NCBI RefSeq assembly: GCF_036327755.1
Contig: NZ_CP109596.1
Coordinates: forward strand, 5,952,001-6,016,000
Direction of reading: 5' to 3'
DNA: 64,000 nucleotides
Source: Nocardia sp. NBC_01503
GTDB lineage: Bacteria; Actinomycetota; Actinomycetes; Mycobacteriales; Mycobacteriaceae
The position numbers and the translations under genes were made by a program. Positions 1 through 64,000 of the stretch are shown here, piece after piece. The first letter of the stretch is position 1; the number at the start of each line of letters is the position of its first letter. Below the pieces are notes generated by a model. It was not told where the DNA came from. It saw nothing but the letters and a program-made list of their open reading frames with translations, and made no database searches.

Positions 1-81
1 AATGCCGGGCCGCTGTTGGAACTGCTCGCCGTGCGGATAGCCGAAACCCGCCTGGGCGATCTGCTGTCCCGAAACGCGTAG
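1..81 (+). CDS. 3' end of an unidentified gene
   Basis: Frame 1 is open from the window edge to a TAG at 79-81 and encodes the last 26 residues of a protein, leucine-rich and ending LLSRNA. Allantoicase starts 31 bp downstream, so the two genes are probably co-transcribed and this one may belong to ureide (purine) catabolism. That is inferred from position only. Too little sequence is present to name a family. Confidence 0.6.
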   Translation, partial: NAGPLLELLAVRIAETRLGDLLSRNA

Positions 82-112
82 CGCCCGAACACATCTACTG
101 AAAGAGGAAGCG

Positions 113-1135
113 ATGTCGGACTTCACCAGCCTGCCGGACCTGGCGCTGCGCAGCTACCGCGCCAGCGTGATCGCCGCCAGCGACGAATCCTTCGAAGAGC
201 GCGAAAACCTCATCCAGCCTTGGGAACCGCGCTTCTCCGCCGAGACCTTCGGCACCAAGGGGCAGGAGTACGACGGCTGGGAGACCCGACGTCGGCGCAA
301 CGCGCCCGGAAGCGACTGGGCGATCGTGCGACTGGGTATGCCGGGCATCGTGCGCGGCGTGGTCATCGACACCGCGTGGTTCAAGGGCAACTATCCGCCT
401 TTCGCCTCCGTGGACGCCTGCCGGGTATCGGGTTATCCCGGTGTGGCGGAGCTGGATTCGGCCGAATGGGTCGAGATCGTGCCGAAGACGCCGCTACACG
501 GTGACGCCAAACATGAGCTGCCCGTCGACAGCGAGCTGATCTTCACCCACGTGCGCCTGCATATGCATCCGGACGGCGGTATCGCCCGCTTTCGCGTGCA
601 CGGTGACGTGGTGCCGGATCCGGTCCTGCTGAGCGGCCTGACCGTGGATCTGGCCGCGCTCGAACACGGTGGCCGCGCCGTCGATTGCTCGAATCTGTTC
701 TATTCGGGTGCGGACAATATGCTCGCGCCCGGCCTCGCGCGCAATCAGGCCGAGGGGTGGGAGACCGCTCGCCGCCGCGATGACGACAATGACTGGGCGG
801 TGATTCGTCTTGCGGCCCAAGGTGTTCCGGAGCTGATCGAGGTCGACACCACCAACCTGGTGTTCAACGCACCGGCCGAAGTGCGCCTGCTCGGCGTCGA
901 TCTGCCCAGCGGCACACCGGTTCCCGCCGCCGACTCCCCGGCCTGGTTCGAACTGCTGCCGACGGTGGCGATCCAGCCCGACACCCCGCACCGCTTCCGT
1001 GTGCAGGGCGCCCGGCCGGTCACACACGTGCGTCTCGATATCTATCCGGACGGCGGTATCGCCCGTCTGCGACTGCTGGGTGCTCTCACTCCGGCGGGTC
1101 TCGAGGCGCTCGTCACCCGCTGGGGTGCGGCCTGA
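113..1135 (+). CDS. alc: allantoicase
   Basis: 340 aa. Allantoicase (EC 3.5.3.4) hydrolyses allantoate to ureidoglycolate and urea in the cytosol as part of purine/ureide degradation. The protein has the two tandem allantoicase repeats expected of the family. The first carries FGTKGQEYDGWETRRRR, the second EGWETARRR followed by DWAVIRL, and each repeat ends with a YPDGGIAR-type strand (HPDGGIARFR near 149, YPDGGIARLR near 317). Length matches the family. The ATG has a good ribosome binding site (GAGGAAG). The gene lies just downstream of an unidentified gene and is separated from the convergent lycopene cyclase by a long hairpin. Confidence 0.95.
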   Translation: MSDFTSLPDLALRSYRASVIAASDESFEERENLIQPWEPRFSAETFGTKGQEYDGWETRRRRNAPGSDWAIVRLGMPGIVRGVVIDTAWFKGNYPPFASVDACRVSGYPGVAELDSAEWVEIVPKTPLHGDAKHELPVDSELIFTHVRLHMHPDGGIARFRVHGDVVPDPVLLSGLTVDLAALEHGGRAVDCSNLFYSGADNMLAPGLARNQAEGWETARRRDDDNDWAVIRLAAQGVPELIEVDTTNLVFNAPAEVRLLGVDLPSGTPVPAADSPAWFELLPTVAIQPDTPHRFRVQGARPVTHVRLDIYPDGGIARLRLLGALTPAGLEALVTRWGAA

Positions 1136-1167
1136 CCGGTACACCCACGCGGTCCGGCGGGTGAATT

Positions 1168-1208
1168 CGCCGGTGGTCGGCCGCTGATGCCTGGGTCGGC
1201 CACCGGCG
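1168..1208. terminator. hairpin between convergent alc and lycopene cyclase
   Basis: CGCCGGTGG at 1168-1176 pairs perfectly with CCACCGGCG at 1200-1208, and the stem can continue inward through several more pairs and wobbles. There is no T-run, as is common in GC-rich actinobacteria. It sits between two stop codons (1135 and 1216) and could end transcription from both sides. Confidence 0.6.
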
Positions 1209-1215
1209 ACTCCTT

Positions 1216-2331
1216 TCAGGGGCGCATGATCGAGGTGACGAGTCCGCGCCGTATTCGCCACGGCAGTGCCGCGAAGAGGGCGGACATGGCGGCGGCGGTA
1301 CCGGGCAGGTCGTCGCGGGCCGAGAGGTAGGCGCGCTGACGGGCGGGGGAGAGGACGAAGAAGGCGTCGAAGAACAAGGGCAGGTCCTGCGGTGGGAGGC
1401 TGAGCAGGGCTTGTAATCCGGCCTGGCGCAGGCGATATACCGCGCGCGCCGAGGACGGCCAGATGCCGTCACCGGCCGCGACGGTATCGGCGGTGTGGAG
1501 GGCGGCGGCGACGCTGTAGCCGGTGGCAGGATGGGTCAGCGCCCCCGCGGCACCGAAGGATCCGGGGCGCGGGGCGCCGCCCTCGAGGGGGAAGCGGACG
1601 CGTTCGATTCGCTCCGTACCGGTGAGGGTGATTCCGCGAGAACGCAATCGGTGCGCCAGACGGTCCCGGAGCAGCTGGGTGTCCAGGGCGGGGCGACCGG
1701 CGAGGCAGGTCTCCTCGAGCAGAATTGTGTTGTCGCTCAGGGGAACCGCGTAGAGAAACGAACGTGGTTCCACGGAGTCCGCGCCATTGTCCGATCGCCA
1801 GTCCATGAAGAGGGTCTCCGGTTCGGCCCACTGCGCGCGATCGATCACCACGCCGTACGCGGTCTGCTCGGCGAGCCCGGGGGAGCGGGGGATGCCCCGG
1901 GCATCGATGACGCGGCCGCCGGGGAGCATCGAACCCGAAGCCAGGCGCACCGAGGGCATATCCAGGGCGTGCGAGCCGGATCGGGACGGCGGAACGATAT
2001 CCACGACCCGGTCGGTGATGATCGTGGCACCGGTCGGATCGAGCGAATCCTGGAGTGCCGCGGTATCGAAAACCACGTATTCACGATCCAATTCGATGCG
2101 CCGTGTGGTCCACACGGCCGGACGCTCCACCGTGGCCGCGAAGGTATGCGACGGCACCCATTCGGGCAGCTCATCGGCCCAGGCCGCGTAGGTGGCGGTC
2201 CACCGGAACTCCGGTCGCGGGTCGATGACCGTCACCGACTGCCCCTGGGCCAGCGCGCGATGCGCCAGCGCCCGCCCGGCCGGGCCGGCTCCGCAGACAA
2301 TGAGATCGGAAGACACACCTGATTGGATCAT
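1216..2331 (-). CDS. lycopene cyclase family protein (FAD-dependent)
   Basis: 371 aa. The N-terminus has a Rossmann FAD-binding motif (LIVCGAGPAGRALAHRAL) followed by VIDPRPEFRWTATYAAW, the pattern of the CrtL/CrtY-type lycopene cyclases that close the ionone rings of carotenoids at the membrane. The TGYS signature near residue 262 and the EETCLA motif near 209 also fit. No other carotenoid gene is in the window, so its biosynthetic partners lie elsewhere. It is transcribed divergently from the proline-rich membrane protein at 2407. Substrate and ring type cannot be read from sequence alone. Confidence 0.88.
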   Translation of the reverse strand: MIQSGVSSDLIVCGAGPAGRALAHRALAQGQSVTVIDPRPEFRWTATYAAWADELPEWVPSHTFAATVERPAVWTTRRIELDREYVVFDTAALQDSLDPTGATIITDRVVDIVPPSRSGSHALDMPSVRLASGSMLPGGRVIDARGIPRSPGLAEQTAYGVVIDRAQWAEPETLFMDWRSDNGADSVEPRSFLYAVPLSDNTILLEETCLAGRPALDTQLLRDRLAHRLRSRGITLTGTERIERVRFPLEGGAPRPGSFGAAGALTHPATGYSVAAALHTADTVAAGDGIWPSSARAVYRLRQAGLQALLSLPPQDLPLFFDAFFVLSPARQRAYLSARDDLPGTAAAMSALFAALPWRIRRGLVTSIMRP

Positions 2332-2406
2332 GATCGACGACCGTCATACGCTTTCGGGACTGTCGCCGGGTCGGGAGGTTCCGGCGCACCGTGAAAGGTT
2401 GACTAC

Positions 2407-3354
2407 ATGACTTATCCACCCGGACCGCCGTCCGGACCCGGATTCGGTGGCGATCCGCAAGGGCAGGGCGGGCAGGAGCCCGAGAACCCCGCCTGGTGGG
2501 ACCAGCCGTCGCAACCCACGCAACCGCCGCAGCCGGCCTGGCCGAGCCCGCAGGGTGATCAGAGTTGGCAGCAGCCCGCCGCGCAACCGGGCTGGCCCGG
2601 TCAGCAGAGCGACCCGACCTGGCAGCAGCCCGCGGCGCAGCCGGGATGGCCTGGGCAGCAAGGATATTCAACGCCGCCCGGGTACGGCGCACCGCCGCCG
2701 CAGCGCTCCAATACCGGTCTGATCGTCGGTCTCGCGCTCGCGGTGGTCGCGATGCTGGCCGTCGGTGTGGGCGCGATCGTCGTCCTCACCGGCAAGGACA
2801 GCTCCGATCAGGCGGTGACCGTCACCACGACCACGGAGACGCCGACCCGCACCGAGGCGACCACCACCCGTCCGACGACGACCACCAAGGCCGCTCCGGC
2901 CGGTGGGCGCTTCACGTACACCGAGTACGGCGAGGCGTGGAACTTCCGGCTCGGTGATGTGGCGCTGCAGGCCGACTGGGTGGAGGGGCACGACTACAGC
3001 TCCTGTGCCCCCATCGAGGAGGCGGCCAAACTCACCGGCCTCGGCTGCCAATACGCGTCCGAACTGGTCTGGAAGTCCGAGAACGGCGGTCTCATGCTGA
3101 CCCAGTTCATCCTCACCATGAGCGATGCCGGCAAAGCCTCGGCCGCCGAAGGTCAATTCGACGACAATGACATCAAGCTGCCCGCGGGCAGCACGATCTC
3201 GCACTTCGAGACCGGCAAATGGCGTGACGGCAGCCAATCGGAGTTCCTGGTGATCACCCTCGCCACGGCGGACACCACCGTCGACGAGCCCACCGTGGAG
3301 AAGTACCTGCGCTACCGCCACAGCGACACCCTCGGCGCCTTGATCTTCCGCTAG
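2407..3354 (+). CDS. proline-rich N-terminus, single-pass membrane protein of unknown function
   Basis: 315 aa. Residues 1-100 are Pro/Gln/Trp/Gly-rich with a repeated WQQPAAQPGWPGQQ unit, as in many actinobacterial membrane proteins. One transmembrane helix follows at about 103-127 (LIVGLALAVVAMLAVGVGAIVVL), then a Thr-rich linker (about 137-163) and an extracytoplasmic domain of about 150 residues with two cysteines (SCAP and LGCQ) that could form a disulfide. The topology is cytoplasmic tail inside and folded domain outside. I do not recognise the outer domain. The gene ends at a strong terminator. Confidence 0.85.
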   Translation: MTYPPGPPSGPGFGGDPQGQGGQEPENPAWWDQPSQPTQPPQPAWPSPQGDQSWQQPAAQPGWPGQQSDPTWQQPAAQPGWPGQQGYSTPPGYGAPPPQRSNTGLIVGLALAVVAMLAVGVGAIVVLTGKDSSDQAVTVTTTTETPTRTEATTTRPTTTTKAAPAGGRFTYTEYGEAWNFRLGDVALQADWVEGHDYSSCAPIEEAAKLTGLGCQYASELVWKSENGGLMLTQFILTMSDAGKASAAEGQFDDNDIKLPAGSTISHFETGKWRDGSQSEFLVITLATADTTVDEPTVEKYLRYRHSDTLGALIFR

Positions 3355-3365
3355 CTCGCGGACGT

Positions 3366-3403
3366 CCGCCCCGCATCGAATCACGATGCGGGGCGGAAAT
3401 TTT
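3366..3403 (+). terminator. intrinsic terminator
   Basis: A perfect 13-bp stem, CCGCCCCGCATCG at 3366-3378 with its complement at 3384-3396, has a 5-base loop (AATCA) and is followed by AAATTTT. It lies 12 bp after the stop of the gene at 2407-3354 and before the convergent SDR. Confidence 0.9.
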
Positions 3404-3424
3404 CGTATTCTCGGCTACTGCCGG

Positions 3425-4189
3425 TCAGATACCGCCGGTGGCGAGCAGGCCGCCATCCACGCGAACGGTGGTGCCGGTGATCCACGCCGATTCGGCGGAG
3501 GCCAGGAACCCGATCAGCCCCGCCACATCCTCCGGCGACCCCAGCCGTTTCATCGGATAAACGGCCGCCGCCGCCTCCTCATCGGCCGAGTACAGCGCAT
3601 CCGCGAACTTGGTCTTGATCACGCCCGGAGCGACCGCGTTCACCCTGATCTTCGGCCCGAGCTGCCAGGCCAACTCCTCGGTGAGCCGAATGAGCGCGGC
3701 CTTGGAAGCCCCGTAGGCGGCGATAACCCCGGTGGACCGCAACCCGGCCACACTGGCCACATTCACCACGGCCCCACCGTGCTCACCCATCCAAGCCTTG
3801 TACGCCTCCTGCACATACCCGAGCGCCGCAACAACATTCACATCGAAGATCTTGCGCACCCCATCCAGATCAGCCTCCATGAGCGACCCGTACACCGGAT
3901 TGATCCCGGTGTTGTTGATCAGCACATCCAGCGACCCGAACTGCGCCACAGCGGCGGCAACCTGTTCCGCCCGAGCCTCGGCTTCCCCCGAATTCCCCGC
4001 TACCGCAACAACTTTACCGGAATACCCCAGCCCCCTGAGCTCCTCGGCCGCCTCCTCCAACGGCCCCTGCTTCCGCGCCGTCACCACCACATCGGCCCCT
4101 CGCCGCAGCAGCTCCGCAGCCACCGCGAACCCGATCCCCCGGCTCGCACCGGTAACCAGCGCACTCTTCCCAACCAGATCATCGCTCAT
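3425..4189 (-). CDS. SDR family oxidoreductase (FabG-like)
   Basis: 254 aa with the start at the internal ATG (4189). Classical short-chain dehydrogenase: TGASRGIGFAV dinucleotide motif, NNTGINP after beta-4, and the catalytic Ser with YGASK (Tyr and Lys). The C-terminal ITGTTVRVDGG motif is typical of FabG-like NAD(P)H-dependent 3-oxoacyl or alcohol dehydrogenases. A longer reading from a GTG at 4246 would add 19 residues of unconserved sequence before the Rossmann fold. The ATG is preferred because MSDDLVGKSALVTGASRGIG is the normal family N-terminus. Substrate unknown. Confidence 0.9.
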   Translation of the reverse strand: MSDDLVGKSALVTGASRGIGFAVAAELLRRGADVVVTARKQGPLEEAAEELRGLGYSGKVVAVAGNSGEAEARAEQVAAAVAQFGSLDVLINNTGINPVYGSLMEADLDGVRKIFDVNVVAALGYVQEAYKAWMGEHGGAVVNVASVAGLRSTGVIAAYGASKAALIRLTEELAWQLGPKIRVNAVAPGVIKTKFADALYSADEEAAAAVYPMKRLGSPEDVAGLIGFLASAESAWITGTTVRVDGGLLATGGI

Positions 4190-4306
4190 GTGACGGCAGC
4201 GTACTTCAGTCACATCATCCGGGTTGATCGGGCTGATCAACCCCACCTCATGGACCGATGAGTTCCTGCGGGTCGCTGATGCGGGGTAGGCACTCGGCTC
4301 ACCGGG

Positions 4307-4342
4307 CCGTGCCCGAGCACGCTCGCGGCAGCTCGGGCACGG
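4307..4342. terminator. hairpin in the gap upstream of the SDR and downstream of the SRPBCC gene
   Basis: CCGTGCCCGAG at 4307-4317 pairs perfectly with CTCGGGCACGG at 4332-4342 (11-bp stem, 14-base loop). It lies 15 bp beyond the minus-strand stop of the SRPBCC gene, so it probably terminates that gene. There is no T-run. Confidence 0.5.
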
Positions 4343-4357
4343 TCGGCGAGTGTGGCC

Positions 4358-4729
4358 TTACACGCCGGGACGCGGGACGTCTCCGCGCCAGGCGCCGGTT
4401 TCGTGGGGCCGGTCTTCGATGAACGTCTTGAAACGCTCGAGGTCGCCCTTCACGCGATGGTCGAGCAGCCCCAGCTTGTCGCCGACGTTCTCGATGAATC
4501 CCTCCGGATCGACGTCCATCTGAGTGATGATTCGGGTGGTTTCGTCGTCGATGCGGTGGAAGGTCACCACACCGGCGTGTTCGGGGCCGCTGTCGGATCG
4601 CCACGCCACGCGTTCGTCGGGATGCTGCTCGGTGATGGTCGCATCGAACTCGCGCTCGACGGGGCCCACCTTGACCTTCCAATGCATATGGGTGTCATCG
4701 AGTTGGTCGACGCGTTCGACGCCGGCCAT
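4358..4729 (-). CDS. SRPBCC (polyketide cyclase/dehydrase-like) protein, N-terminus apparently missing
   Basis: About 123 aa from the ATG at 4729. The residues match the central and C-terminal part of actinobacterial SRPBCC ligand-binding proteins: RFMAGVERV, VEREFDATITEQ, ERVAW, GVVTFHR, then a C-terminal helix ending DLERFKTFIEDR and GAWRGDV. Family members normally have about 30 further N-terminal residues (first strand and helix) before RFM. Here the upstream frame is open but unlike the family, and the divergent DUF72 gene begins only 99 bp away. Either the gene is 5'-truncated or it uses a degenerate N-terminus. No other frame restores the missing part by eye. Confidence 0.6.
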   Translation of the reverse strand: MAGVERVDQLDDTHMHWKVKVGPVEREFDATITEQHPDERVAWRSDSGPEHAGVVTFHRIDDETTRIITQMDVDPEGFIENVGDKLGLLDHRVKGDLERFKTFIEDRPHETGAWRGDVPRPGV

Positions 4730-4828
4730 GAAACGCGATCCGCGGACGATGTTCGTCCGTTTTCCTGTGGCGTGGGCGGCTCGGATGCGGTTGCGGTTGC
4801 GCCCGACGGTAGCGGGAATCACTGCCGT

Positions 4829-5650
4829 ATGACGATGTTGATCGGTACGTCCGGGTGGCAGTACGCCGATTGGCGTGGGGTCTTCTACCCGCAGGGCGTG
4901 GCCCAGCGGCGATGGCTGGAGTTCTACGCGCGATCCTTCGCGACGGTGGAATTGAATGCCTCGTTCTACCGGCCGGTGCCGCGCGCCACTTTCGAGGGCT
5001 GGCGGGAGCGGACGCCGGACGATTTCGTGATGGCGGTGAAGGCCAGCCGGGTGATCACCCATTTTCACCGACTGCTCGATCCGGAGATTCCGTTGCAGCG
5101 CTCGGTCGAGGCCGCGCGGGGGCTCGGTGACAAGCTGGGTCCGCTGCTGCTCCAACTGCCCCCGAACCTGCCTGCCGAACCCGACCGTCTTCGCTCGGTG
5201 CTGGAGCTCGTTCCCACCGGCCTTCGGGTGGTCGTCGAGCCGCGGAACGAGACCTGGTGGACCGACGAGGTGCGAGAGGTGCTCGAGGCACATGATGTCG
5301 CGCTCTGCTGGGCGGACCGGCTGGATCAGTCGGCGACGCCGCTGTGGCCGACCGCGGGCTGGGGCTACCTGCGTTTCCACGAAGGCACGGGCGAACCGTC
5401 GCCGAGCTACCGTGACGAGGTGCTGTCCGATTGGGTCATCCGCATCGACGCGTCGTGGGGCCGGGATCGAGATGTCTTCGTGTACTTCAACAATGACCCG
5501 GGTGGCGCGGCGATTCTCGACGCGATCCGCTTCGCCGAACTCGCCGGTGCGGCAGGCTGGCCGGTGACTCGCGCGTCCCGCCCGGCGGCGGAAACGAATT
5601 GCGATGTCGGACATCCCGATACGGCCGCGGCGTCGCCCCGGCTGAAGTGA
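4829..5650 (+). CDS. DUF72 domain-containing protein
   Basis: 273 aa from ATG 4829 (a second in-frame ATG is two codons on). It opens with MLIGTSGWQYADWRGVFYP, the family's diagnostic N-terminus, followed by the ELNASFYR strand, FVMAVKASRVITH, and a C-terminal DVFVYFNND motif. These proteins fold as TIM-barrel-like units. Their biochemical role is not established. Divergent from the truncated SRPBCC gene and convergent with the iron permease-like gene, with only 24 bp between the stops. Confidence 0.9.
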   Translation: MTMLIGTSGWQYADWRGVFYPQGVAQRRWLEFYARSFATVELNASFYRPVPRATFEGWRERTPDDFVMAVKASRVITHFHRLLDPEIPLQRSVEAARGLGDKLGPLLLQLPPNLPAEPDRLRSVLELVPTGLRVVVEPRNETWWTDEVREVLEAHDVALCWADRLDQSATPLWPTAGWGYLRFHEGTGEPSPSYRDEVLSDWVIRIDASWGRDRDVFVYFNNDPGGAAILDAIRFAELAGAAGWPVTRASRPAAETNCDVGHPDTAAASPRLK

Positions 5651-5674
5651 ACGGATCCGTTCGGCTGGTTCGCG

Positions 5675-6109
5675 TCAGTCGGATCCCTCGCGGTTCTCCA
5701 AACCGACAGCGTCACGTAGCTCGGTGCGGTGCCGTTGCAGCTCCGGGTAATTGTCGCTGAGTTCGCCCATCATCTCGGCGAGCCCGTCCGCGATGGCGTT
5801 GAGCTTCTGCTGGGTCGCGCGATCTGTGCGTGCCTGGGTGTTCTGCAACAGCGCCACCATCAGGAAGGTGATTATCGTGGTGGCGGTATTGATGACCAGC
5901 TGCCAGGTGTCGATGCTGGGCAGAATCAGGAAGCTCGGCACCCAGAGCACCACCAGTAGGACGCAGAATGCGAAGAAGCCCGCGTGTGAGGCGAAAGTGG
6001 CTGTCGCGGTGGCGAACCGGTCGAAGAACGACAGCTTGCCGGTGACCTCGGACGGCATTGTCGTCGGCCGCGCCCGCTTGCCGGTGTGGTGGGTGCTGCG
6101 GTCCGGCAT
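5675..6109 (-). CDS. low-affinity iron permease family membrane protein
   Basis: 144 aa from ATG 6109. This start is chosen over an upstream one because a good Shine-Dalgarno (GGAAGG) lies 7-8 bp before it. Two transmembrane helices (FFAFCVLLVVLWVPSFLI and WQLVINTATTIITFLMVALL) are followed by QNTQARTDRATQQKLNAI, which is the signature of the small bacterial Iron_permease family (Pfam PF04120). Iron transport by these short bacterial members is not established. The C-terminus is hydrophilic and cytoplasmic. Confidence 0.85.
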   Translation of the reverse strand: MPDRSTHHTGKRARPTTMPSEVTGKLSFFDRFATATATFASHAGFFAFCVLLVVLWVPSFLILPSIDTWQLVINTATTIITFLMVALLQNTQARTDRATQQKLNAIADGLAEMMGELSDNYPELQRHRTELRDAVGLENREGSD

Positions 6110-6223
6110 GGGAGTTACCTTCCAGATAGAGCCAACCGGGTCACGCGCCGAGCGTGCGGTGAACCGCTGCCCGGACATGGTCGTGTGCTTGTGAGCTACC
6201 CGCGCAGACGCGCAGCAAACGGG

Positions 6224-7030
6224 TCAATATCCGAGAACCGGGGGGTAAGCGAAGGCGGCGAGATCGTCCAGGTTTTGCTGTGCCAGCTCGATGTTGGCTT
6301 GCGCCGCGGCGGTCGCGGCGCCGGCGGCCGCCCCTGCTCCAGCGCCGATTCCACTGCCGATGGCTGTGGTGGCCGCGGTGACCGGAAGTGCGCCCAGCAC
6401 CGCCACGCCCGCGCCGACACCCGCTCCGGCCAGGGCGCCCGCCCCGGCTCCGGCGACCGGCCCGACTACAGCTCCGGCCGCACCGCCGATCGCGCCGCCT
6501 ACGACGGTGCCGACCATACAACCGACAATCGGCACCGGAGCTCCGGCAATGCACCCGACAGTGGCTCCGGCGGTCGCACCGATCGGCGGGCCGACGGCGA
6601 GTCCGGCGGCCGTGCCCACTGCCGCACCGAGTCCGGCGCCGGTTGTCGCTGTGATCGCTGCCGTGGCCGCGCCGATGCCTACTCCGACCCCGGCGCCCAC
6701 CAGGGCTCCCTGGGCGGCACCTTGGGCCGCGCCGTCGGCGGCACCTTGAACCGCTGCTGCGCCGACCAGGTCACGGCGGCGCTGATCAATCAGCGGAAGG
6801 TACTCGGGCGCCGGTGTGGGCGCTTGCCGGGACTCCGGGTCGGCGGGCGTGAAATCCGGCAGGTCGCGTGGTTTGCCGGGGGATGGCGGTGCGTCGACCA
6901 CTTCGACCGAGGATGCGGTTCCTGGCTCGACCTGATCGACATCCCCCGCCGAGGCGATTGCCGAACCCGTGACCATCATTGCCAGTACTGCTGTCGCCGA
7001 GGTTGTGATTTTCGTGATCCGTGAGCGCAT
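6224..7030 (-). CDS. exported Ala/Gly-rich glycine-zipper protein
   Basis: 268 aa. A Sec signal peptide (TTSATAVLAMMVTGSAIASA, cleavage near residue 28) is followed by a Pro/Asp-rich stretch to about residue 75. Then come about 155 residues of GxxxG/AxxxG glycine-zipper repeats such as GAAQGALVGAGVGVGIG and GGAIGGAAGAVVGPVAG, with two cysteines (GCIAG, GCMVG), and a Gln/Asn-rich tail ending YPPVLGY. Glycine zippers pack helices in membranes and can form oligomers. Whether this protein inserts in the inner membrane or the mycomembrane is not known. It is divergent from the first RafH-like gene, with a DosR-like box between them. Confidence 0.85.
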   Translation of the reverse strand: MRSRITKITTSATAVLAMMVTGSAIASAGDVDQVEPGTASSVEVVDAPPSPGKPRDLPDFTPADPESRQAPTPAPEYLPLIDQRRRDLVGAAAVQGAADGAAQGAAQGALVGAGVGVGIGAATAAITATTGAGLGAAVGTAAGLAVGPPIGATAGATVGCIAGAPVPIVGCMVGTVVGGAIGGAAGAVVGPVAGAGAGALAGAGVGAGVAVLGALPVTAATTAIGSGIGAGAGAAAGAATAAAQANIELAQQNLDDLAAFAYPPVLGY

Positions 7031-7207
7031 TGTTCTCTCGTTCTTTCTTGTCGGTATTCGACTCTGTTGTCGTGAATTCGCAGTGTTCGATTGCCCTGCA
7101 AATTGAGCGCGTAAGTTTTTCGCGCGGTAACTGATACGTCGATGGTCAACGAGTTCACGCGGCCGGATTATTTCGAATCCCTTGTGTAACCATCAACATG
7201 AAGAACC

Positions 7208-7221
7208 GGGACATTCGCCTC
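7208..7221 (+). promoter_or_regulatory. DosR-like box 1
   Basis: GGGACATTCGCCTC, 69 bp upstream of the first RafH-like start (7290). It resembles the mycobacterial DosR consensus GGGACNNNNGTCCC, with a strong left half and a degenerate right half. The same GGGACATT core recurs at four other promoters in the island. It could also serve the divergent gene at 7030. Confidence 0.55.
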
Positions 7222-7289
7222 TGTTTCGGCCGTCGGCTCGATGGTGGGATTCACCCGTCGGTAATGGTGATCAAACTGGGCGGCTGGTT

Positions 7290-8051
7290 ATGAGGATCCA
7301 CGAGTTCTATTCGACCGCAGGCGATCTCGCCATGTCTGTGCACCGTACCGAGGTCATCTCGCCGTATTGCGCGCAGCAGGCGGTCGAGGCGTTGATGTGT
7401 GTGCTGCGCAGGTATGGGTTCGGCGGATCCGTACATCTGCGCCTGCAGCGAGCGCTGGGCGCCGTCGATCGGATCGTGGCTCAGGTGAACTATCGATCCC
7501 CCCTCGTCGTTCTGCGGATTCAGCTGCCGATCGGTGGTGAGGACGGTGTTGCGGCGGTTGCCGATCGTCTCGACTGCCATATTCGACGCCAGTTGACGGG
7601 AATGCCGGTTCGTCCTTGGCCGGATCCGCTCCGCCCCACGATGGGGCTCGTATCGGGGCCGGGGTCGATCGTCCGGCGTAAGCGCTGTCGGCTCATGGTC
7701 GCTACGCCGCAGGCCGCGATGGCGGTGATGGATGCGTTCGATTTCGACGCGCATCTGTTCATCGACGCGGAGACCGGGCAGGACGCGGTCGTCTATTGGG
7801 CAGGGCCGCGAGGTGCCAGACTTGCTCGGCAGTCGAGGATGGAGCCACCGTCCTTGTCGGGGTCATTCACGGTCAATCCCATTCCCGCCCTGTATTTGTC
7901 GGAGCGGGCCGCGATCGAGCGGCTGTGCGGATACGGATTGCCGTTCTTGTTCTACACCGATGTGATCGAGCGGCGGGGGCGGCTGCTCTACCGCCGATAC
8001 GCTGGTGAATTGGGATTGGTGCAGGGGGAGTGTGGCGGGCTGACTTCGTAG
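7290..8051 (+). CDS. RafH-like ribosome hibernation factor (paralogue 1)
   Basis: 253 aa from ATG 7290. Layout: an S30AE-like N-terminal alpha/beta domain (about 15-110), then two tandem S30EA C-terminal-type units. The first has VRRKRC ... DFDAHLFIDAETGQDAVVYW, the second LCGYGLPFLFYTD ... RGRLLYRRYAGELGL. This is the organisation of the DosR-controlled mycobacterial hibernation factors RafH/Rv0079, which bind and stabilise idle ribosomes in hypoxia. A DosR-like box lies 69 bp upstream and a universal stress protein gene follows. Paralogues sit at 17752 and 19166. An alternative start at 7332 (MSVHRTEV) would remove 14 residues. Function is inferred by similarity. Confidence 0.85.
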   Translation: MRIHEFYSTAGDLAMSVHRTEVISPYCAQQAVEALMCVLRRYGFGGSVHLRLQRALGAVDRIVAQVNYRSPLVVLRIQLPIGGEDGVAAVADRLDCHIRRQLTGMPVRPWPDPLRPTMGLVSGPGSIVRRKRCRLMVATPQAAMAVMDAFDFDAHLFIDAETGQDAVVYWAGPRGARLARQSRMEPPSLSGSFTVNPIPALYLSERAAIERLCGYGLPFLFYTDVIERRGRLLYRRYAGELGLVQGECGGLTS

Positions 8052-8113
8052 CGTGAGATCGCGACCGTGGGCTCGATCCGCGTCCTGGCATGCGGGGATG
8101 CGCATGTGGCACA

Positions 8114-8127
8114 GGGACATTCGGCAC
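8114..8127 (+). promoter_or_regulatory. DosR-like box 2
   Basis: GGGACATTCGGCAC, 93 bp upstream of the universal stress protein start (8220). It shares GGGACATTCG with boxes 1, 4 and 5. The right half-site is poor. Confidence 0.5.
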
Positions 8128-8219
8128 TATTTGCCGCAAAGTAGCTGTGGTGCTGTGGAGTTACCCGCCGGTGGTACTCCGACCACCGCCGGCCCGATCG
8201 AGAAAACGGACGGAATGGT

Positions 8220-9047
8220 ATGTGCTCTGATTCCTCGCCGGTGGTGGCGGCGGTCGACGGTTCCGAGAGTTCGTTTCGAGCGACGGTGTGGGCTGCCGCC
8301 GAGGCGGTTCTGCGTCGTTCCCCACTGCATATCATCTCCCCCTGCCTCTTCTCCGGCAGTCAAGGTGATCCGTCATGGGCCGGTGCCGGACCGGTGCTCG
8401 AGGCCGCGGCCCGCGTGGCCCGAACCGTCGCGGCCGGTCACGACCTGATCGTCAGCACCGAACGTGCGGCCCGGCCGATTCTTCCGGTCCTGGTCGCGGC
8501 TTCGCGTACCGCGCGAATCCTGGTCGTCGGCGGCTCGATGGAGGACGTGAGCTGTGTCGCGCACGGTTCGGTCGGCACCATGGTGGCTCGATATGCCAGA
8601 TGCTCGGTGGCTGTCGTGCCCTCGGAATCGGATCGAGCTCCGATCGACGGCCCGGTGCTGGTCTGGATCGACGGTACCGAGCGCAGCGTCCCCGCGATCG
8701 CCGCCGGGTTCGACGCCGCATCACGCCGCGGGGTGGAACTGGTCGCACTGCACGCGTGGTGCGATGACACCGGACTGGCGCTGCCGGGCATCTGGAACCC
8801 GCGGTACCACCGCGAGGCGGCTGCGCTGGGGCAGAGCCTGGCGGGCTGGGCGGAACGCTATCCGGATGTGCGAGTGCGTCGAGAGCTGTTGTGTGACAAG
8901 CCGATCCGTTCATTGCGGGAGCAGTCGGAGCTGGCTCAGCTGGTGGTGATCGGGCACGGCGGCGACCCGCGCGCACTGTCCGGATCCACCGTCGCGGCAT
9001 TGCTGGACTCGGTGCGTTGCCCGATGTTGGTGGCCCGCGCGAGGTGA
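8220..9047 (+). CDS. universal stress protein, two tandem Usp domains
   Basis: 275 aa. The first Usp domain starts VVAAVDGSESSFRATVWAA and ends with LVVGGS...GSVGTMVARYARCSVAVV. The second starts VLVWIDGTERSVPAIAAGF and ends LVVIGHGG...STVAALLDSVRCPMLV. Both keep the general fold, but the G-x2-G-x9-GS nucleotide-binding pattern is only partly kept. Paired-domain Usp proteins are typical DosR-regulon members in mycobacteria. A DosR-like box lies upstream, and RafH-like, WhiB and DevR-like genes surround it, so a role in hypoxia or dormancy is likely (inference). Confidence 0.9.
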   Translation: MCSDSSPVVAAVDGSESSFRATVWAAAEAVLRRSPLHIISPCLFSGSQGDPSWAGAGPVLEAAARVARTVAAGHDLIVSTERAARPILPVLVAASRTARILVVGGSMEDVSCVAHGSVGTMVARYARCSVAVVPSESDRAPIDGPVLVWIDGTERSVPAIAAGFDAASRRGVELVALHAWCDDTGLALPGIWNPRYHREAAALGQSLAGWAERYPDVRVRRELLCDKPIRSLREQSELAQLVVIGHGGDPRALSGSTVAALLDSVRCPMLVARAR

Positions 9048-9080
9048 TCCACCCGCGCCGACATTTCAAGGTGATGCGAA

Positions 9081-9359
9081 ATGAACTATCAGTGGGCGCA
9101 GGACGCGGCATGCCGGGTGATTCACCCCGAGGTGTTCTTTCCATGCCGTCAATCCCGGGCCCGTGAGGTGGCCCGGGCGCGTGCGATCTGTGAGCGGTGC
9201 CGGGTGCGACGTGCTTGTGCGACCTTCGCGCTCGAGCAGGCGGTGGTGTGCGGGATCTTCGCCGGAGTGGATCTGGGGGCCGAGGGGCCACCGAAGCAGG
9301 GTTCGCTGCAGGAACTGCGTCGGATCGCCGATTCCGGAGAGGGCGAGTACGAGCGGTGA
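9081..9359 (+). CDS. WhiB family transcriptional regulator
   Basis: 92 aa. The four [4Fe-4S] ligand cysteines are present: C11 (WAQDAAC), C37 and C40 (CERC), C46. Wbl proteins use the cluster to sense O2, NO or redox state and bind a sigma factor. The usual G[VI]WGG turn is degenerate (CGIFAG, residues 57-62) and lacks the Trp. The C-terminal basic DNA-binding part is also weak (GAEGPPKQGSLQELRR). It lies 33 bp after the universal stress protein gene and may be co-transcribed. Confidence 0.9.
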   Translation: MNYQWAQDAACRVIHPEVFFPCRQSRAREVARARAICERCRVRRACATFALEQAVVCGIFAGVDLGAEGPPKQGSLQELRRIADSGEGEYER

Positions 9360-9539
9360 GGTGGGCTGGCGAATCCAGGCAGATCGAGATGGTAATCGGT
9401 GTTTTCTGGCAATTCGGGCGAAGTATCCGGCATCGGGGTGATTCTCGAAGAGCGGTATTCGAGCCGGATCGCCGATTTCCCGGCCGTGTCATCGGTTCGG
9501 TTCCGCGTCGGGACGCAGACGGATTGAAAGGACAGCAGC

Positions 9540-10331
9540 GTGAGAGAGACGATCCGGCACTCGGTCGGTCACGATCGCCGCGTCGCACGACGTCCGGAGT
9601 CCTCACCGTTGCCTCGACGGTGCCGTTCCTGCTCCGCCCACGCTTCGATCAATCGGCGTGGCGAACGGCCGGAACGGCCTGACGTGCCGGCGGAACTGCG
9701 TGTCTTCGTGGTGGACGACCACGAGATCGTGCGGCGAGGCGTTGCCACTCTGCTCGGCGACCAGTCCGGGATGCACGTGACCGGCGAGGCTGCGACGGTC
9801 CTGCAGGCCATGGCTCGCATACCCGTACAACGCCCCGATGTGGTGGTGATCGATGTCCACCTCCCGGACGGCAGCGGTATCGATCTGTGTAGTGAGTTGC
9901 TGGCACGGATGGACGGCTTGCGTTGCGTGATCTTCACCGCGACCGGCGACGAAGCCGCATTGTCCGACGCCATCGACGCCGGAGCGAGCGGATTCATCGT
10001 CAAGGACGTCGACGGCGGGCAACTGGTGCGGGCGATCCGCGAGGTGGGGGCCGGAGGATCGCTGTTCGACGCGCGTGTGGCAGCCGCCCTGGATCGGCGG
10101 CGGAACCGGAACGCGGATCTGGATGTTTTGAGCGAGCGGGATCGGAGGCTGCTCGCCATGCTCGCGGAGGGGCTCACCAACAAGGAAATCGCCGAGCGCT
10201 CGTACGTCGCGGAGAAGACGGTGCGCAATCATCTGACCGGCCTCTTCGCCAAGCTCGGTGTGCGGACTCGGACGCAGGCCGCTGTGCTCGCCGTCGGGAT
10301 GCGCGAGCGACTCCGGGGCGAACGGGATTGA
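9540..10331 (+). CDS. DevR/DosR-like response regulator (receiver + LuxR HTH)
   Basis: 263 aa from GTG 9540. The receiver starts at about residue 53 (LRVFVVDDHEIVRRGVATLL), with acidic pocket D59/D60, phosphoacceptor D105 (VVIDVHLPDG), T133 and K155 (FIVKDV) all conserved. The LuxR HTH (LSERDRRLLAMLAEGLTNKEIAERSYVAEKTVRNHL) is close to mycobacterial DosR. The start is supported by GAAAGGA 7 bp upstream, giving a 48-residue Arg-rich extension. A GTG at 9684 would give a normal-length protein but has a weaker ribosome binding site. No histidine kinase is in the window. It is the obvious candidate to bind the GGGACATT boxes nearby. Confidence 0.9.
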   Translation: MRETIRHSVGHDRRVARRPESSPLPRRCRSCSAHASINRRGERPERPDVPAELRVFVVDDHEIVRRGVATLLGDQSGMHVTGEAATVLQAMARIPVQRPDVVVIDVHLPDGSGIDLCSELLARMDGLRCVIFTATGDEAALSDAIDAGASGFIVKDVDGGQLVRAIREVGAGGSLFDARVAAALDRRRNRNADLDVLSERDRRLLAMLAEGLTNKEIAERSYVAEKTVRNHLTGLFAKLGVRTRTQAAVLAVGMRERLRGERD

Positions 10332-10373
10332 CCTCCGCGCGCCATACACCGAGGTCGCTTCGCGGCCCGGAGA

Positions 10374-11438
10374 ATGGCCTTCGTGGTGGAATCACCGAAT
10401 GGCCCGAGAACGCCCGACTCGACCCGGCCACCGCCGCATGCCGATACACGTTTCAGCGAATGGGATCTGAATCTCGTCAACGCCCTGCAGATCAACCCAC
10501 GGGCGCCATGGTCTCGGATCGGTCCCGCCCTGGGTGTGGACGCGGCCACCGCGGCCCGGCACTGGCAGCGGCTGACGGCGGCGGGCCTGGCCTGGACCAC
10601 CGCGTACGCGCCCGAATACGCGGTGGTCGGGTGGGTTCAATTGCGTTGCGGGCCGGACTCGCTGGGGCGAGTGGCGGAGCTGGTATGCCGGTGTCCGAGT
10701 ATCTACAGCGTCGAGAGCACCGGTGGCAGCTTCCAGTTCGATCTCACGGTCGCTGTTGCCGATCTCGCGGCCTTCGATGATTTCGTCGTTCGCTGGTTGG
10801 GTGCGCTGCCGGGTGTTGCGGCGATTCGAGCGGTGGTCGGGCTCGATATGTACGTGGAGGGCGCGGATTGGCGTCCCGAGGCCCTCGACCGCGATGAGCG
10901 CGCCAGATTGACCGATGATGACGAGCATGCTCGGTTGGTCCGTTCGGTCCGGCGCGAGACCGACCGTCTACTGGTGGCGGCCCTCGGTGAGGATGCGCGC
11001 CTTCCCCTCGCCGAGCTCGCGACCGCCGTCGGCTCGAGTCAGACGACGGTGCGCCGCCGACTCGGAGAATTGCTTGCCTCGGGCAGGTTGATCCTGCGTT
11101 GCGATATGTCGCGGCAGATAGCGGGTTGGCCGATCGCAGTCACCTACCGGGCCGAGTTGCCCGCCGAACAACTGCGGAGTCTCGGCCTGACCGTCGCCGA
11201 TTGGGGTGAAATCCGATTGTGCACCGCGACCTTCGGCGGCGATACCAATCTGATCATTATCGCCTGGTTGCGCATGGCGCATGATGCTATCGATCTGGAA
11301 GCGCGTCTGTCCCGCGCGTTTCCTGAATTGCGAATCATCGATCGCCAGGTCAGTCTGCGGACTGTCAAGCGGATGGGCCGTGTTCTGGATGACCAGGGAA
11401 GGGCCCTGGAATTCATCCCCATAAGAATCTGGTCGTAA
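10374..11438 (+). CDS. Lrp/AsnC family regulator with two HTH-RAM units
   Basis: 354 aa, twice the length of a classical Lrp protein. First AsnC-type HTH at about 28-75 (WDLNLVNALQINPRAPWSRIG...AATAARHWQRLTAAGL), followed by a ligand-binding RAM-like region. Second HTH at about 195-245 (TDRLLVAALGEDARLPLAELA...SSQTTVRRRLGELLASGRL), with a second RAM-like region to the end. Double-length Lrp proteins are known in actinobacteria and are often linked to amino-acid metabolism, but no such gene adjoins here. It lies 42 bp after the DevR-like gene. Confidence 0.85.
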   Translation: MAFVVESPNGPRTPDSTRPPPHADTRFSEWDLNLVNALQINPRAPWSRIGPALGVDAATAARHWQRLTAAGLAWTTAYAPEYAVVGWVQLRCGPDSLGRVAELVCRCPSIYSVESTGGSFQFDLTVAVADLAAFDDFVVRWLGALPGVAAIRAVVGLDMYVEGADWRPEALDRDERARLTDDDEHARLVRSVRRETDRLLVAALGEDARLPLAELATAVGSSQTTVRRRLGELLASGRLILRCDMSRQIAGWPIAVTYRAELPAEQLRSLGLTVADWGEIRLCTATFGGDTNLIIIAWLRMAHDAIDLEARLSRAFPELRIIDRQVSLRTVKRMGRVLDDQGRALEFIPIRIWS

Positions 11439-11499
11439 TTATCTGTTCACCTCTCATTCATATTGAATGGGGTGACTCGCATCACCGGAGAAATTATCC

Positions 11500-11513
11500 G
11501 GGACATTAGCCCC
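11500..11513 (+). promoter_or_regulatory. DosR-like box 3
   Basis: GGGACATTAGCCCC, 64 bp upstream of the start at 11577. Against GGGACNNNNGTCCC it differs at one position, so with box 5 it is among the best matches in the island. Confidence 0.65.
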
Positions 11514-11576
11514 TAGGGGTGATACCGCCGCGGTGGTCTTCTGGAATGGAGAGTTTCTTCGTTCGAATGAGGAGTC

Positions 11577-12329
11577 ATGCGACAAGTTCGACCCGGTGCT
11601 CGCGGCCGGTCTCACGAAAAGACGCCGAAATCCTGGCAAAAACAATTCTTCAGGGCAGTGCTGATCGGCGGTGTCCTTTCGGTCGCCGCGGTCGGAGCGG
11701 CCCGCTGTGATATCGACGGCGGTCTGTTGGATCCCGGCTCCACCGCGAGCCGCCAGCAGGACGAGCAGGTTCGATCGGTGGCAGTCGCGGCCGGGGACCG
11801 CGAATATCTCGCAGCACACAAGCATGATGTGCACGCCGACGTGATCACGTTCGCGGACGCCGTCTGTACCGCGACGGAATCGGTTCGGACCGCGGTGACC
11901 GAGCGGTCGGATGAACCCCGGACCGTGGAACGCGCTGTCGCGGAATCGAAGTCGGACCTGCGAGGGCTCGCCGACGCGGCGGCGCTGGCCGCGGACCGGA
12001 TCGATTCGGTCGCACTTCCCGCTACCGACCGGGTGCTCACCCCCGGAGTCGACGGCGAGACCTGGCGGTCGCTGCGTGTTCAGGCCGCGGGTGCTTTCCG
12101 GGACACGAGCGGTGTGCTGCGTGGTATCGGTGACGGTTTGGACGCGCACCGATACGCCGATGCGGCCGCGGCATCGGGGGCGCTCAGCGGCGCGAACGAT
12201 GCGGCCGGGACGCGGCTCTCCGCGCTCGGTGCCGCCATCGACGACGTGATGTCTCGACTGCCGATCCCGAACTCGGAAACCGATGCGGCACTTCGCTCTT
12301 CGGGTGTGTGCGCCTTCTCGAAGGACTGA
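11577..12329 (+). CDS. membrane-anchored or exported protein of unknown function
   Basis: 250 aa, with a strong ribosome binding site (GAGGAG). A basic N-terminus is followed by one hydrophobic segment (about 25-41, FFRAVLIGGVLSVAAVGAA) ending ARC at residue 44. This could be a lipobox, but Arg at -1 makes lipidation doubtful. The rest is a soluble helical Ala/Asp-rich domain with a CTAT cysteine near residue 102 and a C-terminal SGVCAF cysteine. I do not recognise the family. A DosR-like box precedes it, and a 48-codon membrane ORF, the giant zipper gene and the sortase follow on the same strand, so a cell-envelope role in the same response is plausible. Confidence 0.8.
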   Translation: MRQVRPGARGRSHEKTPKSWQKQFFRAVLIGGVLSVAAVGAARCDIDGGLLDPGSTASRQQDEQVRSVAVAAGDREYLAAHKHDVHADVITFADAVCTATESVRTAVTERSDEPRTVERAVAESKSDLRGLADAAALAADRIDSVALPATDRVLTPGVDGETWRSLRVQAAGAFRDTSGVLRGIGDGLDAHRYADAAAASGALSGANDAAGTRLSALGAAIDDVMSRLPIPNSETDAALRSSGVCAFSKD

Positions 12330-12371
12330 CACCGCCCGCGATCTTCCGGATATTCACGAAGGGAAATTCCC

Positions 12372-12518
12372 ATGTACGCCCATTCTCGTTCGCGCCGAAA
12401 CGATCGACTGCGGCGAACCGCCGTCTGGGGAATCATCGGCCTGCTGGTCGCGATCCTCATGACCCGGCCTATCGCACAGGTCCTCGTGGCACTCGGCGTC
12501 ACCATTGGATGGCACTGA
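12372..12518 (+). CDS. small (48 aa) single-pass membrane protein
   Basis: ATG 12372 to TGA 12518. A basic N-terminus (MYAHSRSRRNDRLRR) is followed by one hydrophobic helix (VWGIIGLLVAILMTRPIAQ) and a short tail ending IGWH. GAAGGGA lies about 6 bp before the ATG. It fits the spacing between two genes on the same strand and probably belongs to the same transcript as 11577-16898. No homologue is recognised. The positive-inside rule puts the N-terminus in the cytoplasm. Confidence 0.65.
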   Translation: MYAHSRSRRNDRLRRTAVWGIIGLLVAILMTRPIAQVLVALGVTIGWH

Positions 12519-12662
12519 AACGCCTTCGGCAAGAAGAGATTTCGACCATGTACCAAAGACTGCGCGGCGGCAGGGATCCGCCCTCGACCGCATTTCGCCG
12601 GTTGTGGAGGCGATACCCCGAGCCCGGCGAATCGGATGAATCTCGAGAAAAGAAAGGTACAG

Positions 12663-15600
12663 ATGGTGGAAAACACACGCCTCGATACGGTCGAAAGGGG
12701 GTGGGGGGTAGCGTCCTGGTGTCTTCGGTTACTGGCCGTGGGAATTCCGGCGATCGGGTTTCTGCTGTTGAGCGGGTCATCGGCGCAGGCGCAAGGTCCG
12801 GACAATCCGTTCGCGGGCCTGAGTGATCAGGTGAACGATTTCGCCCGGTCCGTTCCGGCGATCGTCTTGCCGGAATCGAGTCCCGCGGTGACTGACATCG
12901 ACGGCGGCGCACCCGCGGTTCCCGACCCGGCGGGGCAGCCGCTGGGCCAGCTCGGTGACGCGCTCGCCGCGGTGTTCGTGGATCAGCAACGTCACGACGC
13001 ACCGGCCCCCGTGACCGCGGATCCGATTCCCGCCACCGTACTGGAGGATTCGCCCGTCGAAGGTGCGCTGGCGGATCTGCGGACCGCCGCGCAACCCTTG
13101 GTGGACACGGTCTCCGATGCGGTCTCCGGACTCCGGCATCAGGTGGAGCCGCGCGCACCCGATCATCCGCCCACCGATCTGATTCTGCCGTCTATCGACG
13201 AAAGTGGTTGCACGGCAGCAGGATGCGAGAACCAGGTCGGCGCCGCCGCCCTGGATCTCGGGATCGAGGCCGATCGCGCGTTCGGTGCGTTCATCGCCGA
13301 TCCGGAGAGCTTCGCCCACACCGTCATCGATCCCGCGGTGCGGCACTTTCTCGCCGATCCGGGCGAGTCGGTGCGAGCCGCGGTGACCGCGTTGGCGGCG
13401 CCGGGAGCCGTGCTGGTCGATCCGCGTGCGGCACTGGCCGCCGCGGCGACGGCGGTCGGCGGAGCGGAGTTGGCCGCGTGCGTGGATGTGTTGTTCGATT
13501 CGCGTGTGCTGCCCCTGGCGGGTGACCTGCTGGCCGCCGTCGGTGGCGCTGCGGCGGTTTCGCTGGGAGCCGGAGCCCTCGGCGGCGTGCTGGGTGGAAT
13601 CACCACCGGAATCTCGGGTGCGTTCGCGGGTGGCCTGCTGGGTCTGCTGAATCCACTGGCTCCGATACTCGGCGGTGTTCCGGGTGCGGTGCTGGGCGGA
13701 TTGCTGGGCGCGATTCCGGGTCTGGTGATCGGAGCGCTCACGGGTCTGCCCGGTGGCGCTCTGATCGGCTGGTTGCTCACGGCCGTGGCGGATGCCCTGC
13801 TGGGCGCTCTGCTCGGTGCGGGGGCCGGATTCCTGGGCCCGAACCTGCTGCTTCCGTTGCTGGGCGCGCTGCTCGGCGGAGCCGTCAGCGCCGTGCTCGG
13901 CGGCGGTGTGCTGCTACTCGGCGCACTCGGAATCGCGTTGGCTGCCTTGACCGCACCGATATGGTTGCCGGTCCTGCTGCTGGCATTGCCGCTGGTGCTG
14001 ATTCCGCTCATTCCGGCATTGCTGGTCGCGTTGCCGTTGATGCTGCCCGCGTTGATCATCGGCGCTGTCGCCGCACTGATCACCGTGCTGGTCGGCGGTG
14101 CGCTGCTGGCGATCGGAGCGGTGGCGTTGGTGCTGACGATCCTGTTGGCGCCGATCTGGATTCCGATCGTGATCGTCATCGCGATCGGCTACGTGGTCTG
14201 GTCGATCTTCTGGATCGTGGTCGGCTTCGTGCTGGCGACACCGATCGGGATCATCGGCATCATCGGATTGCCCTTCGTCATCGCCGGAGTCGTCGTAATG
14301 GCGGCCATGGTGATCGGCGGAGGCGTGGCCATCCTCGCCATCGCTGTTGTGTCACTGCCGATTTGGTGGCCTGTCGTCGGCCTGATTCTGGCCGGTATGA
14401 CAGCCGTCGCGATCATCACGCCCGCGCTGGCACTGTTCTTCCTGCTGGTGCTGCCACTGGCGATGTTCGCGGCCGGGTTGGCGCTGGGGGCGGTGGTGTA
14501 TCTGCTGTCGATGGTGCTGATGCTGCCCGTCGCGATCCTCGCCGGCGCCGCGTTCGCACTGATGGGCGCGATAGGCGGAGCCCTGGCGATGACCGTGCTG
14601 GGTCTGGGTCTGCTGCTGGCGCCGTTGGCGCTGGCAGTTGCGGCGCTGCCCGGGATGCTCGCCGGAGCGCTGCTGGGCCTGTTGGCGGGTCTGGTGGTCG
14701 CGGTGATCACGACTCCGCTGGGCGCCCTGTTGGGTGCGCTGCTGGGTGCGTTGAATCCGCTGAATCTGCTGGGAGCGTTGGCCGGTGCCGTGCTCGGTGT
14801 GCTGATCGGGATGATCGCCGGTGGTATCGCCGGTGTCGTTATCGGTGCGGTACTCGGCGCGCTGCTGGGTTCGTTGCTGGTGGCCTTGGTTTCGGCACTG
14901 ATCACGGGTCTGCTGGGATTCCTGCTGGCCGCGCCTCCGGGCGTGCTGCTCGGTGGTTCGGTGCTGGTCCTCGCGGCGCTGCCGTGGGCCGCGCTGGCCG
15001 CTGTCGCGGTGGGCGCGTTGCTCGTGGCGAACCATGTCACCGCCTGGCAGGCGGGGATGGGTGCGGCCGACCTCGCGCAGCGGAGTCGGTTGTGGCAATC
15101 CGCCTGTGTGGCATGGCAACACAGCAGTCTGAAACGGTTCCTGGACGGCTTCACCGCGCGCTTCACATGCGACCTCGATGAGGTTGTCGCGGAGCTCGAT
15201 GCCTGGCGCCGCGGTCATGTCGATGCCGAGAACATCGGTTTCGGCGCGATCGTCGGTGCGCTGGTGGCCACCGGTCTGGCCGGTGCGGTCGCGGCGGTGC
15301 TGGGTGCGACCGGTGGGCTGCTCAGCCCGCTGAACCTGGTGGCCGGCATCCCGGGCGGGCTCTTCGGAGCGGTGCTCGGTGCGCAGATCGGCGGGATCGT
15401 CGGTGCCGCGCTGGCCGCGTTGCCCGGCGCGTTGGCGGGGATCGTCGTCGCGACGATCACCGACACGGTGTTGTCCGCCGTGCTCGGGGCGGTCACGGGC
15501 TATCTGTCCGGGACTGTGTCGGCGGTGGGCACCGGAGCGCTCTCCGGTGCCGGTCTCGGCGCCGCATCGGCAAGCATCATTACGCTGCTGGTCGGTGGAG

Positions 15601-16898
15601 TTGCCGGTCTGGCAACAGGATTCGGTGCGAGCGCGGTGACCGCGGTGGTGCTCGGCGTGCTGTCGGTGCTGCCGTTCGCGGTGGCTGCCGCGGTGGTGCT
15701 GTTGACCGGACTCGTGCCGGCGGTGGCGGCCTTCATCGCGCCGCTGATCGTTCCGGTGCTTGTCATCGGTGCGGTGCTGGTGCTGGCGGCGATTCCCGCG
15801 GTGATCCTGGTGATCGGCGCGTTGGTCGTCGGTGCGGTGGCGGCCTTGTTCCTGGGGCCGCTCGCACTGCCGGTGTTCGCGGTGGCGCTGCTCGGTGCTC
15901 TCGCCGTGCTCGCCGGTGCGGCCGCGCTGGCAGTGGTGCTGTCGATCGGCTTCACGGTGATTGTCGGTGTGCCACTGGCCATTGCGGCCTATCTGGCCTT
16001 CCAAGCGCTGGCGGGTCTGCCGATCCTGGTGCTGGCGGGTGTGCTCACCGCACTCGCGCTGGCTGCCACGGCAGCGCTCGTGGTCGCGGTCGGCGGAGCT
16101 GTCGCGCTGATGGTGCAGGGCGTGGTGACCGCGGTGACCGCGGTGTTCGCCTTCCCGGCGGCCATTGTGGTGGGCGCGGTGCTCGGTGGACTGACGGGAC
16201 TGCTGGTCAGTCCGGTGGTCGGCGGGCTCGGGGCCTTGCTGGGCGCACTGCTCGGTGCGGTGGTCGGCTTGTCGAATCCGGTCAACCTGTTCGGCGCGGC
16301 GCCCGGCGCCGCTGTCGGAATGGGATTCGGCTGGGTGCTCGGTGCCACTGCCGGGATCGTGCCCGGCGCGGTACTGGCGGCGTTGTTCGCGGTGCTGGCT
16401 ACCGCGGTGGCGCATGCCGGTTTCGGTGCGGTCGCGGCCGGGTCGTTCGCCGGCGGTGCCGGTGCGTGGCTCGGTCTCGCCGTGGGCGCGGGCGTCGGTG
16501 CGATCCTGCCGCGCCGGGACGGTGACGTCCCGGAGGTGGATTGGGACAGGGCCTTGTCCGCGCTGGACCGGATCCTGGACGGACACGTATGTGTTCCGCA
16601 GGGCTGCGGTTGCCAGGAGAGCCCGGCGCCCGGTGCGTCCGCTCCGGCCGAAAGCGGTTGCGGTGGTGCCGAACCGGCTGTCCCGGAGGCGCCGGTGGTG
16701 GTCGAGACCCCCGGTACTTCGCAGGGGTCCGAGCAGCACTATCCGCTACAGGCCGGCACCGGTGGTACCGGAGAGGATGCCGGCTCGGCCGAGTCCTCGT
16801 CGGCGCCGCTGACCGGAATGAGTATGGCCGCACTGGGAATGCTGCTGGCGGCCTTGGTCGCCGCGGCGGCGACGCGGCGTGAACGCGTCGATCAGTAG
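12663..16898 (+). CDS. giant hydrophobic glycine-zipper protein with LPXTG-like sorting signal
   Basis: 1411 aa from ATG 12663, preferred over 12636 because AAAGG lies just upstream. Signal peptide (WCLRLLAVGIPAIGFLLLSG, cleavage near SAQAQ). A soluble region to about 290 contains a Cys pair (SGCTAAGCENQ). A very hydrophobic Leu/Gly/Ala/Val region with dozens of GxLLGxLLG zippers spans about 300-790. A hydrophilic insert follows (about 793-862, HVTAWQAGMGAADLAQRSRL onward), then a second hydrophobic region to about 1285. A Cys-rich Pro/Glu linker contains VPQGCGC. The C-terminus is APLTG (1381-1385), a hydrophobic stretch and RRER, a cell-wall sorting signal with Ala in place of Leu at position 1 of LPXTG. 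A sortase gene follows. Function unknown. Confidence 0.88.
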   Translation: MVENTRLDTVERGWGVASWCLRLLAVGIPAIGFLLLSGSSAQAQGPDNPFAGLSDQVNDFARSVPAIVLPESSPAVTDIDGGAPAVPDPAGQPLGQLGDALAAVFVDQQRHDAPAPVTADPIPATVLEDSPVEGALADLRTAAQPLVDTVSDAVSGLRHQVEPRAPDHPPTDLILPSIDESGCTAAGCENQVGAAALDLGIEADRAFGAFIADPESFAHTVIDPAVRHFLADPGESVRAAVTALAAPGAVLVDPRAALAAAATAVGGAELAACVDVLFDSRVLPLAGDLLAAVGGAAAVSLGAGALGGVLGGITTGISGAFAGGLLGLLNPLAPILGGVPGAVLGGLLGAIPGLVIGALTGLPGGALIGWLLTAVADALLGALLGAGAGFLGPNLLLPLLGALLGGAVSAVLGGGVLLLGALGIALAALTAPIWLPVLLLALPLVLIPLIPALLVALPLMLPALIIGAVAALITVLVGGALLAIGAVALVLTILLAPIWIPIVIVIAIGYVVWSIFWIVVGFVLATPIGIIGIIGLPFVIAGVVVMAAMVIGGGVAILAIAVVSLPIWWPVVGLILAGMTAVAIITPALALFFLLVLPLAMFAAGLALGAVVYLLSMVLMLPVAILAGAAFALMGAIGGALAMTVLGLGLLLAPLALAVAALPGMLAGALLGLLAGLVVAVITTPLGALLGALLGALNPLNLLGALAGAVLGVLIGMIAGGIAGVVIGAVLGALLGSLLVALVSALITGLLGFLLAAPPGVLLGGSVLVLAALPWAALAAVAVGALLVANHVTAWQAGMGAADLAQRSRLWQSACVAWQHSSLKRFLDGFTARFTCDLDEVVAELDAWRRGHVDAENIGFGAIVGALVATGLAGAVAAVLGATGGLLSPLNLVAGIPGGLFGAVLGAQIGGIVGAALAALPGALAGIVVATITDTVLSAVLGAVTGYLSGTVSAVGTGALSGAGLGAASASIITLLVGGVAGLATGFGASAVTAVVLGVLSVLPFAVAAAVVLLTGLVPAVAAFIAPLIVPVLVIGAVLVLAAIPAVILVIGALVVGAVAALFLGPLALPVFAVALLGALAVLAGAAALAVVLSIGFTVIVGVPLAIAAYLAFQALAGLPILVLAGVLTALALAATAALVVAVGGAVALMVQGVVTAVTAVFAFPAAIVVGAVLGGLTGLLVSPVVGGLGALLGALLGAVVGLSNPVNLFGAAPGAAVGMGFGWVLGATAGIVPGAVLAALFAVLATAVAHAGFGAVAAGSFAGGAGAWLGLAVGAGVGAILPRRDGDVPEVDWDRALSALDRILDGHVCVPQGCGCQESPAPGASAPAESGCGGAEPAVPEAPVVVETPGTSQGSEQHYPLQAGTGGTGEDAGSAESSSAPLTGMSMAALGMLLAALVAAAATRRERVDQ

Positions 16899-16979
16899 AT
16901 GAAAGCGGCGGATGCCGGTGGCGGACTCATCACTTCGCCCCGGCATCCGCTCGCGATCGGCGATGCGCGGGAAAGGACG

Positions 16980-17663
16980 ATGATGGTGCGAGCGGATCGA
17001 ATCGGTGGGATGAGACCGCGGGCCGTCTGGTCGGCACTGCTCTGGCTGCTGCTGTGGGTACTGCTCGCCGTCGCGTTACCGACGGTGATACCTCATGGCG
17101 GGCCTCCCGATGAGAGCTCTGCCGAAACGGTCCACGAGACCGCGCCGGTTATCGTGGCGCCGCCGCTTCCAGCGGGGGAGGGCTTCCGCCCGGACCGAAT
17201 CAGGTTGCCGCGCTTGAGTATCGATGCCGCGGTCACGCCCGCCGGTACCACGGTCGCCTATGACCCCTTCCTCGGCCGAGCGGTGGACAGTTTCGGTGTT
17301 CCCGACGATATGCGCTCCACCACGTGGTGGTCGGAGGGCCCGGCACCCGGTTCCGGGGGACTGGCGGTCATCCTCGGACATACCCAGATCGGTGGCGGAT
17401 ACGGGGTTTTCAACGATATCGGCACCCTGGGGCCCGGAGAGCGGATCGATGTGACCGGAGTCGATGCCGCCGCGAGTTTCGTTGTGCGTGAGGTTGTTTC
17501 AGGTATCGACAAACGTGACCCGGGCAACCTGTCCCGGGTGCTGTCCGATCACGCGGACACCGCGGGCATCGCCTTGATCACCTGCGGTGGATTGTTCGAC
17601 GCCGATCGCCGAGCGAGTGCGGACAACATCGTCGTCATCGCCGAGCGAGTCGGTTCGGCCTAG
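16980..17663 (+). CDS. class F-like sortase
   Basis: 227 aa from ATG 16980, seven bases after GAAAGGA; ATG 16983 is the alternative. One N-terminal transmembrane anchor (WSALLWLLLWVLLAVALPTVI) is followed by the sortase beta-barrel. The catalytic residues are His134 (ILGHTQIGGGYGVF), Cys202 (LITCGG) and an Arg just after it (FDADRRASADNIVV). The TCGGxFD...DNIVV pattern fits actinobacterial class F sortases. Sortases cut LPXTG-like signals and attach proteins to the wall. The preceding gene, 81 bp upstream, ends in such a signal and is the obvious substrate. Confidence 0.92.
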   Translation: MMVRADRIGGMRPRAVWSALLWLLLWVLLAVALPTVIPHGGPPDESSAETVHETAPVIVAPPLPAGEGFRPDRIRLPRLSIDAAVTPAGTTVAYDPFLGRAVDSFGVPDDMRSTTWWSEGPAPGSGGLAVILGHTQIGGGYGVFNDIGTLGPGERIDVTGVDAAASFVVREVVSGIDKRDPGNLSRVLSDHADTAGIALITCGGLFDADRRASADNIVVIAERVGSA

Positions 17664-17751
17664 CGCGGTCGAAGAATCGGAGACCGATCAGCCTGGCCGT
17701 GTCAGCGCTATGCGCCGCCGCGGCAGGGCGAATCAATGAGGCGGGTATCGC

Positions 17752-18513
17752 ATGCGATGGGAAGAACTGCCGGCGGCGGATATCGATCGCGGTCTTACCG
17801 TGAACACGAACGGGCCCGTACCAGCCGCCGACCTGGCGTGCGCGGTGCTGGCGGTCAGTCGTGTGCTGCGGAGCCGACTGGTCGATACCATCGGCCACCT
17901 GCGGGTGACGAGGCATCGGCGGGAGATCGGTATGACCGTCTTCCAGATCAATGCCAGTATCGAGGGCCGTCAGTGCCGGGTTCAATCAGCCGGCAACAGC
18001 TCCGGTGGGGCCCGGGCGATCGCCGAGCGCCTGGATAACCAGATCGCTCGAATCGCTTACGGGGCAACCGATCCGTGGCGCTGTTCGCCGGGGCGGACTT
18101 TGGCGATGATCACCGAGGTGCGTCCGATCGTGCGGCGCAAGTTGTGCAGGATGCTGGTACTGACTCCGATGGCCGCCGCGGAGATCATGGATTCGATGGA
18201 TTTCGATGCCTTCTTCTTCCGCGATGCCGACACCGGCGAGGACGCGATCGTCTACCGGGCAGGACCTCAGGATATGCGGTTGGTCCGGCAGCAACGGGTC
18301 GGTCTTCCGGCCGGTCCGGGCGCGGCCCGCCTGGCGGTCGATCTGATGCCGACCGTGATCGTCCCGGAGTTGGTGGCCGCGAAGCGATTGTGCGGCAATG
18401 GTTTGCCGTTCGTATTCTTCACCGAGCCGGAGACTGCGCGCGGGCGGTTGCTCTACCGTCGGTACGACGGGAATCTCGCGCTGCTCGAGCCGGTACCGGA
18501 CACCCGGCGCTGA
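17752..18513 (+). CDS. RafH-like ribosome hibernation factor (paralogue 2)
   Basis: 253 aa. Same plan as the protein at 7290: an S30AE-like N-terminal domain, then two S30EA-type units with VRRKLCRML ... DFDAFFFRDADTGEDAIVYR and LCGNGLPFVFFTE ... RGRLLYRRYDGNLALL. GAGGCGGG precedes the ATG. The stop overlaps the start of the next gene (TGATG), so it is translationally coupled to the degenerate LuxR-type regulator. No DosR-like box was found in the 88 bp upstream, so it may be transcribed from the sortase side or from a different promoter. Confidence 0.85.
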   Translation: MRWEELPAADIDRGLTVNTNGPVPAADLACAVLAVSRVLRSRLVDTIGHLRVTRHRREIGMTVFQINASIEGRQCRVQSAGNSSGGARAIAERLDNQIARIAYGATDPWRCSPGRTLAMITEVRPIVRRKLCRMLVLTPMAAAEIMDSMDFDAFFFRDADTGEDAIVYRAGPQDMRLVRQQRVGLPAGPGAARLAVDLMPTVIVPELVAAKRLCGNGLPFVFFTEPETARGRLLYRRYDGNLALLEPVPDTRR

Positions 18514-19226
18514 TGATTCGTATCTTCGACGCGACCGATCGCGGGTGGATTCGGCAGCAACTGCGCTGCGTGATCGACACCGCTCCCGATCTCGTCTTCG
18601 CCGGGGCGGCCGGTTCCATCGGTGCGGCGAAGGCCCTGATTCCCGAGGCCGCCCCGGACGTGGTTCTGCTCGCGGCCTGCCTGGCAGACGGCGATGGCAT
18701 CGACCTGTGCGCCTACTTACGCTCGCGTGTCGAGGGACTGCGCTGTGTATTGCTGGCCGACGAGCTGAACGTGGAGCTGATGGTCCGCGCCGTCCGCGCC
18801 GGCGCGGCGTCGGCGCTGCCCGCCGAGGTGTCACCGGCGGAACTGAATGCCGGGATCAGGGGAGACCATACGCTGTTGGATGAACGACTGAGTTTCGTTG
18901 TCGTGCAGGCTGTTCGATCTCGCGCCCGGCTGGAGCACCGGCTGTCGGGGCTGACTGTTCAGCAGCGTGGTTTGCTGACCCTGATCGGCACCGGTGCGAG
19001 CAATCGCGAGATCGCGGCGCAGCTGTTTCTCAGCGAGAAGTCGGTGCGCAACAACGTATCTCGACTCTTGGCCCGGCTGGGCATGCGGAGTCGGCGAGAA
19101 GCCGTACTGCTGGCGGGTGAGGTCGCCGCCCTTGCGGGGGGACTGTGGTCACCGATCACCGGGCCCTACTCGTCACGCGAGACGCCGGACTCGACCGGAA
19201 CGACCAAACCCAGGTCGCGGTCGTAA
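18513..19226 (+). CDS. LuxR-type regulator with a degenerate (pseudo) receiver
   Basis: 237 aa. It aligns with DevR-like proteins, but the receiver has lost its chemistry: Ala54 replaces the phosphoacceptor Asp (VVLLAACLADGDG), Ala82 the Ser/Thr and Ala104 the Lys, and only one acidic pocket residue is clear (D6). The LuxR HTH is intact (LTVQQRGLLTLIGTGASNREIAAQLFLSEKSVRNNVSRLL). It should therefore act without phosphorylation, perhaps constitutively or by heterodimerising with the DevR-like protein (inference). It is coupled by overlap to the RafH-like gene, and its 3' end overlaps the convergent third RafH-like gene by about 61 bp. Confidence 0.88.
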   Translation: MIRIFDATDRGWIRQQLRCVIDTAPDLVFAGAAGSIGAAKALIPEAAPDVVLLAACLADGDGIDLCAYLRSRVEGLRCVLLADELNVELMVRAVRAGAASALPAEVSPAELNAGIRGDHTLLDERLSFVVVQAVRSRARLEHRLSGLTVQQRGLLTLIGTGASNREIAAQLFLSEKSVRNNVSRLLARLGMRSRREAVLLAGEVAALAGGLWSPITGPYSSRETPDSTGTTKPRSRS

Positions 19227-19945
19227 CGGCGATAGAGTAACCGCCCGCGATGCTGATATCGATCGGTGAAGAACAGGAACGGCAGGCCCTGATCACACAG
19301 CCGGCGCATTGCCGCGGTCTCCTCCAGCACCTCGGCGCAGCCCGCGTACAAGAGCGAGGAGACCGGATCACCGCCCACCGGGCCCACCGTTGTCTGCCTG
19401 ATCAGGCGGAGGCTCGTAGCCCCGGATTGATCGACGAAGTCGCCGGTATCGTCACGGTGGACCACCGCGTCCAGGCCGGTTTCCTGGTCGATGAAGAGAT
19501 GAGCGTCGAAATTCATCGCGCGTAGAAATTCGGCGGCGTCGCCGGGGGTGCAGGTCCGCAGACCGCACAGTTTGCGCCGAACGATCGGCCTGACATCGCT
19601 CGCGCGCGTCAATCGCGAGCCCTGGTGATGCCAAGGGAAGCAAAGAATTCCGGCTGCCAGTCGGGTGAGTTGCTCGTCCAGTCGGTGGACGGCCAGCCCG
19701 AAGGCGACCTCGGTCCGGTCCAGAAGTTGAACACGGACGGTGTGCAGGCGCGTGCGGACATTGATCTGAACAAGTAGACGGTTGTTCATCATCGTTGTGA
19801 ACCGGACGGTCACCGGTCCGGCGACGCAGTGCGATCCGAGCAGATCCCGCACGGTTCGTTCCGCGGCCTGCGTACATTCCTCGGAGAGCGGCGTACCGCG
19901 GACATCGATCCGAGAGTCACCGGGAAGGTCGATTTCCCTACTCAT
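19166..19945 (-). CDS. RafH-like ribosome hibernation factor (paralogue 3)
   Basis: 259 aa from ATG 19945, which has GAGG six bases upstream; ATG 19963 would overlap the ACP stop. S30AE-like N-terminal domain, then S30EA-type units with VRRKLCGLRT ... NFDAHLFIDQETGLDAVVH and LCDQGLPFLFFTD ... RGRLLYRRYDRDLGLV. It is the last gene of a minus-strand FAAL-ACP-RafH set with an 8-bp gap to the ACP gene, an unusual link between lipid activation and ribosome hibernation. It overlaps the convergent pseudo-receiver gene. Confidence 0.85.
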   Translation of the reverse strand: MSREIDLPGDSRIDVRGTPLSEECTQAAERTVRDLLGSHCVAGPVTVRFTTMMNNRLLVQINVRTRLHTVRVQLLDRTEVAFGLAVHRLDEQLTRLAAGILCFPWHHQGSRLTRASDVRPIVRRKLCGLRTCTPGDAAEFLRAMNFDAHLFIDQETGLDAVVHRDDTGDFVDQSGATSLRLIRQTTVGPVGGDPVSSLLYAGCAEVLEETAAMRRLCDQGLPFLFFTDRYQHRGRLLYRRYDRDLGLVVPVESGVSRDE

Positions 19946-19952
19946 CCGGGCC

Positions 19953-20231
19953 TCATTCCTCATGATCGGCCGGGGGCGGCGGGCATCGGTCGTCTCCCGG
20001 TGACGTCAGGTACTGCACGAGCAGTCGCAGCGTCGGGTATCGGAAAACGACCGTCGGTGAGATCTGCCGACCCAGCTGCTCGCTGATCTCGCCGGTGAGC
20101 ATGATCAGTTCGGGCGAGGACATGCCGTGGCTGGCGAGTGGCTCGTCGAAGCGGATCTCATCGCGTGATCCGATGCTCGAGAGCTCCACTATTCGGTCTC
20201 GGAGCCATGATTCGAACTCGATGGGTTTCAT
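19953..20231 (-). CDS. acyl carrier protein
   Basis: 92 aa. PP-binding fold with FDEPLASHGMSSPELIMLTGEISEQLG. The first Ser after GM occupies the phosphopantetheine site (usual motif GxDS), so the usual DSL context is altered to SSP. A third-helix VVFRYPTLRLLVQYL follows, then a charged Pro-rich tail. Its start overlaps the FAAL stop by 4 bp (ATGA), so the pair is translationally coupled. FAALs load acyl-adenylates directly on such free-standing ACPs. Probable role: carrying a fatty chain for a lipid or lipopeptide. Confidence 0.9.
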   Translation of the reverse strand: MKPIEFESWLRDRIVELSSIGSRDEIRFDEPLASHGMSSPELIMLTGEISEQLGRQISPTVVFRYPTLRLLVQYLTSPGDDRCPPPPADHEE

Positions 20232-21985
20232 CGCTGCTTCCGTTCTTCGCGGTGGGGTGTCAATACGCCCGAGAGGTAGGCGCCTCGCAACGCGCTGCGC
20301 TGTGGTTTGCCGCTCGGTGTCTTGGGGATGGAACCCGGTGGCAGCAGCAGGATCTCGCCGATCGAGAGGTGGTGTTCTCGCATCACGGCGCACCGGATCG
20401 CGGTTCTCGTCTGATCCAGGTCGGGCGTTTGTTCCCTCGTACCGCGTAATTCGGCTGCGACGACGACGGATTCCGGGGCATCGGGCCGACCGGCGAAGGC
20501 CACGGCGCAGCCCGGTCTGACCGCGGAGTGCGCCCCTTCGACGGTGAGTTCGATGTCCTGGGGGTAGTGGTTTCGCCCCGCGACGATGAGGACGTCCTTC
20601 ATTCTGCCGACGACGAATAGACCCGCATCGATCTGGAACCCGAGATCGCCGGTCCGCAGGTACGGTCCCTGGCCGGAGTCCGCGAGTCGTGCCCCGAACG
20701 TTTCGTTGCTGAGCTCCGTGCGCCCCCAGTAACCTGCGGCCACACTGGCGCCCGCGACCCAGATCTCTCCGACCGTCCCTGGGGCGCAACGGGTTCGGTG
20801 CTCCGGATCGGCTATGACCACATCGAGGTCGTGGCTTGATCCGCAACCGACGAGGGTGCGGCAGTTCGCCGACCCCTCCGGTACTTCTCGCACTATGCCT
20901 CGTGCGAGCGATTCGGTGTCGAAATCCCTGAGTATCCAGGGGGATTGAGAAGAAGTTCCGCTGACCATCAGTGTGCTTTCGGCGAGCCCGTACATCGGAA
21001 CGATCGCTTCCGGTCTGAATCCCGAGGCGGCGAACGCATCGGCGAACCTGCGCATCGATTCGGGCCGGATGGGTTCAGCGCCATTCGCCACCACCGCCAG
21101 GGACGACAGATTCACCGTCCGGCGCGCCTGCTGGCTTATTCGCGTCGCACACAGATCGAACGCGAAGTTGGGGGCCGCCGACGCTGTGCCCCCGTATTCG
21201 GAGATCGCCCGCAACCAGCGGATCGGGTGCTGAAGAAAGGCGATGGTCGGCATCAAGACGGCGTGGCCGGGCAGGATTGCCGGGGCGACGATCATGGAAA
21301 CGAGGCCCATATCGTGGTACGGCGGCAGCCATCCGACGATGACCGGCGATTCGTCCAGACCGAGGGACCGGTTGATGAGCCGGATATTGTGGATCAGATT
21401 GCCGTGAGTGACGATCACGCCCTTCGGATCAGCGGTCGAACCGGAGGTGTACTGCAGCAATGCGACGGTCGCCGATGGTACCGGTTCCGGTATCCATTCC
21501 GATGGAGTTTCGTGCTCCACCGCCTCGAGCGTCAGCCAGACCGAGTGTTCCCAGCGTGGAAACTCGATGATTCCATTTTTTATTTCGGACCGAATTTCAT
21601 CGGTCGACAATATGACTGCGGGTGTGCAGTCCTCGAGAATTCCGGCCAATCGGTCCGTACCTTGCGTGCGTTGTCCGGGTTCGGGGAGATAAGTCGGTAC
21701 CGCGATGACACTCGCGTACAAACAGCCGTAGAACGAGTAGATGAATTCCTTTCCCGGTCGGCACAGTAATAGGACGCGTTCTCCGGATTCGGTATGGCGT
21801 AGGAGGAGATCGGCTATCCTGCGTGCCCGTGAATCGAGCATTTCAAATGTTATCGAAGGCTCCGCGTCGTCGCCGTCGGGAAGAATTGTGAAGACGGGGC
21901 GATCTGGAGTGTGCGTGGTGTGCCGACGGACGATGGTGACCACGTCGGTGTAGTCGTCGCGATCGATTCTGGCTGCTGGGAGCAT
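20228..21985 (-). CDS. fatty acyl-AMP ligase (FAAL)
   Basis: 585 aa. ANL superfamily adenylate-forming enzyme: phosphate-binding loop LLQYTSGSTADPKGVIVTHGN, WLPPYHDMGLV, AAPNFAFDLC, VPMYGLAESTL, the YLRTGDLGF hinge and the C-terminal GRNHYPQDIE motif seen in FadD32-type FAALs. Length matches FAALs. They form fatty acyl-adenylates and transfer the acyl group to a carrier protein, here almost certainly the ACP encoded next. A strong hairpin at 22016-22049 separates it from the upstream exported protein, so the FAAL needs its own promoter in 21986-22015 or read-through. No PKS or NRPS adjoins, so the product is unknown. Confidence 0.93.
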   Translation of the reverse strand: MLPAARIDRDDYTDVVTIVRRHTTHTPDRPVFTILPDGDDAEPSITFEMLDSRARRIADLLLRHTESGERVLLLCRPGKEFIYSFYGCLYASVIAVPTYLPEPGQRTQGTDRLAGILEDCTPAVILSTDEIRSEIKNGIIEFPRWEHSVWLTLEAVEHETPSEWIPEPVPSATVALLQYTSGSTADPKGVIVTHGNLIHNIRLINRSLGLDESPVIVGWLPPYHDMGLVSMIVAPAILPGHAVLMPTIAFLQHPIRWLRAISEYGGTASAAPNFAFDLCATRISQQARRTVNLSSLAVVANGAEPIRPESMRRFADAFAASGFRPEAIVPMYGLAESTLMVSGTSSQSPWILRDFDTESLARGIVREVPEGSANCRTLVGCGSSHDLDVVIADPEHRTRCAPGTVGEIWVAGASVAAGYWGRTELSNETFGARLADSGQGPYLRTGDLGFQIDAGLFVVGRMKDVLIVAGRNHYPQDIELTVEGAHSAVRPGCAVAFAGRPDAPESVVVAAELRGTREQTPDLDQTRTAIRCAVMREHHLSIGEILLLPPGSIPKTPSGKPQRSALRGAYLSGVLTPHREERKQR

Positions 21986-22015
21986 GGAGACCTCGGTCGA
22001 TTGGTGATCGGTGAC

Positions 22016-22049
22016 GCGCTGCCGACCGGCCCGGACCGGTCGGCAGCGC
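22016..22049 (-). terminator. strong hairpin downstream of the exported protein
   Basis: CGCTGCCGACCGG at 22017-22029 pairs perfectly with CCGGTCGGCAGCG at 22036-22048 around a 6-base loop, plus one outer G-C pair. It lies 16 bp after the minus-strand stop at 22065 and upstream of the FAAL start. Confidence 0.75.
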
Positions 22050-22064
22050 TCCCGGATACGTTGA

Positions 22065-22427
22065 TCAGTCGTGCGCGGGAAGAGCGGACGACAGCGACTT
22101 CGCTGCGGAACTGCCCGAGCCCAACAGGTCGAAGAGGGTGGGAACGGTCGAGCTCCCGCTTTCCAGTGCCGAGCTCCCGCTGCCGATGAGCTGGAAGATC
22201 AGGTTCAGACCTCCGGATACCGCACCGCTACCGGTCTCGATAACCTTCGATCCGATTGAACTGCCTGTCTCCGCCGAGCCGGTGACGAGTTCCGGAATAT
22301 CGGACGAACCGAATCCATGTGGTGATTCCTCGGCGGTTGCGGCCGAGGCGATTCCTGTTCCGGAAAGCGCGATTCCGGCACCGGCGATTGCTGCCAGTGT
22401 TCGAATGGCAATTCTTTTCTTTCCCAT
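22065..22427 (-). CDS. small secreted Ser/Gly-rich protein
   Basis: 120 aa. Sec signal peptide (IAIRTLAAIAGAGIALSGTGIASA, cleavage near residue 30), then a Ser/Gly-rich region with a loosely repeated GSGSSA-(8-12 residues)-L pattern (IGSGSSALES, LGSGSSAAKS). No cysteine or known domain. It faces the desaturase gene across a 232-bp divergent promoter holding two DosR-like boxes, box 4 being 92 bp from its start. Function unknown. Confidence 0.8.
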   Translation of the reverse strand: MGKKRIAIRTLAAIAGAGIALSGTGIASAATAEESPHGFGSSDIPELVTGSAETGSSIGSKVIETGSGAVSGGLNLIFQLIGSGSSALESGSSTVPTLFDLLGSGSSAAKSLSSALPAHD

Positions 22428-22518
22428 GTGGTTTCCCCATCTGGTCGCTGAAGTATTGGCCGGCCGGAAGTAAGGTAACCGCCCGCTCGAGAATGCGACA
22501 AGGCTTGCCGTCCGATTC

Positions 22519-22532
22519 GGGACATTCGGCGA
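22519..22532. promoter_or_regulatory. DosR-like box 4
   Basis: GGGACATTCGGCGA in the divergent promoter between the secreted protein (start 22427) and the desaturase (start 22660). It shares the GGGACATTCG half with boxes 1, 2 and 5. The right half is weak. Confidence 0.5.
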
Positions 22533-22573
22533 GAAATACGAGACATCCGCTGTGGGATATCAAATCGATGTGT

Positions 22574-22587
22574 GGGACATTCGCCCC
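22574..22587 (+). promoter_or_regulatory. DosR-like box 5
   Basis: GGGACATTCGCCCC, 73 bp upstream of the desaturase ATG. With box 3 it is one mismatch from GGGACNNNNGTCCC. Boxes 4 and 5 are 55 bp apart (start to start), close to five helical turns, so they may act together. Confidence 0.65.
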
Positions 22588-22659
22588 TTATGCCCCGCGC
22601 TGACCGCGCGCGAGGCTGAGCGGGACTCCCCAGTCCTGAACAGAAAGGCGGATTCCGGC

Positions 22660-23619
22660 ATGGCCCGTGAGTTGACGCAGCGCGAGATTCTCCTCGAACT
22701 CGAACCGGTCGCAGGGCAAGCCTTGGACCGGCATCTGGCGGTGTTCAAGGACTGGCATCCACACGACTACGTGCCCTGGGACGACGGGCGGAACTTCGCG
22801 CGACTCGGTGGCGTCGACTGGCATCCGGAGCAATCGCGACTCTCGGAAGTGGCGAAGGCGGCGCTGGTGACCAATCTGCTCACGGAGGACAACCTTCCCT
22901 CCTACCACCGTGAGATCGCCGAGAACTTCTCCCGTGACGGTGCCTGGGGTACCTGGGTCGGTCGCTGGACAGCCGAGGAGAACCGGCACAGTGTCGTCTT
23001 GCGCGACTATCTGGTCGTCACTCGCGGGGTGGACCCGGTCGCACTGGAGAACGACCGCATGGCGCATATGACCAGCGGGTTCGCTCCGCCGGTCGATACC
23101 GCTGCCGCTGCCGCGCACGCGGGATTCCTGTACTCGGTGGCCTATGTCAGTTTTCAGGAGTTGGCCACCCGCATCAGCCATCGCAATACCGCCGGGGTCT
23201 GCGACGACCCGATCGCCGATCGTATGTTGCAACGGCTCGCGCTCGACGAGAACCTGCACATGATCTTCTACCGCACATTGTGTGGCGCGGCGCTGGATCT
23301 CGTTCCCGACCAGGCGATGCGGGCCATCGACCTGATCGTGGAGAACTTCCGTATGCCGGGCGCTGGAATGCCGAACTTCCGGCGTCGCGGTGTATTGATG
23401 GCCAAACATGGCATCTACGACCTACGCCAGCACCTCGAGGACGTGCTCATGCCGGTACTGCGACATTGGAACATCTTCGGTCGCAACGACTTCGGCCCCG
23501 TGGGCGAGCAGGCGAGGGAGCGTTTGGCGAAGTACGTCGATGATCTGCGGTACGTACAGATCCCTCGCTTCGAGGAGCAACGAGATCGCGCCCTGGCTCG
23601 GGAGCGCGCGCGGTCCTGA
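22660..23619 (+). CDS. acyl-ACP desaturase (soluble di-iron)
   Basis: 319 aa from ATG 22660, which has AGAAAGGCGG upstream. The two di-iron EXXH-type motifs are present: EENRH near residue 107 and DENLH near 197 (Asp at the first position), with the upstream ligand Glu in LLTEDNLPSY. It matches the mycobacterial DesA1/stearoyl-ACP desaturase family, which introduces a cis double bond into acyl-ACP using O2 and ferredoxin. Two DosR-like boxes precede it, and a FAAL-ACP pair lies just across the divergent promoter. Control of an O2-consuming enzyme by a hypoxia-type regulator is notable. Double-bond position cannot be predicted. Confidence 0.92.
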   Translation: MARELTQREILLELEPVAGQALDRHLAVFKDWHPHDYVPWDDGRNFARLGGVDWHPEQSRLSEVAKAALVTNLLTEDNLPSYHREIAENFSRDGAWGTWVGRWTAEENRHSVVLRDYLVVTRGVDPVALENDRMAHMTSGFAPPVDTAAAAAHAGFLYSVAYVSFQELATRISHRNTAGVCDDPIADRMLQRLALDENLHMIFYRTLCGAALDLVPDQAMRAIDLIVENFRMPGAGMPNFRRRGVLMAKHGIYDLRQHLEDVLMPVLRHWNIFGRNDFGPVGEQARERLAKYVDDLRYVQIPRFEEQRDRALARERARS

Positions 23620-23717
23620 TCGTCGCCGGTCGTGGTATTCGGTAAATCGATGGCTTCGATTGAAAAGATTCAGATCGCGACGGGATGATCGGCGGTGGCC
23701 GTGCTGCTGAAGCGGTT

Positions 23718-24374
23718 ATGACGACACAGCAAGACGAGAAAACGGTTACCGCCGACGTTCGGGCGGGAGTCAGCCGACGTACCGATGGGACGGTGCGAGT
23801 GCGGAGTTCGCGGATGCTCGGCGCAGTGCTCTTCGTATGCGCCGCAACAGTGCTCGGCGCCTGCTCGACGCAGGCGAAACCATCGGCCGACCCCGTCGAT
23901 CGGTCCGGCAGGCTGTTGATACCGCAGGCGGTGCACATCGACGGTGGGCTGGGTGCGGAGCAGGCCGAGCGGCAAGTGCGGGTGGCGCAACTGCTGTACA
24001 CGTTCTGGAACACCGGGGATACCGGATACCTGGATCGGGCGATCGCCCCGACATTCCGGGACAACACCCTGCCGCCCGGCCGACCGCAGGGGCCGACCGG
24101 TCCCGCGACGGCCTCGAAGAGCTTCCGCACCGCCGTACCCGATCTGACCTGCGAATTGTCCGATCTCTACCTCACCGGTGACACCCTCACCGCCCGGCTG
24201 GTATTCCGAGGTCATTTCACCGGCACCTACAACGGAACCCAGGGGACAGGTCAGCCCGTCGAATTCAATGCCATCGACCTACAGCACCTCGGCGGCGACC
24301 ACACCGTCATCACCGAGGACTGGCATATCGAGGACAACCTCACCTTCCTGCACCAGATCGGCCAGGCGTCCTAG
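23718..24374 (+). CDS. SnoaL-like domain lipoprotein
   Basis: 218 aa. The lipobox VLGAC (Cys near residue 47) after a hydrophobic stretch indicates a lipid-anchored exported protein. The mature part carries an NTF2/SnoaL-like fold: AQLLYTFWNTGDTGYLDRAIAPTFRDN, then FRTAVPDLTCELSDLYLTGDTLTARLVFRGHF and HVITEDWHIEDNL-type C-terminal strands. Some SnoaL relatives are cyclases or isomerases, but no catalytic residues can be assigned. Start chosen at MTTQQDEK; the ribosome binding site is poor. Confidence 0.82.
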   Translation: MTTQQDEKTVTADVRAGVSRRTDGTVRVRSSRMLGAVLFVCAATVLGACSTQAKPSADPVDRSGRLLIPQAVHIDGGLGAEQAERQVRVAQLLYTFWNTGDTGYLDRAIAPTFRDNTLPPGRPQGPTGPATASKSFRTAVPDLTCELSDLYLTGDTLTARLVFRGHFTGTYNGTQGTGQPVEFNAIDLQHLGGDHTVITEDWHIEDNLTFLHQIGQAS

Positions 24375-24395
24375 CGGGAGCTACTCGACAGGTTG

Positions 24396-24839
24396 TCAGT
24401 CCTGAATCTGTTCGGCCAGGGAGACGATGATGCCCTCGGGGCCGCGGACGTAGGCCATCCGCCACATGCCCTCGTATTCGCCGATGCCGCCCACCAGGCC
24501 GTAGCCCGCCGCGGCGGCGTGGTCGACCGCGGCGCGGAGGTTCTGGACCTCGAAGGCGACGTTGCGCAGGCCCAGTTCGTTGGCGGGGGCGGCGGGTGAG
24601 CCCGGGAGATGGTCGGGGCGTTTGAAACTGGAGAGTTCGAGGGTGGTTCCGCCACCGGGCACCCGGAGCATGACGATCTCGGTGGCGGCCCCCTTCATTC
24701 CGATGACCGTGTCGAGGAACTCGCCTTCCACGGCCATCTTCTGATCGGCCTCCAAGCCGAGGCTGACGAAGAACGCTGTCACGGTGTCGATATCGGCGAC
24801 GGTGATGCCCACATGGTCGAAGCGCTGTGCGAAACCCAT
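24396..24839 (-). CDS. VOC family protein (glyoxalase/dioxygenase fold)
   Basis: 147 aa. Opens FDHVGITVADIDTVTAFFVSLGL, the first betaalphabetabetabeta unit with a metal-ligand-type His, and has a second unit with LRNVAFEVQNLRAAVDHAAAAGY and GPEGIIVSLAEQ, where a Glu metal ligand is usual. Members include glyoxalase I, extradiol dioxygenases and epimerases, so the substrate cannot be assigned. Convergent with the SnoaL-like lipoprotein and divergent from the roadblock-like gene. Confidence 0.88.
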   Translation of the reverse strand: MGFAQRFDHVGITVADIDTVTAFFVSLGLEADQKMAVEGEFLDTVIGMKGAATEIVMLRVPGGGTTLELSSFKRPDHLPGSPAAPANELGLRNVAFEVQNLRAAVDHAAAAGYGLVGGIGEYEGMWRMAYVRGPEGIIVSLAEQIQD

Positions 24840-25034
24840 GTTTGGACCGTAACACCGATTCCGTCATGCCCCCCTGACATGGCTGTACTGGGCCGGAAGG
24901 GTTGGCTGCCTGGTTGCAGAAATAGCGAACTGCATACCTTGCGGAATCCTTCAGCAAACGCGCGTGATTCGACCCGGCCCGTGTGTAGCGTCTCGGCACG
25001 CCATAACCAATGGCGATGTGAGAGAGGAAAGACC

Positions 25035-25406
25035 ATGGCGGACATAGAGGTCACGCTCAAGGACATGATGATGCTCGATGGCGCGCTGGGCGCGGCGGTC
25101 GTCGACTACAACAGCGGTATGGCGCTCGGAATACTGGGCGGTTCACGGGATTTGGACGTCGAGGTCGCATCGGCGGGGAACACCGAATTGGTGCGGGCCA
25201 AGCTGCGCACCATGGAGCAGCTCGGTTTGGATGAAGAGATCGAAGACGTCCTGATCACGCTGGGCAGTCAGTACCATATTATTCGGCCGACGCGTGGTCG
25301 CCGGGCGCGAGGTCTGTTTCTCTATGTGGCGCTTGACCGCAAGCGTGGCAACCTCGCCCTGGCCCGGCATCGGCTGAAGGACATCGAGGAAGAGCTCGAA
25401 CTCTGA
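25035..25406 (+). CDS. roadblock/LC7-like protein
   Basis: 123 aa, with a clear ribosome binding site (GAGAGGAAAG). The sequence has the roadblock layout: LDGALGAAVVDYNSGMALGILGG, VEVASAGNTELVRAKLRTMEQLG, EDVLITLGSQYHIIRPT and a terminal strand plus helix (LFLYVALDRKRGNLALARHRLKDIEEEL). Roadblock proteins act as scaffolds or regulators, often with small GTPases in conservons, but no GTPase gene is nearby. An ArsR regulator follows 28 bp downstream, probably in the same transcript. Confidence 0.78.
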   Translation: MADIEVTLKDMMMLDGALGAAVVDYNSGMALGILGGSRDLDVEVASAGNTELVRAKLRTMEQLGLDEEIEDVLITLGSQYHIIRPTRGRRARGLFLYVALDRKRGNLALARHRLKDIEEELEL

Positions 25407-25434
25407 CCCACCTGTCGGAAAGGGTGGCCACGTA

Positions 25435-25755
25435 ATGCCATCGATGCAGCGGCCGCTCTATCAGATGAAAGCGGAGTTCTTCAAAACTCTGGGCCATCCC
25501 GTCCGTATTCGCGTCCTCGAATTGCTCAGTGCCCGTGCGCATGCGGTCTCGGAGTTGCTGGAGGAGATCGATGTGGAGGCGGCGAACCTGTCCCAGCAAC
25601 TCTCGATTCTGCGGCGTGCGGGATTGGTGCGAGCTCGCCGGACCGGATTGTCGGTCACCTACGAGCTCACCTCCCCGCACGTCGCGGAATTGCTGGCCGT
25701 GGCCCGCGCCATTCTCACCGGAGTGGTCGCGGGCCAGGTCGAAGCCCTCGGATAG
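25435..25755 (+). CDS. ArsR family winged-helix regulator
   Basis: 106 aa. Winged HTH: KAEFFKTLGHPVRIRVLELLSARAHAVSELLEEIDVEAANLSQQLSILRRAGLVRARRTGLSVTYELTSPHV. The canonical ELCVCDL metal-binding motif on helix 3 is absent and there is no cysteine, so it is unlikely to sense heavy metals through that site. It follows the roadblock-like gene and ends 1 bp before the stop of the convergent SDR. Confidence 0.9.
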   Translation: MPSMQRPLYQMKAEFFKTLGHPVRIRVLELLSARAHAVSELLEEIDVEAANLSQQLSILRRAGLVRARRTGLSVTYELTSPHVAELLAVARAILTGVVAGQVEALG

Positions 25756-25756
25756 A

Positions 25757-26704
25757 TCAGCTCGATTCGAATCCGGCCGCGTTTGTGCAGTACTGCCACA
25801 CATATTCGCGGTCGGTCTCGGAGGTGCGGGTGCGGGGCAGGTAGTGCTCGGGGCGGATGCGGCGGTCATGCCAGAAGTGGCCGGGCGGGACCTCGGTGGC
25901 GGCGAGCCAGAGGGCGGTGTCGGCGCCTTCGGCGGGGGTGCGCAGCAGTGGGCCGGTCAGGCGGCGGAACCGGGGGAGTGAGGTCGCCACGCCCGGTGTG
26001 TCGACCCAGCCGGGGTGCATGGAATGTACGGAAATGTGCTGTGCGGCATATCGTTCGGCCAATTTCGGGGTGAGGGCTACCTGGATGCGTTTGGTGCGGG
26101 CGTAGGCGGTCGCACCGTGGTAGTCGCCCGTGCGGTATTCGATGTCCTGGACCGGCAGGGGCTGGGAGTACATGCCGCCCGAGGACACCAGGATCACCCG
26201 GCCCGCGCCCGAGCGCTCCAGCGCGGGCGCCAGCAGTTCGGTGGCCAGTAGTGGGCCGAGAACGTGTGTGGCCAAACAGATTTCATGGCCCTGCGGGCTT
26301 TCGGCGCGAGTGCGCGGCAGCACGCCCGCGTTGTGTACCAGGATGTCCACCCGGTCGGTGTGGTCGAGCAATTCGTGTGCGAAGCGTCGCACATCGGTCA
26401 GGTCCGAGATATCGCAGCGCGCCACGCGCACGGTGGCGCCGGGGGTGTCGGCGGTGATGTCGGCGGCCGCGGCGGCCCCGCGCTCGGTATCGCGCACGAC
26501 CAGGGTCACCTCCGCGCCGAGTTCGGCCATCCCGGCCGCCATGGCCTTACCGATGCCGGAGTTGGCGCCGGTGATCAGCGCGGTGCGCCCGCGCAGCGCA
26601 TCCGGTGCGAGGGGTTCCCAGGACGTGCGACGCAGCAGCAGGCCGGGTTTGCCGTAGCCGAGCAGGACGGTGCGGTCGAGCAGGGTGTCGAGGCGATTGT
26701 GCAT
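25757..26704 (-). CDS. SDR family oxidoreductase (retinol dehydrogenase-like)
   Basis: 315 aa from ATG 26704. TGANSGIGKAMA cofactor motif, VHNAGVLP, and a catalytic SSGGMYS ... YARTKR (Tyr/Lys) region, followed by SMHPGWVDTPGV, the pattern of RDH/WWOX-like SDRs. About 45 residues precede the Rossmann fold (DRTVLLGYGKPGLLLRRTSW). It is transcribed divergently from the FAD oxidase operon, and the CarH/LitR-type operator lies between the starts, so it may share that control. Substrate unknown. Confidence 0.85.
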   Translation of the reverse strand: MHNRLDTLLDRTVLLGYGKPGLLLRRTSWEPLAPDALRGRTALITGANSGIGKAMAAGMAELGAEVTLVVRDTERGAAAAADITADTPGATVRVARCDISDLTDVRRFAHELLDHTDRVDILVHNAGVLPRTRAESPQGHEICLATHVLGPLLATELLAPALERSGAGRVILVSSGGMYSQPLPVQDIEYRTGDYHGATAYARTKRIQVALTPKLAERYAAQHISVHSMHPGWVDTPGVATSLPRFRRLTGPLLRTPAEGADTALWLAATEVPPGHFWHDRRIRPEHYLPRTRTSETDREYVWQYCTNAAGFESS

Positions 26705-26770
26705 GTCGCGGGCATCTCTCGGTGGCTGGTGTCGCTGGCGGTTCGACCGGCGGAATCCGGTCGCGTCAAC

Positions 26771-26795
26771 CGATGCATCGTTTTTGCATCGATTC
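26771..26795. promoter_or_regulatory. CarH/LitR-type operator A
   Basis: A perfect palindrome CGATGCATCG (26771-26780), five bases, then GCATCGAT. The unit TGCATCG recurs 11 bp apart (26774 and 26785), the spacing of CarH operators. Nearly the same 23 bp occur at 31564-31588. It lies between the divergent SDR (start 26704) and the FAD oxidase operon, whose last gene is a MerR-B12 regulator, the likely ligand. Confidence 0.75.
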
Positions 26796-26863
26796 AATGC
26801 TACCGTCGATCGCACGAGCCGGGCCACATCTCCGATCGGCTCGTTCGATCGCCGGAGGAAACG

Positions 26864-26908
26864 ATGAACACGACATCTCACAGGACCGATCAGCTGTGCG
26901 CGCGCTGA
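26864..26908 (+). CDS. possible 14-codon leader peptide ahead of the FAD oxidase
   Basis: ATG 26864 is preceded by an excellent GGAGGAAACG ribosome binding site, the best in the operon. It opens only a 14-residue frame (MNTTSHRTDQLCAR) that stops at 26908, after overlapping the apparent start of the FAD oxidase in another frame. It could be a leader peptide coupling translation, or the true start of the oxidase displaced by a frameshift. Confidence 0.4.
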   Translation: MNTTSHRTDQLCAR

Positions 26909-28224
26909 CCGGAGCCACCCGCCGAGTGGCGGTGATCGGCAGCGGCGTCTCGGGTCTCACCGCCGCGTGGGTATTGGCGCGCGACTCCGAAGTCGTGCTG
27001 TACGAGGCGGATTCCAGGCTCGGCGGGCACGCCCACACCCACGAACTGGCCGCGGGGCAGGACCTACGGCTGGGCGTGGATTCGGGATTCATCGTGCACA
27101 ACGACCGCACGTATCCGACCCTGTCGCGACTGTTCGGCGAATTGGGAATCCGCACACAGGAATCCGATATGTCGATGTCCGTGCGCTGCGACGGCTGCGG
27201 CCTGGAGTACGCCGGAGCGAAGGGACCGCGCGGATTGTTCCCGGCGCCGAGCACCCTGCGCCGGGGCGCGTACCTGCGCATGCTCGGCGAGATCACGCGT
27301 TTTCATCGCTTGGCGCGCGCCGAGCTCGGGGGCGACGGGGACGAACTGCGCACCCTGGGGGAGTTCCTGCGCGAAGCCGCGTTCTCCGCTTACTTCACCG
27401 CGCATTTCATGGTTCCGCTGGTCGCCGCGGTCTGGTCCTGCCCGCCGAATCTGGCGCTGGAGTACCCCGCGCGTTACCTGTTCACCTTCCTCGAACATCA
27501 CGGCATGCTGACCGTCTTCGGCTCACCGACCTGGCGAACCGTCTCGGGTGGTTCGGCCAACTATGTGCGGGCCGTGGCCGCGGGCGTGCACGAGGTCCGC
27601 GCGGGCGTGCCGGTGCGGTCGGTACACCGGGCCTCGCATACGGTCGCGGTGCGCGATGACGCCGACCAGGTCGAGTTCTTCGATGCCGCGATCATCGCCA
27701 CACATCCGGATCAGGCACTGCGACTGCTGGATACGCCGACCGCGACGGAGTCCGCGGTGCTCGGCGCATTGCCCTACTCGCCGAATCGGACGGTGCTGCA
27801 CACCGACGAATCGGTGCTGCCGCGCAGCACCGGCGCTCGCGCCTCCTGGAACTACCGACTGCCGCAATGCCACACCGCGCCCGACCGAGTACTGGTCAGC
27901 TACGACCTGTCCCGATTGCAGCGGCTGCCCGGCGGCGCGGACCGCCGCTTCCTGGTCACCCTCGGAGACGGCGACCGGGTCGCGCCCGAAGCCGTGCTGG
28001 CCACCATGGAGTACGAACACCCGCGGTACACCACCGAATCCGTGGCCGCTCGTCGTCGGCTGCCCGATCTGGGTGACCACACCGTCGCCTTCGCGGGTGC
28101 TTATCACGGGTGGGGATTCCATGAGGACGGCGCGGTATCGGGTCTGCGGGCGGCCGAACGTGTCGGCGGGCGATGGTCGGCCCGGCCGTCGGTGCCGGTG
28201 CGCTCCTCGGGGACCCGGTCATGA
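26896..28224 (+). CDS. FAD-dependent amine oxidase-like protein (Rv0449c-like)
   Basis: 442 aa from GTG 26896. Rossmann FAD motif RRVAVIGSGVSGLTAAWVLA with VVLYEADSRLGGHAHTH, the flavin amine oxidase/desaturase signature. A C-terminal FAD motif follows (VAFAGAYHGWGFHEDGAVSGLRAAERV). This gene, DUF1365 and the cyclopropane synthase form a conserved trio seen in M. tuberculosis (Rv0449c-Rv0447c) and in light or singlet-oxygen regulons of other bacteria. Role: lipid modification, exact reaction unknown. The GTG start has only AGGA ten bases upstream and lies inside the leader frame described separately. The stop overlaps the next start by 4 bp. Confidence 0.88.
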   Translation: MRALTGATRRVAVIGSGVSGLTAAWVLARDSEVVLYEADSRLGGHAHTHELAAGQDLRLGVDSGFIVHNDRTYPTLSRLFGELGIRTQESDMSMSVRCDGCGLEYAGAKGPRGLFPAPSTLRRGAYLRMLGEITRFHRLARAELGGDGDELRTLGEFLREAAFSAYFTAHFMVPLVAAVWSCPPNLALEYPARYLFTFLEHHGMLTVFGSPTWRTVSGGSANYVRAVAAGVHEVRAGVPVRSVHRASHTVAVRDDADQVEFFDAAIIATHPDQALRLLDTPTATESAVLGALPYSPNRTVLHTDESVLPRSTGARASWNYRLPQCHTAPDRVLVSYDLSRLQRLPGGADRRFLVTLGDGDRVAPEAVLATMEYEHPRYTTESVAARRRLPDLGDHTVAFAGAYHGWGFHEDGAVSGLRAAERVGGRWSARPSVPVRSSGTRS

Positions 28225-28946
28225 CCCGAGCTCGGTTGGCGCGCACCGTCATCGGGCATACCCGGCGTGAACCGGTGCGACACGCATTCACCTACCGCAG
28301 CTACAGCTGGCTGGTCGACCTCGACGAACTGCCAGTACTGCCCCGGCCGCTGCGTCCGTTCGCGGGCTTCGAGGCTCGGGACCATCTCGGCGATCCGGCC
28401 GCCACGGTGCGACAGAATATCGAGGCATACCTCGCCGAGGCTGGAATCGATCTGAGCGGCGGGCAGATTCTCATGCTCACCAATGCCCGGGTTCTGGGTT
28501 ATGTGTTCAACCCATTGACCGTCTTCTGGTGTCACGACCCGACCGGCCGACTGCGCTGTGTGATCGCGGAGGTGCACAACACCTATGGCGGAAGGCATCG
28601 ATACCTGATTCCCCCGGAGTCGTGCGCGGAGGTGGCCAAGGAGTTCTACGTATCACCGTTCAACCCCGTATCCGGCCGCTACCTCCTGCGCCTTCCCGTC
28701 CCGGACGACCGGTTGCGACTGGCGATATCGCTCGAGAATCCCGACGGCAGAACGATATTCGACGCGACCGTCACCGGGCGCGTGGTTCCCGCGCACACCC
28801 GAACCCTGCTGCGCATCCTGTGTGCGCATCCCCTCGAAACCTGGCGGATCACCGCCCGCATCCGCCGGCAGGGCCTGCTGCTGTGGCTGCGCGGTCTGCC
28901 GATCGTTCCTCGAACCACGCCCTCGCCTCAGGAGGCTCTGCGATGA
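28221..28946 (+). CDS. DUF1365 protein (Rv0448c-like)
   Basis: 241 aa. DUF1365 signature: an N-terminal RREPVRHAFTYRSYSWLVDLDELP, then DHLGDPAATVRQNIEAYL, LTNARVLGYVFNPLTVFWCHD, AEVHNTYGGRHRYL and KEFYVSPFNPVSGRYLLRL. It is always found with the FAD oxidase and cyclopropane synthase and is thought to act with them in fatty-acid modification, without a defined reaction. ATG 28221 overlaps the previous stop (ATGA), and the next gene overlaps in the same way. Confidence 0.93.
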   Translation: MTRARLARTVIGHTRREPVRHAFTYRSYSWLVDLDELPVLPRPLRPFAGFEARDHLGDPAATVRQNIEAYLAEAGIDLSGGQILMLTNARVLGYVFNPLTVFWCHDPTGRLRCVIAEVHNTYGGRHRYLIPPESCAEVAKEFYVSPFNPVSGRYLLRLPVPDDRLRLAISLENPDGRTIFDATVTGRVVPAHTRTLLRILCAHPLETWRITARIRRQGLLLWLRGLPIVPRTTPSPQEALR

Positions 28947-30256
28947 CCACCACCGTGTACCCGGAGACGCCGGCCGCGCCGATGCCCGAGCAGTGGGCCG
29001 GGCTGCGGCGGGCGCCACGTGGAATCCGGCCCGCGTTGGGCAGCCCGATCGTATCGCGCCTGTTCCGAAACGCGGTGTCCCGCTTGCCTGTTCGAGTGGA
29101 TCTGCCCCACGGTCGGGCACTGGGCGCGGGGGCGAACGACCCGGCGGCCCCGGTCATGGTGCTGCATGATCCGCGAGCCTTCACCGCGCGTATCGCAGCG
29201 ACGGGCCTGATCGGCTTCGGTGAGGGGTACATGGCGGGTGACTGGTCCGCACCCGATCCCGCCGCGGTGCTGACCGTATTCGCCGGAGCCATCGATCGAT
29301 TGGTGCCCGCACCCCTGCAATCGTTGCGATCGGCGCTGCTGCCGAGTCAGCCGCGCGCGCATCGCGCCACGGCCTCGGGGGCCGAAACCAATGCCGCGCA
29401 CCATTACGACCTGTCGAACGAGCTGTTCGCGCTGTTCCTCGACGAGACGATGACCTACTCCTCGGCGCTGTTCGACCGGCTCGAACCCGCCCCGGCCTGG
29501 CGGGACCTCGCCGACGCCCAGCGCCGCAAAATCGATACGCTGCTCGACGACGCCGAGGTGGGCCCCGGCACCCGAATGCTCGAAATCGGCACCGGCTGGG
29601 GCGAATTGGCGATCCGTGCCGCCGAGCGCGGGGCAATCGTCCGATCGGTGACCCTCTCCGCGGAACAGCAGCGGCTGGCGCGGGAACGGGTGGCCGCCGC
29701 CGGGGTTGCGGAGCGGGTCTCGATCGAGCTGCTCGATTACCGCGCGGTGGACGGGGTCTACGACGCGGTGGTCTCGGTCGAGATGATGGAGGCCGTCGGA
29801 TTCGAATATCTGCCGGAATACCTGCGGACGCTGACCCGCGTGCTGGCACCCGGCGGGCGCGTCGCGGTGCAGGTGATCACCATGCCGCATGAGCGGATGC
29901 TCGCCGGGCGGCGCACGCACACCTGGATTCAGAAGTACATCTTTCCGGGCGGCTTCCTGCCATCGGAAACGCTACTGGCGCAGCAGCTCTCGGAACACTC
30001 CGGGCTGGTGGCGACACACCGGCGGGCGCTGGGCGCGCACTACGCGCACACCCTGCGCCTGTGGCGGGAACGGTTCGACGGAGCCACCACCGGCGTCGAA
30101 CAACTCGGCTTCGACGAGACGTTCCAGCGCATGTGGCGTCTCTACCTGGCCTACTCCGAGGCGGGATTCCGGTCCGGCTACCTCGATGTCGTGCAGTTGG
30201 TGCTCGAGCATCGCGAGGACACTGCGGCGGATCTCGGCGCGGCGGTCGCACGGTGA
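28943..30256 (+). CDS. cyclopropane-fatty-acyl-phospholipid synthase-type methyltransferase (UfaA1-like)
   Basis: 437 aa. SAM-dependent CFA/mycolic-acid-methyltransferase family: substrate-side N-terminal domain, HHYDLSNELFALFLDETMTYSSALF, the SAM motif MLEIGTGWGELAIRAAERG, LLDYRAVDGVYDAVVSVEMMEAVG, QVITMPHERM and WIQKYIFPGGFLPS. CFA synthases add a methylene to cis double bonds of membrane lipids; the M. tuberculosis homologue ufaA1 lies next to sigK. CAGGAGG precedes the ATG, which overlaps the DUF1365 stop by 4 bp. Confidence 0.93.
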   Translation: MTTTVYPETPAAPMPEQWAGLRRAPRGIRPALGSPIVSRLFRNAVSRLPVRVDLPHGRALGAGANDPAAPVMVLHDPRAFTARIAATGLIGFGEGYMAGDWSAPDPAAVLTVFAGAIDRLVPAPLQSLRSALLPSQPRAHRATASGAETNAAHHYDLSNELFALFLDETMTYSSALFDRLEPAPAWRDLADAQRRKIDTLLDDAEVGPGTRMLEIGTGWGELAIRAAERGAIVRSVTLSAEQQRLARERVAAAGVAERVSIELLDYRAVDGVYDAVVSVEMMEAVGFEYLPEYLRTLTRVLAPGGRVAVQVITMPHERMLAGRRTHTWIQKYIFPGGFLPSETLLAQQLSEHSGLVATHRRALGAHYAHTLRLWRERFDGATTGVEQLGFDETFQRMWRLYLAYSEAGFRSGYLDVVQLVLEHREDTAADLGAAVAR

Positions 30257-30648
30257 ACGCCACCATTCCCGCGCGGCTGGTCGGCGTCGCGACGGCGGTT
30301 TACGGTGCGGCGGTGGTCATCCGGCCCGAGGTGCTGCTGCGACCGACCGGGCTGGGCAGCGGCACCGAACCCGAGTTGCGGGCCACGGCTCGGCTGATCG
30401 CACTGCGTGATCTGGTCTCGGGTCTGGCCCTGGCGATCGCGGACGATCCCGCGGCCCGCCGGACCGCCGCGATCATCCGGGTGGCCTGCGACGCGGCGGA
30501 CACCTCGGTATTCGGCATCGCCCTGGACGGTCGTCGGGAACGCGTGAAAACCCTTGCGGTGACCGCGGGTTGGGGTGCGCTGTGCGCGCTGGCCGCGGGG
30601 TACGAGGTACGGGGCGGGGGCTGGCCGCGGCGTACGGCGACACCATGA
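30253..30648 (+). CDS. DUF4267 family small membrane protein
   Basis: 131 aa from GTG 30253, whose GTGA overlaps the previous stop. Four hydrophobic segments (for example ARLVGVATAVYGAAVVI and AVTAGWGALCALAAGYEV), with RLIALRDLVSGLALAIADD, match the DUF4267 family. Function is unknown. It takes the place that another membrane protein occupies between ufaA1 and sigK in M. tuberculosis. The stop overlaps the regulator start by 4 bp. Confidence 0.75.
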   Translation: MNATIPARLVGVATAVYGAAVVIRPEVLLRPTGLGSGTEPELRATARLIALRDLVSGLALAIADDPAARRTAAIIRVACDAADTSVFGIALDGRRERVKTLAVTAGWGALCALAAGYEVRGGGWPRRTATP

Positions 30649-31520
30649 CAGCGCCGCCGGGCACACCCGAACCGGGCGAGTCGACCGAGTACACCGTCGG
30701 AGCGGTCGCCCGGCTGCTCGGTGTTCCGGTGGCCACGCTGCGCAGCTGGAATCAGCGGTACGGCATCGGCCCGCGGCATCATCTGCCGGGCAGACACCGC
30801 TACTACAGCGTCGCCGACCTGTCCGTCGCACGCCGGATGACCGAGCTGATCCGAGCCGGTGCGACCCCGGCCAGCGCGGCCCAGGCGGCGCTGATCGTGC
30901 TCGAACCCGCACCGGCGCCGGGTGAGTTCGGACCACTGCTCGCGGCCGCCGAGCGCATGGACGTCGCCGCGCTGGTGCGTCTCATCTCCGGGCATCTGGC
31001 TCATCACGGGGTCTGTGATACCTGGAATCGCTTGTGCCGCCCGACTTTCGAGGCGATCGTCGATCGTCAGGACGCGGGTGGCGGATATATCGATGTCGAG
31101 CATCTGCTGTCCTGGGCGGTGCTGACCGGTCTCTACCGGGGTGTTCCGGCGCTGGTGGGTCCCGGCCGCGAACCCCGCGTACTCCTGGCCTGCACCGCGG
31201 GTGAACGGCATACGCTGCCGCTGGAGGTATTGCGGGCCGCGCTGGCCGAACGTCGTTGTGCCGCTTTGCCACTCGGTGCGGACCTGCCCGCCGAGGCATT
31301 GTCCGACGCGCTGGACCGGCAGACCACGGCGAACGTCGTTGTGCTGTGGTCGCAGACCGCCGCGACCGCGACCGCGGAGTCGGTCCGGGTCGCGGAGTCG
31401 CACGGCGTGGCGGTACTGCGGGCGGGCCCTGGCTGGACGGCGGCCGAATACGCCGGTGGCGGAAGGTATCTCGGCTCACTGGAGAAGGCGCTCGCCGTGA
31501 TTCTGGATGTGATTCGTTAG
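30645..31520 (+). CDS. MerR-family, B12-binding regulator (CarH/LitR-like)
   Basis: 291 aa. MerR HTH at about 12-80 (YTVGAVARLLGVPVATLRSWNQRYGI...HRYYSVADLSVARRMTELI). A helical bundle (about 98-170) and a Rossmann-like cobalamin domain follow, with the ligand-type motif ERHTLP (E-x-H, where the usual G is P), then LPLGADLPAEAL. CarH/LitR proteins bind adenosylcobalamin as dark repressors and release DNA on illumination. It is the last gene of the operon (4-bp overlap), so it probably autoregulates through operator A and controls the SDR-DUF2867 gene through operator B. The altered G residue makes cobalamin binding worth testing. Confidence 0.87.
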   Translation: MTAPPGTPEPGESTEYTVGAVARLLGVPVATLRSWNQRYGIGPRHHLPGRHRYYSVADLSVARRMTELIRAGATPASAAQAALIVLEPAPAPGEFGPLLAAAERMDVAALVRLISGHLAHHGVCDTWNRLCRPTFEAIVDRQDAGGGYIDVEHLLSWAVLTGLYRGVPALVGPGREPRVLLACTAGERHTLPLEVLRAALAERRCAALPLGADLPAEALSDALDRQTTANVVVLWSQTAATATAESVRVAESHGVAVLRAGPGWTAAEYAGGGRYLGSLEKALAVILDVIR

Positions 31521-31563
31521 GCCGCGGCGAGCTGCGTCGTGGTGGCGGCAGGTAAGCGGCACT

Positions 31564-31588
31564 CGATGCATCGATTTCGCATCGATCG
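31564..31588. promoter_or_regulatory. CarH/LitR-type operator B
   Basis: CGATGCATCG at 31564-31573, five bases, then GCATCGAT. It matches operator A at all but two positions over 23 bp. The 11-bp repeat is again present (TGCATCG at 31567, CGCATCG at 31578). It is 94 bp upstream of the SDR-DUF2867 start and just downstream of the MerR-B12 gene. Confidence 0.75.
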
Positions 31589-31681
31589 GCGTAGGCTTGT
31601 GGAGTAGCATCCCGCACTCCGGCCGTACGGCGACGATGACAACAGCGTCTCGGCTCGACCTCGAGGGAAGGTGCCAACACT

Positions 31682-33154
31682 ATGCGCTGCGTCGTATTCG
31701 GAGCTTCCGGGTATATCGGCGGCCGCCTCGTCCCGGAATTGCTCGCCGCCGGTCACACCGTTCGAGTGCTGGCCCGCAATCCGGGCAAACTGATCGAGGC
31801 CGCATGGCGCGATGATGTCGAGATCGTCCGGGGCGACGCCGATTCCGAGGCCGATGTCGCCGCCGCGCTGTCGGGGCAGGACGTGCTGTTCTACCTGGTG
31901 CACTCGCTGACCCGAACCGATTTCGAGACCGTCGATCGTGCGGCGGCGACCACGGTGGCACGGGTGGCGGCCGAGGCGGGTATCGCGCGGATCGTCTACC
32001 TCGGCGGTATCGCCCCGTCGGGTGAACGGCTGTCCCGGCATCTGTCCTCCCGCTCGGAGGTGGGCCGGATCTTCCTCGCGGGCGCGGTCCCGGCGGTGGT
32101 GTTGCAGGCCGCGGTGATCATCGGATCGGGTTCGGCCAGCTTCGAAATGCTGCGCTATCTCACCGAACGACTGCCGATCATGATCACTCCGCGGTGGGTG
32201 CGCAATCGCATCCAGCCGATCGCCGTGCGCGATGTGCTGTACTACCTCACCCGTGCCGCGGAGCTGCCCGCCGACGTGAGCGCCGCCTTCGACATCGGCG
32301 GCCCGGAGGTGCTGACCTATGAGCTGATGATGCGCGAATACGCTCGAACCGCCGGACTCGCCCGCCGGATCATCCTGCCGGTGCCCGTGCTGACCCCGTG
32401 GCTCTCGGCCCAATGGGTCAACCTCGTCACCCCGGTGCCCCGGGCGATCGCGGTGCCGCTGATGGAGTCGCTGGTGAACGATGTGGTCTGCGCTGATCAC
32501 GCGATAGCGCAATACATTCCGGATCCGCCCGCGGGGTTGACCCCCTATCGGCGCGCCCTGGAACTGGCCCTGCAACGTATCCGCGATCGCGAGGTGCCGA
32601 CCCGATGGTCGGACGCCGAAACCGTTCCGGCCCCGTCGGATCCGTTGCCCACCGATCCGGACTGGTCCGGCGGTTCGCTGTATCTCGATGTGCGCGAACG
32701 GCATACGACCGCGAGTCAGGAGGCGGTATGGGGGGTGATCGAATCCATCGGGGGTGTGCACGGCTGGTACTCCTTCCCGCTGGCCTGGTCGCTGCGCGGC
32801 TGGATCGACCGGTTCGCCGGCGGTGCGGGACTGGTCCGCGGGCGTCGTGATCCGCACCGGTTGCGCGCGGGGGAGGCCCTGGACTGGTGGCGGGTGGACG
32901 CCATCGACCGTCCGAATGTGCTGCGACTGCGCGCGGAGATGCGGGTTCCCGGCCGGGCCTGGCTGGAACTGTCGGTCACCCCGGCCGCGCGCGGCGGCGC
33001 GCTCTACCGTCAGCGCGCGGTCTTCGAACCACACGGCCTGGCCGGGCATCTGTATTGGAAGACGATCGTCCCGTTCCACGCCGTCATCTTCGGCGGCATG
33101 GCGCGCAATATCACCGGCGCGGCGGAACGGGTGAGCCGCATCCAGCACCGGTGA
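31682..33154 (+). CDS. NAD(P)-binding SDR fused to DUF2867
   Basis: 490 aa. The N-terminal half is an atypical SDR/NmrA-like Rossmann domain (CVVFGASGYIGGRLVPELLAAGHTVRVLARNP) with LFYLVHSLTR and RIVYLGGIAP. The C-terminal half (from about 330) is DUF2867, a helix-grip domain (VWGVIESIGGVHGWYSFPLAW, FAGGAGLVRGRRDPHRLRAGEALDWWRV). Fused proteins of this type are common beside the FAD oxidase/CFA genes in actinobacteria. Reaction unknown; a lipid or quinone-like substrate is a guess. Transcription is probably controlled by operator B. Confidence 0.9.
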   Translation: MRCVVFGASGYIGGRLVPELLAAGHTVRVLARNPGKLIEAAWRDDVEIVRGDADSEADVAAALSGQDVLFYLVHSLTRTDFETVDRAAATTVARVAAEAGIARIVYLGGIAPSGERLSRHLSSRSEVGRIFLAGAVPAVVLQAAVIIGSGSASFEMLRYLTERLPIMITPRWVRNRIQPIAVRDVLYYLTRAAELPADVSAAFDIGGPEVLTYELMMREYARTAGLARRIILPVPVLTPWLSAQWVNLVTPVPRAIAVPLMESLVNDVVCADHAIAQYIPDPPAGLTPYRRALELALQRIRDREVPTRWSDAETVPAPSDPLPTDPDWSGGSLYLDVRERHTTASQEAVWGVIESIGGVHGWYSFPLAWSLRGWIDRFAGGAGLVRGRRDPHRLRAGEALDWWRVDAIDRPNVLRLRAEMRVPGRAWLELSVTPAARGGALYRQRAVFEPHGLAGHLYWKTIVPFHAVIFGGMARNITGAAERVSRIQHR

Positions 33155-33260
33155 ATTCGAATTCGCACCAATCCGATCGCGGATCGGCTCCGATACCCTC
33201 CCTGGCCGTTCCGACTCGGGAGCGGTCATTCGCTGCTCCACAATTCGAGAGGGCTCGTTC

Positions 33261-33641
33261 ATGACATCGATCAGTACCCTGCACGGAATCGGCGCCGCCT
33301 TGGCCATCGGCGGATTTGCCGCCGGGACAGCATTATTCGGGGCGGGCGCGGCCTATGCCGATCCGATGGGCGATCTCGAACCGCTGTTGAGCTCGAGCTG
33401 TTCGTTCGCGCAGATCGATTCGGCCCTGCACCAGGTGGCGCCCGATACCGCCGCGCAGTTGGACGCGGCTCCGGGGCAGAAGGCCGCATTGAAGAACGCC
33501 TACGACCAGCCGGCGGATCAGCGGCGGGCCTCCTTCCAGCAGTTGATCGCCGAACAGCAGCGAATGGGTGTCACCGCGACCGCCAATCAGGATTTCGGCG
33601 CCAAGATGAGCCAGGTGGTCGACACCTGCCACCAGTACTGA
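33261..33641 (+). CDS. hemophore-related exported protein (Rv0203-like family)
   Basis: 126 aa. Sec signal peptide (GIGAALAIGGFAAGTALFGAGAAYA, cleavage near residue 33), then a helical domain with two cysteines (SSSCSFAQIDSALHQVAPDTAAQLD ... QVVDTCHQY) matching the mycobacterial hemophore-like family. Family members carry haem outside the cell. The Tyr and His residues that would bind haem cannot be fixed from one sequence. GAGAGGG precedes the ATG. It is convergent with the lone rskA copy. Confidence 0.85.
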   Translation: MTSISTLHGIGAALAIGGFAAGTALFGAGAAYADPMGDLEPLLSSSCSFAQIDSALHQVAPDTAAQLDAAPGQKAALKNAYDQPADQRRASFQQLIAEQQRMGVTATANQDFGAKMSQVVDTCHQY

Positions 33642-33655
33642 GCTGACGTATCGGC

Positions 33656-33679
33656 CGCCGAGGTCAACCGGTCTCGGCG
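33656..33679. terminator. short hairpin between convergent genes
   Basis: CGCCGAG (33656-33662) and CTCGGCG (33673-33679) form a 7-bp stem with a 10-base loop, placed between the hemophore-like stop (33641) and the rskA-copy stop (33705). No T-run. Confidence 0.4.
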
Positions 33680-33704
33680 CCGCAGCCGTTGTGCCATATC
33701 GGAA

Positions 33705-34433
33705 TCAGATGATTTGCACCGCGACGACCGGGGCGGTGGTGGGTTGCGGCGAACCTCCGGCGGGTTCGACCGACAGGGCGACCAGTTCGGCATGATCGAG
33801 GCGCACGAGCAGGGGAGCTCGGTCGGTGGGCAGCGCGGCGAAGACGGTGACCGATTGTGGTTGCCCCGCCGGGAGTATCAACCACAATTGGTACGCGTGA
33901 CCGGTCGGCGGATCCGGTACCGCGACGAAAGATACTGTGGCGGTGTTCAATTCGCGCGAGAATCGGACGGTTATGGTGCCGCCCCCGGTGAGTCGCGCGG
34001 TTCGGCCGTGGGTGTCGGCGTGGCTGAGCACCTGTTCGGCGGTGACGCGGCCGGATTCACCGAAACGGCCCATGGTCACCGCGATCACCGCCCCGATCGC
34101 GATCATCGCTATCAGGGCCGCCGCGGCGAGTGCCCAGCGCCGCCCGCGCACCCGATGTTCGGGCGGCGACTGCGGCGGTGTGGTGCCGAGCTGATCGTCC
34201 AGGGCGCGTTGCAGGGCCGCTTCCAGGCCGGGTGGCGCGGGATGGGCGTCCGCCGTCGTCATTACCGCCAGGGTCTCGCGAATCTCGTGGACGGCGCTGC
34301 GGAAGTCGGCCGCGGTGTTCTCGTCGGCGGCGTTCAACAACTGCTCGACCGCCTCGCGTTCACTGTCGGTGAGCGCGTCGAGGGCGTACGGGTACGCCGA
34401 CTCGAGCAGGTCGGGTTCATGGTGCTCAGGCAT
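33705..34433 (-). CDS. anti-sigma K factor (RskA-like), partner of a decayed sigma gene
   Basis: 242 aa. Layout of RskA: an N-terminal cytoplasmic sigma-binding domain (ESAYPYALDALTDSEREAVEQLL), one transmembrane helix at about 98-118 (WALAAAALIAMIAIGAVIAVTM) and an extracytoplasmic domain ending PAGGSPQPTTAPVVAV. It appears intact and overlaps the 3' end of the sigK-like remnant, so the pair was an operon. With its sigma partner lacking the -35-binding domain, it may be unemployed or may bind the intact SigK at 35967 (inference). A second RskA is at 36641. Confidence 0.9.
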   Translation of the reverse strand: MPEHHEPDLLESAYPYALDALTDSEREAVEQLLNAADENTAADFRSAVHEIRETLAVMTTADAHPAPPGLEAALQRALDDQLGTTPPQSPPEHRVRGRRWALAAAALIAMIAIGAVIAVTMGRFGESGRVTAEQVLSHADTHGRTARLTGGGTITVRFSRELNTATVSFVAVPDPPTGHAYQLWLILPAGQPQSVTVFAALPTDRAPLLVRLDHAELVALSVEPAGGSPQPTTAPVVAVQII

Positions 34434-34731
34434 CGTTCATCGATCCTGCCAAACAGGTCCGCAGGCGTTTCAGACCCTCGCGGATGCGTAGTTCGAGGCG
34501 CACTCGGTCAACTGCCCGGCGATGGGTGCGCATCATCGGCCAGCCGATCGGACTGGCCAGTCGTTCGTCATAGTGCGTCGCCGCGTTCCAGACGTACAGG
34601 TAGACCTCCTGGGTGATCTCCGCGGCCGCGGTATCGCGGCGCGGTACGCGCAAGGCCGGTCCGAATACTCGGTCATGGGTGGATCGGTAGCACTGGGGAA
34701 AGCGTTGCGGGCGCCGCGGCGAAATCGGCAA
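34426..34731 (-). pseudogene. decayed sigK-like ECF sigma factor
   Basis: A 101-codon frame, opened only by a TTG, holds a worn sigma-2 region (YRSTHDRVFGPALRV, EITQEVYLYVWNAATHYDERLASPIGW, THRRAVDRVR). It then jumps in frame directly to the very end of sigma-4 (RIREGLKRLRTCLAGS). Compared with the intact SigK at 35967, about 75-80 residues, including the sigma-4 HTH, are deleted, and the N-terminus before FPQCYRST is lost. Substitutions such as FYRST to CYRST and WLMM to WPMM support decay. It overlaps the start of its rskA partner. Confidence 0.85.
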
Positions 34732-35207
34732 ACAAACTGGTCAGTCGGTGCGAGGCATGGGATGTGGGGTCACGCCGCGTCACCGCGAGACTAGTTGTGC
34801 TCGTCGATCCAGGGGAAGCATCCCGCCGGTATTCAGCGTGGCGAACCGGGGAGTGTCCCCCCCGGCGCCGGCGCCGCCGCAGGTTCGGCGACGGCACCGC
34901 TGATCACGGCGTTATCACGTCGCGACCCCGGAGCTCGGCTTCGACATGCGCACTCACCCGATTTGGATTCGGCACGGAGTTTTTTCGGATTGGACCAAAC
35001 CCTCGCCCGGGTCTGGGCGAAACCCTTTGTGTAGTCGTTGAATATCGACGGCCACCGGGGCCCTGAGCCAGCCCCGTGCGCGGAGATCACCGGTCGGCCC
35101 CAGTCCACCCCGACCTGATTCGGCCGGTGATCGCGCGAGACCGGGGGATTGCGAAATCTTTTACGCCCCGGGCCCTGAGACCGGGCCCGATCACAAAGGA
35201 AACGAAC
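34732..35207 (+). other. 476-bp non-coding region upstream of the fasciclin gene
   Basis: This gap separates the sigK remnant from the fasciclin lipoprotein. Part is probably the eroded 5' portion of the remnant. It contains a small G/C hairpin in CGCCCGGGTCTGGGCG near 35007, the 16-mer GATTGCGAAATCTTTT at 35147-35162 shared with the NRPS promoter, and a hairpin (CGGGCCC at 35169-35175 with GGGCCCG at 35183-35189) just before the ribosome binding site. I see no convincing gene in it. Confidence 0.6.
35147..35162 (+). promoter_or_regulatory. 16-mer shared with the NRPS promoter (copy 1)
   Basis: GATTGCGAAATCTTTT, 45 bp before the fasciclin start codon (35208). It contains the semi-palindrome GATT-NNNN-AATC. 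The exact reverse complement lies at 39045-39060. Either a common operator or a relic of duplication. Confidence 0.5.
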
Positions 35208-35843
35208 ATGAACCTGACCCAGCGAACTCTTGCCGTGACCATCGCCCTGACCGCGGCCGCCGCCGGTATCTCCGGTTGTAGCAATGACAAGTCGGATTCG
35301 AGCAGCACCTCGACCACCACGATGGCGGCCTCCAGCTCCGCCGCGGCCGCGGCCGACCTGGTGGGTCCCGGATGCAAGGACTACGCACAGCAGGTGCCCA
35401 CCGGTGCCGGATCGGTGAGCGGTATGGCCCAGGATCCGGTGGCGGTCGCGGCCTCGCATAATCCGCTGCTCACCAAGCTCGTCGCGGCGGTCTCGGGCCA
35501 ACTCAATCCGCAGGTCAACCTGGTCGACACCCTCGACGGCGGACAATTCACCGTCTTCGCACCGGTGGATACGGCCTTCGCGAAAGTCCCAGCGGCTACT
35601 GTTGATTCGCTCGAGACCGATTCGGCCACGCTCACCAAGATCCTCACGTACCACGTCGTGCCCGGGCAGATCGCGCCCGACAAGATCGCCGGTGCGCATA
35701 AGACGGTCGAGGGGGGCGAGGTGACCGTCACCGGCAGCGGGGACAACCTCAAAGTCGGTGACGCCTCGGTGATCTGCGGTGGGGTGCGTACCGCGAACGC
35801 GACGGTCTACATGATCGACAGCGTTCTCATGCCGCCCGCCTGA
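35208..35843 (+). CDS. fasciclin-domain lipoprotein (MPT83/MPT70-like)
   Basis: 211 aa, with AAAGGAAA upstream of the ATG. Signal peptide with lipobox ISGC (Cys near 24), Ser/Thr/Ala-rich linker, a [12 protein letters not shown] segment typical of MPT83/MPT70, then one FAS1 domain ([73 protein letters not shown]). In M. tuberculosis the orthologous antigens are the main SigK targets. Here the gene sits directly upstream of an intact sigK-rskA pair. Cell-surface adhesion is the general role of FAS1 proteins. Confidence 0.93.
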
Positions 35844-35966
35844 TCGGACGGTTCATACGCCATGGTCGCTCAGATTCAATACGCCGTCAGGAGACGAGGG
35901 ACAGATGTCGACGCCGCGAATTCCGTTCACCCGGGCCAGAACTGGAGGAATAGCGCAGGTGCCAGC

Positions 35967-36644
35967 GTGACAGAGGAAGAGCATTCGCGGGTCGTACCAC
36001 TGTTCCGGGATCTCGGCGGGGAATTCGTGGCCGGGGATTCGGCGCCCGGTCCGGCCTGCCCCACCGGGGGGATCGCCCGTGACGAACAGCTGACCCGGCG
36101 CCTGAGCGGTCTGGTCGTGGCGGTGGGCGGCGGTGATCGCGATGCCTTCACCGAGCTGTACCGACTGACCAGTCACCGCGTCTTCGGCCTGGCGCTACGT
36201 ATGTCGCGCAATCGCGCGACGGCTGAGGAGGTCACGCAGGAGGTGTACCTCCAGGCGTGGTCATTGGCGGACCGCTACGACGAGCGCGTGTCGAGCCCGA
36301 TGGGCTGGCTCATGATGCTGACCCACCGGCGCGCGGTCGATCGCATTCGGGTGGAGAACTCCGCCGCGAATCGCGAACTCGTCTACGGGCAACTACATAT
36401 GGGCCGCGATCACGATGTCGTACTCGAAGCCGTCGAACAGCGGATGGACGAGTCGGATGTGCTGCGCTGCCTGGCGACATTGACCCCGCTGCAGCGCGAC
36501 ACCATCGCGCTCGCCTACTACGGCGGTCGAACCTACACCGAGGTCGCCGAACAACTGGGCACACCGGTGCCCACCGTGAAAACCCGTATTCGTGACGGTC
36601 TCAAGCGCCTAGCGGCCTGTCTGACAGGAGGTGAACTCCCATGA
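35967..36644 (+). CDS. sigK: ECF sigma factor SigK
   Basis: 225 aa from GTG 35967. Region 2 (DAFTELYRLTSHRVFGLALRMSRNRATAEEVTQEVYLQAW ... SSPMGWLMMLTHRRAVDRIR) and region 4 (LRCLATLTPLQRDTIALAYYGGRTYTEVAEQLGTPVPTVKTRIRDGLKRL) are both complete. It closely follows the sigK pattern of mycobacteria and is coupled by a 4-bp overlap to its anti-sigma factor. Likely targets are the fasciclin gene just upstream and this operon. The start is uncertain because the ribosome binding site is weak; upstream in-frame codons exist. Confidence 0.92.
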   Translation: MTEEEHSRVVPLFRDLGGEFVAGDSAPGPACPTGGIARDEQLTRRLSGLVVAVGGGDRDAFTELYRLTSHRVFGLALRMSRNRATAEEVTQEVYLQAWSLADRYDERVSSPMGWLMMLTHRRAVDRIRVENSAANRELVYGQLHMGRDHDVVLEAVEQRMDESDVLRCLATLTPLQRDTIALAYYGGRTYTEVAEQLGTPVPTVKTRIRDGLKRLAACLTGGELP

Positions 36645-37390
36645 GCGCCATCGAGCGGCCCGGCATCGAGCCGGGCAGCGATCTGCTCGAGCTCGCTTAC
36701 CCCTATGCGATCGACGCGGTGACCGACGGTGAACGCGAGGAGATCGAGCTGCGGCGCGCGCATGCCGATCGGCTGACCGCGGCCGAGTTCGATGCCATCG
36801 TGGCCTGGGTGCGGGAGACGATGGCGGATCTCAGCATCGCCGACTCCTGTTCTCCTCCGGCTGATCTCGAGGATCGACTGATGCGCGCCCTCGACCGGGT
36901 GACGGTGCCGCCGCCCGCCGAGACCGCTCGGCGCCGCACCCAGCCCCATCGGTGGTACTGGCTCACCGCGGCGGCCGTGGTGATCGTGGCGATCGGAATG
37001 GGGCTCGGGTTCACCGTCTTTCGATCCGCCGAGCGCCCCGCCGCCGATGTGCTCTCGGCTGCCCTGATCGATCGGCAGCCCGATATGACGGCGCGGGTGG
37101 TGCCGGTCAGCTCCGGCGGGGAGCTCGAGATTCACACCTCCGCAACACTTTCCGCCGCTTCTGTCCGGTTTCTTGCGGTTCCGGAGCCGCCCGCCGGACA
37201 CACCTACCAGATGTGGCTGGTGCCGCTGGGCGGCACTCCGCGCTCGACCGCCGTACTCGATACGATCGTCGGCGATCCGCTGGTGATGCCGTTCCAGTCG
37301 GTGGACACCCTGGCGGTCACCGTGGAACCACTCGGTGGATCGCCGCAGCCGACGACCACGCCGATCGTCAGCCTCAACCTCGTCACATGA
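36641..37390 (+). CDS. rskA: anti-sigma K factor RskA
   Basis: 249 aa. N-terminal anti-sigma domain (DLLELAYPYAIDAVTDGEREEIELRRAHADRLTAAEFDAIVAWVRETMADL), a transmembrane helix at about 105-127 (WYWLTAAAVVIVAIGMGLGFTVF) and an extracytoplasmic RskA domain ending EPLGGSPQPTTTPIVSLNLV. RskA proteins hold SigK inactive at the membrane until proteolysed under a redox signal. The start overlaps the sigK stop (ATGA), and the stop overlaps the next gene in the same way. Confidence 0.92.
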   Translation: MSAIERPGIEPGSDLLELAYPYAIDAVTDGEREEIELRRAHADRLTAAEFDAIVAWVRETMADLSIADSCSPPADLEDRLMRALDRVTVPPPAETARRRTQPHRWYWLTAAAVVIVAIGMGLGFTVFRSAERPAADVLSAALIDRQPDMTARVVPVSSGGELEIHTSATLSAASVRFLAVPEPPAGHTYQMWLVPLGGTPRSTAVLDTIVGDPLVMPFQSVDTLAVTVEPLGGSPQPTTTPIVSLNLVT

Positions 37391-38931
37391 GCGCGGGCGG
37401 AGCGGGCCCGGGCGCCGGCCACCGCCGAATACGCGGTGCGGCAGCCGGACTGCTCGCGGCGGCCACTGTACTGGGCGTCGGACATCTGGCGGCCGTACTG
37501 ATCGATCCGGCCTCCTCGCCGTTCTTCGTTCTGGGCGCCACCATGGTCGATCACACGCCGCATGCCTTGAAGGACGCCGCGATTCGGCGCTTCGGCAGCA
37601 ATGACAAGCTCGCGCTGTTCGTCTCCATGGGCATGGTCATGGCACTGGGCGCGGCGCTGGCGGGCATGCTGGAGCGCCGTCGGCCGCTCGGGAGTCTGCT
37701 GCTGATCGGACTGGGTGCGCTGACCGTGGCCGCCGCACTGCGGCGGCCCACCGCCACCGTATGGTTCGCGGTGCCGACCATAGTCGGCATCATCGCGGGA
37801 ATCGTGGCGTTGCGCACGCTGACGACCGGATCGCCCGCGCCGCGTATCGCCGAGCCGATATCGATGTCGCGCCGCCGTTTTCTGATCTCCGCGGCCGGTG
37901 TCGGCGCGATCGCGGTCGGTGCCGCGGCGGCGGGGAGGTGGCTGGGTACGCGGTTGCGCGATGTCGTCGCGGACCGGGCTCGTTTCGTACTGCCGCGGCC
38001 CGACCGATCCGCACCGGCGATCACCGAGGAGGTCCAGCCGCAGGTCGGCGGGCTCACGCCCTTCCTCACCGGCGCCGATCGCTTCTATCGGGTCGATACG
38101 GCATTGCAGGTGCCCGCGCTCACCAGCGGCGACTGGCGGCTGCGGATTCACGGAATGACCGATCGCACCGTGGAATTCGATATGGATCGACTGCGGCGGC
38201 GTGCGGCCGTCGAGCGCGTCATCACCCTGACCTGTGTGTCGAACGAGGTCGGTGGTGAGCTGGCCGGTACCGCTCGCTGGCTCGGATATCCGCTGGCCGA
38301 GCTGCTCACCGAGGCCGGTGCGCAGCCGGACGCCGATATGCTGCTGTCCCGCAGTATCGACGGATTCACCGCCGGCACACCATTATCGGCGGTTCTCGAT
38401 GGGCGCGATGCCCTGCTCGCCATCGGGATGAACGGTGCGCCGTTGCCGCTCGCGCACGGCTATCCGGCGCGGTTGATCGTGCCCGGCCTCTACGGGTATG
38501 TCTCTGCCACCAAGTGGGTGGTGGATCTCGAGTTGACGCGGTTCGATGCCGTGCGCGCCTACTGGACCGAGCGCGGCTGGGCCGATCGCGCGCCGATCAA
38601 GACCGCCTCGCGGATCGATGTGCCCGCGGCATTCGCGACGGTTGCGGCCGGACCGGTGACGGTCGCGGGAACCGCCTGGGCGCAGCGGCGCGGTATCGCC
38701 GCGGTGCGGGTGCGGGTCGATGACGGGCCCTGGCAGTCCGCCACGCTCGCCGCCGAATACTCGATCGACACCTGGCGGCAATGGACCTGGCAATGGCAGG
38801 CGACCCCGGGCAATCACACGCTGCGGGTGCGCGCCACCGACGGCCGGGGCGAGCTCCAGACCGAGCAGCGCACGCCGCCGTTCCCGAGCGGTTCCACCGG
38901 CTGGCACAGCCGCGTGGTGACGGTCCGTTGA
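37387..38931 (+). CDS. membrane-tethered molybdopterin-dependent oxidoreductase (sulfite oxidase-like)
   Basis: 514 aa. The N-terminal 150 residues hold four or five hydrophobic helices. A SRRRFLISAAG twin-Arg motif starts at residue 161, then comes the Mo-cofactor domain with the conserved Cys ligand at residue 283 (VITLTCVSNEVGG), GTARWLGYPLAELL, HGYPARLIVPGLYGYVSATKWV and a C-terminal dimerisation-type domain (TVAGTAWAQRRGIAAVRVRVDDGPW). Related enzymes use Mo-molybdopterin on the outer face of the membrane. Substrate unknown. It overlaps the rskA stop by 4 bp, so it is part of the sigK operon. An internal Tat-like motif after a membrane region is unusual. Confidence 0.87.
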   Translation: MSAGGAGPGAGHRRIRGAAAGLLAAATVLGVGHLAAVLIDPASSPFFVLGATMVDHTPHALKDAAIRRFGSNDKLALFVSMGMVMALGAALAGMLERRRPLGSLLLIGLGALTVAAALRRPTATVWFAVPTIVGIIAGIVALRTLTTGSPAPRIAEPISMSRRRFLISAAGVGAIAVGAAAAGRWLGTRLRDVVADRARFVLPRPDRSAPAITEEVQPQVGGLTPFLTGADRFYRVDTALQVPALTSGDWRLRIHGMTDRTVEFDMDRLRRRAAVERVITLTCVSNEVGGELAGTARWLGYPLAELLTEAGAQPDADMLLSRSIDGFTAGTPLSAVLDGRDALLAIGMNGAPLPLAHGYPARLIVPGLYGYVSATKWVVDLELTRFDAVRAYWTERGWADRAPIKTASRIDVPAAFATVAAGPVTVAGTAWAQRRGIAAVRVRVDDGPWQSATLAAEYSIDTWRQWTWQWQATPGNHTLRVRATDGRGELQTEQRTPPFPSGSTGWHSRVVTVR

Positions 38932-38961
38932 CCGCCCGCCTGATCACCCGTATGTCCCCTC

Positions 38962-38989
38962 TCGGCCGGACGTGCGCACGTCCGGCCGA
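38962..38989. terminator. 28-bp perfect palindrome after the sigK operon
   Basis: TCGGCCGGACGTGC (38962-38975) is followed immediately by its exact complement (38976-38989), 31 bp after the oxidoreductase stop. As RNA it would fold to a strong hairpin and most likely ends the operon. There is no T-run, and as DNA it could also bind a dimeric protein. Confidence 0.65.
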
Positions 38990-39044
38990 AACGTGCTGCG
39001 GCAGTGAATGAATCACGCCAATTGTCCGAATTGACTGGTTCTCC

Positions 39045-39060
39045 AAAAGATTTCGCAATC
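39045..39060 (-). promoter_or_regulatory. 16-mer shared with the fasciclin promoter (copy 2)
   Basis: AAAAGATTTCGCAATC, the reverse complement of the sequence at 35147-35162, 111 bp upstream of the NRPS start. The NRPS promoter must lie in this 240-bp gap (38932-39171), in which no gene is seen. Confidence 0.5.
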
Positions 39061-39171
39061 TGACCAATCCGGCCGCCTGGTCTGGACGACTCCCTCTGGA
39101 GCTTTGCAGAAATGTTGCTGCATGCCCTAGGGGCACCGTCCATATCCTCTCTCGGCGATTGGAGTGTTTTG

Positions 39172-62324
<23,153 letters not shown>

Positions 62325-62328
<4 letters not shown>

Positions 62329-62549
62329 GCGACACCAATCCCTTCGACGACGAGGCGGGCCGGTTCGCGGTGCTCGTGAACTCCGAAGGCCAGCATTCCC
62401 TCTGGCCGGACTTCGCGCCGGTGCCGGACGGGTGGCAGTCGGTGCACGAGGGCGATCGATCGGACTGCCTCGAATACGTCGATCGGCACTGGACCGATAT
62501 GCGGCCCAACAGCCTGATCGCCGCGATGGCGGGCGAACAGCCCGGCTAG
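62325..62549 (+). CDS. mbtH: MbtH-like protein
   Basis: 74 aa. MbtH signature: [34 protein letters not shown] (with conserved N, E, S, W and P), then [17 protein letters not shown]. MbtH proteins bind and activate NRPS adenylation domains. The ATG overlaps the NRPS stop (ATGA), so the two are translated together. Symbol used for the family, not for the mycobactin gene itself. Confidence 0.97.
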
Positions 62550-62559
62550 CGCCGGAGCG

Positions 62560-62597
62560 ACCGTGGCCGCCATCGTCTCGATGAGGGCGGCCACGGT
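62560..62597. terminator. hairpin terminator after the NRPS-mbtH operon
   Basis: ACCGTGGCCGCC (62560-62571) and GGCGGCCACGGT (62586-62597) form a perfect 12-bp stem with a 14-base loop. It starts 11 bp after the mbtH stop and faces the convergent sigma gene, so it can serve both. Confidence 0.75.
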
Positions 62598-62612
62598 CCG
62601 GTCGTGGTGCGG

Positions 62613-63254
62613 CTAGGAAACCGTGGGAATCCGGCCGAGCCGTTCGATGCTGTCGCGCAAGCGGATAACGATATCGGTCGATGAGATCCCCAGTTGCTCG
62701 GCTACTTCCGAGTACGTCCATCCGCTGTAATAGGTGAGAGTGAGGGTTTCACGCTGTGCCGCCGTGAGCGCCTCGAGTCTGCGCATGATCGCCCCGGCGC
62801 GATGCTCCGCCGCGGCGGTTCCGCAGGCCGGGCCCGATAGGCGTACCGGCGACGGAATCGCGCCGGTGCGGGAACGCGATTCGCCGCGCGCCCGATCCAC
62901 CGCTCGACGATGGGTCAGCGCCACCAGCCAGCCGATCGGAGTGTTCGCTCGCCGGTCGAACTGACCCGCGGACTCCCACACCTGAAGATAGACCTCCTCG
63001 GTAACCCGCTCGGCCACCACCCGCGCCCGTACGATTCGCAGCGCGAGCCCGAATACCCGGTCATGGGTGGACCGATAGAACCGCACGAAGGCCTCACGGT
63101 CACCGTGCGCGATCGCGGCCAACTGCCCGATATGTGAACCGTCGACACCGTCCCGGGGTGTGCGCCGGTCACCCCCGGCCACCGCAACCGGTTTCGGAAC
63201 ATGCTCGTACGAACCATCTTTGTCGATCGCCTGAACGCGCTGTTCATCCGCCAT
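62613..63254 (-). CDS. ECF sigma factor (SigK-like)
   Basis: 213 aa from ATG 63254 (GGAGAAAG upstream). Region 2: DREAFVRFYRSTHDRVFGLALRIVRARVVAERVTEEVYLQVWESA ... TPIGWLVALTHRRAVDRAR. Region 4: LEALTAAQRETLTLTYYSGWTYSEVAEQLGISSTDIVIRLRDSIERL. It is clearly of the SigK type but lacks an adjacent anti-sigma gene. The linker between regions is Pro/Ala-rich, and TEEVY replaces TQEVY. The N-terminal 50 residues are not conserved. Regulation and targets unknown; the NRPS next door is a possible target (inference). Confidence 0.9.
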   Translation of the reverse strand: MADEQRVQAIDKDGSYEHVPKPVAVAGGDRRTPRDGVDGSHIGQLAAIAHGDREAFVRFYRSTHDRVFGLALRIVRARVVAERVTEEVYLQVWESAGQFDRRANTPIGWLVALTHRRAVDRARGESRSRTGAIPSPVRLSGPACGTAAAEHRAGAIMRRLEALTAAQRETLTLTYYSGWTYSEVAEQLGISSTDIVIRLRDSIERLGRIPTVS

Positions 63255-63430
63255 AGAGTGCTTTCTCCGTGGGTCGTTGGTTGAAAGATCGATCCTCCGC
63301 GGTGACTGACTCGGGAAGAAGGCTAGCCGCGTGCCAACGGCGGCGCGTTTCCGGGGCACCGGCGGGCATTCCCGCGCACCCGTTCCCGGACTCGGTGCCC
63401 GACGGCCTTTCCGCAGGTGAATACGGGGTC

Positions 63431-63462
63431 CCAGGTCCCAGGTGGCGGGGGACCTTGGTCTC
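63431..63462 (+). promoter_or_regulatory. DosR-like box 6 with adjacent inverted GGTCCC repeats
   Basis: GGGACCTTGGTCTC at 63449-63462 differs from GGGACNNNNGTCCC at one position. It lies about 57 bp upstream of the universal stress protein start. Just before it, two tandem GGTCCCA units provide inverted half-sites, so two dimers could bind side by side. Confidence 0.6.
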
Positions 63463-63519
63463 TGGGGTGGGGTGGGGTGCGCGCGGGATGCTCGGTGCAC
63501 AGCGCATCCAGGAGGAATC

Positions 63520-64000
63520 ATGACCGACAACGCGATTCACGCGGTGGACCAGAGCACCCTTCCCCTTGTCGTGGCGGTCGACGGGTCGGTGATCTCCTAT
63601 CAGGCGGTGGCCTGGGCCGCGGTCGAGGCGCGGTTGCGGCAGTGGCCACTGCATATTCTCACCGCGTACGGGATTCCGAATGTCGCGGCGGGGCAGGGGG
63701 CGGCGACGGCTCCGGATGTGGCCTGGTTGCGCAAGGACGGGGAGCGGGTGCTGGCGGAGGCCACGCGTATCGTGGAGAACACGGTGCCCGATGGCGCGAT
63801 CGAGATCAGTACCGAGTTCACCTTCGACTCGATCATTCCCACCCTGCTGCGGCAGTCGACGCGAGCGCGCATGCTGGTGGTGGGCAATCGTGGGCGCGGC
63901 GCGGTGCGCCGGGCCATTCTGGGGTCGGTGAGCACCGCGGCGACGCGCGGCGCGCACTGCCCGGTCGCGGTGGTGCCCGGGGTGTCCGAGACCGATCCGG
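63520..64000 (+). CDS. universal stress protein, 5' part (runs off the window)
   Basis: About 160 codons are present and the frame is still open at the end. GGAGGAATC precedes ATG 63520. The Usp domain starts LPLVVAVDGSVISYQAVAWAAVEARL and contains the complete ATP-binding pattern GNRGRGAVRRAILGSVSTAATRGAHCPVAVV (G-x2-G-x9-GS). Unlike the Usp protein at 8220, this domain should bind ATP. A DosR-like box lies upstream. A second Usp domain probably follows beyond the window. Confidence 0.93.
   Translation, partial: MTDNAIHAVDQSTLPLVVAVDGSVISYQAVAWAAVEARLRQWPLHILTAYGIPNVAAGQGAATAPDVAWLRKDGERVLAEATRIVENTVPDGAIEISTEFTFDSIIPTLLRQSTRARMLVVGNRGRGAVRRAILGSVSTAATRGAHCPVAVVPGVSETDP

Follow-up and report, generated by a model that had tools for sequence, protein, structure and literature searches.

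The window, a 64,000-nucleotide stretch of the Nocardia sp. NBC_01503 genome, encodes in succession an exported or N-anchored helical protein, a small single-span membrane protein, a giant glycine-zipper protein (hereafter the giant) and a sortase (Table 1). The giant was described in an earlier note on this DNA as a protein of roughly 1411 aa with a signal peptide, two zipper blocks split by a hydrophilic insert, and cysteines at both ends, and each of these features was borne out. The open reading frame is as expected, and the A-x-A-Q signature of the predicted signal peptidase site is kept in the alignment of all five Nocardia giants. Cysteines are found at positions 183, 188 and 273, and again in the C-terminal linker at 1310, 1317, 1333 and one further position. 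The insert accounts for 16 of the 19 charged residues found between positions 285 and 1283, and the stretches free of D, E, K and R in the two blocks extend over 425 and 349 residues. Blocks 1 and 2 contain 21 and 16 copies of GxxxGxxxG, where shuffled sequences give 2.2 and 1.9, and none of 500 shuffles reached the observed counts.

Table 1. Positions in the window of the four genes and of the parts of the giant glycine-zipper protein.
Feature	Coordinates	Strand	Giant residues	Remarks
Exported or N-anchored helical protein, 250 aa	11577..12329	+		RC[DEH][IFV]DGGLL after the membrane segment
Single-span membrane protein, 48 aa	12372..12518	+		RLRRTAVW...ALGVTxGW
Giant glycine-zipper protein, 1411 aa	12663..16898	+		ATG at 12663; alternative ATG upstream at 12636 (ORF 12636-16898)
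Signal peptide	12663..12791	+	1-43	Predicted cleavage between AQA and Q; homologue alignment
Hydrophilic N-terminal domain	12792..13514	+	44-284	Cys183 and Cys188 invariant
Hydrophobic block 1	13515..15068	+	285-802	A1 290-425, B1 426-655, A1b 656-800
Hydrophilic insert	15069..15230	+	803-856	Charge count
Hydrophobic block 2	15231..16517	+	857-1285	Zipper A2, spacer B2, zipper A2b; duplicate of block 1
Cys/Pro/Gly-rich acidic linker	16518..16739	+	1286-1359	Alignment
YPLQAGTGG	16740..16766	+	1360-1368	Probable true sorting motif
APLTG	16803..16817	+		Named in the earlier note; not conserved in homologues
C-terminal hydrophobic helix and RRERVDQ tail of the sorting signal	16818..16895	+
Class F-like sortase, putatively dedicated to the giant	16899..17663	+		His161 and Cys229 (254-aa numbering); start at 16899 or 16980

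Every giant homologue contains 33-35 candidate hydrophobic segments, nearly all of them between the signal peptide and the C-terminal signal, and about half of the segments in the giant have an estimated insertion energy near or below zero. The C-terminal sequence MSMAALGxLLAALxAAAAxRRERV is nearly invariant in the alignment of the Nocardia homologues. The giant has no sequence match in Pfam, NCBIfam, PHROG, PADLOC or the PDB, and an AlphaFold run with 12 block sequences did not yield a usable fold of the hydrophobic blocks (pLDDT 57, pTM 0.31). A phage origin, as a tape-measure-like protein, was considered and rejected, there being no phage, PHROG or PADLOC match.

When the two blocks were compared as profiles with hhalign, block 1 matched block 2 with a score of 142 over 377 columns. 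The maxima reached by the controls were 18 when columns were shuffled, 30 for reversed profiles, 59 when blocks of 20 columns were shuffled and 85 for blocks of 40. Four zipper domains (residues 290-425, 656-800, 856-995 and 1161-1285) are mutually related with 96-99% probability by profile comparison, each with a GxxxG run preceded by an (N/S)P(L/V)(N/A) element, and the spacers B1 and B2 are weakly related to each other. Since the block-to-block match lies above the controls, and so goes beyond biased composition, we conclude from the profiles that the giant is an internal duplication of the form A-B-A, insert, A-B-A, with four related zipper domains.

The dN/dS ratio between giant homologues is 0.27-0.30 overall, and a value of about 0.3 indicates that the frame is a real gene under purifying selection. 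Together with conservation over the full length, this rules out a chance frame or one of many low-complexity zipper ORFs. A profile search of 152 Nocardia genomes found the giant in four, these being the window genome, Nocardia veterana, N. neocaledoniensis (two copies) and Nocardia sp. MH4. One further full-length giant was recovered from another genus of the family (genome G199) when 301 family, 399 order and 395 class genomes were searched. Weak profile matches in eight other genomes proved to be short zipper proteins, stress proteins or read-through frames and not relatives. The cassette is rare and patchy.

The giant, the helical protein and the 48-aa protein occur together in all six loci, and a sortase of one clade accompanies them in five, spanning two genera and two gene orders. 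The proposal that the giant is paired with its own sortase was thus upheld, and the suggestion of a wider envelope system is strengthened by these two further conserved, envelope-type partners. The helical protein (28-79% identity between loci) belongs to no Pfam family and has no match in the ten giant-free sister-sortase loci searched. In the five Nocardia loci the 48-aa protein immediately precedes the giant, and in L055 it adjoins the helical protein. At the MH4 locus and one N. neocaledoniensis locus the sortase lies upstream, separated by an S30AE_C-like gene and a desaturase, but the gene set is kept. The second N. neocaledoniensis giant, 83% identical to that of the window, has no sortase nearby; the other locus of that genome has one.

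Several further genes surround the cassettes. On the reverse strand of the window, positions 6224-7030 encode an exported glycine-zipper protein with 22 GxxxGxxxG motifs, and a homologue 85% identical to it (L048 7304-8092) adjoins the second N. neocaledoniensis cassette, the one without a sortase. Near the cassette lie stress- or development-type regulators (WhiB, NarL-type response regulators, Usp, S30AE_C), and similar genes around it in other Nocardia suggest dormancy-type control. An FA_desaturase_2 gene is found near the cassette in three genomes (L033 12972-14186, which was tested against Pfam, L034 10492-11643 and L035 12511-13821). On the forward strand of the window, an open frame of 7738 aa (39112-62328) possibly encodes a very large modular synthase.

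The sortase frame is open directly after the stop codon of the giant, and the 81-bp gap between the genes arises because the start was taken at 16980. The catalytic residues given previously as His134 and Cys202 likewise match with that start. The sortase itself proved to be real. It scores 46-47 bits against Pfam PF04203, and its AlphaFold model (pLDDT 84) has a sortase fold, matching solved sortases of the PDB in Foldseek with E values down to 4.6e-8. It is the one PF04203-detectable sortase in this Nocardia genome, directly downstream of the giant, a count to be read with caution because the PF04203 search missed the G199 sortase that the clade profile found. The catalytic His (GH) and Cys (TC) are present in the window sortase and in all 18 intact clade members. 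The window sortase and those of L100 and L104 have an Arg at C+9, a position held by G, Q, S, M or D in the remaining aligned members; in SrtE1, where the catalytic cysteine is C320, the active-site R329 occupies C+9 on strand β8 (PMC5148588).

The designation 'class F-like' holds in that class F (NF033748, PF04203) is the nearest curated class, having the same fold, the His and Cys and an N-terminal membrane helix. However, the window sortase scores only 85.1 bits on NCBIfam NF033748 and its relatives 54.9-90.8, against a curated cut-off of 166, whereas an ordinary Nocardia class F sortase scores 180. The canonical Arg is not conserved within the clade, and the cassette and sister sortases separate from ordinary Nocardia class F in a tree of 41 sequences with support of 100/100. 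Two clade homologues, at L105 (7630-8355, reverse strand) and L106 (7290-8057, reverse strand), have the His replaced by Glu or Arg and the Cys by Tyr, and are apparently inactive.

The sorting signal itself required revision. The APLTG sequence followed by a hydrophobic stretch and RRER is literally present at 16803-16895, as the earlier note had reported, but the residues at the APLTG position across the six giants are APLTG, GQLPG, APLAG, VPLTG, VQLTG and VGDSL. The note had named homologues lacking an APLTG tail as evidence against its reading; the motif is lost in three of the six, so this part of the claim is refuted, and by alignment APLTG is probably not the sorting motif of the giant. 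Twenty residues upstream of that position, [YF]P[LV][QH]A[AG]TGG is invariant in all six giants. A search of the window genome by the single DNA pattern for QA[AG]TGG near a C-terminus found the giant only.

As an independent test of the motif, we searched 401 family genomes with a profile built from the five cassette sortases, which led to a wider sortase clade, in genera without the giant. The proteins adjoining these sister sortases are of varied lengths, and the neighbours scanned gave no Pfam family above cut-off; examples of their C-terminal ends are SYPVQARTGAGP...helix...RRIRLRR and FPVQAQTGSGP...helix...SRRRRA. The pattern [YFWH]Px[QH][AS]xTG stands at the C-terminus of 11 non-giant proteins adjoining sister sortases. 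Over 20 loci read in six frames (365,720 bases) it occurs 16 times, in every case 12-58 residues ahead of a stop codon and nowhere else in the 366 kb. Fourteen of the 16 sites lie no more than 300 bp from a sortase, and the remaining two are giants of rearranged loci. Eighteen of the loci have a clade sortase that is catalytically intact, and the C-terminal pattern is present at 16 of them; at the other two, L099 and L109, the adjoining protein has the variant EPIQMPQTA instead of YPxQ[AS]xTG. No motif-bearing neighbour was found at L105 or L106, where the sortase homologues lack the His and Cys.

A tripartite layout of motif, helix and basic tail is common to the giant (YPLQAGTGG, helix, RRER) and most neighbours of sister sortases, with a spacing from motif to helix in the giant of about 18, longer than in classical sorting signals. 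Motif-bearing neighbours at L095 (7124-7162) and L100 (9415-9465) end within 16 residues of the motif start and have no membrane tail. Two genomes of one genus have three clade sortases each, with separate neighbours (L097-L099 and L107-L109). Taken as sequence patterns, these data indicate that the clade sortase probably recognises YPxQAxTG. A full-text search for QAXTG returned no paper from the literature searched, and YPxQ[AS]xTG is apparently an unreported sorting code; we regard this new, testable code, belonging to a divergent sortase clade, as the most secure result of the analysis.

Comparison with known systems places the clade and its substrate apart from each. The neighbours of ordinary Nocardia class F sortases end in AP[ED]TGAGG-type sequences, whereas those of the clade end in YPxQ[AS]xTG. 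The motif resembles that of the class E sortase SrtE (LAXTG) in that Ala replaces Pro (LAxTG; QAxTG here), but has Q or H rather than L at the first position, preceded by YP. It had been considered unexpected that a sortase should anchor a protein this hydrophobic, which is too strong: ChpA-C of Streptomyces and CwpA/CwpB of Actinoplanes are hydrophobic SrtE-type substrates fixed to the wall, although they lack long zipper blocks (PMC5148588, PMC13251363). Unlike them, the giant is 1411 aa long, lacks a chaplin domain and, judged by sequence pattern, appears helical with zippers. The Cdz glycine-zipper bacteriocins of Caulobacter share with it a surface-held glycine-zipper protein adjoining a small membrane protein, toxicity of the giant being a candidate property; in contrast, the giant has a signal peptide and a sortase rather than type I secretion, and its blocks are duplicated. 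The short exported zipper proteins of Nocardia and relatives, such as that at 6224-7030 in the window, similarly have one GxxxG region behind a signal peptide, but show no duplication and no sorting signal, with weak local similarity to single A elements.

Starting from the architecture, duplication, selection and co-inheritance described above, and from the conserved motif with its link to the sortase clade, we favour an explanation to which we give about an even chance: that a dedicated sortase covalently fixes the tail of a membrane-embedded giant to the cell wall, the four genes forming an envelope cassette. The giant would be exported via Sec and its signal peptide cleaved. The two A-B-A blocks, with about 30 hydrophobic segments and glycine-zipper packing, would sit in a membrane, and the Cys-bearing N-terminal domain and Cys/Pro-rich tail would lie outside it. 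We infer that the neighbouring sortase cuts YPLQAGTGG between T and G and that the new C-terminus is linked to the wall, which would staple a membrane-embedded protein to peptidoglycan; the helical and 48-aa proteins are probable assembly helpers. The signal peptide and the tripartite C-terminal signal imply that both ends of the giant are outside the plasma membrane, and what is established about Sec and sortases makes a membrane-embedded giant with its C-terminus transferred to the wall the simplest outcome. Against this explanation stand the long spacing from motif to helix, the variable residue at C+9 across the clade, the second N. neocaledoniensis giant with no sortase nearby and the unusable AlphaFold result for the blocks. 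In addition, a polytopic protein of the plasma membrane would ordinarily have positive-inside signals, and 425 residues without K or R offer none; this near absence of K and R argues against a routine plasma-membrane protein and keeps three other readings in play.

One of these, which we consider unlikely, is that the giant is fully exported and wall-anchored as a hydrophobic coat, making hyphae water-repellent in aerial growth or dormancy much as chaplins or CwpA/CwpB do. In Streptomyces and Actinoplanes, hydrophobic substrates of class E sortases function on the surface of hyphae (PMC5148588, PMC13251363), near-zero charge over hundreds of residues would fit, and regulators of stress or development type are nearby. 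Yet Sec would be expected to insert into the membrane those segments, about half, with insertion energies near or below zero; there is no chaplin family match in Pfam, the blocks look helical with zippers rather than β or amyloid, and the distribution is very patchy (four of 152 genomes) though the genus generally grows as hyphae. A wall-displayed, contact-dependent toxin like CdzC/CdzD, whose zippers enter the membrane of touching cells and to which the 48-aa protein gives immunity, is improbable. CdzC/D are surface-retained glycine-zipper proteins with immunity conferred by the small transmembrane CdzI (PMC5380434), the 48-aa membrane protein co-occurs at all six loci, and a competition trait would fit the patchiness. 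Against this, no type I secretion genes are found among the annotated cassette neighbours, the giant is far larger than the short CdzC/D zippers (a likeness by description), whole blocks are strongly conserved rather than diversified, and the helical partner is left unexplained.

The third reading, in which the sortase would fasten the outer mycolate layer to peptidoglycan through hydrophobic blocks lodged in that layer, is no more probable than the toxin. Nocardia and its kin are mycolate producers, and all hosts found belong to this one family. Three loci have an acyl-ACP-type desaturase by the cassette, a fatty-acyl AMP-ligase-like gene and an ACP-like gene lie downstream in the window, and the positive-inside signal would not be needed in the mycomembrane. 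On the other hand, we know of no route for α-helical multispan proteins to the mycomembrane, none of the genes seen beside the G199 cassette is a desaturase, and the sortase signal would put the C-terminus of the giant at the plasma membrane during processing. That the giant is a plain plasma-membrane protein, with the sortase acting elsewhere and the pairing incidental, might be argued from the lack of conservation of APLTG and from the second giant without an adjacent sortase, but is very nearly discounted by the invariant YPxQAxTG pattern common to unlike neighbours of sister sortases and by co-location of giant and sortase across rearranged loci.

Returning to the wall-stapled, membrane-embedded giant, the fuller proposal, which we put forward tentatively and at somewhat less than even chance, is that a clade with its own code, YPxQ[AS]xTG, covalently staples a giant multi-span membrane protein of a few Nocardia and relatives to peptidoglycan as a membrane-to-wall rivet, possibly of the mycomembrane. 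To our knowledge there is no precedent for the use of a sortase as a fixed rivet of this kind. The physiological role of class F sortases has been stated as unknown (PMC13251363). The present clade, divergent and class F-like, is linked to substrates encoded next to it that have a common sorting code, so that its biochemistry is directly testable with peptides. If the giant is indeed both membrane-embedded and wall-linked, sortases would anchor a multi-span membrane protein, and the cassette would offer a candidate mechanism by which a membrane, possibly the mycomembrane, is kept attached to the wall.

Follow-up and report, generated by a model that had tools for sequence, protein, structure and literature searches.

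CarH and other class I LitR proteins, described in Thermus, Bacillus and Myxococcus, combine an N-terminal MerR domain with a helical bundle and a Rossmann cobalamin domain, carry E-H and G-x-x-H residues in the cofactor pocket, and use an operator of 11-bp direct repeats overlapping the promoter. According to PMC11796333, the tested B12 photoreceptors have in common the motifs G-x-x-W, E-H, G-x-x-H and G-x-x-x-P. A locus of Nocardia sp. NBC_01503, located in a 64-kb stretch of DNA analysed as a whole (the window), shares the domain order, the E-H and G-x-x-H residues and, by prediction, the operator plan. It differs in the cap over the cofactor (V-x-x-Q instead of G-x-x-W), in the repeat (TGCATCGWTTn instead of nnnnTnnACAn), in the number of repeats (two visible, versus three for Thermus CarH and four for Bacillus CarH; PMC9304148) and in its predicted targets, which are lipid and SDR genes.

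The class II LitR genes of Pseudomonas (PplR/PmlR) accompany light-induced photolyase, SDR, FAD-oxidoreductase and UfaM genes, so that a LitR-type regulator with a similar gene set is shared with the window (PMC9758184). Class II proteins are said to retain just the helical part of the B12 domain and to have a short LOV partner, and their binding consensus, T(G/A)TACA, differs from the repeat of the window. The class is defined by the helical B12-binding_2 part without a Rossmann part; the window regulator has kept both the Rossmann part and the cobalt-binding His and thus falls outside it. In photocobilins the capping Trp is retained, and a C-terminal globin domain that binds bilin is present as well (PMC10979010); the window protein has neither, and ends with the Rossmann domain.

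At the gene-set level, the locus also resembles the furan fatty acid genes ufaM, ufaD and ufaO of Rhodobacter, a stress-controlled lipid-modifying set. These genes are under the control of a sigma system, whereas a MerR repressor is proposed for the window. The singlet-oxygen response has ChrR as its anti-sigma factor. Furan fatty acid is increased upon loss of chrR (PMC7380195).

Gene content and candidate operators

The putative operon on the forward strand begins with a gene for a FAD-dependent amine-oxidase-like protein (26896..28224; PF01593), the start of which is most likely GTG 26896. It is followed by genes for a DUF1365 protein (28221..28946; PF07103, E 1.2e-69), a SAM methyltransferase of the CFA/mycolic cyclopropane synthase type (28943..30256; PF02353, E 2.3e-83; matches to the NCBIfam CFA models are below cut-off), a small protein (30253..30648) and a MerR-type regulator (30645..31520; PF13411). 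An SDR-family oxidoreductase gene (25757..26704, reverse strand; PF00106) diverges from the operon, an arrangement that recurs in two homologous loci (L012 and L013). Downstream on the forward strand, an NAD(P)-binding SDR fused to DUF2867 (31682..33154; PF13460 and PF11066) is the second predicted target. The initial annotation gave this gene list correctly overall, except that its DUF4267 assignment of the small protein is a weak, sub-threshold similarity (PF14087, 17.3 bits, cut-off 27.8) and the divergent SDR gene was left uncounted. The window also contains sigma/RskA genes, at 2-6 kb from the second operator candidate.

Operator 1 (candidate; 26771..26793, forward strand) is located between the divergent SDR gene and the FAD operon, and operator 2 (candidate; 31564..31586, forward strand) 5' of the SDR-DUF2867 gene. 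The two 23-mers, beginning at 26771 and 31564, are nearly identical, as first noticed: they agree at 21 positions and differ at 2. The repeat unit, TGCATCGWTTn, is present in two direct copies with an 11-bp period, and the logo of 47 sites has no conserved third half-site. The pattern TGCATCGNNNNYGCATCG has two exact matches in the window and none in any of 100 dinucleotide-preserving shuffles. With three mismatches permitted, 73 matches are seen in the window against 76 expected, which is chance level, so it is the exact matches that carry the case for the operators. Searched genome-wide, YGCATCGNNNNYGCATCG gives three exact matches: the two operators and one within a frame labelled catalase-like from its translation. 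When scored with a weight matrix derived from 47 exact sites at other loci, including those in coding sequence, operators 1 and 2 reach 37.9 and 33.4; the next-best score in the window was 10.5 and the best among 60 simulated windows 18.7. The spacing of 11 bp, proposed from the two sites, also proved characteristic elsewhere: across 471,596 bp from homologue loci, 37 matches have the corresponding 4-base gap, and the other gap lengths between 0 and 12 bases give 0 to 3 each.

Both sites precede a probable -10 element of an inferred promoter: TACCGT (26801..26806, forward strand), 27 bases from the start of the operator 1 motif, and TAGGCT (31592..31597, forward strand), 25 bases from that of operator 2. 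A TANNNT hexamer at the 27-base offset is found also 5' of the FAD operons of loci L011, L012 and L013 in relatives. At offsets of 25-27 bases it follows 19 of the 47 sites, while upstream control windows gave a mean of 0.15 and a maximum of 1. Two 11-bp repeats, often directly 5' of TANNNT, are arranged as would suit a repressor of the LitR/CarH type.

Distribution of the sites in related genomes

In 201 genomes of the host family, exact sites are present in 20 of the 37 genomes with a regulator homologue (17 carry the homologue without an exact site) and in 3 of the 164 without one; the genomes are mutually related, and the Fisher value for this comparison overstates their independence. At the genus level, sites occur in 8/10 genera with the regulator versus 2/21 without it, and within a single genus (g29) in 3/4 genomes with the regulator and 0/10 without. 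A control pattern with the gap lengthened by one base is commoner than the true pattern (32 versus 23 of the 201 genomes), perhaps because a 12-bp period fits reading frames, but has no link to the regulator (7/37 genomes with it, 25/164 without). The reversed pattern is a weak control (5 versus 80 in this genome at up to two mismatches, mostly chance hits); its absence from all 201 genomes and from upstream of genes (0) therefore proves little, and other gap lengths served as controls.

Sites with at most one mismatch lie within about 400 bp 5' of 26 of 47 regulator genes, 3 of 4 FAD genes, 5 of 8 DUF2867 genes and both divergent SDR genes (2/2), compared with 0 or 1 for each of ten other gap lengths in the same test. 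Loci L011-L013 have no site up to 400 bp upstream of the operon regulator or its convergent paralogue. In the Nocardia genome itself, a paralogue 54% identical to the regulator is encoded elsewhere, with two one-mismatch sites at its locus; among other one-mismatch sites, L094, L095 and L098 fall within called reading frames, and L096 and L097 are intergenic with no recognised target. Repeat spacing and regulator association thus support the original proposal that the sites are operators of a LitR/CarH-like MerR protein, and the anatomy of the locus is consistent with a lipid-type operon (FAD oxidase/DUF1365/CFA) under one of them.

CarH-like cobalamin-domain fold of the regulator

The product of 30645..31520 comprises 291 residues, with a MerR-type helix-turn-helix (PF13411) followed by a CarH-like C-terminal domain. 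CarH is its best full-length match both by sequence and by Foldseek. Matches of the model to known structures span residues 88-291, comprising the helical bundle and the Rossmann cobalamin domain; over this region photocobilins are the closest structures by Z score (21.1, rmsd 2.7, 200 residues) and the CarH domain scores 18.6. Full-length superposition on CarH is poor (rmsd 11-16 Å, TM 0.47-0.56); the domains match singly. AppA, AerR, methionine synthase and corrinoid proteins also came up as structural matches, which reflects the cobalamin-domain fold that they share. Both B12 Pfam domains are below cut-off in this protein (16.2 and 13.2 bits), and the NCBIfam CarH equivalog is far below it (65.7 bits, cut-off 400).

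The E-H pair (E152, H153) and the cobalt-binding His (H189, in G-x-x-H) are invariant in 61/61 family rows and 21/21 class rows of the alignment. The capping G-x-x-W is replaced by V139-x-x-Q142, and a capping Trp is present in 2 of 59 family rows versus 17 of 21 class rows. Nearly fixed together with this change are W157, one turn past the E-H pair (W in 56/61 family rows), C131 (53/59), R132 and C183 (59/61). The altered feature had first been sought in E-x-H-x-x-P, read as a Gly-to-Pro change that may affect light sensing. This assignment was rejected: P or A occupies the last position in all 82 homologues with a residue there (61/61 family, 21/21 class), including rows that retain the capping Trp. 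The change that does set the protein apart lies in the cap over the cofactor.

One reading of these features, possible but less likely than not, is an unnamed LitR class typical of Nocardia and its relatives, whose cobalamin pocket would have a remodelled upper face (V-x-x-Q, W157, C131, R132, C183) with cobalt binding kept. Such a protein would be a cobalamin-based sensor with a non-adenosyl upper ligand or with cysteine/singlet-oxygen chemistry, and would govern a photoprotection regulon by way of an 11-bp-repeat operator of its own. It is possible, though somewhat doubtful, that the regulator is instead an ordinary B12 photoreceptor responding to adenosylcobalamin and light as CarH does. 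The invariance of E152, H153 and H189 and the nearest folds, those of CarH and photocobilin domains, agree with this, and W157 could act with Q142 as a replacement cap; on the other hand, the G-x-x-W found in tested members (PMC11796333) is lost, and a series of further fixed changes goes with that loss. Somewhat unlikely is a LitR that binds no cobalamin, its domain being a structural relic and light being sensed by a partner protein, like the short LOV protein of class II, or through singlet oxygen, possibly via the conserved Cys residues C131 and C183. The sub-cut-off Pfam scores would fit such a relic, as would the precedent of class II, where the accompanying genes are of similar kinds (PMC9758184), but the cobalt-binding His and E-H pair, kept in every family row, are hard to explain without cobalamin, and the genome encodes no BLUF domain.

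Predicted photoprotection regulon

Of 36 exact sites found genome-wide, two of them this genome's own, 27 face regulator, crtE-like, photolyase, lipocalin, SigK, fasciclin, SDR or FAD-oxidase genes, classes defined in part from these very loci. No recognised target is present at the other 9, 6 of which are in genomes with a regulator match. In relatives, the genes facing sites include crtE-crtB, photolyase, lipocalin, SigK-like and fasciclin genes, which points to a photoprotection regulon formed by regulator and sites. PMC9861118 describes light induction of crt genes, an MmpL gene, IPP isomerase and photolyase in M. kansasii and, more weakly, of two fasciclin antigens; it reports the carotenoid genes there to be under a MarR-type regulator.

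The suggested search for further sites near carotenoid genes gave sites at crtE-like genes in relatives, but none at the two crtE-like loci of this genome that were scanned (four further crtE-like matches were left out). The best weight-matrix score at one of them (L129), 18.3, is about the best simulated score and lies inside a serine-hydrolase-like frame; at the other (L130) nothing exceeds 3. The photolyase locus of this genome has no operator (best score 4.3).

A signal other than light, such as cobalamin status, redox or envelope stress, might act on a regulator that binds these sites, in which case SigK-linked membrane genes would be what the targets have in common. The SigK-like and fasciclin genes facing sites in relatives, and the sigma/RskA genes 2-6 kb from operator 2, are in line with it; the photolyase, crtE-crtB and lipocalin genes at sites point to light, and the fasciclin antigens of M. 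kansasii are themselves light-induced (PMC9861118), making this reading improbable. That the two sites arose by chance or as copies of a repeat, with no regulatory role, is very improbable: patterns of this size do match randomly in whole genomes, as the gap-plus-one control does in 32/201, but the association with the regulator, which that control lacks, the same genes downstream of sites in relatives, the 11-bp period, the gap-length controls and the empty shuffles all disfavour it.

The explanation that we consider rather probable as a whole is that of a light-released repressor. The 30645-31520 protein would be a repressor of the LitR/CarH type which, with its paralogue, binds two tandem TGCATCGWTTn repeats overlapping the -35 region. 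Binding would silence the FAD-DUF1365-CFA operon, with the regulator's own gene last in it, as well as the divergent SDR gene and the SDR-DUF2867 gene. Light or a photo-oxidative signal would free the repressor, and membrane-lipid modification would be switched on as part of a photoprotective response. The association of sites with the regulator, their geometry, their conserved neighbours and the CarH-like fold are computed; from binding onwards, including repression, light as signal and cobalamin as ligand, we infer. Light is probably the signal, being the likeliest of the candidates. An adenosylcobalamin mechanism identical to that of CarH is the least sure element and may well not apply, given the remodelled cap above the cofactor's upper face.

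Overall, the locus provides a concrete candidate light-response regulon for Nocardia and relatives, of which we found no description in the open-access literature. The rebuilt pocket raises the question of whether a cobalamin sensor can do without the Trp that caps adenosylcobalamin in tested photoreceptors. In this group of bacteria, one operator would link lipid modification with carotenoid, photolyase, lipocalin and SigK/fasciclin genes.

Operon organization and candidate operators

In the 8.5-Mb genome carrying the window (contig 1, 5952001–6016000), the LitR/CarH-like regulator gene (30645–31520) is the last of an operon that begins with a FAD oxidase-like gene (26896–28224) and continues with genes coding for a DUF1365 protein (28221–28946), a CFA-type methyltransferase (28943–30256) and a small DUF4267-like protein (30253–30648). 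From the FAD gene through the regulator, each frame overlaps the next by four bases. The nearest named relatives of the regulator are in Nocardia. Site 1 (26771–26793) lies in the intergenic region common to this operon and a divergent SDR gene on the minus strand (25757–26704), while site 2 (31564–31586) is located between the regulator and an SDR-DUF2867 gene (31682–33154). GTG 26896 is the most likely start of the FAD frame; upstream of it, ATG 26864, with a good ribosome-binding site, opens only a 14-codon frame (26864–26908 region, plus strand). In the related locus L012 the FAD frame reaches upstream, in frame, across the region matching 26864–26908.

Both candidate operators are present at the positions reported in the initial annotation and differ at two of 23 positions. 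Exact matches to TGCATCGNNNNYGCATCG numbered two in the window and none in 100 shuffles, and the three exact matches to YGCATCGNNNNYGCATCG in the whole genome comprise the two sites and one inside a frame labelled here as catalase-like. With a looser pattern allowing three mismatches, the window count was at chance level, and the claim therefore depends on the exact sites. A weight matrix derived from 47 dereplicated exact sites from other loci scored the two sites at 37.9 and 33.4; the next best match reached 10.5, and the highest score among 60 simulated windows was 18.7. Since its source sites are exact pattern matches, the matrix mainly contributes the flanks.

The logo, TGCATCGWTTnTGCATCGWTT, consists of two 11-bp repeats. 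The homologue loci specifically favour the 4-base gap, with 37 occurrences versus 0 to 3 for each other gap from 0 to 12. In 19 of the 47 sites, TANNNT lies at an offset of 25–27 bases relative to the motif start, versus a mean of 0.15 and a maximum of 1 in upstream control windows. The -10-like elements TACCGT (26801) and TAGGCT (31592) belong to predicted promoters at sites 1 and 2, respectively. The usual 17-base spacer would put the -35 hexamer within the first repeat, so that bound protein would block the polymerase, and we infer a promoter and its repression at both sites. CarH operators have the same layout of repeats and promoter, but differ in repeat number and sequence: as described in PMC9304148, CarH repeats read nnnnTnnACAn and number three in Thermus and four in Bacillus, versus two copies of TGCATCGWTTn here. 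Two tandem operators, amounting to four half-sites, precede a short unknown frame in another genome of the family (L091:1501–1542, genus g29).

Association of the operator with the regulator

The pattern YGCATCGNWTNYGCATCG was detected in 23 of 201 family genomes, namely in 20 of the 37 whose regulator match reaches at least E 1e-10 and in 3 of the 164 lacking such a match (Fisher p 1.2e-14). At the stricter threshold of E 1e-30 (30 genomes) the counts were 19/30 versus 4/171 (p 1.9e-15), both p values overstating the case because the genomes are related. At the genus level, the same tables place sites in eight of ten regulator-bearing genera, including one that counts as such only through an HTH-only match, versus two of 21 without. 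Within genus g29, sites occur in three of four genomes with the regulator versus none of ten without.

The reversed pattern, a weak control, was found in 0/201 genomes. The pattern with one base more in the gap was found in 32/201 (7/37 with the regulator, 25/164 without); this control has no link to the regulator, and it shows that chance whole-genome matches to such a pattern occur more often than the reversed control had implied. For this reason the main reading, a LitR/CarH-type repressor acting on two 11-bp repeats and controlling lipid and SDR genes in a photoprotective response, is graded slightly lower, as fairly probable.

A scan of about 400 bp before genes in loci L011–L064, allowing at most one mismatch, revealed a site upstream of 26 of 47 dereplicated regulator genes, 3/4 FAD genes (the one scored as lacking a site, in L013, does have an exact one 431 bases ahead of its match), 5/8 DUF2867 genes and 2/2 divergent SDR genes. 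None was found before the inner operon genes (0/1 DUF1365, 0/2 CFA, 0/1 DUF4267), as expected for their position. With each of ten alternative gaps in the range 0 to 10, the count was 0 or 1 per gene set.

Regulator fold, predicted cobalamin pocket and paralogue

The best Foldseek match of the AlphaFold model of the regulator (23 sequences, mean pLDDT 87.7) was full-length Thermus CarH (E about 1e-14); the whole-chain rmsd of 11–16 Å indicates that the match holds domain by domain. For model residues 88–291, photocobilins are the closest structures (Z 21.1, with an rmsd of 2.7 over 200 residues), and the CarH cobalamin domain also matches (Z 18.6). Both Pfam B12 domains score below cut-off in this protein.

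Among homologues with residues at these positions, 61/61 of the family set and 21/21 of the class set keep both the E-H pair and the cobalt-binding His. The family set includes duplicates of a single gene and closely related sequences, and the class set comprises the 21 loci listed among 138 genomes with a match. The third position after the cobalt-binding His is P or A in 82/82 rows and never G; E-x-H-x-x-P, proposed in the initial annotation as an altered feature, is thus ordinary in the lineage. Judged by sequence, the unusual part of the pocket is the G-x-x-W cap. The capping Trp is present in 17/21 class rows versus 2/59 family rows, 54/59 of which carry Q, and the Gly is replaced by Val in 48/59. 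Near-fixed in the family are W157 (56/61), C131 (53/59), R132 (57/59), F135 (55/59), C183 (59/61), E194 (60/62) and R197 (59/61); at most of these positions the 19 rows with the capping Trp carry other residues. A quick tree unites the Trp-less family rows in a single group (53 rows, SH-aLRT 99) and requires two changes of the Trp trait in all, although its root is uncertain, the CarH row being very long. Tested B12 photoreceptors have in common G-x-x-W, E-H, G-x-x-H and G-x-x-x-P (PMC11796333), and photocobilins retain the Trp (PMC10979010). Compared with these proteins, the kept E-H and His residues together with the altered cap suggest that cobalamin binding is likely retained in the regulator family and point to a rebuilt adenosyl side of the pocket.

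A second regulator, 54% identical, is encoded on the minus strand at genomic positions 7237284–7238033 and adjoins a TIGR01777-family SDR gene. At its locus, YGCATCGNNNNYGCATCG matches in four places with one mismatch, once within the SDR frame, and a stricter pattern matches in two, likewise with one mismatch; the three YGCATCGNNNNYGCATCG matches outside the SDR frame have weight-matrix scores of 32.4, 31.9 and 19.7. The regulator and paralogue are adjacent and convergent in three close relatives (L011–L013), and the pair may have operators in common. A divergent protein without a Pfam hit (L009:10270–10974) shares the paralogue's operator region, and L028 and L042 have similar frames at the same place.

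Genes facing the operator and a proposed photoprotective role

Among 36 exact sites in 23 genomes, 27 (two being this genome's own) face genes for the regulator, crtE-like polyprenyl synthetase, photolyase, lipocalin, SigK-like sigma factor, fasciclin, SDR-DUF2867, TIGR01777/DUF1731 SDR or the FAD protein; this count is descriptive rather than a blind test, since some of these genomes are closely related and the same loci served in part to define the classes. The site–regulator association test does not depend on it. The other nine sites face no recognised target, and three of them are in genomes without the regulator. One site-facing crtE-like gene is followed by squalene/phytoene synthase, and one-mismatch sites in homologue loci also face MMPL and NUDIX genes.

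Near the operon are genes for a small, probably secreted protein (33261–33641, plus strand), whose weak match to the haem-binding (MHB) haemophore family falls below cut-off, and for an RskA (anti-sigma-K) and sigma pair (33705–34433 and 34429–34731, both minus). This sigma frame, beside a full RskA, is short (101 residues) and matches sigma region 2 only; a second sigma/RskA pair (36024–36644 and 36641–37390, both plus) appears complete. A fasciclin-domain (MPT70/83-like) gene is located between the two sigma loci (35076–35843, plus). Fasciclin-domain genes face the same operator in relatives L033, L040 and L076, whereas no operator was seen at this one.

No operator was found at the photolyase locus or the two crtE-like loci examined in this genome, and the photoprotection label for this strain thus rests on relatives. 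Searches of open-access text revealed no description of this operator or of a Nocardia LitR, though subscription papers may contain one. In M. kansasii, one report describes light induction of crtE, crtI, crtB, an MmpL transporter, IPP isomerase and photolyase, as well as a 3- to 6-fold induction of two fasciclin antigens, and credits photochromogenicity to a MarR-type regulator (PMC9861118). Class II LitR genes of Pseudomonas are described as accompanying genes for photolyase, SDR, FAD-oxidoreductase and UfaM that are induced by light (PMC9758184), and furan fatty acids of Rhodobacter, made by ufaM, ufaD and ufaO, are described as rising on chrR loss (PMC7380195). A photoprotective role is the natural reading of the window operon.
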